Source: Candidatus Udaeobacter sp.
GTDB taxonomy: Bacteria > Verrucomicrobiota > Verrucomicrobiia > Chthoniobacterales > UBA10450
NCBI GenBank assembly: GCA_013372845.1
Contig: JAALOD010000004.1
Coordinates: 1-37,433 of the forward strand
Length of the DNA stretch: 37,433 nt
Direction: 5' to 3'
The notes under the pieces were generated by a model that made no database searches, was not told where the DNA came from, and saw only the letters and a program-made list of their open reading frames with translations. The position numbers and the translations under genes were made by a program. Positions 1 to 37,433 of this stretch are shown here, piece after piece; the first letter of the stretch is position 1; each line of letters begins with the position of its first letter.

Positions 1-883
1 GCATCGTGATCGTGAAATTCGTAACGCAATTTGTATCCGCTCTTCGGAATAGAACCGACGCCGCGCCACTTGCGATCGCAGACTTCAAAGACGTTGTTCA
101 CCAAATCCTGAGCAACGCGATTGCCCTCCCGATCGACGACACGCGGATACTGATTTTGCACGTCATGCGTCCCAGCCTCGAGTTGACGCACCGTCATTAA
201 CACTCCTTCCAAAATGTCGATTGGCTCGAAGCCAGTGATGACAATCGGAACCTTGAAGCGTTCCGCAATCGGTTCGTATTCGCGGTAACCCATCACCGTG
301 CAAACATGACCGGGTCCAAGAAATCCTTGAACACGGTTGAGCGGAGATTGCAGAATCGATGCGATCGACGGCGGTACCAGCACATGCGAGACCAGGATCG
401 AGAAGTTCTTGATTCCTTGTTTCTTCGCTTGAAACACTGACATCGCGTTCGCCGGCGCGGTGGTTTCGAAACCAATGGCGAAAAACACCACTTTCTTGTT
501 GGGATTCGCCCGTGCGATTTTCAAACAATCAATCGGCGAATAGACCACACGGATATCCGCGCCGCGTGACTTGAGCACGAGAAGATCGGCATCCGAACCC
601 GGAACACGCAGCATGTCGCCGAACGAGCAAAAGATCACGTCCGGCCGTCTCGCGATCGCGTGAGCCTTGTCGATCATTTCCAACGAGGTGACGCAAACCG
701 GGCAACCGGGTCCGTGCACGAGCTCGATTTTGTCAGGCAGTAAACGATCGATCCCATATTTGACGATGGTGTGCGTTTGCCCGCCGCAGACCTCCATCAA
801 AACCCATGGCTTTGGTCGATGCGCCGAATTTCGTCGACAATTTTGTCGCCAATGCTTCGTCGGTATTCGTCGAGATATTTCAT
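1..883 (-). CDS. hypD: HypD, hydrogenase Fe(CN)2CO assembly protein (C-terminus beyond window; frameshifted)
   Basis: HypD is the scaffold, with HypC, on which the Fe(CN)2CO group of the [NiFe] site is built. The N-terminus [12 protein letters not shown] starts at 883 and is typical of HypD, but its frame stops after about 28 codons. The conserved core ([44 protein letters not shown]) continues without a stop to the window edge in another frame. The frame change lies near 804-812, where an AGCCATGG run would read through if it were AGCCCATGG, so one C seems missing. About 290 residues are visible and 70-80 C-terminal residues lie outside the window. The ATG would overlap a TGA of the preceding hypC (ATGA) if that gene were frame-corrected. 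Whether the shift is a sequence error or real cannot be told here. Confidence 0.9.
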
Positions 884-940
884 GCGGCGTTTTCGGCCCA
901 GCCAGGATCGACATCGGCGTGTCGAGTTCGCCGAGTTGTT

Positions 941-1156
941 TCATCTCATCGAGAGCTGGTAAGTCCGTGCGGCTTCCTCCTCATTGACTTTGCTCAAAGC
1001 GAAACCGACGTGCACCAAAACGTAATCTCCTGTCTCGACTTCAGGCGTACCGAGACAAACCTGCTTCACGATCCCGCCAAAGTTCGCTTTTCCCATCCGC
1101 ACGCCGTTTGCATCGTGCGCGATCTCGATCAGCTTACCTGGAATCGCCAGACACAT
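941..1156 (-). CDS. hypC: HypC/HupF-family hydrogenase assembly chaperone (C-terminus probably frameshifted)
   Basis: HypC carries the iron intermediate with HypD and later binds the large-subunit precursor; the Cys after the start Met is essential. The protein begins [12 protein letters not shown], the exact family signature, and continues with [20 protein letters not shown]. As read, it ends in YQLSMR after 71 residues. The next frame encodes [11 protein letters not shown], which is how HypC proteins normally end, so one base (a T near 968-972) is probably missing. The start at 1156 is chosen because the longer frame to 1207 belongs to the upstream paralogue. It sits between another HypC-type gene and hypD. 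Confidence 0.88.
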
Positions 1157-1158
1157 AA

Positions 1159-1344
1159 TCAGAGGTCTGTTGTCCACTCTCGCGATGGCCACGCCGTCGC
1201 ATAACAAAACCCTATCACCAATTCGACGCCGGTCAGTAGCCCAATTGAAACTTCCTTAATTGCGCCGGCAATCTTGATTCGCGCCATTTTCATTGAGTCG
1301 CGCTCATTGAGGGCCACAACTTCTCCGTAAATCAAGTTCATCAT
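1159..1344 (-). CDS. Second HypC-type chaperone paralogue (frameshifted)
   Basis: This short gene starts MMNLIYGEVVALNERDSMKM, followed by ARIKIAGAIKEVSIGLLTGVEL, resembling the beta-barrel of HypC/HupF chaperones but without the N-terminal MC. The conserved continuation GDRVLLCDGVAIARV lies in the frame of the downstream hypC, with the switch at a GG run near 1222-1226 that would be GGG in an intact gene. The true protein would be about 75-80 residues. It begins 12 bases after the hypF stop. Two HypC-type genes in a row suggest one serves HypD and the other the large subunit; that split of roles is inference. Confidence 0.7.
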   Translation of the reverse strand: MMNLIYGEVVALNERDSMKMARIKIAGAIKEVSIGLLTGVELVIGFCYATAWPSREWTTDL

Positions 1345-1356
1345 TCAATCGGTTGG

Positions 1357-3662
<2,306 letters not shown>

Positions 3663-3677
3663 GGCGAGCCGTTTCGG

Positions 3678-4445
3678 CTAACGAAACAAGCCGTCAACAA
3701 AACCGATTTGATAGAAGAGGAACAAACCAAAAATCAAACTGAGCATGCCGGCGGCAGCGCTTACGTAACGGTTAAAAAGGCGAAATCGATTTGCTGAATA
3801 CGTGATCGGAGCAGCGATGGCCGCGGTAATCAGCATCATTCCCGCTATCGTGCCGACGCCAAAGATTAACAGGTAGAGCAGGGCCCAGATTGGATCGCGA
3901 ATAACGGGCAAGACGAGTAACGCAACTGCAGCAGAGCCAGCCAGGCCGTGCACAACGCCCACGATGATCGGCCTGAAGATACGAAAGAAGTGCGACCGAC
4001 CAAAGCGTCGATCTAAACGGGCGGTCGGCACTTCGCTTTCAGTGTGCCCGTGATTTTCCGGGTTATGCCCGTGCGGATGGCTGTGAATGAAATCTCCGTG
4101 TCGATGGATATGTTCGTGAACGTGCTCGTTTGGCGAAACCGAATCGACGCTGCGCCTAAACGCGCGCAAATTCAGCCACCCAAGTAAAATCAGCATGAGC
4201 GCCACACAAAATTCCAGTCCCATTCCGAGACGTTCCGGGATTACAACACCGAACAAAATGATCGCTCCGCCTACGACGAGCAGCGTGATACTGTGTCCGA
4301 TTCCCCAGAAAATTCCGGTCATGGCCGCAGTGCCGATTTGACGTTGCCTGCTGACAATAGTTGTTACCGCAACCACATGATCGGAGTCGGTGGCATGCCG
4401 CATGCCAAGAAAAAAGCCGAGAAATAGAATTGAAAGCAGAGTCAT
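3678..4445 (-). CDS. NiCoT/UreH-type nickel permease with His-rich loop
   Basis: A 255-residue integral membrane protein with about six or seven hydrophobic segments. Near the N-terminus RHATDSDHVVAV corresponds to the metal-binding HxxDxDH signature of nickel/cobalt transporters of the NiCoT/HupE-UreJ superfamily, and a second helix carries GIGHSITLLVVGG. A cytoplasmic or periplasmic loop at about 105-135 is rich in His (HEHIHRHGDFIHSHPHGH), a likely metal-collecting segment. Its ATG overlaps the hypA stop (ATGA), so the two are translationally coupled. Likely job: import of nickel for the hydrogenase. Confidence 0.85.
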   Translation of the reverse strand: MTLLSILFLGFFLGMRHATDSDHVVAVTTIVSRQRQIGTAAMTGIFWGIGHSITLLVVGGAIILFGVVIPERLGMGLEFCVALMLILLGWLNLRAFRRSVDSVSPNEHVHEHIHRHGDFIHSHPHGHNPENHGHTESEVPTARLDRRFGRSHFFRIFRPIIVGVVHGLAGSAAVALLVLPVIRDPIWALLYLLIFGVGTIAGMMLITAAIAAPITYSANRFRLFNRYVSAAAGMLSLIFGLFLFYQIGFVDGLFR

Positions 4446-4831
4446 GATGGTACCGGTTGGATCTGGCTAAACTTCACCGACTTGATAGCGCATTCTTTGC
4501 CCTGTGTTTCCCCGACAGTCTTGCCGCAGGACGGGCATTGAAAGGTCACAACGGGTGCACCTGCCAGAATATCGTCCCAGTATTTCGGCCGCCCGCGATA
4601 GGAGCAATGCGGGCATTCCACAAACGCTTCGACCTTGTCGATTTTTAAACTCGATCCTTCAAGCGGCGTTTCTTTGGTGATCGATTCATAACAAAAGTGC
4701 AGCTGATCGTGCTCGATGTGGCTGAGCTCGCCGATCTCAAGCCGAACTTCGCAAATTCGCTTGTCCGGATTTTCGCGAACGAATTCGGAAAGTTTCTCGA
4801 CCAGGCTCGCGGCGATCGAGAACTCGTGCAT
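4442..4831 (-). CDS. hypA: HypA, nickel-insertion metallochaperone
   Basis: HypA accepts nickel and, with HypB, inserts it into the large-subunit precursor. The 129-residue protein begins MHEFSIAAS; His2 and Glu3 are the conserved nickel ligands. The zinc site is formed by two CxxC pairs, C73/C76 (CPHC) and C99/C102 (CPSC). The segment between the pairs is about ten residues longer than in Escherichia coli HypA. It lies five bases after hypB and overlaps the downstream permease gene by four bases. Confidence 0.95.
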   Translation of the reverse strand: MHEFSIAASLVEKLSEFVRENPDKRICEVRLEIGELSHIEHDQLHFCYESITKETPLEGSSLKIDKVEAFVECPHCSYRGRPKYWDDILAGAPVVTFQCPSCGKTVGETQGKECAIKSVKFSQIQPVPS

Positions 4832-4836
4832 GGAAT

Positions 4837-5529
4837 TTAGACCGCGAGCAAAGCGGCGGCGACTTTCTCAATGCCTTCCCCGGTTTTGCAACTGGTCGGA
4901 ATGACTTTGATATCGGGCTTCAGTTTGTGCACGTCGCTCGCCAGGTCTTCAACGCTCACTTCCATCGCCTTCGCCATGTCGATCTTGTTAATGACGACAA
5001 GCTGCGCGCCAAGAAACATATGAGGATGTTTGCGCACCATCCAAGGTCCCTCGGTAACGCTGACTACGACCACGCGCGCCTTTGAGCCCAATGGAAACTC
5101 GGCCGGGCAAATCAGGTTCCCAATGTTTTCGATGAAAAGAAGCTTCACCTTGTCGATGTCAATCTTGCGCAGGCCTTTGCCGACAAGATTCGCATCAAGA
5201 TGGCAACCATTGATGGTGGCGATCTGAACAACCGGCACATTTTGTTTTGCGATTGCGTCGGCGTCGTTGCTGGTCGTCGCATCGCCGTTGAATACGGCAA
5301 CACCCATTTTGTCCTTCAATTTTTCGACCAGCTTCGCGATCAGTGTAGTTTTGCCGGATCCAATCGCGCCCATGAAATCGATCGCTGTTGTTCCATGTTG
5401 GTCCAACAAGGCGCGATTCTCTTTTGCAAGTTTTTCATTCGCTTCGAGCAAGCTGTGCTCGAGCTCGATGTCGTAGATCTCATCCGGCGACGCTTCGATC
5501 GTCGCCTGTATTCCGCCTTCGTTAGCCAT
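4837..5529 (-). CDS. hypB: HypB, nickel-insertion GTPase
   Basis: A SIMIBI-class GTPase of 230 residues that drives nickel delivery with HypA. The P-loop is GAIGSGKT at 54-61; the conserved switch and metal region NGCHLDA, ENIGNLICPAEFPLG and the NKID guanine-specificity motif follow. There is no His-rich N-terminal nickel-storage stretch, only an acidic helix-rich leader; the neighbouring permease carries the His-rich loop instead. The gene begins three bases after the stop of the large-subunit gene. Confidence 0.95.
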   Translation of the reverse strand: MANEGGIQATIEASPDEIYDIELEHSLLEANEKLAKENRALLDQHGTTAIDFMGAIGSGKTTLIAKLVEKLKDKMGVAVFNGDATTSNDADAIAKQNVPVVQIATINGCHLDANLVGKGLRKIDIDKVKLLFIENIGNLICPAEFPLGSKARVVVVSVTEGPWMVRKHPHMFLGAQLVVINKIDMAKAMEVSVEDLASDVHKLKPDIKVIPTSCKTGEGIEKVAAALLAV

Positions 5530-5532
5530 GAA

Positions 5533-7344
5533 TCAGTGAGCCAATCCGGCGAGGCCCGTCGGCGTGTGCATTTTCTTCAGCACCTTGCCGCCGCCGAGAT
5601 ACATGTGAACACCGCATGGTAGGCATGGATCGAAGCTGCGCACAGCGCGCATAATGTCGATCCCCTTAAATTTGTCCGGACCATTGTCTTCAAAGATCGG
5701 CGTGTTTTGTACGGCGTCCTCGTAAGGTCCTGGTGTTCCATAAATATCGCGCGGATTAGCGTTCCACGGCGTTGGAGGGTAGGGGTGATAATTTGCGATC
5801 TTGCCGCCGCGAATGACCAGGTGATGCGAAAGAACACCGCGGACGGCTTCGTGAAATCCGCAACCGATGGCTTCGTCCGGAACTTTGAAAGGTGTGAACG
5901 TGGCCGTGCGTCCGGCGTGCACCTCCGCGATTGCCTTCTCAAAGAAGTAATAAGCGCAGGCTGCTGCATACGCCTGAAAATAGGTGCGAGCACGATCGCG
6001 CTCGATGGCGTTGCTCCACTTTGGAATGCGCCAGGTAAATTCGACTTCCGGTTTTGTCGCCGTCTTCGGCAAACGAATGCGCACCGTTTTGTCCCCTGGC
6101 GCTTTGACGTAGCCGATATCAACCAAACCGGCGAGCGCTGTCGCCCACAAGCGTGCGATCGGGCCGCCACCGGTGTCTAGTGCGAGGTGGTCGCCGGTGC
6201 GTTTATCCAGCCAGCGCGGCGACATTACCCACGTATAGTTGCCGGCGAAGTCACGTTTCTGAGGTTTAGGAATAGTGGTTTGGTTCCAGGGATGCCGGCG
6301 ATCGACTGGATTGCCTAATGGATCGTTCTTTACGAATACTTCGCCGCTCTCACCCCAGTCTTCGTAATAAGAAGAGCCGAGCAGGATCCGGATACCAAGA
6401 TTAATGTCGATCAAGTTGTGGGTGACGAGCTCGCCGTCGACGACGATGCCGGGAGTGACGAACATGGCGTCGCCCCATTTGTCCATGGTCTTGTAGTTGT
6501 AATCGCAAACGTCCGGGTCCTGGAACGAACCCCAGCACCCTAATAGGACGCGGCGCTGGCCGACTTGCTCGTAGCCCGGCAATGCCTCATAGAAAAAGTC
6601 GAACAAGTCGTCATGCAACGGCAGGCAGCGCTTCATGAACTCGGCATAATGCGCCAGACGCACCATGTAATCGGTGAAAACCTGAATTGACGGCACCGTG
6701 CCGACACCGCCCGGGTAGAGTGTCGAGGGATGAACGTGGCGTCCTTCCATCAAACAAAACATCTCGCGCGTGTAACGGCTGACTTGTAACGTCTCGCGGT
6801 AAAATTCGCCTTCGAACGGATTCAACGCGTGCATGATGTCGGCGATGGTCCGATAGCCGTGATCCTTTGCATGGGGCGCCTCTGTTCTTTGCGCTTTTTC
6901 CCAAACACCAGGGTTTGTTTCCTTGACCATCATCTCGCAGAAATCGACGCCGACGAGATTGTCCTGGAAAATGTTGTGATCGAACATGTACTCGGCTGCT
7001 TCACCGAGATTCACGATCCATTCACCAAGCGGCGGTGGCTTCACTCCGTAGGCCATTTGCTGTGCATAACAGGAGCAGGTGGCGTGATTGTCACCGCAGA
7101 TGCCGCAGATCCGGCTCGTGATGAAGTGGGCGTCGCGCGGATCTTTGTTCTGCATAAAGATGCTGTAGCCGCGGAAAATCGACGACGTGCTGTAACATTC
7201 GACTACCTGTTTGGTATCGAAGTTAATTTTTGTGAAAATGCCGAGACTGCCGACGATCCGAGTAATCGGGTCCCAATTCATTTCGACGATGTTCCCCTGC
7301 GGTGCAGAAGTACCTTTCTGCGGTGCGGTGATTACTTCAGGCAT
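5533..7344 (-). CDS. hhyL: Group 1h [NiFe]-hydrogenase large subunit
   Basis: Catalytic subunit that oxidises H2 at a Ni-Fe(CN)2CO centre. The 603-residue protein starts at the ATG at 7344 (MPEVITAPQKG), with AAAGGAG 6 bases upstream; the longer open frame upstream is the shadow of the small-subunit gene. The L1 motif SRICGICGDNH places C80 and C83; the L2 motif FDPCLPCGVH places C574 and C577 and H580 near the end. A 23-residue C-terminal tail follows H580 and should be removed by the endopeptidase encoded at 8627-9193. RICGICGDNH with SFDPCLPCGVH is characteristic of the high-affinity actinobacterial-type (group 1h) enzymes. The gene name follows usage for that group. Confidence 0.94.
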   Translation of the reverse strand: MPEVITAPQKGTSAPQGNIVEMNWDPITRIVGSLGIFTKINFDTKQVVECYSTSSIFRGYSIFMQNKDPRDAHFITSRICGICGDNHATCSCYAQQMAYGVKPPPLGEWIVNLGEAAEYMFDHNIFQDNLVGVDFCEMMVKETNPGVWEKAQRTEAPHAKDHGYRTIADIMHALNPFEGEFYRETLQVSRYTREMFCLMEGRHVHPSTLYPGGVGTVPSIQVFTDYMVRLAHYAEFMKRCLPLHDDLFDFFYEALPGYEQVGQRRVLLGCWGSFQDPDVCDYNYKTMDKWGDAMFVTPGIVVDGELVTHNLIDINLGIRILLGSSYYEDWGESGEVFVKNDPLGNPVDRRHPWNQTTIPKPQKRDFAGNYTWVMSPRWLDKRTGDHLALDTGGGPIARLWATALAGLVDIGYVKAPGDKTVRIRLPKTATKPEVEFTWRIPKWSNAIERDRARTYFQAYAAACAYYFFEKAIAEVHAGRTATFTPFKVPDEAIGCGFHEAVRGVLSHHLVIRGGKIANYHPYPPTPWNANPRDIYGTPGPYEDAVQNTPIFEDNGPDKFKGIDIMRAVRSFDPCLPCGVHMYLGGGKVLKKMHTPTGLAGLAH

Positions 7345-7350
7345 AAATAT

Positions 7351-7357
7351 CTCCTTT
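7351..7357 (-). promoter_or_regulatory. Ribosome binding site of the large subunit
   Basis: AAAGGAG on the minus strand, six bases before the ATG at 7344. It fixes the start at MPEVITAP rather than at an upstream in-frame ATG. Confidence 0.75.
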
Positions 7358-8426
7358 AGTTGCGATTCTGTCCGTAAAATTTCGGTTCGTATCCAGTGGT
7401 CAGTTCGCCGCGCGGATGACGCCACTTTGGTTCTTTGTTGACGGCGCGATTTGTGATCGCGCGCAGTCCCCGAAGAACGCCTCCCCAAACTCCCACGACC
7501 ACCGTCGAAAGCGCCGATCCCGGCGGGGCATCCATGAACGGCATGAATTTGTCGGGGAATCCCGGCATGGTGCAGCCGATGCAAATCCCACCCACATTCG
7601 GACAACCGCCGACGCCGTCCATCCAACCGCGCTTGGTCACATTGCAATTAACAACGGGGCCCCAACAGCCAATTTTCACCAAGCACTTGGGGGAGCCATA
7701 TTCCTTCGCGAAATCGGCTTGTTCATAATAACCGGCGCGATCGCATCCCTCGTGCACGGTTTTACCGAACAGCCAGGTCGGCCGCAATTGATCGTCGAGC
7801 GGAATGATCGGCGCGAGCCCGGCGACTTGATAGAGAAGATACAGCAGCGTCTCCATCATGTTGTCCGGCTGCACGGGACAACCCGGAACATTCACAACCG
7901 GCAAGCCGGCCTTGGATTTCCAATCCCAGCCGAGGTAGTCGCACAATCCCATTGCGCCTGTGGGATTTCCCTCCATCGCATGAATACCGCCGTAAGTGGC
8001 GCACGTTCCCGCGGCGATAACAGCCGTCGCTTTCGGTGCGAGTCTGTCGATCCATTCATTAGTCGTGATGGGCTGCCCGGTTGCGGGATCGGTTCCCATC
8101 GCGGCCCAATAACCTTCCTTTTTGATTTTTTCGTTAGGCACCGAGCCTTCGAGGACGAGCACAAAAGGCTCGAGCTTGCCCGCGGCCGCGTCGAACCAAT
8201 GCTTCATGAAATCATCGCCGACTTCATAGGCGAGTACGGGATTATGGACGTGGACCTTTGGCAGACCGGGAATGGCGCCCAGGACAACGTCTTCAATGCT
8301 AGGCAGCGAGGCGGCAGTTATGGACACGGAATCTCCGTCGCATCCCAGACCGGTCGTCATCCAGACGATATGAATTTCTTTAACGTCCGGAGGACGATCG
8401 GCAATGATCATCTCAGGTGCTTTCAT
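7356..8426 (-). CDS. hhyS: Group 1h [NiFe]-hydrogenase small subunit
   Basis: Electron-transferring subunit with three Fe-S clusters, 356 residues. There is no twin-arginine signal peptide, so the enzyme should stay on the cytoplasmic side, as in other group 1h enzymes. The proximal-cluster motif reads GLGCDGDS (C29...D32), that is CxxD in place of the usual CxxC; Asp ligation of the proximal cluster is a known trait of actinobacterial-type oxygen-tolerant hydrogenases. Further ligands are seen in AGTCATYGG, VPGCPVQPDN, HEGCDRAGYYEQ, CLVKIGCWGPVVNCN and CIGCTMPGFPD. No C-terminal membrane helix is present, which makes the adjacent 43-aa membrane peptide of interest. Confidence 0.95.
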   Translation of the reverse strand: MKAPEMIIADRPPDVKEIHIVWMTTGLGCDGDSVSITAASLPSIEDVVLGAIPGLPKVHVHNPVLAYEVGDDFMKHWFDAAAGKLEPFVLVLEGSVPNEKIKKEGYWAAMGTDPATGQPITTNEWIDRLAPKATAVIAAGTCATYGGIHAMEGNPTGAMGLCDYLGWDWKSKAGLPVVNVPGCPVQPDNMMETLLYLLYQVAGLAPIIPLDDQLRPTWLFGKTVHEGCDRAGYYEQADFAKEYGSPKCLVKIGCWGPVVNCNVTKRGWMDGVGGCPNVGGICIGCTMPGFPDKFMPFMDAPPGSALSTVVVGVWGGVLRGLRAITNRAVNKEPKWRHPRGELTTGYEPKFYGQNRN

Positions 8427-8486
8427 AGTTTTGCCTCGTGCTTTTACATAACTGTTTTCAAAAATTGAATTTTTAGGAGCGCGGCA

Positions 8487-8618
8487 CTACATGCTTTTCA
8501 GTCGAAAATAACGCCGCATTTCGGGAATCATCGCAATTACTACAATAATGATGATAAGAGCCACAATCGCGCCCAGGATCTCCCATGCCAAAAGGGCTAC
8601 ATTGGTCGAGTCGTCCAT
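8487..8618 (-). CDS. 43-aa single-span membrane peptide (DUF6893-like)
   Basis: Too short for ordinary gene finding. A perfect AGGAGG (8628-8623) stands four bases before the ATG at 8618. The product has an acidic N-terminus (MDDSTN), one strongly hydrophobic helix (residues 8-31, with LIIIIVVIAM) and a basic tail, MRRYFRLKSM. That tail resembles the small actinobacterial peptides I know as DUF6893 (…RRYLRIRRM); this match is from memory. It lies between the endopeptidase and the small-subunit gene, so it is probably co-expressed with the hydrogenase. Inference: a membrane tether or quinone-side partner for an enzyme without its own anchor. Confidence 0.85.
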   Translation of the reverse strand: MDDSTNVALLAWEILGAIVALIIIIVVIAMIPEMRRYFRLKSM

Positions 8619-8622
8619 AGTA

Positions 8623-8628
8623 CCTCCT
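8623..8628 (-). promoter_or_regulatory. Consensus Shine-Dalgarno of the 43-aa peptide
   Basis: AGGAGG on the minus strand, four bases before the start at 8618. It is the best ribosome binding site I saw in the operon and the main reason to believe the tiny gene. Confidence 0.8.
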
Positions 8629-9193
8629 ATATGATTTCGCTCGGCTGCGAAGTTTGGTCGCAACTATTTTTGCCCGCAGAAAATTTTGCCGATCGCCCTG
8701 CGCGAAGATCGGCAATCAGCTTTTCGATCATCTCCACCGCCGGCGTGACGGCTGCCCGGACAATTGCGCTCAATCGCATCTCTCCGTCTTCACGTTCTAA
8801 AACGGCAGGTTCGCATCCCACCACATAGACCTCGCGCGGTTTGCCGCCGAGCGAGCGCACTAACTGCAGCGCCCGAACTGGGTTCATGCTATGAGCATTA
8901 ACTACCTCATCAATTCCTTCGTCCAGTTTATTTTTTGCCGGGTCGATATTTATTTCCGGCTGGATCAGATAGATCGTTCCGGGAGTTTCGCCACGCGGAG
9001 AAGCATCGATTAAGATCGTGGCGTCGTAATCATCCATTATCGCGTAGGCAAGATCGTAACTGCGGATACCGAAATCGCGGACGGTTACGCCGTCGGGCAA
9101 AGGTCGTTTGGCCAATTCCGCCGCGACTTCGCAGCCGAATGCGTCGTCTCCGAAAAAAATGTTTCCGATGCCGGCGACGAGAATGCGTTTCAT
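8627..9193 (-). CDS. Hydrogenase maturation endopeptidase (HupD/HyaD family)
   Basis: Nickel-dependent peptidase that trims the C-terminal tail of the large subunit after metal insertion. The 188-residue protein starts at 9193 (MKRILVAGIGNIFFGDDAFG), matching the family N-terminus GIGN-LxxDD-G; the acidic residues in FGDD and in ILIDASPRGE are the expected metal ligands, with a His in NAHSMNP. VYVVGCEP is also family-typical. Longer open frame to 9319 lacks similarity. The last residues (SCDQTSQPSEII) overlap the Shine-Dalgarno of the 43-aa gene. Confidence 0.92.
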   Translation of the reverse strand: MKRILVAGIGNIFFGDDAFGCEVAAELAKRPLPDGVTVRDFGIRSYDLAYAIMDDYDATILIDASPRGETPGTIYLIQPEINIDPAKNKLDEGIDEVVNAHSMNPVRALQLVRSLGGKPREVYVVGCEPAVLEREDGEMRLSAIVRAAVTPAVEMIEKLIADLRAGRSAKFSAGKNSCDQTSQPSEII

Positions 9194-9218
9194 GCCAGTC
9201 GAGAATTGGGCGGTTCCC

Positions 9219-10425
9219 TCAAATCGGCTCAACTTCGTCCGCCGAGTAAAAGAATCGATGTCCGATGTGGCGATCCATTCCAAGGTCGCGTCCAGGATCA
9301 TCCTCCAGAACGAGAGCAAAATGTACGTTGTGCTCCACGTCCTCTTCGACCGCTTCGATAATCGCCACCTTTCCGTCTAGCGCCATGTCCATGATATCAG
9401 CACGCTTTTTAGGACGAATCCGGACACGGTCGCCTTTCTTAAGATCGACACCGCGGACGTTCGCGCTTTCGATCTTCTGCGCCGGATTAAAGAAATCCTG
9501 TTTGGACACTCGCACCTCGCGCAGCGTCCCGTGCATTTGCATGAAATGCTCCGCGGAAAGTTTTTCCGTCCGTTCAAGAATCCGACGCGCATGCTCGTCG
9601 ATATTTCGCATCTCTAATTTCTCCTCATCAGTCATCGTTTTGACGCGCAAGGTGAGGATTTCGTCGATCTCAGTGCTGTCGAAAAGATCGCCCGCGCTTT
9701 CGGCGGCGACCTTTGGATAATCGTAAAGAATAATCGGGGACGACAACATCGTATCGCGGTCGTGCTTTGCTTCATCGCCCACCAGCACCGGCCAGCATCC
9801 GATATTGCAGCACGCTTTCGCCGCGTTTTCGTATTGAGGATCGGGATCGAGCAGTGAAATAAATTCGCCCCCAGTGGCGTGCAAAACCGTGTGGGTGGAA
9901 GCGAACGTCCGCATGATCACTTCTTCATGAATCTCGATCCGATCTCCAGGCACCGGCGTTTCGTTGAAAATGCGCACTGCGATCTTCGAAACTGCTCGAT
10001 CGACCTCGTGCGTCTCGAGCTCATTCGGCCGCGATCATTTCATTCCGCCGCACCGTTGTTCCATCGATCGCGCGCGCACTTGGAAAGTGAACTCCTGTCC
10101 GTGCTTGATTGGCGCGCTCAACGAAACGGGTCCCAGTTTACTTCGCGTTCAATTGCTTCGAGCCAGATCTGCTCACCCGTCTCGCGCCAATGGTTGAGAA
10201 AGCGGCGTTTATTTCAGCGATACGTCATGCGATTCATCGTGCGAGGCATTCGGTCTGCATTGAACACGGTTCGCGATCACTTTGCGCTGCGCTGTATGTT
10301 TTGGGTAAACGCGTCCGAAGGTGAAACGCTCGCGCTGGTTCTTTTCGACGACGCGCGGTAAGGATAAAGAATGTAGCCTCGTAGAGAACGGCATGGACGA
10401 CTTTATCGACAAGTTCGCGATTCAT
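9219..10425 (-). CDS. ~400-aa group 1h cluster-specific protein of unknown function (frameshifted)
   Basis: Only the last 252 residues (from about 9977) form an open frame, which begins mid-domain (AVRIFNETPVPGDRIEIHEE) and shows no own start signal. Upstream, other frames supply what looks like its N-terminus: MNRELVDKVVHAVLYE from 10425, then YILYPYRASS, NQRERFTFGRVYP, SAAQSDREPCSMQTECLA and HWRETGEQIWLEAIEREV. I recognise this order (LYEGYLLYPYR...MQTECL...W.EA.EREV) from a conserved uncharacterised protein in group 1h hydrogenase operons. At least five frame changes are needed; the first three fit a lost G (10373-10380), A (about 10341-10345) and C (about 10303). The ATG overlaps the DUF6084 stop (TGA at 10422). 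The C-terminal part has KKGDRVRIRPKKRADIMDMA, an SH3-like look. Function unknown. Confidence 0.75.
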
Positions 10426-11069
10426 GACGCCACACTTCCGTTGGGCGTGAGCAAGCGCTCAAGGACCTCATCCCACGACGACAATCCTTCGCGCCGCTTA
10501 AATTCGTAGAGTTGATCGAACACGTCGCGACGCATCGCGATCCATGCGCTATCCGGATAGTGGTGCTCCATCAGTTCCTGCCAGCGCGCGATCGGCATGC
10601 GCCAGGTGCATTCCTTTTCCCAGGAAACTTTTTGGATCTGCAATCGGCCGTCCGGCGCAGCGTAAAAAACAGTTCCGCTGAAAAGGAAGAGTAGGGGAAC
10701 TTCGCCATCCTGCAGAGCGTAAAAATATTTCGTGGCAGCGACGTTGAAATCGAACGTACACGGCACAGGCAGGATCGTTCTCGTGTGTCCATGAAATTGG
10801 GGCACGATCGTGTTGGCGTGGGTCCAAAGCCTGGTTCGCAAAGTTTGTCCCCAGTCTTCCGGCGCGCCGAAAAGCTCCTTCAACTTTTTCTTTTCCTCTG
10901 CCTCGTAAATGCGCTGCGGTGCTTGAATCTGGATTTGTGTTTGGAGCATTATGCTCTGGATTGTTTCCGTTTCAGGCGTGTTCGTGATTTCCAAAACGAA
11001 ATGCAACAGCGGCGCGAGCCCGCGCTGGGCCGGCTCAATCCCAGTTACTTTGAAATTGAGATCAGGCAT
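10422..11069 (-). CDS. DUF6084 family protein
   Basis: A soluble 215-residue protein with an N-terminal beta-rich part (LNFKVTGIEPAQRGLAPLLHFVLEITN) and the family motifs RLWTHANTIVPQFHGHT, VPCTFDFNVAATKYF and PLLFLFSGTVFY. It ends with a helical segment (ARWQELMEHHYPDSAWIAM). The family is known to me chiefly from group 1h hydrogenase clusters; its molecular job is unknown. It overlaps DUF5947 upstream by eight bases and the next gene by four, so it is translationally coupled on both sides. Confidence 0.85.
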   Translation of the reverse strand: MPDLNFKVTGIEPAQRGLAPLLHFVLEITNTPETETIQSIMLQTQIQIQAPQRIYEAEEKKKLKELFGAPEDWGQTLRTRLWTHANTIVPQFHGHTRTILPVPCTFDFNVAATKYFYALQDGEVPLLFLFSGTVFYAAPDGRLQIQKVSWEKECTWRMPIARWQELMEHHYPDSAWIAMRRDVFDQLYEFKRREGLSSWDEVLERLLTPNGSVAS

Positions 11070-11679
11070 TTGCTTTCAGGTGCGAAAAGAAACTTTCGAT
11101 TTTGTCCCAGACTTCCTGTCCGCCGGAGAGACCGCGCCAATGCATCCGGATCGTCCCGACAAGCTCGTAACACTTATCGATCGGCGCGATGAAATAATTT
11201 CGCGCGTTCCCCGCACGATTGACCAGTAGTGCTTCAACGTCCGGTTGCAGTTTTTGCAGGTGCGGATTTTGGCTTACCAGCGCTTCCCACGCGTCGAGCG
11301 GAAGGAGCGATTCGGTGGCGCCCGCGGGACTTGGATAATACGCCATCATTTTTTTTCTAGGCGTACTGTAAAAGAAAAAGGCGAGGTTGATCGGCAACGC
11401 GAAACTCTCCCAATCGGCGTCAGGCATTGCAAAGTCTGGCAATGCACGGGCATCGCGCGGGATCAATTTGAAGCGCCCTTCAACCACGTCTTGGAATCGC
11501 AAGGCACACGCATCGCATACGCAAACGATCTTTTGCGTCGTCATCTCGAGGAGATGTCGATGCTGCGGCGGAACACGAATGCTGCAGAGCTCGCATTGCT
11601 CGACGGCCGCGCGGCGGAGCGACTCCCCCTTAGGCTTGGCCCCAGCGAACTTGCGCAAATTTGCCAGGGGCGAGCTCAC
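11062..11679 (-). CDS. DUF5947 family protein
   Basis: 205 residues. Two Cys clusters near the N-terminus, CELC (about 29-32) and CVCDAC (about 53-58), look like a zinc ribbon or a metal-handling site. Family-typical stretches include INLAFFFYSTPRKKMMAYYPSPAGATES and PDVEALLVNRAGNARNYFIAPIDKCYELVG. The family accompanies DUF6084 and NifU-type proteins in group 1h hydrogenase operons. I infer a role in cofactor assembly or electron transfer; no enzyme motif is seen. Confidence 0.85.
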   Translation of the reverse strand: MSSPLANLRKFAGAKPKGESLRRAAVEQCELCSIRVPPQHRHLLEMTTQKIVCVCDACALRFQDVVEGRFKLIPRDARALPDFAMPDADWESFALPINLAFFFYSTPRKKMMAYYPSPAGATESLLPLDAWEALVSQNPHLQKLQPDVEALLVNRAGNARNYFIAPIDKCYELVGTIRMHWRGLSGGQEVWDKIESFFSHLKANA

Positions 11680-11727
11680 GGAAAACTTTAACGCCAGCCG
11701 CGCTTGCGTTAAAGAAGCGATGTAATG

Positions 11728-11916
11728 CTAGGCGGGGGGAATGTTTCCCATTCCGGGAACGATGGGCTCCCGTTTATCAGCATTGATTCCGGTCGAATCA
11801 CGCGCGCTTCGATAATTTTTTCGGTTTGGATCACGACCGGGCTCATGACTCTTCAGGGCCTGCTCTTCGCCCTTCGGAGTCCCGGACACATGCACGGGCT
11901 GTGGATTTTTGCTCAT
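11728..11916 (-). CDS. 62-aa hydrophilic hydrogenase-cluster protein
   Basis: A small, charged, low-complexity protein with no hydrophobic core, probably disordered. It begins MSKNPQPVHVSGTPKGEE and ends ARDSTGINADKREPIVPGMG followed by NIPPA. The RDSTGI...EPI.P....PPA ending is, from memory, shared by short proteins in other group 1h clusters, which supports a real gene. Its ATG overlaps the NifU stop (ATGA). Possible role: a flexible linker or assembly peptide. Confidence 0.7.
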   Translation of the reverse strand: MSKNPQPVHVSGTPKGEEQALKSHEPGRDPNRKNYRSARDSTGINADKREPIVPGMGNIPPA

Positions 11917-12494
11917 GGGTTTCTTTTTGTTGTGGTTTCCTGTTCGTTATCAGTGGGACACACTATAAATTTCGGTTGTAAACCGTCGGGTGCGTTTACG
12001 AAATTGTCTACCGCGCCTTCAACTTCCAATCCCGTCACATCGGGTGCAGCGGCGTAAATGGCCTCCTCGATCGACGATTTCAATGTTATCCGCGAGGACG
12101 GACAACCGTGACAATTTCCTTCCAGTCGCAATTTAATTCCACCCTCCGGCGTTACTCCGATCACTTCCACGCTGCCTCCGTGCAGCCCGAGGCGCGGTTT
12201 GACCTTTTCCAGCGCGCCACGCACACGCGCCTCCAAATCGAGCGGATGCAGGCCGTGCAGGATCAACAGATTGGAAACAAGAGGATCGTCCGCCAGTTTA
12301 TCGACTAACGTAAGGTCGTTCTCGTGAACAATCTCCAGGGCGCGTTCCAACGTGGCGCCGTGCAATTCCAGCAATGCCTGAACCAATTCACGCGCCTGCG
12401 CCGCAACAGCCGAATCGGCGGCACCATTAAGCGCATTGATCAACTCCTCGATCCGCCCTAGCTCCTTTTGAAATTGCGGGCTCCGGGGTTCCAT
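11913..12494 (-). CDS. NifU C-terminal-domain Fe-S scaffold protein
   Basis: First gene of the hydrogenase operon. 193 residues: a helical N-terminal region (about 1-85, unlike Nfu), then a NifU/Nfu domain with VKPRLGLHGGSVEVIGV and the cluster-binding CxxC in GNCHGCPSS (about residues 135-142), then a short tail. Nfu domains carry 4Fe-4S clusters to client proteins. Position at the head of the operon suggests Fe-S supply to the hydrogenase small subunit. The start at 12494 is the only well-placed ATG. Confidence 0.88.
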   Translation of the reverse strand: MEPRSPQFQKELGRIEELINALNGAADSAVAAQARELVQALLELHGATLERALEIVHENDLTLVDKLADDPLVSNLLILHGLHPLDLEARVRGALEKVKPRLGLHGGSVEVIGVTPEGGIKLRLEGNCHGCPSSRITLKSSIEEAIYAAAPDVTGLEVEGAVDNFVNAPDGLQPKFIVCPTDNEQETTTKRNP

Positions 12495-12508
12495 CGGTCT
12501 TTGATTCA

Positions 12509-12531
12509 GTATCGCACCGTGGCGGTGATAC
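12509..12531. promoter_or_regulatory. Hairpin in the leader of the hydrogenase operon
   Basis: An imperfect palindrome, GTATcgCACCG-TGG-CGGTGATAC, stands 15 bases before the NifU start. Nine base pairs with a two-base bulge and a 3-base loop. It could be an operator or an RNA hairpin that shapes initiation. The 260-base gap 12495-12754 otherwise shows no clear -35/-10 or -24/-12 promoter. Confidence 0.35.
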
Positions 12532-12754
12532 GCATGTGCAATTCGCTAATGATTCAACGGCACCCGGCCGCGGGTAGAGTAATCGCTCAGCCTCAGCGAG
12601 ATCATAATAAGCAACCAGATTACGCCAGCCACTGCCGCTTGATGCAGAATGCGGCTGCTACCCTGGTTTCGTCTCCGGAAATAAATCGGGCACGGAAACG
12701 GGCCGGGACGCCTGCAATCAGCTCTCACATCCGGGCGAATGGCAGCCCGAACTC

Positions 12755-13870
12755 TTATTGATTTGGCTTTTTGAGTCCCAGCGCGCAGCGCGGTTCGCGC
12801 GCGAATTTGAAACCTGCCAGCTGCGGCGCACCCGAATCGACATTCTTGGCGAGCGCGATCGCCTGAAAGGCGCGGCCGAGCATCTCGGGGTGCAGCAGCG
12901 TTTGGAGCGCGCGTTTGGTCTTGCGATCGGCATCGGCGGTTTGAACTCGACGGCTTAAAGCCGTCGAGTTTGAGGAGCGGGTCTGCAAGAGATCTGGCCA
13001 AGTCGAGATGACGCCAGTAAGGAAGTGGTGCTGATCGGCGAATCCTGCGAGGCGCAATCCGTCTGCTTCCGCGCGACGGATAATGCTCGTCCAATCGACG
13101 TGCATCGTGATGTCTGCGTGACCGATTTGGTCGAAGGGTGAATCAAGTTGTCGATGTTGCGCGCGGACCTGAATATCTCTCTGAAATTCATCGCCCCAAT
13201 GTCCGTAGTCGATGGCGATCACGTAGCCTCGTCGCAAATTTGCTGCGATACTGTGCGCCCAATCGAGTGCAGCCTGATTGAAGGCTGAGTTTGCGGACGA
13301 GTGCTCGACAAACACAAACCTCTCGCCTTGGAGGCCGACAAGTTTTTCCGTGTTGCCGCTGATCAAGCGTACTGGCATTGCATCCAGTAGTTCGTTTGAA
13401 AAATGGACACCGGTGAACGGTTCAAGCGAATCGCGCCATTCAATCTTGTTTCGAAAGGGTTCCAGCGTCTGCGATTGGCGCTCTCGCAAAATCGGAAATG
13501 GCTCGATTATTCGATAATCCAAAGCTTCGAAGAATTCCGGCGTGCGTGATTTGGCAGATTCTAGAACGTCGCGCGCAAACTGGCCGTCGTGCGCGCCCTG
13601 CTCAACAATGATAAAATTGTCGATTTTACCGAGTTGCTCCCAGGTCTCAGCGAATTGTGCCGTCATCAGTTGCCCGAAAAGCGGGCCGACGCTGACGTTA
13701 GTGAAATAATCACCTTTCCGGCCAATCGCGCAGCGGCCAGAGGAATAGTATCCGTGCTCCGGATGATAAAGCGCCTGTTCCATGAACCAGGAGAAGGGTT
13801 GTGGTCCCCGATTGCGGATCTCGGATCGAATGACCTCGATCAACGCGGCGTTTCCCGTTTGTGTCCTCAA
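12755..13870 (-). CDS. MidA/NDUFAF7-type SAM-dependent methyltransferase (COG1565)
   Basis: 371 residues. The N-terminal MEQALYHPEHGYYSSGRCAIGRKGDYFTNVSVGPLFGQ is the hallmark of the COG1565 family (SYIHDPxxGYY...G.DF.T.P). A glycine-rich SAM motif (VEQGAHDGQFARDVL) and the SNELLDAMPV motif follow. Mitochondrial members methylate an Arg of complex I; the bacterial substrate is unsettled. Near the C-terminus nine codons (NSTALSRRV) are exactly a 27-bp perfect palindrome (12944-12970). It is divergent from the PBP gene and upstream of the hydrogenase operon on the same strand, 260 bases away. Confidence 0.85.
   Translation of the reverse strand: MRTQTGNAALIEVIRSEIRNRGPQPFSWFMEQALYHPEHGYYSSGRCAIGRKGDYFTNVSVGPLFGQLMTAQFAETWEQLGKIDNFIIVEQGAHDGQFARDVLESAKSRTPEFFEALDYRIIEPFPILRERQSQTLEPFRNKIEWRDSLEPFTGVHFSNELLDAMPVRLISGNTEKLVGLQGERFVFVEHSSANSAFNQAALDWAHSIAANLRRGYVIAIDYGHWGDEFQRDIQVRAQHRQLDSPFDQIGHADITMHVDWTSIIRRAEADGLRLAGFADQHHFLTGVISTWPDLLQTRSSNSTALSRRVQTADADRKTKRALQTLLHPEMLGRAFQAIALAKNVDSGAPQLAGFKFAREPRCALGLKKPNQ
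12944..12970. repeat. 27-bp perfect palindrome in frame within the midA-type gene
   Basis: AACTCGACGGCTT - A - AAGCCGTCGAGTT: 13-bp arms and one central base. The length, 27, is a multiple of three and it is read as nine codons in the methyltransferase gene. Its GACGGCT core resembles the hypF palindrome (ACGGCTC). Confidence 0.8.
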
Positions 13871-14007
13871 CGTCCAACCCGCCTACGCCGAAAGCTTCGG
13901 CGTGGCAAGCGCCCAACGCTCGACGCTCACTGGACAGCGGGTTTGTCATTGGTCATTGAGCGTTGGCTTTTGGCGCGTACCTTGGGCGACCTAGTCCTTC
14001 ATAAAGT

Positions 14008-16635
14008 TTGAGACCGACTGCCACATATCTGAGGCCTCCACCGGGCTATCGCTTTCGGCCACCTTGGTATTTTAGACCGTGGTTTTACGTGCCCATTGCC
14101 ATCCTTGCAATTCTCGTTGTCGTCTTAGCAGTCTACATCTCCAGTCTTGCCGCCGATCTCAAAGCGCAGGCAAAAGCCTTCGACATAAGCAAGCTCGAAC
14201 AAATGGAATCAGCGAGCGTGATCCTCGATCGCAACGGCAAGATCTTCGGCCAAATCTACGTCGAGAATCGCGAGACGGTGCCGTACGACCAGTTGCCTCA
14301 CGATCTCATTAACGCGGTCGTCGCCGTTGAAGACGCAAAATTTTATCAGCATCACGGCTACGACTTGTTCGGAATCATCCGGGCAGCGCTGAAAAATTTG
14401 ACGGCTGGCCATGTGCGCCAGGGCGCCAGCACCATCACGCAGCAGCTGGCGCGAAACAGTTTTTCGCTGAAACAAAAAACTTTCCGCCGCAAATTGCTCG
14501 AGATTTTCCTGGCACAACGGATTGAAGACAACTTCAGCAAACAGAAAATCCTGGAGCTGTATCTGAACCGGATCTATTTCGGCGCCGGCCTGTACGGGGC
14601 GGAAGCAGCGTCGCGAGGGTACTTTGGCAAGTCGGCCCGTGAAATGTCGCTGGTAGAATGCGCGACGCTCGCGGGCCTGATCAAGAGCCCAAACAGGTTG
14701 TCGCCATGGACCGATCGCGCGACCTCACGCGAAGCGCGCGACTATGCGCTCGATCGGATGCGCGACCTGCGGTTCATCAGTCGCGAACAATGCGCCAACG
14801 CACGAAGTCAGGAAATCGTTGTGGGCAGCCGGCAAAACGCGCAGGGACAGACCTATGCAGTCGATTACATTCGCCAGCAGGTGATCGCAGCCGTCGGATG
14901 GGACCGCGCAATCAACGAAGGCTATCGGATTCAAACGACAATCGATGTCGATCTTCAAAAGGTTGCCGAAGATTCCTTGCGAACGAATCTCGAACGAGTC
15001 GAACAGCGTCCCGATTACAATCATCAGACTTACACTCAGTATGCGGCATCGTTTCGGAAGGCCAAGTCAAACGGCACGACGTCTAACCAGCCTGCACCTG
15101 AGTATCTCCAGGGCGCGGTCATCGGTCTCGACAATGCAACGGGCGACATTCTGGTGCTGGTTGGTGGACGCGATTTCGAACACAACCAATACGATCGCGC
15201 GTTGCAAGCTCGGCGGCCTGCCGGGACTGCGATGTTGCCATTTGTCTATGCGGCTGCTTTCGAAAAGGGAATGTATCCCGGGTCGCTGGTGGAAGACTCA
15301 CCACTGGATAACCGAGCAGTAATGATCGGTGGCACAACGGGAATTCTTGGCGAATGGGGACCCGAAAGCGCTGACAACACTTACGAAGGCGCGATGACGG
15401 CCAGACAGGCTCTGGCGAAATCAAAAAATGGCGCAACTGTCCGAATTGGAATGGACGCGGGAGTTGATGCAGTGCTGCAGCTTTGCGCTGCGGCAGGCAT
15501 TCATTCTCCGCTTCGTCCTTATCCAGCCACGTTTCTCGGGAGCAGCGAGGTCACTTTGGCTGAGCTCGCGTTAGCGTACACGATATTCCCAAACGGCGGC
15601 TGGCGACCGAACGTGTCGCACATTTTGGAGCGGATCGAGGAAAAGGACGGAACTCTGGTTTGGGACGCGAAACGGGAGAGTATCCGGAAGCTCGTCACCA
15701 AACCTGAGACCGCCTACGAAGTGAATTCCTGCCTCGCCGACGCGCTTGAATCAGGGACAGGAAAAGCTGCCTTCACACAATTTGGCCTGAAGAAAATTCC
15801 CGCCGCAGGTAAAACCGGCACCGCCTACGATTTTACCGATGCGCTGTTTGCCGGATACGATTCCAATTTCACCTGCGCCGTTTGGGCGGGCTTCGACAAG
15901 CCGCAAAAGATTTATCGCGGCGCGTTTGGACGCGAGCTGGCGCTGCCTGTTTGGGTGGACATCATGAATGCCGCCGCTGACCACTATCCACCGCAGGAAA
16001 TCAAGCAGCCCACATCCGCGTCAGGTGGACTGAAGCAGGTTGAGATTTGTTCGAAGTCTGGGCTGCTTGCCACCGATAAATGTTATGACGCCGTTAAGAC
16101 TCCCAATGGCGATACGGTTCAGCGGCGCACCACTTACATGGAGATTGGCACGCAATCGCAGGTTCCGACCGAGCCTTGCAATATCCACGGTGAGCCGCGC
16201 GCTCGTCTCGCACGCTTCTTTTCTTCGAGCGATTTGCCGCGGGCTGCGCTGGCCGTGGACGTGAGTGAGGTCACGCCAATCGCCGTAAAAAGTCCAACCT
16301 TATTAGCCGACAAGGATCCTTACAATTCTCTCAGGCCAACGTTGAAACCTGAGCCTCCGCCGCAGCCAGCAGCTGAAACAGTCGCAAATCAAAAGCCCGA
16401 CGGCGTAGCCGGAGACAGTGCAGTGAAAACAGCGAACGTCAGCGGAAGCGGGGCCGGTACTCAAACAGCCGAATCCGCTCCAGAGATCAGAAAAGCAATT
16501 CCAGTCCAACCGCAGGATAAGAAACCGGTCGAAATCCGGCGCGCCATCCCAGTCAAACCTCTGGACCAGGAAAACGAGGATGGAACGCTTTTGAAATCGG
16601 CAACGCCGCCGCCCCCGGCCGATATCAACGAGTAA
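14008..16635 (+). CDS. Class A penicillin-binding protein (PBP1A-like) with degenerate SxxK
   Basis: Bifunctional murein synthase layout, 875 residues: short cytoplasmic N-terminus, one TM helix (about 26-48), GT51 glycosyltransferase domain with VAVEDAKFYQHHG (Glu108) and QGASTITQQLARNSF, then a transpeptidase domain. SxN is present as S472-K473-N474 and KTGT as 602-605, but the position of the catalytic SxxK (usually PGSxxKP) reads AGTAMLP, i.e. Thr407 and Leu410 in place of Ser and Lys. The transpeptidase may therefore be inactive while GT activity is kept. The C-terminal 130 residues are Pro-rich with a repeated EIR(K/R)AIPV(Q/K)P unit. Starts at 14008 with no strong Shine-Dalgarno. Confidence 0.92.
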   Translation: MRPTATYLRPPPGYRFRPPWYFRPWFYVPIAILAILVVVLAVYISSLAADLKAQAKAFDISKLEQMESASVILDRNGKIFGQIYVENRETVPYDQLPHDLINAVVAVEDAKFYQHHGYDLFGIIRAALKNLTAGHVRQGASTITQQLARNSFSLKQKTFRRKLLEIFLAQRIEDNFSKQKILELYLNRIYFGAGLYGAEAASRGYFGKSAREMSLVECATLAGLIKSPNRLSPWTDRATSREARDYALDRMRDLRFISREQCANARSQEIVVGSRQNAQGQTYAVDYIRQQVIAAVGWDRAINEGYRIQTTIDVDLQKVAEDSLRTNLERVEQRPDYNHQTYTQYAASFRKAKSNGTTSNQPAPEYLQGAVIGLDNATGDILVLVGGRDFEHNQYDRALQARRPAGTAMLPFVYAAAFEKGMYPGSLVEDSPLDNRAVMIGGTTGILGEWGPESADNTYEGAMTARQALAKSKNGATVRIGMDAGVDAVLQLCAAAGIHSPLRPYPATFLGSSEVTLAELALAYTIFPNGGWRPNVSHILERIEEKDGTLVWDAKRESIRKLVTKPETAYEVNSCLADALESGTGKAAFTQFGLKKIPAAGKTGTAYDFTDALFAGYDSNFTCAVWAGFDKPQKIYRGAFGRELALPVWVDIMNAAADHYPPQEIKQPTSASGGLKQVEICSKSGLLATDKCYDAVKTPNGDTVQRRTTYMEIGTQSQVPTEPCNIHGEPRARLARFFSSSDLPRAALAVDVSEVTPIAVKSPTLLADKDPYNSLRPTLKPEPPPQPAAETVANQKPDGVAGDSAVKTANVSGSGAGTQTAESAPEIRKAIPVQPQDKKPVEIRRAIPVKPLDQENEDGTLLKSATPPPPADINE

Positions 16636-16673
16636 AACCTGTGTCCCTCCGGTTTCAGTCTCGAAAGGAAAAA

Positions 16674-16802
16674 TGACGAAATCCGAATAACGAAACGCGA
16701 AAGAATGACAAATCATCAAATGACGAACATCGCGATAAAGCTTTTTCGTCATTCGGGCTTCGTGCTTCTTTCGTCATTCGTCATTCGACCTTCGTCATTA
16801 GT
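16674..16802. repeat. GAATGACGAA-family inverted repeat, copy 1
   Basis: Left half is built of AATGACGAA-like words, right half of their complements (TTCGTCATT, TTCGTGCTTC), giving a ~130-bp imperfect hairpin. It fills the gap after the PBP gene. Two more copies lie at 30537-30667 and 32270-32382. Confidence 0.75.
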
Positions 16803-16835
16803 GTCCGCCACTGACTGTCCGAGAGGTCATAGAGC

Positions 16836-17885
16836 ATGACTTCTCACGACGTGGACGCCTTTCGATTGACCGTTCTCAATCCAAGGGGGCGCGATCCCGA
16901 ACAGGAGTTCCGCCACCTGCCTGCGCCAGGCGAAAGTGCGCATCCACCGATCAACTTCCATGCCTTCGCGGCCTGTACGCAGGGAGCTTTTCACCATAAT
17001 ACGCGTCGCGCCATCGCAGAGAACACACCGGTTCTTCTGCTCCTGCGCGGCGATTTTCGCGCTTCCGAGCGCGCATTGGCTGATCTAAAGAAACACGGTC
17101 GCACCGTCGTTGTTTCGTTAAAGGAGACCGGGCTCCATCAGATCGCGCAACAGTTATGCGACCGCGCCAGGTTATCGCGCTTCATGAAAATAATCGCACA
17201 AGTGGGTGGATGTATCGCTACGACTCCGGAAGCTGCGGAGATCCATCAGAGCGCTTGCTGGAGCCTGAGGCGAGTGGCATTTATTCCCACGCCTTATCCT
17301 GTTGAAGACCAGAGATGGAATTTCTGTCTGCCCCCGGACGAGCAATCTGGAATCTTTGTTGGCACGCGCGAATGGGACGTGCCATCGCGCAATCATTTCG
17401 CAGCGCTGCTGGTCGCGCGTCAGCTTTGTGACGCGACGGGTGAACCGGTCACCGTCGTTAATCTGGATGGATATAAAGGGCGACGTTTGCTTGCCGAACT
17501 GAAAATTCCGGAGAAAAAACTGCGTGTAGTGGAGAGGTGGAAATCGTATCCGGATTATCTACGCGTTGTGGCGCGGCATAAGATCGTGCTGCAACTGGAT
17601 CGCAGTCATGTCCCCGGGCAGGTAGCAGGTGACGCTCTCCTTTGTCGAGTTCCCTGTGTCGGTGGCGACGGTGCGATTGAGCGAATTGCATTTTCAAAAA
17701 CTTGCGGCGAGGGCCGAACGATCATGGAGATTGCTTCGATGGCGCTGGATCTGTTGAAGAACGCTGATTTACGCGGCGCGATTGTGGCCGAATCCGAGCA
17801 GCGCGCGTTAGAGCATCTCTCGTTTCAGGCGGTGCGTTCGCAGTTGGCGAAGTTTTTTGCCCAGTTCGCTCAAGGGGAGCGCTAA
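16836..17885 (+). CDS. Putative GT-B-like glycosyltransferase
   Basis: 349 residues, no signal peptide or TM helix. The second half looks like the donor-binding half of a GT4-type enzyme: GIFVGTREWDVPSRNHFAALLVARQL, VVERWKSYPDYLRVVARHKIVLQLDRSHVPGQVAGDALLCRVPCVGG and a terminal helical region. The DRSHVPGQ...GDALLCRVPCVGGDG segment sits where GT-B enzymes have their EALxxGxPVV motif. I do not recognise a defined family, so the substrate is unknown. A GAGAGGT motif lies 10 bases before the ATG. Single gene flanked by repeats. Confidence 0.55.
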   Translation: MTSHDVDAFRLTVLNPRGRDPEQEFRHLPAPGESAHPPINFHAFAACTQGAFHHNTRRAIAENTPVLLLLRGDFRASERALADLKKHGRTVVVSLKETGLHQIAQQLCDRARLSRFMKIIAQVGGCIATTPEAAEIHQSACWSLRRVAFIPTPYPVEDQRWNFCLPPDEQSGIFVGTREWDVPSRNHFAALLVARQLCDATGEPVTVVNLDGYKGRRLLAELKIPEKKLRVVERWKSYPDYLRVVARHKIVLQLDRSHVPGQVAGDALLCRVPCVGGDGAIERIAFSKTCGEGRTIMEIASMALDLLKNADLRGAIVAESEQRALEHLSFQAVRSQLAKFFAQFAQGER

Positions 17886-17961
17886 CCCGCCGAGAGCCTT
17901 TCACGCGGCGGCCCTGAGGCTGAAAGGTAAATTGTAAATGCGCTCGTCAGACCATCCGAGC

Positions 17962-18414
17962 TCAGGCAATCAGACGCGCGAATTTGCCGTAAAGTTCGGG
18001 ACCCTCCGAGCATAACGCACAGAGCTGCGTCGTAATAAAACCGGCAACTGCAGCCCAAGACTGACCAGGGCTGCTTTCAGACGCCGGCGTGTCCGAGCGA
18101 CAGGTTTCGAGCGCCACCACTGCAGCGGTCGTCCGGTTTTCAACGTTGAGCTTGCCCAAAATGTGTTCGACGTGTTTGCAAATGGTGCCGGTCTTCGCGC
18201 CGAGAATGACGCCGATATCGTGATTGCTTTTGCCCTGTGAAATCCAGAAAAGGACTTCGGCTTCGCGCGGCGTCAGCTTTAACGAAACCAATGCCTTTAT
18301 GCTGCGCTGATAGGCGAGGACCGGAGAATGCATTTGCTTCTGGTTAACAGAAGACCTCGGCATCGGCCGCGAAGCCGGCGCCAACCAGACTTCGGGCGAT
18401 AACGTTATTTCCAT
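17962..18414 (-). CDS. LuxR-type HTH transcriptional regulator (short)
   Basis: 150 residues with one recognisable domain: LTPREAEVLFWISQGKSNHD, IGVILGAKTGTICKHVEHIL and GKLNVENRTTAAV, a LuxR/GerE helix-turn-helix. No receiver or ligand domain is present. The ATG at 18414 has GGGGAG six bases upstream; ATGs at 18363 and 18333 are also possible. The first 25 codons are antisense to the start of the S74-type remnant, so the N-terminus may be an accidental extension or the gene may have lost its sensor part at this junction. Confidence 0.75.
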   Translation of the reverse strand: MEITLSPEVWLAPASRPMPRSSVNQKQMHSPVLAYQRSIKALVSLKLTPREAEVLFWISQGKSNHDIGVILGAKTGTICKHVEHILGKLNVENRTTAAVVALETCRSDTPASESSPGQSWAAVAGFITTQLCALCSEGPELYGKFARLIA

Positions 18415-19009
18415 CGGCTCCCCGGGCGATGCTACTGCCTTCGACGTAAGTAACAGATGCTAAATCGGCAACATTCGCGGGGTTACAGTAGGGAACCTCG
18501 ACGGCATAAATGTGATCGTGGACTCCGACGGTCAGCTGGGCACGAGTAACTCCTCGCGCCGCTTTAAGAAAGACATTAAACCGATGGATCAAACCAGCGA
18601 AGTCATCCTGGCGCTCAAACCGGTCACGTTTCATTACAAGAACGCAGACACCAAGAAAGCCGAAAACACCCCGCAATTTGGTTTAATTGCGGAAGACGTG
18701 GCCGAGGTAAATCCCGACCTGGTGGTGCGTGATGCCGACGGCCAGCCTTTAACCGTGCGATACGATGCGGTCAACGCGATGTTGCTCAACGAGTTCCTTA
18801 AAGAGCACAAGAAAGTCGAGGAACAAAAAACCAACATTACGCAACTAAACGCCAAAATGGCGAACCAGGCGGCGCTCATGGCTCAGCAGCAAAAAGGAAT
18901 GGAGCTTCTCACTGCCCAGCTCAAAGAGCAGGCCGCGCAAATCCAAAAAGTGAGCGCCCAACTAGAGGTGAACAAGCCGGCGCCGCAAATCGTCAGTCAC
19001 GAACAATAA
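18353..19009 (+). pseudogene. Remnant of a tail-fibre/S74 chaperone-domain protein
   Basis: The open part from 18512 encodes an intramolecular chaperone (peptidase S74) domain, SSRRFKKDIKPMDQTSEVIL and GLIAEDVAEVNPDLVVRD, followed by a coiled coil (LNEFLKEHKKVEEQKTNITQ onward). In the same frame upstream lies a stalk-like segment (GANQTSGDNVISIGSPG, IGNIRGVTVGNLDGINV) interrupted by a TAA at 18461-18463, where such proteins normally have an aromatic codon (CYIGN/CFIGN). No start or further stalk is seen above about 18353. Intact relatives are long trimeric surface proteins whose S74 domain is self-cleaved. I read this as a 5'-truncated, stop-broken gene; a short product from the ATG at 18512 is possible. 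Confidence 0.75.
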
Positions 19010-19077
19010 CCCCGATATCAGATCCGACGCGTCTTTTTGAGGAGCGCACGCGCTTCGTGTGCGCTCCCAATCCAAAA

Positions 19078-19377
19078 TCAAAACACAATCTCGAAGAGCT
19101 TAATCCCGTTCCATTTTCCGGGATGGTTCGGATCGAATGAGGTGCTGTCTACCCATGTGCCGTAGCGCGCCGGCGCCCAGGGATTGAGCATTTGGAACGG
19201 GTTACGATTGCCGCTAAATCCTCGCGGAATTACTCCCTCGACTGCGGGACGTTCTGAGATCGGCGGCGGCGTAGGCATTGCTCGCACCGGTTTTTGCGGG
19301 CCAATTGGTGCTCTGAATTCTTGCGCCGAAGCGGTTGTAACCAGCGCAGCCAGCATTGCGATCATTAATGTTTTCAT
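19078..19377 (-). CDS. Small secreted protein of unknown function
   Basis: 99 residues starting at 19377 (MKTLMIAMLAALVTTASA), a clear Sec signal peptide with cleavage likely after ASA. AAAGGAA lies eight bases upstream. The mature part is Pro-rich (KPVRAMPTPPPISERP) and ends GKWNGIKLFEIVF. I do not recognise a family. The RSGNRNPFQMLNPWAPARYG part is compatible with a small periplasmic or surface protein. It is divergent from kdsD with only 71 bases between starts. Confidence 0.65.
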   Translation of the reverse strand: MKTLMIAMLAALVTTASAQEFRAPIGPQKPVRAMPTPPPISERPAVEGVIPRGFSGNRNPFQMLNPWAPARYGTWVDSTSFDPNHPGKWNGIKLFEIVF

Positions 19378-19448
19378 GTTGTTTCCTTTCGTTCGAGGCG
19401 CGCAAGTTCTCTTGCCCGTCACAACGCCTGCCCACATTATATACTCCG

Positions 19449-20420
19449 ATGGACTACCTTGAAAAGGCCGGACGCGTCCTGGACATAGAAATTTTTGAGC
19501 TCAAGCGGTTGCGGGAGCGTCTGGGCGAAAATTTCTCTCGAGCCGTTGAACTCATCAAGGAGACGGTCGATGCGCGGGGCAAAGTCGTTGTAGTCGGAGT
19601 CGGTAAGTCCGGACATATCGGCGCGAAGATCGCGGCCACGCTTACCAGCACCGGGTCGCCGGCTGTGGTGCTCGATTCTTCGAACGCGTTGCATGGCGAC
19701 CTCGGCGTAATTGCCGATGGCGACCTGGTGCTGGCTTTGAGCGCAAGCGGGGAGACGGAAGAAATGGTCCGGATTCTGCCGGCGATTGCCCGCTTTCAAG
19801 TGCGGATCATTGCCATATGCGGCGATCCGAAATCAACGCTCGCGCAGAACGCGCATCTGTTTCTCGACGTGAACATCGAGCAGGAAGCGTGTCCGCTAAA
19901 TCTTGCGCCGACGTCGAGCACCACAGTGATGCTGGCACTGGGCGACGCCCTGGCGATGGTTTTGCTCGAGGCGCGCGGATTCAACAAGGAGGATTTTGCG
20001 AAGTTTCATCCGGGTGGAATGATCGGGCGCAGCATGCTGATGCGTGTGCACCAGGTCATGCGACCACGTGAAGCCATGGCAATTGTTTCTACGGATACAT
20101 CTGTGCGTGACGTGCTAAAGACTATGACTGGCGTGCGTGCTGGCGCTGCCGTTGTAACCGACGAAAATCAGAAATTACTCGGTATTTTTACCCATGGCGA
20201 TTTCGTGCGGCATTTTCAATTCGATTCAAAGATCGGCGAACGACTGGTCGCGGATCTAATGACATTGAATCCTGTGACGGTGCATAAAGATAAACTTGCC
20301 GTTGAGGTTCTTAATCTCCTCGAACGCCACCGCATCGACGACCTGGTCGTCGTCGATGATGACAGCGTGCCGGTCGGCATTGTTGATTCGCAGGATCTGA
20401 CGCGGCTAAAGCTACTGTAG
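19449..20420 (+). CDS. kdsD: Arabinose-5-phosphate isomerase (KdsD/KpsF/GutQ)
   Basis: Interconverts ribulose 5-phosphate and arabinose 5-phosphate, the first step to Kdo for LPS. 323 residues: SIS domain (about 30-175; VVVVGVGKSGHIGAKIAATL, NALHGDLGVIADGDLVLALSASGET, CPLNLAPTSSTTVMLALGDALA) and two CBS domains (about 200-320; MRPREAMAIVSTDTSVRDVL, FTHGDFVRHF, HRIDDLVVVDDD). The start at 19449 gives the family-typical N-terminus; an upstream ATG would overlap the divergent secreted-protein gene. The stop TAG (20418-20420) is the first part of a TGTAGGGC repeat boundary. Shows that the organism makes Kdo-LPS. Confidence 0.93.
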   Translation: MDYLEKAGRVLDIEIFELKRLRERLGENFSRAVELIKETVDARGKVVVVGVGKSGHIGAKIAATLTSTGSPAVVLDSSNALHGDLGVIADGDLVLALSASGETEEMVRILPAIARFQVRIIAICGDPKSTLAQNAHLFLDVNIEQEACPLNLAPTSSTTVMLALGDALAMVLLEARGFNKEDFAKFHPGGMIGRSMLMRVHQVMRPREAMAIVSTDTSVRDVLKTMTGVRAGAAVVTDENQKLLGIFTHGDFVRHFQFDSKIGERLVADLMTLNPVTVHKDKLAVEVLNLLERHRIDDLVVVDDDSVPVGIVDSQDLTRLKLL

Positions 20421-20465
20421 GGCAACCGCGTCCGTTGGCGCGGCAGGCGATGCGCCTGCCCTACA
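20416..20465. repeat. TGTAG...CTACA palindromic repeat, downstream of kdsD
   Basis: Bounded by TGTAG and CTACA. It contains a CCGCG/CGCGG stem and a perfect 8-bp stem with a 3-base loop, GGCAGGCG-ATG-CGCCTGCC (20442-20460). The TAG of the boundary is the kdsD stop codon. Confidence 0.75.
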
Positions 20466-20521
20466 ATTGCAAACTTACCCAGCGCGTGTAAACTCGGCGT
20501 CCCCCATTTAGGTTTCAACTG

Positions 20522-20552
20522 TAGTCTTGTAACCTTTTAACTTTTTAACGAA
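20522..20552. repeat. TTGTAACCTTTTAAC-type repeat half
   Basis: TCTTGTAACCTTTTAAC and a following TTTTTAAC in the leader of efp match one arm of the hairpin at 35930-35992. Only one arm is seen here. Confidence 0.45.
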
Positions 20553-20566
20553 TCACCTCATTCACC

Positions 20567-21124
20567 ATGCCTGCAGCCAACGATCTTCGCAGAGGAATGG
20601 CCATAAAATACAATGGCAACGCCGCAATTGTGCTCGAAGTTCATCATCGCACACCCGGAAATTTGCGCGCTTTCGTCCAGGCGATCATCCGCTACATCAA
20701 CACCGGCAAAAGCGCTGACGTCCGCTTCGGTTCAACCGACAAGGTGGAGTTGGTCGAGATTGAGCGAAAGCAACTCGAATTCAGTTACAAGGACCGCAAC
20801 GGGTACCATTTCATGGATCCCGAGACGTACGACACCATCACTCTGCAGGATAATCTGATCGGCGACGCCAAAGATTACCTGGTGGAAAATCTTTCCGTGC
20901 AAGTCCTCTACGCAGGGGGCAAGCCGGTGCAGGTCGAACTGCCCGCCTCGGTGAGTCTGAAGGTGACCGAATCCGCGGAGGGATTGCGCGGCGACACGGC
21001 GAGCAATGTGACCAAGCCGGCGACGCTCGAGACTGGGAAGACCATCAACGTCCCGCTCTTCATCAAGGAAGGCGAAACGATCAAGATCGACACCCGCACC
21101 GGCGCCTACATGGGCCGCGCATGA
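20567..21124 (+). CDS. efp: Elongation factor P (divergent loop)
   Basis: Rescues ribosomes stalled on polyproline. 185 residues with the three beta-barrel domains of EF-P: KOW-like N-domain, central domain (VELVEIERKQLEFSYKDRNG, MDPETYDTITL) and OB C-domain (TASNVTKPATLETGKTINVP, FIKEGETIKIDTRTGAYMGR). The tip loop, normally PGKG(x)AF with a modified Lys, reads PGNLRAF (N32-L33-R34), so the usual Lys34 target of EpmA-type modification is absent. Length and C-domain are normal. Single gene. Confidence 0.92.
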   Translation: MPAANDLRRGMAIKYNGNAAIVLEVHHRTPGNLRAFVQAIIRYINTGKSADVRFGSTDKVELVEIERKQLEFSYKDRNGYHFMDPETYDTITLQDNLIGDAKDYLVENLSVQVLYAGGKPVQVELPASVSLKVTESAEGLRGDTASNVTKPATLETGKTINVPLFIKEGETIKIDTRTGAYMGRA

Positions 21125-21268
21125 TCGCGTTAAGGCGAATCTAGCGCTGGACTCTTGCTCGTGCTCTTACTCTTTCTCCTGCTCAGTTTTTAACGATCAA
21201 GCGCCAGAGTAGCGGGTGGAATTTCTCTCTTTCCCAAGTCTGCAGCGTCTGCGTAATCTGCGGGCACT

Positions 21269-22084
21269 TTGGCTGCAAGAAAGAAAAGATCGACAAACAA
21301 TCGCGGGAAGCGCAATTCCAGACGCAGCCGCAAAGTTGTGCGCAACGTCGCACGGGCGCGGACACTCGTTCCGGTATCGGATCCTCTCACAGTGCCGACG
21401 CGCTGGGTGAAATTCGTTTTTGCGATTTTCCTGTTGCCGATCTGTGCAATTTTCAGTCAGACATTTTTTACCGCTTTCGCGCGGGCGACCGTGACGCAGC
21501 GCTTTTGGGCGGGCGAAGAATTTTGGTTTTTTTCATTGGGCGCAATTCTGTGGCTGATCGCGTTTTTCGGTCTTCCGCGTCCGATCCTCATTTATGTCTT
21601 CGGACACGAATTGACCCATGCGCTCTGGGTTTGGCTAATGGGTGGGCGTGTGAGCCGGTTTCGCGTTGGCCGTGACGGCGGGCATGTGGTTACCAACAAG
21701 GCCAACTTCTGGATCGCGCTGGCGCCATATTTTTTTCCGCTCTACAGCATTCTGGCAATCGCCATCTATGGCGGGCTCAGCCTTTTCGTGAACACGCAGC
21801 CGTACGGTCGATGGCTTTACGCTGTCATCGGAGCGACATGGGCGTTCCATTTCACGTTTACGTGCTGGATGATCCCGAAAAATCAGACTGACCTGACCGA
21901 TCAGGGCACGTTCTTCTCCCTCGTTGTGATCTATTTGATGAACCTGTTGCTGCTCAGCGTGATGCTCATTCTGGCGTCGCCACAGATTACGTTTGCAGGG
22001 TTTGGCGCGGATTTGCTGATAAATCTTGGCAACTTTGCGCGGTGGCTTGTCGATCTTTTTAAAAATTCGCGCGGTACGCCGTAG
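21269..22084 (+). CDS. Polytopic membrane protein with HExxH (M50-like metallopeptidase)
   Basis: 271 residues. A basic, disordered N-terminus (MAARKKRSTNNRGKRNSRRS) precedes five or six TM segments. H113-E-L-T-H117 in VFGHELTHALWVWLMGGRV is a zinc-protease signature at a helix, as in site-2-type M50 proteases, and NFWIALAPYFFPLY follows. The third zinc ligand is not clear. Might be a membrane peptidase or an M50-like fold without activity. Stop TAG adjoins a palindromic repeat. Convergent with treY. Confidence 0.65.
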   Translation: MAARKKRSTNNRGKRNSRRSRKVVRNVARARTLVPVSDPLTVPTRWVKFVFAIFLLPICAIFSQTFFTAFARATVTQRFWAGEEFWFFSLGAILWLIAFFGLPRPILIYVFGHELTHALWVWLMGGRVSRFRVGRDGGHVVTNKANFWIALAPYFFPLYSILAIAIYGGLSLFVNTQPYGRWLYAVIGATWAFHFTFTCWMIPKNQTDLTDQGTFFSLVVIYLMNLLLLSVMLILASPQITFAGFGADLLINLGNFARWLVDLFKNSRGTP

Positions 22085-22088
22085 CACT

Positions 22089-22107
22089 GGCGTTTCACAG
22101 AAACGCC
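22089..22107. repeat. 8-bp-stem palindrome in the 22.1-kb convergent gap
   Basis: GGCGTTTC-ACA-GAAACGCC, perfect 8-bp arms and a 3-base loop, five bases after the stop of the HExxH gene. Could act as a terminator stem for it, though no T-run follows. Confidence 0.7.
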
Positions 22108-22130
22108 CTGCAATCATCGTCGCAAATTTT

Positions 22131-22165
22131 GTAGGACGTCTGTGTCAGACGCCTTTTAGCTACAG
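22131..22165. repeat. GTAGGACGTCTG...CAGACGCC palindrome at the treY end
   Basis: CGTCTG-TGT-CAGACG stem with one flanking mismatch. The 21 bases at 22133-22153 recur exactly, mismatch included, at 34551-34571. On the minus strand the treY stop codon (CTGTAG) lies at its edge. Confidence 0.75.
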
Positions 22166-25000
22166 ATTCGTGATCACAGCAAACGGCAAGACCGACAATG
22201 CGTCGGCAAGTTTTACGCGCCGATCCTGCACAGGAACAGGACGACAGGTAAAGAGGTCGTGCGAGTGCTCCAGCGAAAGCGTTTCGGGAATTTCCAGTGT
22301 TGTGTCCTGCCAACTCTCAGCAATCGGCGGAAAACCGACACGAGAAGAAAGCCGAAGCGCAATGACAACAATCCATTGATCCCCAAGCTGGCGGGCAAAG
22401 CTAACGCAGGATTCCGCGAGTGCTCCGCTGGGCGTCAGGGCTCGATATTCTCCCCGCTGGAAAAGTTCGACGTGCTCGCGCCGAAATTGCAAGACGCGCT
22501 GCGTTAGAAGCATCTTGATGCGGCCATCAGCCCAGTTGCGCACAAGATCGCGGGGATGAGCTGTTGCGAGCGATCCCAACATTTCGCGACGCTGCTTGTA
22601 ATCGACCGGGCGCCGATTGTCGGGATCGACCAGACTGTAATCCCAAATCTCATTGCCTTGATAAATGTCGGGCACTCCCGGCAAAGTCAGCTTAAGCAAT
22701 GTTTGGGTAAGCGAATTAACGGCGCCGAATCGCGCAGCCTCCTTTGCCACCGGAATGAATACTGGAAGAAATTTATTTCGCGGTGATGGATCCATTACTC
22801 TCGCAACGAAATCGCGCATCGCTGCGTCCCAATCTTCGTTTGGCTGGATCCAGCTCGTGTTAATCTTCGCTTCGTGGAGGGCCTTGGCCATGTACGCTTG
22901 AATCCGTTCGATGTAATCCGGCGTTGGCGTCGATTCTGGTTCGCCATCGGCCTGCATCGGCCACGTCCCTAACAACGTTTGATAAAACAGGTATTCTTCA
23001 TTCGCGTCCGGTGCTTCGACGTCATTGATAGTTCGCTTCCAGCGACGATTAGCAACACGCCATCGTTGCAATGAGCGCCGCCAGAGCTCCGGGATTTCGG
23101 AAATGACAACCATTCGCGCGCGCACGTCTTCACTCCGTTTAGTGTCATGTGTCGAAGTGGCGAGCAACGTCGCCGGCCAATTGCGCTGTCGATCGATATT
23201 CCGCTCGTGAAATTCTTCAATGCTTAACCCAAACTGTTGCGGCTCGCCGCCTACTTCGTTCAACGCCGCTAGCCGGTTGTAAATGTAGAACACGGTGTCC
23301 TCCAAACCCTTGGCCATGATCGGTCCCGTAGCTTGCTGAAACTTCAGAACGAAATGGGTGTGCTCGGCGCGCGCTTTGGCATCGAGGTTCGGCGGAAAAC
23401 GAAAGAGCAACACGTCTCGGAGAAAATTGAAGATCGATTCTTCCATCGCGGGGTTTCGACGCTTGGCCGCGGCAATCGCGTGCTCGACAATCTGCCTGTC
23501 TTCGTCAGTCACGGGCTGCCCCGGCGCCAGGTACGTTCGATAAACCGGAAAACAAGCGATGGTCTCGCGCACCGCGCGCGAGAGTGCCTCGAGCGTGAAA
23601 TCGCGATACCATCGGTTTTGCTCGGAAAGCCGGTCGAGCATATTGCCCAGCACATCGACGTCATTGGCCAGTGATAGTTTCATGACCTGCAGTTTTTTTG
23701 CGTAGAGCAGGTGGCCAAACGGCACTGAGTGACTAATGAAGCGATGGAACGTTTTCGTGATCGCCGTTTCTGTCGAGGAATCAACAAGCAACTGCGCCAC
23801 TTGGTTCGCAAAATCGTACCCAGTAGTGCCGTGCACGCGCCAATCCTTGCGCAGCATTTCGGAGCCGGTGAGAATTTTTTCAGCAATCATGTAAATGGCG
23901 CGACCGTCTTTCGGCAAAGCGGTCCCGAGTGCTTTCGCGCAACGCTGCTGAAGTTTTTCAAAATACTCGCGCGGCAGGTAAAGCCCGTCGGGATGATCGA
24001 TGCGAAGTCCTGTCACTGCGCCCGCGCTAACCAACTCCAGAGTCAGCCGGTGAATAGCGTCAAAGACCTTTGGCAACTCCACTCGAATTGCGGCCAGGTC
24101 GTTCACATCAAAAAAGCGGCGGTAATTAATTTCCTCGGCGGCGACCCGCCAAAACGCCAGCCGATAAGACTGCGCATTGAGCAGTTTATCCAGCGCATCA
24201 AAGCTGCGCGGGTCGCCGGGCTCGCCGTTAATCTGGGCCAGCGCCTTTTCAATTGCTTGTTGGACTTGCGGAGCTTCCGCGCAACGACGTTCGAGACGTC
24301 GCTTGATGATTTCCTTTTCACGAATCCGCTCCGCGATGCGTTTTGGATCGGTCTCGGTACGTTTTGGCAAATATTCGAGCGCGGTCAGGATACTTTGCAG
24401 CTCCGCGTAGAAGTCCTCTTCCTTGTGATCGGCGAGATTTCGCAAGGCGATTTCCAGAACGTAGCGATACGTTCCGGGAGCGATAGGCAGTCTTCGCTCG
24501 CCGTAGAGCAAATAAAACGTTCCCTCCTCAAAGTGCACTTGCAGTTCGCCGCGCTCGAGAACACGCCCGTATTGGTCGCTCAAGATCGGCAGCAGAACTT
24601 TATCGCGAAGATCAGACTTCAGCGGCTGCCAGTCGATATCGAAATAGGGCGCGAATCTCGAACTCGGCCCATTTTCGAGCACGTCCATCCACCATTCGTT
24701 GAGCGGCTCCGCGATCCCCACGTGATTCGGGACAAAATCGAGTACCTGTCCCATCGAATGCGCATGCAACTCCGCGATCCAGGCGTCGTAATCCTCGCGT
24801 GAGCCGATCGCCGGGTTGAGCTTGTTATGGTCGGTGATGTCGTAGCCGTGCAGACTGTCCGGGTTCGCCTGAAAATACGGCGATGCGTACACGTCGCTGA
24901 CTCCCAGCGCGTCGAGGTATGGGACAACCTCGCGTGCCTGCGAAAAAGTGAACCAGCGATTGAATTGCAATCGGTAGGTGCAGGTTGGGATCTTTGTCAT
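22160..25000 (-). CDS. treY: Maltooligosyl trehalose synthase
   Basis: GH13 enzyme that turns the reducing end of maltodextrin into a trehalose unit, which TreZ then releases. 946 residues from 25000 ([20 protein letters not shown]), the typical TreY start. Motifs: [43 protein letters not shown] (nucleophile Asp), [17 protein letters not shown] and [20 protein letters not shown]. The upstream M at 25027 would lie in a repeat. treZ and treX are not in the window. The ATG itself lies at the edge of an inverted repeat. Confidence 0.94.
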
Positions 25001-25100
25001 GTCGAGCGAAGTCGAGACATCTCTCAATGTTCTCCTTCGATGGCTTGGTCAAACAGTAAGAAATTTCAGAGATTCCTCGACTCCGCTCGGAACGACAAAA
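24995..25100. repeat. GTCGAGCGAAGTCGAG-family inverted repeat
   Basis: CATGTCGAGCGAAGTCGAGA and, about 65 bases on, the reverse-complement-like TTCCTCGACTCCGCTCGGAA. Occupies the whole argS-treY gap and includes the treY start codon at one edge. Confidence 0.65.
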
Positions 25101-25105
25101 CGCTG

Positions 25106-26842
25106 CTACATTTTTTCCGGCACTTTGATGCCTAACAAGTCGAGTCCGCGATAAAGGACTTTCGCGGTGAGATCGCACAAAGCCAGTCGCGAGCCGCGCA
25201 CCGGTTCCTCCGATTTCAAGACCGGACAGGCTTCGTAAAAGGTATGGAAGCTGTTCGCCACTTCGAAGAGATAATTTGCCAGAATATTCGGACGGAAATC
25301 GTTCAATACGTGTGGAACGATCTCTGCGAACTGACACAGGCGTTTTGCAAGGTTGATTTCGGCGGAATCGCCGAGCTGTAGTGGCATTGGCTTCCAGCCA
25401 ACCTGTTCATCGGCAGGATGCCGATGCCACGACTCGCCTGCTTTACGGAAAATCGAGCGAATTCGCACATACGCATTCTGCAAATAAGGAGCCGTATTTC
25501 CCTGGAGGGACAACATTTTCTCCCATGAAAAAACGTAATCCGTCATCCGGTACTGTGACAGATCAGCGTATTTGACTGCACCAATCCCGATTTTCTGCGC
25601 GACATCGATCTTTTCTGCCTCGCTCAGGTCTGGATTTTTTTCATCGATAATCTTGCGCGCGCGCCTGCATGCTTCCTCGAGAAGCCCGCGCAACGGCACG
25701 TTTTCGCCCGAACGTGTTTTCATCAATTTGCGATCTTCCCCAAGGATGCTGCCAAACGTGATGTGTCGGAGATCCGCTCGATAACCCTGTTGCCGTGCAA
25801 TCTCGAAAATTTGTTTGAAATGCAAGGTCTGCGGAGCACCGACCACGTACCAAACGCTGTCCGCTTTCAAGTCGTCGAGGCGATAATCGATGGTCGCGAT
25901 GTCTGTGGTGGCGTAATTGAATCCGCCGTCGCGTTTGCGGATGATGCATGGCTTGTCAGCCAGCTCCGGAATATCGCGAAAGAAAACAACAACGGCGCCC
26001 TCGCTGATCTCAGCAATCCCGGATTTGAGCAAGCGTTCGACTACGCCTGGGAGGCGGTCGTTGTAAAAACTTTCGCCGCACTGAATGTCGTAATGAATAT
26101 CGAGCAATTCGTACACGTGCTCGAAGTCCTGCATGGAAAAGGCGACGCATTCGTTCCAGATGTCGATGTTTTCCTTGTCGCCGCCCTGCAGTTTTACCAG
26201 CTCCCGGCGGCAGGCTTCCCGAACCTGGGGATCGCTGGTCGCCAGTGCGTTCGTCTCCTTGTAAATCCGGACAATCTCGGCCAGGGGATCCTGCTGAAGT
26301 GCGCGCTGGTCCAGGAGATTCTTCCACCCGTAAATGACCATTCCAAATTGAGTCCCCCAGTCGCCGATATGATTGTCGCGGATGACTTCGTGCCCAAGAA
26401 ACGTTGCGATCCGCGCCAACGCGTCCCCCAGAACGGTGCTGCGGATGTGACCGACATGCATCGGTTTGGCCACGTTGGGCGATCCGAAATCAATCACGAT
26501 GCGCCGCGGCGATTCTGTCTCCACAACGCCGAGTCTTTCATCGCCCAGGATTCTGGCGGTTTTTTCGGCAATGGCGCCAGGCCGCAACGTAAAATTGATG
26601 AAACCCGGGCCTGCGACTACCGGCGGTTCGCAAAGATCGCCAACGTTAAGATGCCCGATGATTTTCTCCGCGAGTTCCCGCGGATTTTCGCCGCGCTGCT
26701 TTCCGAGCACGAGAGCAGCATTTGTCTGATAATCGCCGAAGCGTTGGTCGGTTGCTGGTGTTAATTCGCCCGCGTCCGGCAAGCCGGCGGCGGCCAGGGC
26801 GTCGGAAAGCTTCTTTGCGAGAAGTGATTGAAATGTTTCCAT
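25106..26842 (-). CDS. argS: Arginyl-tRNA synthetase
   Basis: Class I aminoacyl-tRNA synthetase, 578 residues. N-terminal additional domain (DQRFGDYQTNAALVLGKQRG), HIGH-type motif GSPNVAKPMHVGHIRSTVLG, catalytic-domain motifs NHIGDWGTQFGM and RKRDGGFNYATTDIATI, a KMSK-like LMKTRSG, and the C-terminal anticodon-binding helices ending VLYRGLDLLGIKVPEKM. About 17 residues (SWHRHPADEQVGWKPMP) between the RIRSIFRKAG and LGDSAEINLAKRL segments are encoded by a compound palindrome and are not usual for ArgS. Confidence 0.96.
   Translation of the reverse strand: METFQSLLAKKLSDALAAAGLPDAGELTPATDQRFGDYQTNAALVLGKQRGENPRELAEKIIGHLNVGDLCEPPVVAGPGFINFTLRPGAIAEKTARILGDERLGVVETESPRRIVIDFGSPNVAKPMHVGHIRSTVLGDALARIATFLGHEVIRDNHIGDWGTQFGMVIYGWKNLLDQRALQQDPLAEIVRIYKETNALATSDPQVREACRRELVKLQGGDKENIDIWNECVAFSMQDFEHVYELLDIHYDIQCGESFYNDRLPGVVERLLKSGIAEISEGAVVVFFRDIPELADKPCIIRKRDGGFNYATTDIATIDYRLDDLKADSVWYVVGAPQTLHFKQIFEIARQQGYRADLRHITFGSILGEDRKLMKTRSGENVPLRGLLEEACRRARKIIDEKNPDLSEAEKIDVAQKIGIGAVKYADLSQYRMTDYVFSWEKMLSLQGNTAPYLQNAYVRIRSIFRKAGESWHRHPADEQVGWKPMPLQLGDSAEINLAKRLCQFAEIVPHVLNDFRPNILANYLFEVANSFHTFYEACPVLKSEEPVRGSRLALCDLTAKVLYRGLDLLGIKVPEKM
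25377..25430. repeat. Compound palindrome in frame within argS
   Basis: Outer arms GTGGCATTGGC / GCCGATGCCAC (one G-T wobble) enclose two perfect stems with 3-base loops: TTGGCT-TCC-AGCCAA (25387-25401) and CATCGGCA-GGA-TGCCGATG (25408-25426). The left edge is TGTAG, as in the intergenic repeats. It is read in frame in argS. Confidence 0.8.
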
Positions 26843-26859
26843 CGGTAAGAGAGGTCAAT

Positions 26860-26940
26860 TGTAGCCGCGCTCGCTCTGCGAGGCGCGTCGCCGAGATTTT
26901 TGCATCCACGCGTCGCGTCGCCCAGAGGTCGACGACTACA
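26860..26940. repeat. TGTAG...CTACA repeat between ptsN-like gene and argS
   Basis: Bounded by TGTAG and CTACA, GC-rich inside with GCGCGTCGC-type short stems. Fills the gap between the ptsN-like stop (26943) and the argS start (26842). It lies in the argS leader and could be transcribed with it. Confidence 0.55.
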
Positions 26941-26942
26941 GC

Positions 26943-27401
26943 TTACGAACGATCGCGAAAGATCGACAAAATTTCGTCAGCGGATTTTGCGCTGGCCAGG
27001 CTCTCGCGCACAGAGCGATCGTTCAGAAATTTTGCGATCGAGGCGAGCGTGCGCAAATGCGTTTGAAATTGATTTTTCGGGACGATGAAAAGCACGACAA
27101 ACTTGACCGGCGCGTTGTCGAGCGCATCAAATTCGATGCCCGTTGTCGATCTTCCGAACGCGGCCACTACTTCCTCGAGCCGGTCGGAAGAGCAATGTGG
27201 AATGGCGATTCCGAATCCAATGCCTGTGCTCATTGTTTCTTCCCGCTGTTTCAGCGAAGCGAGAATCAGATCGCGGTCTTCCGTTTTGATTTTGCCCAGG
27301 CTAACGAGCAGATCGATCAGTTCAACGATGGCGGCCCAGCGCTCCGTTGCTTTCATCTCGGGGATGATTTGCTCGACAGAAAGTAAATTGGCCAACGACA
27401 T
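26943..27401 (-). CDS. ptsN: PTS EIIA(Ntr/Fru)-type protein (PtsN-like)
   Basis: A 152-residue PTS_EIIA_2 domain. GIGFGIAIPHC contains the phosphorylated His (IPH) and the pattern VVLFIVPKNQFQTHLRTLASIAKFL is typical. Such proteins act mainly as regulators (nitrogen/potassium/stress) rather than in sugar transport, as no EIIBC gene is near. Start at 27401 gives LLSVEQIIPEMKATERWAAI, the usual N-terminus. Could share a transcript with argS downstream on the same strand. Confidence 0.85.
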   Translation of the reverse strand: MSLANLLSVEQIIPEMKATERWAAIVELIDLLVSLGKIKTEDRDLILASLKQREETMSTGIGFGIAIPHCSSDRLEEVVAAFGRSTTGIEFDALDNAPVKFVVLFIVPKNQFQTHLRTLASIAKFLNDRSVRESLASAKSADEILSIFRDRS

Positions 27402-27488
27402 GCGGAGTCCCGGTACGGGAGGGCAACCTTAGCGGGAGCGCCTAAGTTGACAAGCGAGATTTGCCACGTTGCTCATGTGTCGCCTCTG

Positions 27489-28202
27489 TCACATCTTCTC
27501 GCGAATCTTGTAATTCAATCGCCGGGACAGCAACCAGCGTACACCGAACATATCGATCGTTGCGCGCAAGGCGCGGTTGCCGAGGCCGTACTTGCTTTGG
27601 CCGAAGCGACGCGGGCGATGGTTCACCGGAATTTCAACCAGACGATAGCCGGCCGCTTTGACCAGCGCGGGAATGAAACGATGCATGCCTTTGAATGGAA
27701 ACAGCGCACTGACGCATTCGCGTTGCATTGCTTTAAGGGTGCAACCGGTGTCACGCACTCCGTCCTTCGTGTAACGGCTACGCACCGCGTTCGCAATCCG
27801 GCTCGTTAGCCGCTTGGCCACGGTGTCCCGCCGTTTGATGCGATAGCCGCAGACAAGATCTGCACCGCGTGCAATTTCAGCGAGCAGTTTCGGAATATCG
27901 GCGGGATCATTCTGCAAATCGCCGTCAATGATAACCACAGTCCCGCCGCGCGCCGCTGTCAGACCGGCGTAAATAGCGGCGCTCTGCCCGGAATTTTTTT
28001 CGAAACGAATCAGGCGAATATTCGGCGCAGTTTCGATCCGCTCCACCGTGCGATCGACTGATCCGTCATCGACCAAAATGACTTCGTAATCGAGTCCGCT
28101 CAGCGCAGCGCGCAATTCGTCCTGCAAAATCGGCAGGTTCGCTTCCTCATTATAAAGCGGCACGACGACAGACAATGCCGTAGAGATTGTCACCTCGTTC
28201 AT
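27489..28202 (-). CDS. GT2 glycosyltransferase (DPM/ArnC-like)
   Basis: 237 residues. GT-A fold with LSVVVPLYNEEANLPIL, VILVDDGSVDRT, EKNSGQSAAIYAGLTAARG and the DxD-like IIDGDLQNDPADIP; then DTGCTLKAMQRECV and a C-terminal VNHRPRRFGQSKYG. Closest in type to polyprenyl-phosphate sugar transferases such as ArnC/DPM1. It has no C-terminal TM pair. Its ATG overlaps the stop of the GT39 gene (ATGA), so it is the last gene of a three-gene operon that would charge a lipid-linked sugar used by the GT39 enzyme. Confidence 0.9.
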   Translation of the reverse strand: MNEVTISTALSVVVPLYNEEANLPILQDELRAALSGLDYEVILVDDGSVDRTVERIETAPNIRLIRFEKNSGQSAAIYAGLTAARGGTVVIIDGDLQNDPADIPKLLAEIARGADLVCGYRIKRRDTVAKRLTSRIANAVRSRYTKDGVRDTGCTLKAMQRECVSALFPFKGMHRFIPALVKAAGYRLVEIPVNHRPRRFGQSKYGLGNRALRATIDMFGVRWLLSRRLNYKIREKM

Positions 28203-29776
28203 AACGGAAGTGTGCGGTAGCTCCGACAGAGAAACACTTGCCAGGTTCGCAGTGGCTTTCCATAGCGCGATACTTGAATCGTGCCAACGAGCTCCGTTGA
28301 TTGAAAGCCGGCTTTGATATTGTGCGGCACGCGCTGCTTCTCGCCGTCTCGAACGAAGAGCGCGTCGCGCCCAACGAACAAATTGACCCCGTTTTCTTCA
28401 GTATAAACTTCGCCCTCTGGCCGGGGCGCACCCGGCTTTAGCTCGACAAACTCATCGTAGCGCGGCCAAAATGAGAATTGATTCACCATGTCCTGCGACT
28501 CGGGAATGTAAACCGGCGGATGCCCCGGGCCCTCGGCGCGTTTATTGCGGAGGTAAAACGAAATCTCCGAGGCGCGATCGCGGGCATCGGCAATAAGGAA
28601 AAGTTTCTCGCCCAATTTCGTTTCGAGATTATTGCGCATTGTTTCCAGCGCCCCTGTAGCGTTTTTCCAACCGCGCATCCGGTTGCTGGGATCGCTTCGC
28701 TGTAACTTGTATCCAACCACGCGCAGTAAGTCCGTATTGAGCGCCACCATACTCATGGTCAGCCCAATCAATACCGCGACGGCTGCGCCGAGCCGTAGGA
28801 TGGCACTGGTCTCGAGACGGTCCCGCCAATAATAAACTGCCAGCAGTCCAAAACCGACGAAGGCGAGTCCATCCCAATTTGGTGCCGCAGCCTTGTTCAA
28901 GGAAAGAAGCAAATAGAAAAGAAACACGGGCAACCCAAACCACATCAGGAACAGAACCTTGAATTGCTGATTCACTCGCCGCCAGCTTCCAATGACACCC
29001 CACGCTAACGCCAGGAATAGGAATGGAGAATAAGCCAGAAAATGTTCACCAATAAACGAAAGAACTTCGACAGGGTGCAAACCAAAGCCATGCTCGATGC
29101 CTCCGCGCGATTGCAGATGCGCCAGCGTGATCCACGCGTGTTGGGCATTCCATACGATCGGCGGCACCGTGCAGAGAGCGAACATGCCGAGCAATAGATA
29201 AAATCCGGACCGCTTGAATTCGTGCCTGAGCCGGGGCGCCAGGGCCAGCACTAACACAATCGAAACCAGCTCCAGCGCGTTAGTATATTTGGAGAGGAAC
29301 CCGAGGCCGATCAGTAGTCCGGTCAACGGCCAATACCAGGAGAATTGCGGACTTTTTTCCAAAGCAAGCCAGAAAGCGAACATTGCTGCCAACCAGAAAA
29401 AAATCGACAACGCATCAATCGTCATCAGGAAAGCGCCAATGTTAAAAATGGGCGTAACGTTTAACGCGACGACGACCCACAGACCGGCCTTGGCATTGAA
29501 CAATCGGCGCGCGAGATAAAACAAGAGCAGGCTCGTTCCGGCCGCGAGCAAAGGACTGAAAAAGCGCACTCCGAATTCGTTCGCTCCAAAAACCGCAGTA
29601 CTTGCGCGAATAGCAAACGCGATGCCCGGCCCTTTGCTAAAATAGGCTGGAGCCAGACGTTCCGACCACATCCAGTAATGCGCCTCATCAAATTCGAGAT
29701 CGGTCGTTGCCAGCATCGACAATCGAATCACCGTCAGAGCGGCAACGAATAGCCAGACCGCGCGCGTTGTGCTCAT
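28199..29776 (-). CDS. GT39/ArnT-like membrane glycosyltransferase
   Basis: 525 residues with about 10-12 TM helices and then a soluble periplasmic tail. The N-terminus has the DLEFDEAHYWMWSERLAPAYFSKGPG motif of PMT_2/ArnT enzymes, with the acidic DE pair in the first periplasmic loop as catalytic candidate. Uses polyprenyl-phosphate sugars to modify lipid A, glycans or proteins on the periplasmic side. Overlaps its neighbours by four bases each (29773-29776 and 28199-28202). Confidence 0.9.
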   Translation of the reverse strand: MSTTRAVWLFVAALTVIRLSMLATTDLEFDEAHYWMWSERLAPAYFSKGPGIAFAIRASTAVFGANEFGVRFFSPLLAAGTSLLLFYLARRLFNAKAGLWVVVALNVTPIFNIGAFLMTIDALSIFFWLAAMFAFWLALEKSPQFSWYWPLTGLLIGLGFLSKYTNALELVSIVLVLALAPRLRHEFKRSGFYLLLGMFALCTVPPIVWNAQHAWITLAHLQSRGGIEHGFGLHPVEVLSFIGEHFLAYSPFLFLALAWGVIGSWRRVNQQFKVLFLMWFGLPVFLFYLLLSLNKAAAPNWDGLAFVGFGLLAVYYWRDRLETSAILRLGAAVAVLIGLTMSMVALNTDLLRVVGYKLQRSDPSNRMRGWKNATGALETMRNNLETKLGEKLFLIADARDRASEISFYLRNKRAEGPGHPPVYIPESQDMVNQFSFWPRYDEFVELKPGAPRPEGEVYTEENGVNLFVGRDALFVRDGEKQRVPHNIKAGFQSTELVGTIQVSRYGKPLRTWQVFLCRSYRTLPL

Positions 29777-30477
29777 ACCGAGTGTTGCGCCGTGCCGCCG
29801 CCACGGGGCGTAGACTTTGATCGCACCCTGTCACCGGGATTGGCAATCAAACTTGGATGGCGCGCAAAAACCTGCGGCGCCCATTTTCGGCCTGCGCTCC
29901 TCCAAATCAATTCAAACAAGCCGAGCAAGAGCAATGCTTCGCCGCCTGCCAGAAAGAACGTCGCGATCACATCGCTGGGCCAGTGTGCACCCAGATAAAT
30001 TCGCGAATAACCAACAGCTAAGGCGACGAACCAGTAAAGCCAGCCGCCGCGTCGATAAAACAGTGTGCAAAAAACAGCAATCACGCTGTTGGTAGTTACG
30101 TGTCCCGAGGGAAACGATGGTCCCGACCGGTTGCGATCGGACGAATCGGAAAACCGAATGGTCGGTTTCTTAAACAAAGTCAGGAACGCCGGACGCGTCC
30201 GTTGCAACTGTACCATCCGCACATTCTCCACGTGTTTGGGCCGATGGCGATCTACGGCTGATTTTAACAGACCCGTGACCTGAGTCGTGATCAGCAGAGA
30301 CAAGACCAGACAGATGACGAACGCACGCGCTCTAAATCCGCCAAGCAAAAGGGCGCTCACTCCGATTGCGATGAACAACGGTTCCCAAATCGCGCTATCG
30401 CTGAGGACGGCCATGAACAGGTCGAGCGCGGGACTGGTCCATTGTTGATTAATAAGATGAAAAAGAGACTGGTCCAC
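29773..30477 (-). CDS. PAP2-family phosphatase (lipid A/undecaprenyl phosphate type)
   Basis: 234 residues, about six TM helices. The three PAP2 motifs are LKSAVDRHRP (KxxxxxxRP), PSFPSGHVTTN (PSGH) and YSRIYLGAHWPSDV (SRxxxxxHxxxD). First gene of the operon with the GT39 and GT2 transferases; likely dephosphorylates undecaprenyl pyrophosphate or lipid A. Upstream gap contains no clear promoter. Confidence 0.9.
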   Translation of the reverse strand: MDQSLFHLINQQWTSPALDLFMAVLSDSAIWEPLFIAIGVSALLLGGFRARAFVICLVLSLLITTQVTGLLKSAVDRHRPKHVENVRMVQLQRTRPAFLTLFKKPTIRFSDSSDRNRSGPSFPSGHVTTNSVIAVFCTLFYRRGGWLYWFVALAVGYSRIYLGAHWPSDVIATFFLAGGEALLLLGLFELIWRSAGRKWAPQVFARHPSLIANPGDRVRSKSTPRGGGTAQHSV

Positions 30478-30528
30478 GCGATGAAATAGATGGCGCCTAA
30501 GCTTTAATCCCTACCTTGTAATTAACAA

Positions 30529-31317
30529 ATGCTGCACAATGACGAAGCACGAATGACGACTGACGAAACAAGCTCGAATGCTCCAATGACGAATGCACGA
30601 TTAGGGGCTCGCTTTTCGCTATTCCCGTTTCGTCATTCCTTCGACATTCGACGTTCGTCATTCGTCCTTAGTTTGACAGTGGCCGCGTTGTCACTCTTCG
30701 CTGAACCGCCACCGTCAGCCAAAGACATTCTCGCCTCGGTGCGCATGATGGAGTCGCGACAGCAAATCGATCTTCAGGGACAACTTCGTCGAAATGACTT
30801 GGTGGTTCCGTTTCACCTGGTTCAAAACGGACCGCTGATTCGCTATGCATTCGCAAATCCCGATGAAGTTCTACAATTGCGTCTCGGCGAAAACAGTTCG
30901 CGCCTTGATCTTGTGACCGGCGACGGCACCGAGCAATTTGCGGCCTCGAAGCTCAAGGAAGAAATTCGCGGTACCAGCGTGACCTATGAGGACCTGGCAT
31001 TTAAATTTCTCTACTGGCCGAGCGCGCGCGTCTTGGGCGAGGAAAAAGTTCGCACTCGCAATTGCTGGAAATTGCAACTGCGCGCGCCCTCGCGCGAATC
31101 GCAGTATTCCAATCTGCTGCTGTGGATAGACAAGGCGAGCGGCGCGCTGATGCGCATGGAGGGCTACGATTGGGATGCTCAACTGGCCAAGCGTTTCGAA
31201 GTCGTCTCCGCTCAGAAAATAGAAGGCCGCTGGTTTCTAAAACAAATGCGTATCGAGGAACTCCAGCCTGGCACGAACGACGTGCTATCGCGAACGTATC
31301 TCGAGATTAAAAGATAG
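30529..31317 (+). CDS. LolA-like / outer-membrane lipoprotein-sorting family secreted protein
   Basis: 262 residues at most. The mature part (AKDILASVRMMESRQQIDLQ... to ...SRTYLEIKR) is the beta-rich fold of LolA/LolB-like 'outer membrane lipoprotein-sorting' proteins, with LLLWIDKASGALMRMEGYD. The hydrophobic signal segment FVLSLTVAALSLFA is preceded by about 40 residues translated from a GAATGACGAA repeat (RHSFDIRRSSF). The true start may be the ATG at 30586, or a TTG/GTG at about 30672/30678, or the repeat may now supply it. Possible role: carrying a lipid or lipoprotein across the periplasm. Confidence 0.7.
   Translation: MLHNDEARMTTDETSSNAPMTNARLGARFSLFPFRHSFDIRRSSFVLSLTVAALSLFAEPPPSAKDILASVRMMESRQQIDLQGQLRRNDLVVPFHLVQNGPLIRYAFANPDEVLQLRLGENSSRLDLVTGDGTEQFAASKLKEEIRGTSVTYEDLAFKFLYWPSARVLGEEKVRTRNCWKLQLRAPSRESQYSNLLLWIDKASGALMRMEGYDWDAQLAKRFEVVSAQKIEGRWFLKQMRIEELQPGTNDVLSRTYLEIKR
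30537..30667. repeat. GAATGACGAA-family inverted repeat, copy 2
   Basis: Left arm with AATGACGAAGCACGAATGAC, right arm with TTCGTCATTCCTTCG and TTCGTCATTCGTCCT. It overlaps the 5' end of the LolA-like gene and is the DNA behind its odd N-terminal residues. Confidence 0.75.
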
Positions 31318-31386
31318 GGCACGCCGGGCCATGCGAGTCCGTCGTGGCCCAATGCCACTCATTGATGGATATGACTCATTTGATCC

Positions 31387-31431
31387 AAAAAAAATCGGGA
31401 GAGCCGCGCACAAAGCGCGTTCTCTCCCGAT
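31387..31431 (-). terminator. Rho-independent terminator of the RRM gene
   Basis: Arms ATCGGGAGAG (31394-31403) and CTCTCCCGAT (31422-31431), with an inner CGCGC/GCGCG stem, followed on the minus strand by eight T. Stands 17 bases after the RNA-binding-protein stop. The clearest terminator in the window. Confidence 0.92.
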
Positions 31432-31447
31432 CAGATAATTCCGGTTG

Positions 31448-31939
31448 TCAGCGCGCGCGATGCTCGCCGGATTTGGCGCCGCTCACTACCAACCTGCGGC
31501 CGAGAAATTCCTTATCGTGCAATTCTTCCACGGCGCGCCTCGCTTCCTCGACGGTTTGCATCTGCACAAAGGCAAACCCTTTTGAGCGCTGGTTATGGCG
31601 ATAGCTTACGACCTCCGCATTTTGAACGTGTCCGACTCCGTTGAACAATTCAAACAGATCGCTCTCGGTTGCGTCGAAAGACAAGTTACCGACGTACAGG
31701 CGCGGTGAAGTAACTTCAATCCGTTCAGGTTTGCGTGCTGGTCGCGAAGGTTGCGCGCCATTGCGCGGGGTTGCTTCCGCCTTCGTTGTGCCATTTCCAA
31801 AAAATGCGGCAATCCGCTGCCAGAACGTCTTTTTTTGCTCCTTCGCTTCTTCTCGCTGACGACGCGCGTGGCCGCTGCCCCGGCGTCGGGAGCCGCCGCG
31901 CGAGCGGGGCGGGCGTCTCCCAGTTGAATAAGAGTTCAT
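31448..31939 (-). CDS. RRM-type RNA-binding protein with basic N-terminus
   Basis: 163 residues starting at 31939 (MNSYSTGRRPPRSRGG) with AAGGAT upstream. The first 45 residues are rich in Arg/Gly/Ser; a linker follows; residues 75-155 form one RRM with RNP2 LYVGNL and RNP1 KGFAFVQM. Bacterial single-RRM proteins of this sort are often cold- or stress-regulated RNA chaperones. Strong terminator downstream. The long leader 31940-32269 might hold regulatory RNA structure. Confidence 0.88.
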   Translation of the reverse strand: MNSYSTGRRPPRSRGGSRRRGSGHARRQREEAKEQKKTFWQRIAAFFGNGTTKAEATPRNGAQPSRPARKPERIEVTSPRLYVGNLSFDATESDLFELFNGVGHVQNAEVVSYRHNQRSKGFAFVQMQTVEEARRAVEELHDKEFLGRRLVVSGAKSGEHRAR

Positions 31940-32364
31940 GTTGATCCTTACGTTTAGTCCAATTATTGAATTGGCGGAGCGCATCGAGCGATGCACCGTC
32001 CGCAGCGCGCCAATCATCCAGAGCCCATTCAAACAAGGCACTCTGCGACGCCGTTGGAAACTCCGCCTCGTCGAGCCGGGATTGGACTTGTCTTACTGCG
32101 CGAGCCTGCGAACTCAACCAACGAAGCAGCCAAGGCGCAAAACTCCGCACCGTGGTATCGAAAAATCTGAATCGTCGTAGAAAACGGAGGCTCGGAAAAC
32201 CGAACAAGAATCCCGACATCTCGCGGGATTATGGCCTGCTTCGGGCGGGTTTGCAAGCGGGGATTAGAAATGACGAAGCACGAATGTCGAATGCCAAAGG
32301 AATGACGAATTACGAAATTTGCCCAGCGAGATCGATATCTCTTTCATGTTCCTTCAAGCATTCG
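31940..32364. other. Gap between the RRM gene and the sulfotransferase gene
   Basis: Contains a GAATGACGAA repeat (32270-32382) and about 330 bases of leader. On the minus strand from 32219 an open frame of 164 codons runs into the RRM gene in another frame. Its first ~90 residues (SRLDEAEFPTASQSALFEWA, LDDWRAADGASLDALRQFNN) have a protein-like look but no ribosome binding site and no family that I know, so it is left uncalled. Confidence 0.5.
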
Positions 32365-32382
32365 TCATTTGGATTTCGACAT
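32270..32382. repeat. GAATGACGAA-family inverted repeat, copy 3
   Basis: AAATGACGAAGCACGAATG on the left, GCATTCGTCATTTGGATTTC on the right. The right arm contains the TGA stop of the sulfotransferase gene (on minus, CCAAATGACGAATG), so the last residues MSKSK come from the repeat. Confidence 0.75.
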
Positions 32383-33426
32383 TGCGTCGCGGATCGAGTA
32401 GAGCCGCGACTTCGCATACTCCCGGGGGCGTTCACCGCGAATCGGACGCACAAATGATCGCAGCTCGCGTCCTTGTAGTCTTGGCTCGTAGCCGAATTCC
32501 GGCATGAGATCGCGGCAGTGCCATTCTACCCATCCGATTTCGTCTTCGGACAGTTCCCGCTGCCAGCGCGTTGCCGGTTCTGGACTGATCTGTGAAAAGT
32601 TGATGCGCGCCGCTGAGTTACCGCTCCAAAACCGGCCCACCTTTGTCGGTGTAAGCACCGTTTCCGGATCGAAATTGATCTCGAGGTAGGCGCAAACCTT
32701 TTCCATTGTCCTGGCCGGTTCGCAGACCAATTGCTCATACGGCACTACAAAACCCGGAATTTCACCATCGCGCACACGCCGCGCCAGTGCGGCGGCGACC
32801 AGCCAGTGGGCGATCACGTAATAAGTTGAAAACCTTCCTGTTTGCCTTGTTTTCTCCAGCGCGATTTGCGCTGCAAGAATGGCACGCGGATCGCGCATTG
32901 TGACGAGAATTTTCGCGTGCGGAAAACGCCGCAGAATTTCTGAAATGTGATTGCGATTAGCCGGGGTTTTTTCCACCCACCGCCCGATGGAGTCGAGCGG
33001 ACGTTCCAGCGTTGCCGCGTACGCTTTGACCATTAGCACGAGCAGATCTTCCTGCGCGTTGGCAGAATCGAATGCCGCCCGCCCGAACGTCTCCAGAAAT
33101 TTCTCGCTCGGAAACGTCGCATAGCTTCGTTTACCCCATTTGCATGGCCCGCCGAAGAGCACATTCGACAGCGATTGTTTGGTCAGATAATCAAACTGCG
33201 CGCGACGACCGCGCGACGCATATTTCGTAAGAACGGTAGGGAAATACGCAGTTTCTTCCGGCAACACGAGTAACTCCAGATGATTATCCAGCAACGCCAC
33301 CAAAAGCGTGGTGCCCGATTTCGCCTGGCCCGCGATAAAACAGGCGCGTTGATCGAATGGCAGAGCGTCCATGGACATCAATCGGTGAACGAATTCATCG
33401 CAACCCAATAATCTTTCGCGCGTCAT
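32365..33426 (-). CDS. Sulfotransferase-family protein
   Basis: 353 residues. The PAPS 5'-phosphosulfate-binding loop is CFIAGQAKSGTTLLVALLDN and the 3'-phosphate motif is ILVTMRDPRAILAAQ. Also WVEKTPANRNHISEIL. Transfers sulfate from PAPS to a carbohydrate, protein or lipid acceptor that the sequence does not reveal. The first ATG (33426) lies in a repeat (GGGATGACG); ATGs 16 or 18 codons on (MSMDALPFDQRACF) are an alternative start. Downstream of the epimerase on the same strand, suggesting surface polysaccharide work. Confidence 0.85.
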   Translation of the reverse strand: MTRERLLGCDEFVHRLMSMDALPFDQRACFIAGQAKSGTTLLVALLDNHLELLVLPEETAYFPTVLTKYASRGRRAQFDYLTKQSLSNVLFGGPCKWGKRSYATFPSEKFLETFGRAAFDSANAQEDLLVLMVKAYAATLERPLDSIGRWVEKTPANRNHISEILRRFPHAKILVTMRDPRAILAAQIALEKTRQTGRFSTYYVIAHWLVAAALARRVRDGEIPGFVVPYEQLVCEPARTMEKVCAYLEINFDPETVLTPTKVGRFWSGNSAARINFSQISPEPATRWQRELSEDEIGWVEWHCRDLMPEFGYEPRLQGRELRSFVRPIRGERPREYAKSRLYSIRDAMSKSK

Positions 33427-33536
33427 CCCGAGCGGAGCGAGGGACCTCGCACTCGCTGGTGGTGAGTCGCAACCTATCCAGCGTGATCATCCGCGCAATT
33501 GAGGGGTCCTTCACTTCGTTCACGATGACGAGGCGT
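33421..33536. repeat. GTCATCCCGAGCGGAGCGAGGG-family inverted repeat
   Basis: CGTCATCCCGAGCGGAGCG at one end and GGGTCCTTCACTTCGTTCAC with GATGACG at the other, about 115 bp apart. Fills the whole gap between the epimerase stop and the sulfotransferase start. Confidence 0.65.
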
Positions 33537-34484
33537 TCACTTCGTGGGCTTCAGAAACCAATCGACGAATTTCGACAGACCTTGGCCGAACTTGGTGGTT
33601 GGATTGTAACCGAGCAGTTTTCTCGCTTTGGAAATATCCGCGCAAGTCAGGGGCATGTCGCCTGGTTGCTCCGGCAACTGGTTAATTTTCGCTTTTTTCC
33701 CGAGCGCGTTTTCGATTGCAACGATCAAGTCTTTCAACCGAATCGTCTCGCTCTCACCCAAGTTAAAGATATCGAACCGCGGCCCTTCGTACTGGAGCGC
33801 GGCCATCGTTCCCTGAATTACATCATCAATGTAAGTATAATCGCGGCGTGTGGTGCCGTCGCCAAATTGCTCGATTGGCTGCCCTGCTTGAATGCGCCGG
33901 GTGAATTGATGAATCGCCAGATCGGGCCGTTGCCGCGGACCGTACACAGTGAAATAACGGAGCGCCACTACGCGCAACTGATAAAGGTGTGAGTACGTCG
34001 AGCAAAGAAATTCACCGGCAATTTTCGTCGCGGCATAAGGACTGAGCGTCTGAGTCAGATGTTGATCTTCAGAAAAGGGCACGATCTTTGAGGCGCCGTA
34101 AACCGACGAGCTGGAGGCAAAGATAAATTTTTTAACGCCCGTCACACGCGCGGCTTCGAGCAAATGCAATGTGCCAGTGACATTGGTGTCGTAGTACAGC
34201 TGTGGATGCTGAATTGATGGTCGAACGCCAGCGCGAGCGGCCAAATGCACAATCACCTCAAATTTTTCGCGATGAAACAGATTCCGCACTGACGTGTCAT
34301 CTCGGAGGTCGACGCGGTGAACGGCCACATCTTTGGCGAAACCGGCGATGTTTGCATGCTTGATTCGCGGATCGTAAAAATCGTTAAAGTCATCGAGGAT
34401 GGCGACCATATGCCCGGCCGCGAGCAATCGTTCAAGGAGATGGGAGCCGATGAAACCCGCCCCGCCAGTGACCAGAATTCGCAT
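33537..34484 (-). CDS. NAD-dependent nucleotide-sugar epimerase (UDP-glucuronate 4-epimerase-like)
   Basis: Extended SDR, 315 residues. NAD motif TGGAGFIGSHLLERL (GxxGxxG), active-site SPYAATK (YxxxK) with preceding ASSSSVYG, and family-typical LRYFTVYGPRQRPDLAI and DGTTRRDYTYIDDV. The PRQRPDLAIHQF stretch favours the UDP-glucuronate/galacturonate 4-epimerase group over GalE. Supplies uronic sugars for surface glycans; paired with the sulfotransferase. Confidence 0.9.
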   Translation of the reverse strand: MRILVTGGAGFIGSHLLERLLAAGHMVAILDDFNDFYDPRIKHANIAGFAKDVAVHRVDLRDDTSVRNLFHREKFEVIVHLAARAGVRPSIQHPQLYYDTNVTGTLHLLEAARVTGVKKFIFASSSSVYGASKIVPFSEDQHLTQTLSPYAATKIAGEFLCSTYSHLYQLRVVALRYFTVYGPRQRPDLAIHQFTRRIQAGQPIEQFGDGTTRRDYTYIDDVIQGTMAALQYEGPRFDIFNLGESETIRLKDLIVAIENALGKKAKINQLPEQPGDMPLTCADISKARKLLGYNPTTKFGQGLSKFVDWFLKPTK

Positions 34485-34550
34485 GGTGCCAGAAGTTCAA
34501 CCACGAAGCACAAGAAGTGCACGAAGAAAATTATGATTGCCTGGCACTCT

Positions 34551-34600
34551 AGGACGTCTGTGTCAGACGCCTGGCGCTTGGTGGAAACGCCCTACAATTC
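34551..34600. repeat. TGTAG-family palindromic repeat, copy near 34.56 kb
   Basis: Repeats exactly the 21 bases found at 22133-22153 (34551-34571) and ends CCCTACAA. Lies between the DUF2752 stop and the epimerase start. Confidence 0.75.
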
Positions 34601-35021
34601 AAAAATTGCGCCAGTGCATCAGCAGATAAATCCAGTTTAACACCAGCGCCGAGATGACCGCGCCGCGCACAAATGTTTTCGCCGTTTGATTATAAAAACA
34701 GATCCGCAAACGCGGCCCGCGCGTTGCGAGCGTCGCAAACGCGTAGAGATCAAAGGCTGTCAGACCGCAGAGTGCCGTGAACACAAGAGGGTTCCATTTC
34801 AATGCAGTGAGGAAGTGAGCGTGAAAAAATTGAATCCCGCATCGCGTCATGCCGCATGTGACGCATGGCAAACTAGTAATCTCATGAAACATGCAGCGCG
34901 GCCATGGCAAACCAATTGTCAGCCAGGTTGCCGCCAGACCCAGCGATGCAAGCGAGACGCTTAGCCAGATTAACTCGTGATCGATCTCACCTGGGGAAAG
35001 GCGCCGGACGCGAAGTCGCAT
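34599..35021 (-). CDS. DUF2752 membrane protein
   Basis: 140 residues, three TM helices. The PRCMFHEITSLPCVTCGMTR stretch is the DUF2752 signature (C...TG.PCPGCG.TR) with Cys pairs before a helix. Function unknown; often next to YIP1/GYF_2 proteins in Verrucomicrobia and Bacteroidota, as here. Starts 12 bases after the stop of that neighbour. Confidence 0.85.
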   Translation of the reverse strand: MRLRVRRLSPGEIDHELIWLSVSLASLGLAATWLTIGLPWPRCMFHEITSLPCVTCGMTRCGIQFFHAHFLTALKWNPLVFTALCGLTAFDLYAFATLATRGPRLRICFYNQTAKTFVRGAVISALVLNWIYLLMHWRNF

Positions 35022-35033
35022 TTTGACCGGAAG

Positions 35034-35894
35034 TCAATGGTGTGACGCGCTCCAAGCGCCCAATCCACCGAGCATCAGCCCAACGAGCAGCATGCCGCCG
35101 CAGCAAACAATTAGCGGCAGGAAAACGGCAAGAACAGCGCGGCCGGTGTCGGTATCATGCGCGCGCGCCAATCCGATGCAGCTGCAAACGAGCGCCCAAA
35201 CGCCAGAGATCAGTCCGCCACAAATCGGGATCATCTGCAAAGGACCGGCGGAACCTTGAGAGAAAGCGAGAACGCGGAAAGTGGTTTCAAACGATTGATT
35301 CGCGCCACCGACGATCATCAAACAGAGATGCACGATCGCGCTGCCGATGAACAGTCCGATTACGACGAACAACGGTATCAGAACGATAAATGCGGCGGAA
35401 CCAGCGCCCATGCCGGCCATCGCACCGAACATATCGTGACGATCGGCGAAGAAACCGACGGACTGCAGTCCCATCGAGAATAGAAGCGAAACGATGCCGC
35501 CAAGACATCCACCGATGAGCGCGTAAATGAGCGGCTCGCCTAAACCGCCTTCGCGTTTCATCACTGCGAATGCTTCGCCCGGTTTTGTGAGCACCATCAC
35601 CAGGGTTTCGACGAACGCGTTGAAAAAGCCACGCTCTTGCCGGTGCTCCCACGGCAGACCGCTGCGCGGGGCGGCAGCTTCTGAGGTCGCGGCTGCGCTG
35701 ATCTGCGCAGGCGGCGCACCAGGCGCCCCCGCCCCAAACTCTGTAAACTGCGAAAGCGGCTGCCAGTTTGCCATTCCTTCGCGCCACCCGATGTCCGTGG
35801 CAACGAAACGGCCAGTGCGCAGACCTTCGCGAACTTCCTCTTCGGAAAATGCGCCCAAACTTGTTGCGCCCCGATTAACATGAATCATCGCCAT
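35034..35894 (-). CDS. GYF_2-YIP1 membrane protein
   Basis: 286 residues. Residues 1-55 form a GYF_2-like domain (IHVNRGATSLGAFSEEEVRE, GLRTGRFVATDIGWREGM and NWQPLSQF), then an Ala/Pro linker, then a YIP1-type domain with five hydrophobic segments from about 90 (VMVLTKPGEAFAVMK; LIYALIGGCLGGIVSLLFSM and others). Unknown role, likely membrane organisation or stress. Probably co-transcribed with DUF2752. Confidence 0.85.
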   Translation of the reverse strand: MAMIHVNRGATSLGAFSEEEVREGLRTGRFVATDIGWREGMANWQPLSQFTEFGAGAPGAPPAQISAAATSEAAAPRSGLPWEHRQERGFFNAFVETLVMVLTKPGEAFAVMKREGGLGEPLIYALIGGCLGGIVSLLFSMGLQSVGFFADRHDMFGAMAGMGAGSAAFIVLIPLFVVIGLFIGSAIVHLCLMIVGGANQSFETTFRVLAFSQGSAGPLQMIPICGGLISGVWALVCSCIGLARAHDTDTGRAVLAVFLPLIVCCGGMLLVGLMLGGLGAWSASHH

Positions 35895-35929
35895 AATGCG
35901 CTCGTTCTAATCAGAGGCAGAGGGAAGCA

Positions 35930-35992
35930 CAAGGTTAAATGGTTACAAGGGTTACAAAGGTAGTCCTTTTAACTCTTGTAACATTTAACCTT
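35930..35992. repeat. GTTACAAG/CTTGTAAC hairpin
   Basis: ACAAGGTTAAATGGTTACAA pairs with TTGTAACATTTAACCTTGT (one base difference). Stable, AT-rich hairpin. The TAA of its GGTTAAATG arm is the stop codon of the DNA glycosylase gene on the minus strand. One arm recurs at 20522-20552. Confidence 0.75.
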
Positions 35993-36614
35993 GTGACTCG
36001 TTCGGCGTATCCAGCGCTCGCCAGAAATACCAGGCGGCCACTGAGCGGTATGGACGCCATTTTTCACCGAACTTCATGAGCTGTTTTGGAGTGGGAAGTT
36101 TTCGGCGTCCGAAAGTTTTCGCGAAACCTTTGCGCACACCGTAATCATCAACGGGCCAGACATCCGGCCGGCCGAGATCGAAAAGGAGAAGCATCTCGAC
36201 TGTCCAGCGGCCGATTCCGCGCACCGCAGTCAGACGCGTAATGATCTCATCGTCGCTCATGCGGATGAGCGCGCGACCAGCTGGCACTGTGCCATCGATT
36301 GTTTTTGCCGCCAGGTCTTTTAACGCGGCAGTTTTCGCGCGAGAAAGACCAGCGGCGCGAAGTTTTTCATCCGGCGTTGCGAGAAGTTGTTCGGGATCCA
36401 GCCATTTTCTTTTCGGATAGAGAGCGCGGACCCGGCCAAAAATAGTGGCAGCGGCCTTGCCGCTCAGTTGCTGGTAAGCGATCGATTCTGCAAGCGCGTC
36501 GAATGGCCGAATTGAAACCGCCGGCGTGATGTTGTAGCGACGCGAGCGTGCAATCAACTCGGCCATTCGAGGATGACTCGATCTCAGAAGCTGATGCGCG
36601 TGTTTGTGGTTCAT
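35985..36614 (-). CDS. DNA-3-methyladenine glycosylase (AlkA-like, HhH-GPD)
   Basis: 209 residues. The helix-hairpin-helix LTAVRGIGRWTVEMLLLFDL is followed by GRPDVWPVDDYGVRKGF, with the catalytic Asp in PVDDYG. AESIAYQQLSGKAAATIFGRV is also family-typical. Excises alkylated bases from DNA. Smaller than E. coli AlkA because the N-terminal beta domain is absent. The C-terminus NESQG and stop come from a repeat. Confidence 0.9.
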   Translation of the reverse strand: MNHKHAHQLLRSSHPRMAELIARSRRYNITPAVSIRPFDALAESIAYQQLSGKAAATIFGRVRALYPKRKWLDPEQLLATPDEKLRAAGLSRAKTAALKDLAAKTIDGTVPAGRALIRMSDDEIITRLTAVRGIGRWTVEMLLLFDLGRPDVWPVDDYGVRKGFAKTFGRRKLPTPKQLMKFGEKWRPYRSVAAWYFWRALDTPNESQG

Positions 36615-36638
36615 AAAAAGTTAAGATTTCCGGTGTAC

Positions 36639-37433
36639 TCAGCGCGAGTAAATAATTTCACCGCCAATCACTGTCATTTCGTTCTGCGTTTCAAGAATTT
36701 CCGTTTCAGGAATTTTCATAATGTCTCGTGACAGGACAGTGAAATCGGCAAGCTTGCCGACTTCGATTGAGCCTTTATCCTTTTCTTCGAATGCGGCGTA
36801 CGCTGGCCAGGTCGTAAACATTTTCAGCGCGTCCGCACGCGAGACGGCTTGCTCGGGATGCCAGCCTTCGCCTGACTTGCCCTTGATGCTTTTGCGGGCG
36901 ACGGCGGCGTAAAATTCGATCATCGGTTCGCCGCGTTCGACTGGCGCGTCGGAACCGCCTGCAATGATACAGCCGCTCTTCCGGAAGCTTTGCCACGCAT
37001 ACGCGCCGACAAGACGATCCATCCCAAGTCGAGCCGGAGCGAAAAACAGATCGTTGATCGCATGCGATGGCTGCATTGACGGGATTACACCAAGTTTGGC
37101 GAACCGCGGAATATCGGCTGGATCGACAATCTGAGCGTGCTCGATTCGCCAGCGCGGTTCGCGAATTTGTCGTTCGTTGGCCGGCACGGCTTGGAACGCC
37201 TGCTCGTAAAGATCGAGAATGAGTCGGTTAGCGCGGTCGCCGATCGCGTGCGTTTCAACCTGGATGCCGCGTCGAAGCGCTTCTTCAAACATCGGCCGAA
37301 GGTCTTCGGGTTTCTCTCTTAGAAAACCGGACGTATCGGGCGCGTCGCTGTACGGCTTCAACAGAGCCGCGCCGCGAGAGCCGAGGGCGCCGTCGAACAG
37401 CACTTTGATCGTACGCTGGGTGAAATGATGATC
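36639..37433 (-). CDS. YtcJ-type metal-dependent amidohydrolase (5' end outside window)
   Basis: 264 residues of the C-terminal part; the frame stays open to the right edge, so an apparent start at 37403 is not the true one. FDGALGSRGAALLKPYSD, VETHAIGDRANRLILDLYE, RWRIEHAQIVDPADIPRFA, GGSDAPVERGEPMIEFYAAV and GKLADFTVLSRDIM are hallmarks of the YtcJ-like amidohydrolase family; H in ETHAIGD and IEHAQ and D in GGSDAP are metal-ligand/catalytic residues. Substrate unknown. Confidence 0.9.
   Translation of the reverse strand, partial: DHHFTQRTIKVLFDGALGSRGAALLKPYSDAPDTSGFLREKPEDLRPMFEEALRRGIQVETHAIGDRANRLILDLYEQAFQAVPANERQIREPRWRIEHAQIVDPADIPRFAKLGVIPSMQPSHAINDLFFAPARLGMDRLVGAYAWQSFRKSGCIIAGGSDAPVERGEPMIEFYAAVARKSIKGKSGEGWHPEQAVSRADALKMFTTWPAYAAFEEKDKGSIEVGKLADFTVLSRDIMKIPETEILETQNEMTVIGGEIIYSR

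Follow-up and report, generated by a model that had tools for sequence, protein, structure and literature searches.

The argS gene of a Candidatus Udaeobacter genome carries, in frame, a 50-bp compound palindrome that is very likely a REPIN of a low-copy family of the GTAG superfamily (family A), spread by a RAYT transposase, tolerated in a disordered loop of the enzyme and probably functionless for ArgS. The palindrome consists of two inverted REP units, each made of a GTGG tag and a short hairpin. We propose that a RAYT spread family A through Udaeobacter-like soil Verrucomicrobiota, and that one REPIN entered the linker between two helices of the ArgRS C-terminal domain, where it would have replaced about 20 bases of host linker. 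It would have survived because it is stop-free in frame, keeps the frame and falls in a disordered loop, and the same loop appears to have been re-occupied in other species by other REP families.

The window, that is, the whole stretch of DNA that was analysed, comprises 37,433 nucleotides. The host gene was identified by NCBIfam TIGR00456 (521 bits, E 2.7e-156), and matches to solved arginine–tRNA ligases cover ArgS residues 4–578. The features are as follows.

25106–26842, minus strand: argS, an open frame of 578 aa for arginine–tRNA ligase, in which the insert lies
25381–25430, minus strand: family-A compound palindrome, a head-to-head REP dimer in frame in ArgS, from the compound scan and DNA copies elsewhere
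25427–25430, minus strand: GTGG tag of unit 1, identical in 7 of 8 aligned copies, with a one-base difference in the eighth
25408–25426, minus strand: hairpin 1, CATCGGCA-TCC-TGCCGATG, with an 8-bp stem and 3-base loop, read from the sequence
25387–25401, minus strand: hairpin 2, TTGGCT-GGA-AGCCAA, with a 6-bp stem and 3-base loop, the inverted unit 2, read from the sequence
25381–25384, minus strand: CCAC, complement of the second GTGG tag, present in 8 of 8 aligned copies
25381–25387, minus strand: outer arm ATGCCAC, pairing over 7 bp with GTGGCAT at 25424–25430, from the consensus and the scan

On the coding strand the 50-bp element runs GTGG, hairpin 1, AACAGG, hairpin 2, TG, CCAC, and supplies 16 whole codons, WHRHPADEQVGWKPMP, as ArgS residues 472–487. 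The sequence-only reading had placed a palindrome at 25377–25430 and credited it with an in-frame insert of about 17 residues; the palindrome and its in-frame coding are real, with the start slightly inside that span, at 25381, and the count at 16. A compound scan for the arrangement described there, two 3-base-loop hairpins within outer arms, with the arms set at 7 bp, recovered this single site from the window; of 60 dinucleotide shuffles, none had such a site. The single-strand fold of the element has a z of -2.75, with equally stable shuffles in 0 of 200 cases, and this copy is stop-free in 5 of 6 frames. The TGTAG edge that had been taken as part of the element was rejected as such: the flanks outside GTGG...CCAC are unconserved across the 8 aligned family-A copies. 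The element ends in GTGG, whereas GTAG marks the ends of other repeat families in the same genome.

The consensus of the 8 copies forms an outer stem and two hairpins, the inverted two-REP organization of a REPIN. The stem of hairpin 1 is mostly preserved, with one pair changed on both sides, and hairpin 2 has two-sided changes at alignment column pairs 42–56 and 43–55; in all, 3 of 19 pairs have changed on both sides with pairing retained, a modest level of support. The stems of 8 and 6 bp and the 3-base loops fall within the range that Table 1 of PMC3733652 gives for GTAG REPs (stem 5–13 bp, loop 2–20 bases). Both units carry an unpaired tetranucleotide of the GTAG type in the form GTGG, a variant recorded in section 5 of that paper; a strict GTAG is absent, and GTGG rather than GTAG ends count against the assignment. 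According to the same paper, most GTAG-20 units of the verrucomicrobium Opitutus terrae have the tag altered to GTGG, a likeness to family A in the tag. The CGTC end motif of Rickettsia palindromic elements was not found at the element's ends, which are GTGG.

Copies of the element are dispersed in its own genome (G000; 3,222,283 bases in 145 contigs, 83% complete). A DNA search returned 18 matches at E≤10, seven of them besides the query at E≤3.2e-5 (best 1.5e-9). At E≤1, a covariance model built from 8 family-A copies (model R1) recognized 18 distinct places; the top 12 had E≤4.1e-5, and eight of these had trained the model and match by construction. The family thus has 8 places by DNA, query included, and 12 by the model, one of them probably chance. 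That one, C102:17492 in a gene for an RlmI-like methyltransferase, was rejected along with six weaker places that look like chance matches or other REP families. Eleven places are convincing, argS and ten others, and in seven of the 11 the copy falls within a domain match to a named protein family: ArgS, UvrA (C137), MazG (C107), TsaD (C69), the OGG_N domain of 8-oxoguanine glycosylase (C93), a cytidylyltransferase (C31:5655) and an IMS-type polymerase domain (C77). The copy at C31:2830 lies in frame between the PurE and TsaC domains of one open frame and may be upstream of the true TsaC start; those at C31:9076, C31:2192 and C59 are seemingly intergenic or at gene starts. As read from the sequences, the copies in UvrA, the cytidylyltransferase and the IMS gene recur in G015, G027 and G007. 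The copy in the IMS polymerase (L149, about 1501–1598; G000:C77) has a second palindrome nested in it, which the G007 copy (L172) lacks. Family A was detected in 28 of 35 genomes of the genus at E≤1e-4 and, at E≤1e-5, in 44 of 81 genomes and 6 of 14 genera of the family, a search in which both strands of one copy can each count.

The ArgS loop that holds the element is patchily filled among relatives. The segment measures 34 residues here versus 24 in insert-free relatives, and a near relative of about 90% identity (L061) is without it. Among same-genus ArgS loci, this one included, 16 of 30 have an insert and 14 of 30 have the 24-residue form. A wider, overlapping set of 81 ArgS (this one and 80 GTDB loci, partly of the same species) was classified by hand; the loop was unreadable in L118, L119, L123 and L127, and 21 of the 77 readable loops contain an insert, in the following states.

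State A: the present ArgS, L062 (decayed) and L063
State B, with GTAG ends: L064, L069, L074, L076, L077, L094 and L095; decayed in L060 and L089
State B reversed: L080
State half-B: L090
State D: L106
State E: L085 and L088; doubtful in L101 and L103
Two further palindromes: L065 and L084

At least four repeat types therefore occupy one ArgS loop among related species, with near relatives empty, and units of the B, D and E types also occur near RAYT genes (L026, L214 and L194). Patchy occupancy of this kind suggests, from sequence comparison, that the element has been mobile; neither an excision nor a recent insertion was observed. The sequence-only reading had suggested that palindromes of a mobile or copying family can enter coding DNA at tolerated loops; the filling of the loop, the genomic copies and the predicted disorder described below all bear this out, and a segment shared by all ArgS homologues and lacking copies elsewhere, which would have told against it, is not what was observed, since most of the homologues that were read lack it and related copies lie elsewhere in the genome.

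The A insert and most B inserts lengthen the gene by less than the element itself, which implies that host bases were lost. Such loss at the A junction is unlike the clean insertion of a simple transposon and counts against spread by a RAYT; the inserts of L065 and L084 resemble clean additions. The B insert of L077 meets the host at another point than the remaining B inserts and is therefore likely to be independent of them. The L069 element has 30 extra in-frame bases relative to its sister L074. The A elements share one junction in the present ArgS, L062 and L063, and could descend from one old insertion. On an ArgS tree the states require a minimum of 15 changes, or 13 when scored as insert versus none; this is a one-gene tree from a quick search (79 rows, limited to columns that are at least 80% filled) with hand-made state labels, and L118 and L119 are scored as 'none' on it despite their unreadable loops. 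The five-row clade that includes the present ArgS (SH-aLRT 99) contains A, B and empty states.

An AlphaFold model of ArgS, made from 34 ArgS sequences, has a mean pLDDT of 89.6. Its sole segment below 50, residues 473–483, lies between the helices 451–471 and 493–503, so that the structure model places the insert in a loop predicted to be disordered. Its position in the C-terminal helical domain and its open frame in several species would suit an insert selected for protein function, for example an extra ArgRS contact with tRNA or a partner, its palindromy being merely its origin. We consider this improbable: unrelated peptides occupy the same loop, once from a reversed element, near relatives have no insert, L060, L062 and L089 have decayed versions, and the segment itself is predicted to be disordered. 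Slightly less probable still is an RNA element, with the hairpins kept for slowing translation of argS mRNA or tuning its stability. The stable fold and the mostly preserved stems across copies accord with such a role; most argS genes that were read lack the element, however, and family A occurs in either orientation, in unrelated genes and between genes.

A candidate for the transposase came from a comparison of genus-wide position lists of family A and of PF01797, which marks RAYTs. It revealed RAYTs bordered by REPs of the family-A type at two loci of the same genus.

L217, 2715–4427 (G023:C18): RAYT with family-A type REP borders, in frame within tsaC/sua5
L218, 1379–3166, minus strand (G029:C43): RAYT with family-A type REP borders, in frame within tsaC/sua5

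In L217 a complete REP dimer of this type stands on either side of the RAYT. TsaC was matched in 34 of 35 genomes and its linker could be read in 21: it is empty in 17, holds a REP dimer in two (G001 and G006) and holds REP-RAYT-REP in two (G023 and G029). The identical linkers of G026 and G034 may represent one contig in two bins. Passage between the three states might proceed by recombination of the flanking dimers or by insertion into a dimer. Judging from its borders, the tsaC-embedded RAYT of L217 and L218 is likely to be the cognate transposase of family A. Good family-A halves were absent from 34 scanned RAYT-type loci, where the best candidates had 5–6 mismatches.

The genome of the window has four PF01797 places. 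Matching tagged hairpins flank those on C52 and C78 to left and right; next to that on C111 stand a B-like pair at one flank and different hairpins at the other, and that on C99 has none close by. All four adjoin other tagged hairpins or none that are clear, and were rejected as partners of family A; a RAYT resembling the family-A one, or bordered by the same REPs, was not found in this 83%-complete assembly. The data thus establish the family, its anatomy, the patchy occupancy, the predicted disorder and the pairing of RAYT and REPs in relatives, whereas we infer movement within this genome, the tsaC-type RAYT as mover, the neutrality of the insert and the activity of chimaeric proteins. The window also has an intergenic GTAG-tagged palindrome (20417–20464) that matches the REPs around the RAYT on C52.

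The in-frame position within tsaC is one of several. PF01797 gave 193 matches in 33 of the 35 genomes of the genus, and among the matches listed 36 frames reached 500 aa; the other rows listed are shorter and consistent with free-standing genes. These at least 36 fused frames have as hosts CarB (13), RecG (12), MetH (6, at two sites), AlaS (2), TsaC (2) and RarA (1), the 34 beyond tsaC being L219 and L222–L254. Hosts were assigned by Pfam for 33 of 36 and solely by BLAST to the CarB of the window's genome for L241, L245 and L253. The Y1_Tnp scores are about 23–42 bits against a cut-off of 23, low because RAYTs are far from the IS200 model. RAYTs are recognized by an HUH motif and a catalytic tyrosine with an asparagine four residues on. 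For E. coli TnpAREP, PMC6006769 names N119. All 36 long fused frames contain the HxH and YxxxN motifs of Y1 HUH enzymes.

Host sequence flanks the RAYT on both sides, in one frame, in 32 of the 36. The other four have host on one side: the frame opens at a contig start or a stretch of N in L249 and L253, runs to a contig end in L254 and meets a stop after the RAYT in L226. Among the 32, contig ends truncate L222, L236 and L241, the frame breaks further on in the host in L245 and L233, and L246 is without the first MetH domain. Nearly the whole CarB of the window's genome is matched around the RAYT in eight (L219, L224, L225, L230, L235, L237, L250 and L251); the CarB and RecG of that genome themselves have no RAYT. 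By a simple scan, tagged hairpins stand on both sides of the RAYT in seven of the 36 (L217, L218, L223, L225, L237, L244 and L247) and were not found on both sides in the other 29. A CarB search added a RAYT with a broken frame in G012 and one more long fused frame in G032. L349 (G001) has an additional RecG frame with the RAYT motif, PF01797 not being among its domain matches, and L348 (G023:C263) showed no long frame with the motif pattern.

For 15 chosen pairs, dN/dS was 0.06–0.33 in the RAYT (12 computable, 3 saturated) and 0.04–0.14 in the host. Sequence comparison thus indicates that the embedded RAYT is under purifying selection, which for CarB is weaker than on the host. The synonymous difference is lower in the RAYT than in the host for two CarB pairs (0.21 versus 0.56 and 0.40 versus 0.54), which suggests exchange or later arrival of the RAYT. 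A RAYT tree has at least 8 changes of host label, with 9 of 33 inner branches well supported and a very long branch for the RAYT on C111; the CarB RAYT of G004 falls apart from the other CarB RAYTs, and the RecG RAYTs form two groups. The search was extended to 117 genomes of the order, and five long-frame places among the matches listed were read. In another family, L343:1268–4576 (G092) is a LeuS frame with an inserted RAYT. L345:1874–4024, minus strand (G103:C330), is a single frame of 717 aa in which the HUH RAYT motif occurs twice and a host domain is absent; no long frame with the motif was seen at L344, L346 and L347.

On this basis we advance, with a little less than even confidence, the view that in Udaeobacter-like Verrucomicrobiota RAYTs reside as in-frame domains of needed enzymes (CarB, RecG, MetH, AlaS and TsaC, and LeuS in another family), where they would form dual-active chimaeras, be shielded from loss and seed REPINs such as that of ArgS into permissive loops of other enzymes, in an intein-like manner without splicing. 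Inteins likewise reside in frame within needed enzymes and leave the reading frame of the host open; the embedded unit here differs in consisting of a Y1 transposase with REPs.

Since the genomes are mostly fragmented bins, the in-frame transposases and repeat inserts might be assembly chimaeras. The RecG fusions of G022:C334 and G006:C63 are 99.6% identical, probably through bin contamination; an unfused RecG is present in G022 as well, and both forms occur in G021, which means that some contigs are misplaced. As a general explanation this is very unlikely: the fusions recur, in differing form, in many separate bins, their host and RAYT parts combine a low dN/dS with large synonymous distances, and the ArgS states are found again in named GTDB records. 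An ordinary lineage-specific ArgRS loop, palindromic by chance, can practically be dismissed even though insert-free ArgRS also vary somewhat in length, given that no shuffle yielded the structure and that genomic copies reach an E of 1.5e-9.

GTAG REPs (Di Nocera et al. 2013, PMC3733652) resemble family A, in the sections of that paper compared, in being tagged short hairpins, many with 2–3 base loops, with head-to-head dimers and in-frame copies. The same sections report copies translated in frame in uvrA, in tRNA synthetases and in repair genes, with Opitutus terrae the richest, and different REPs at about the same recB site of two Xanthomonas species. In-frame REPs being already published, the ArgS element alone is of a known type and a modest addition to intragenic REPs, and any implication of the sequence-only reading that in-frame palindromes lack precedent falls away. 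The differences are that several repeat types here share one ArgS loop within one clade and that, set against sections 5, 14–16 and part of 17 of PMC3733652, the RAYT itself is in frame within enzymes. The parts of Bertels and Rainey (2011; PMC3116915) compared describe, as here, an inverted REP pair with a short spacer as the unit, and a RAYT beside matching REPs, which for the family-A type was seen in L217 and L218; their REPs are extragenic, in contrast to the coding-domain location of most convincing family-A places and to the low copy number here. Rickettsia palindromic elements, as cited in part of PMC3733652, are like family A palindromes translated in frame in many proteins, but RPE-4 and RPE-6 of R. 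conorii are of the CGTC type, a class without an associated transposase, whereas REPs of the family-A type accompany a RAYT in two genomes of the genus. A part of PMC6006769 mentions that 'unexpectedly long' proteins were discarded as gene fusions or annotation errors. No report of in-frame RAYTs within enzymes, or of repeats of this sort in Verrucomicrobia or Udaeobacter, was found in the open-access literature searched. The repeated filling of one ArgS loop and the embedded RAYTs go beyond what the ArgS element by itself would add.

The persistence of RAYTs in bacterial lineages still awaits an explanation. An addiction system and a host function are named as possible bases in part of PMC3116915. 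If the embedding proposed above is true, a frameshift or imprecise deletion of a RAYT in a needed gene would break the host enzyme, which would give a direct and testable answer. The ArgS loop, with its empty, A, B, reversed-B, D, E and other states in one family, forms a natural record of repeats invading coding sequence, and the TsaC linker a series from empty through REP dimer to REP-RAYT-REP; together they present selfish DNA as a source of protein segments.

The window has further repeats. An identical 23-base repeat, TAGGACGTCTGTGTCAGACGCCT, occurs twice (22132–22154 and 34550–34572), and degenerate AATGACGAA/TTCGTCATT repeats, partly inverted, lie at 16672–16799, 30538–30669 and 32269–32383.
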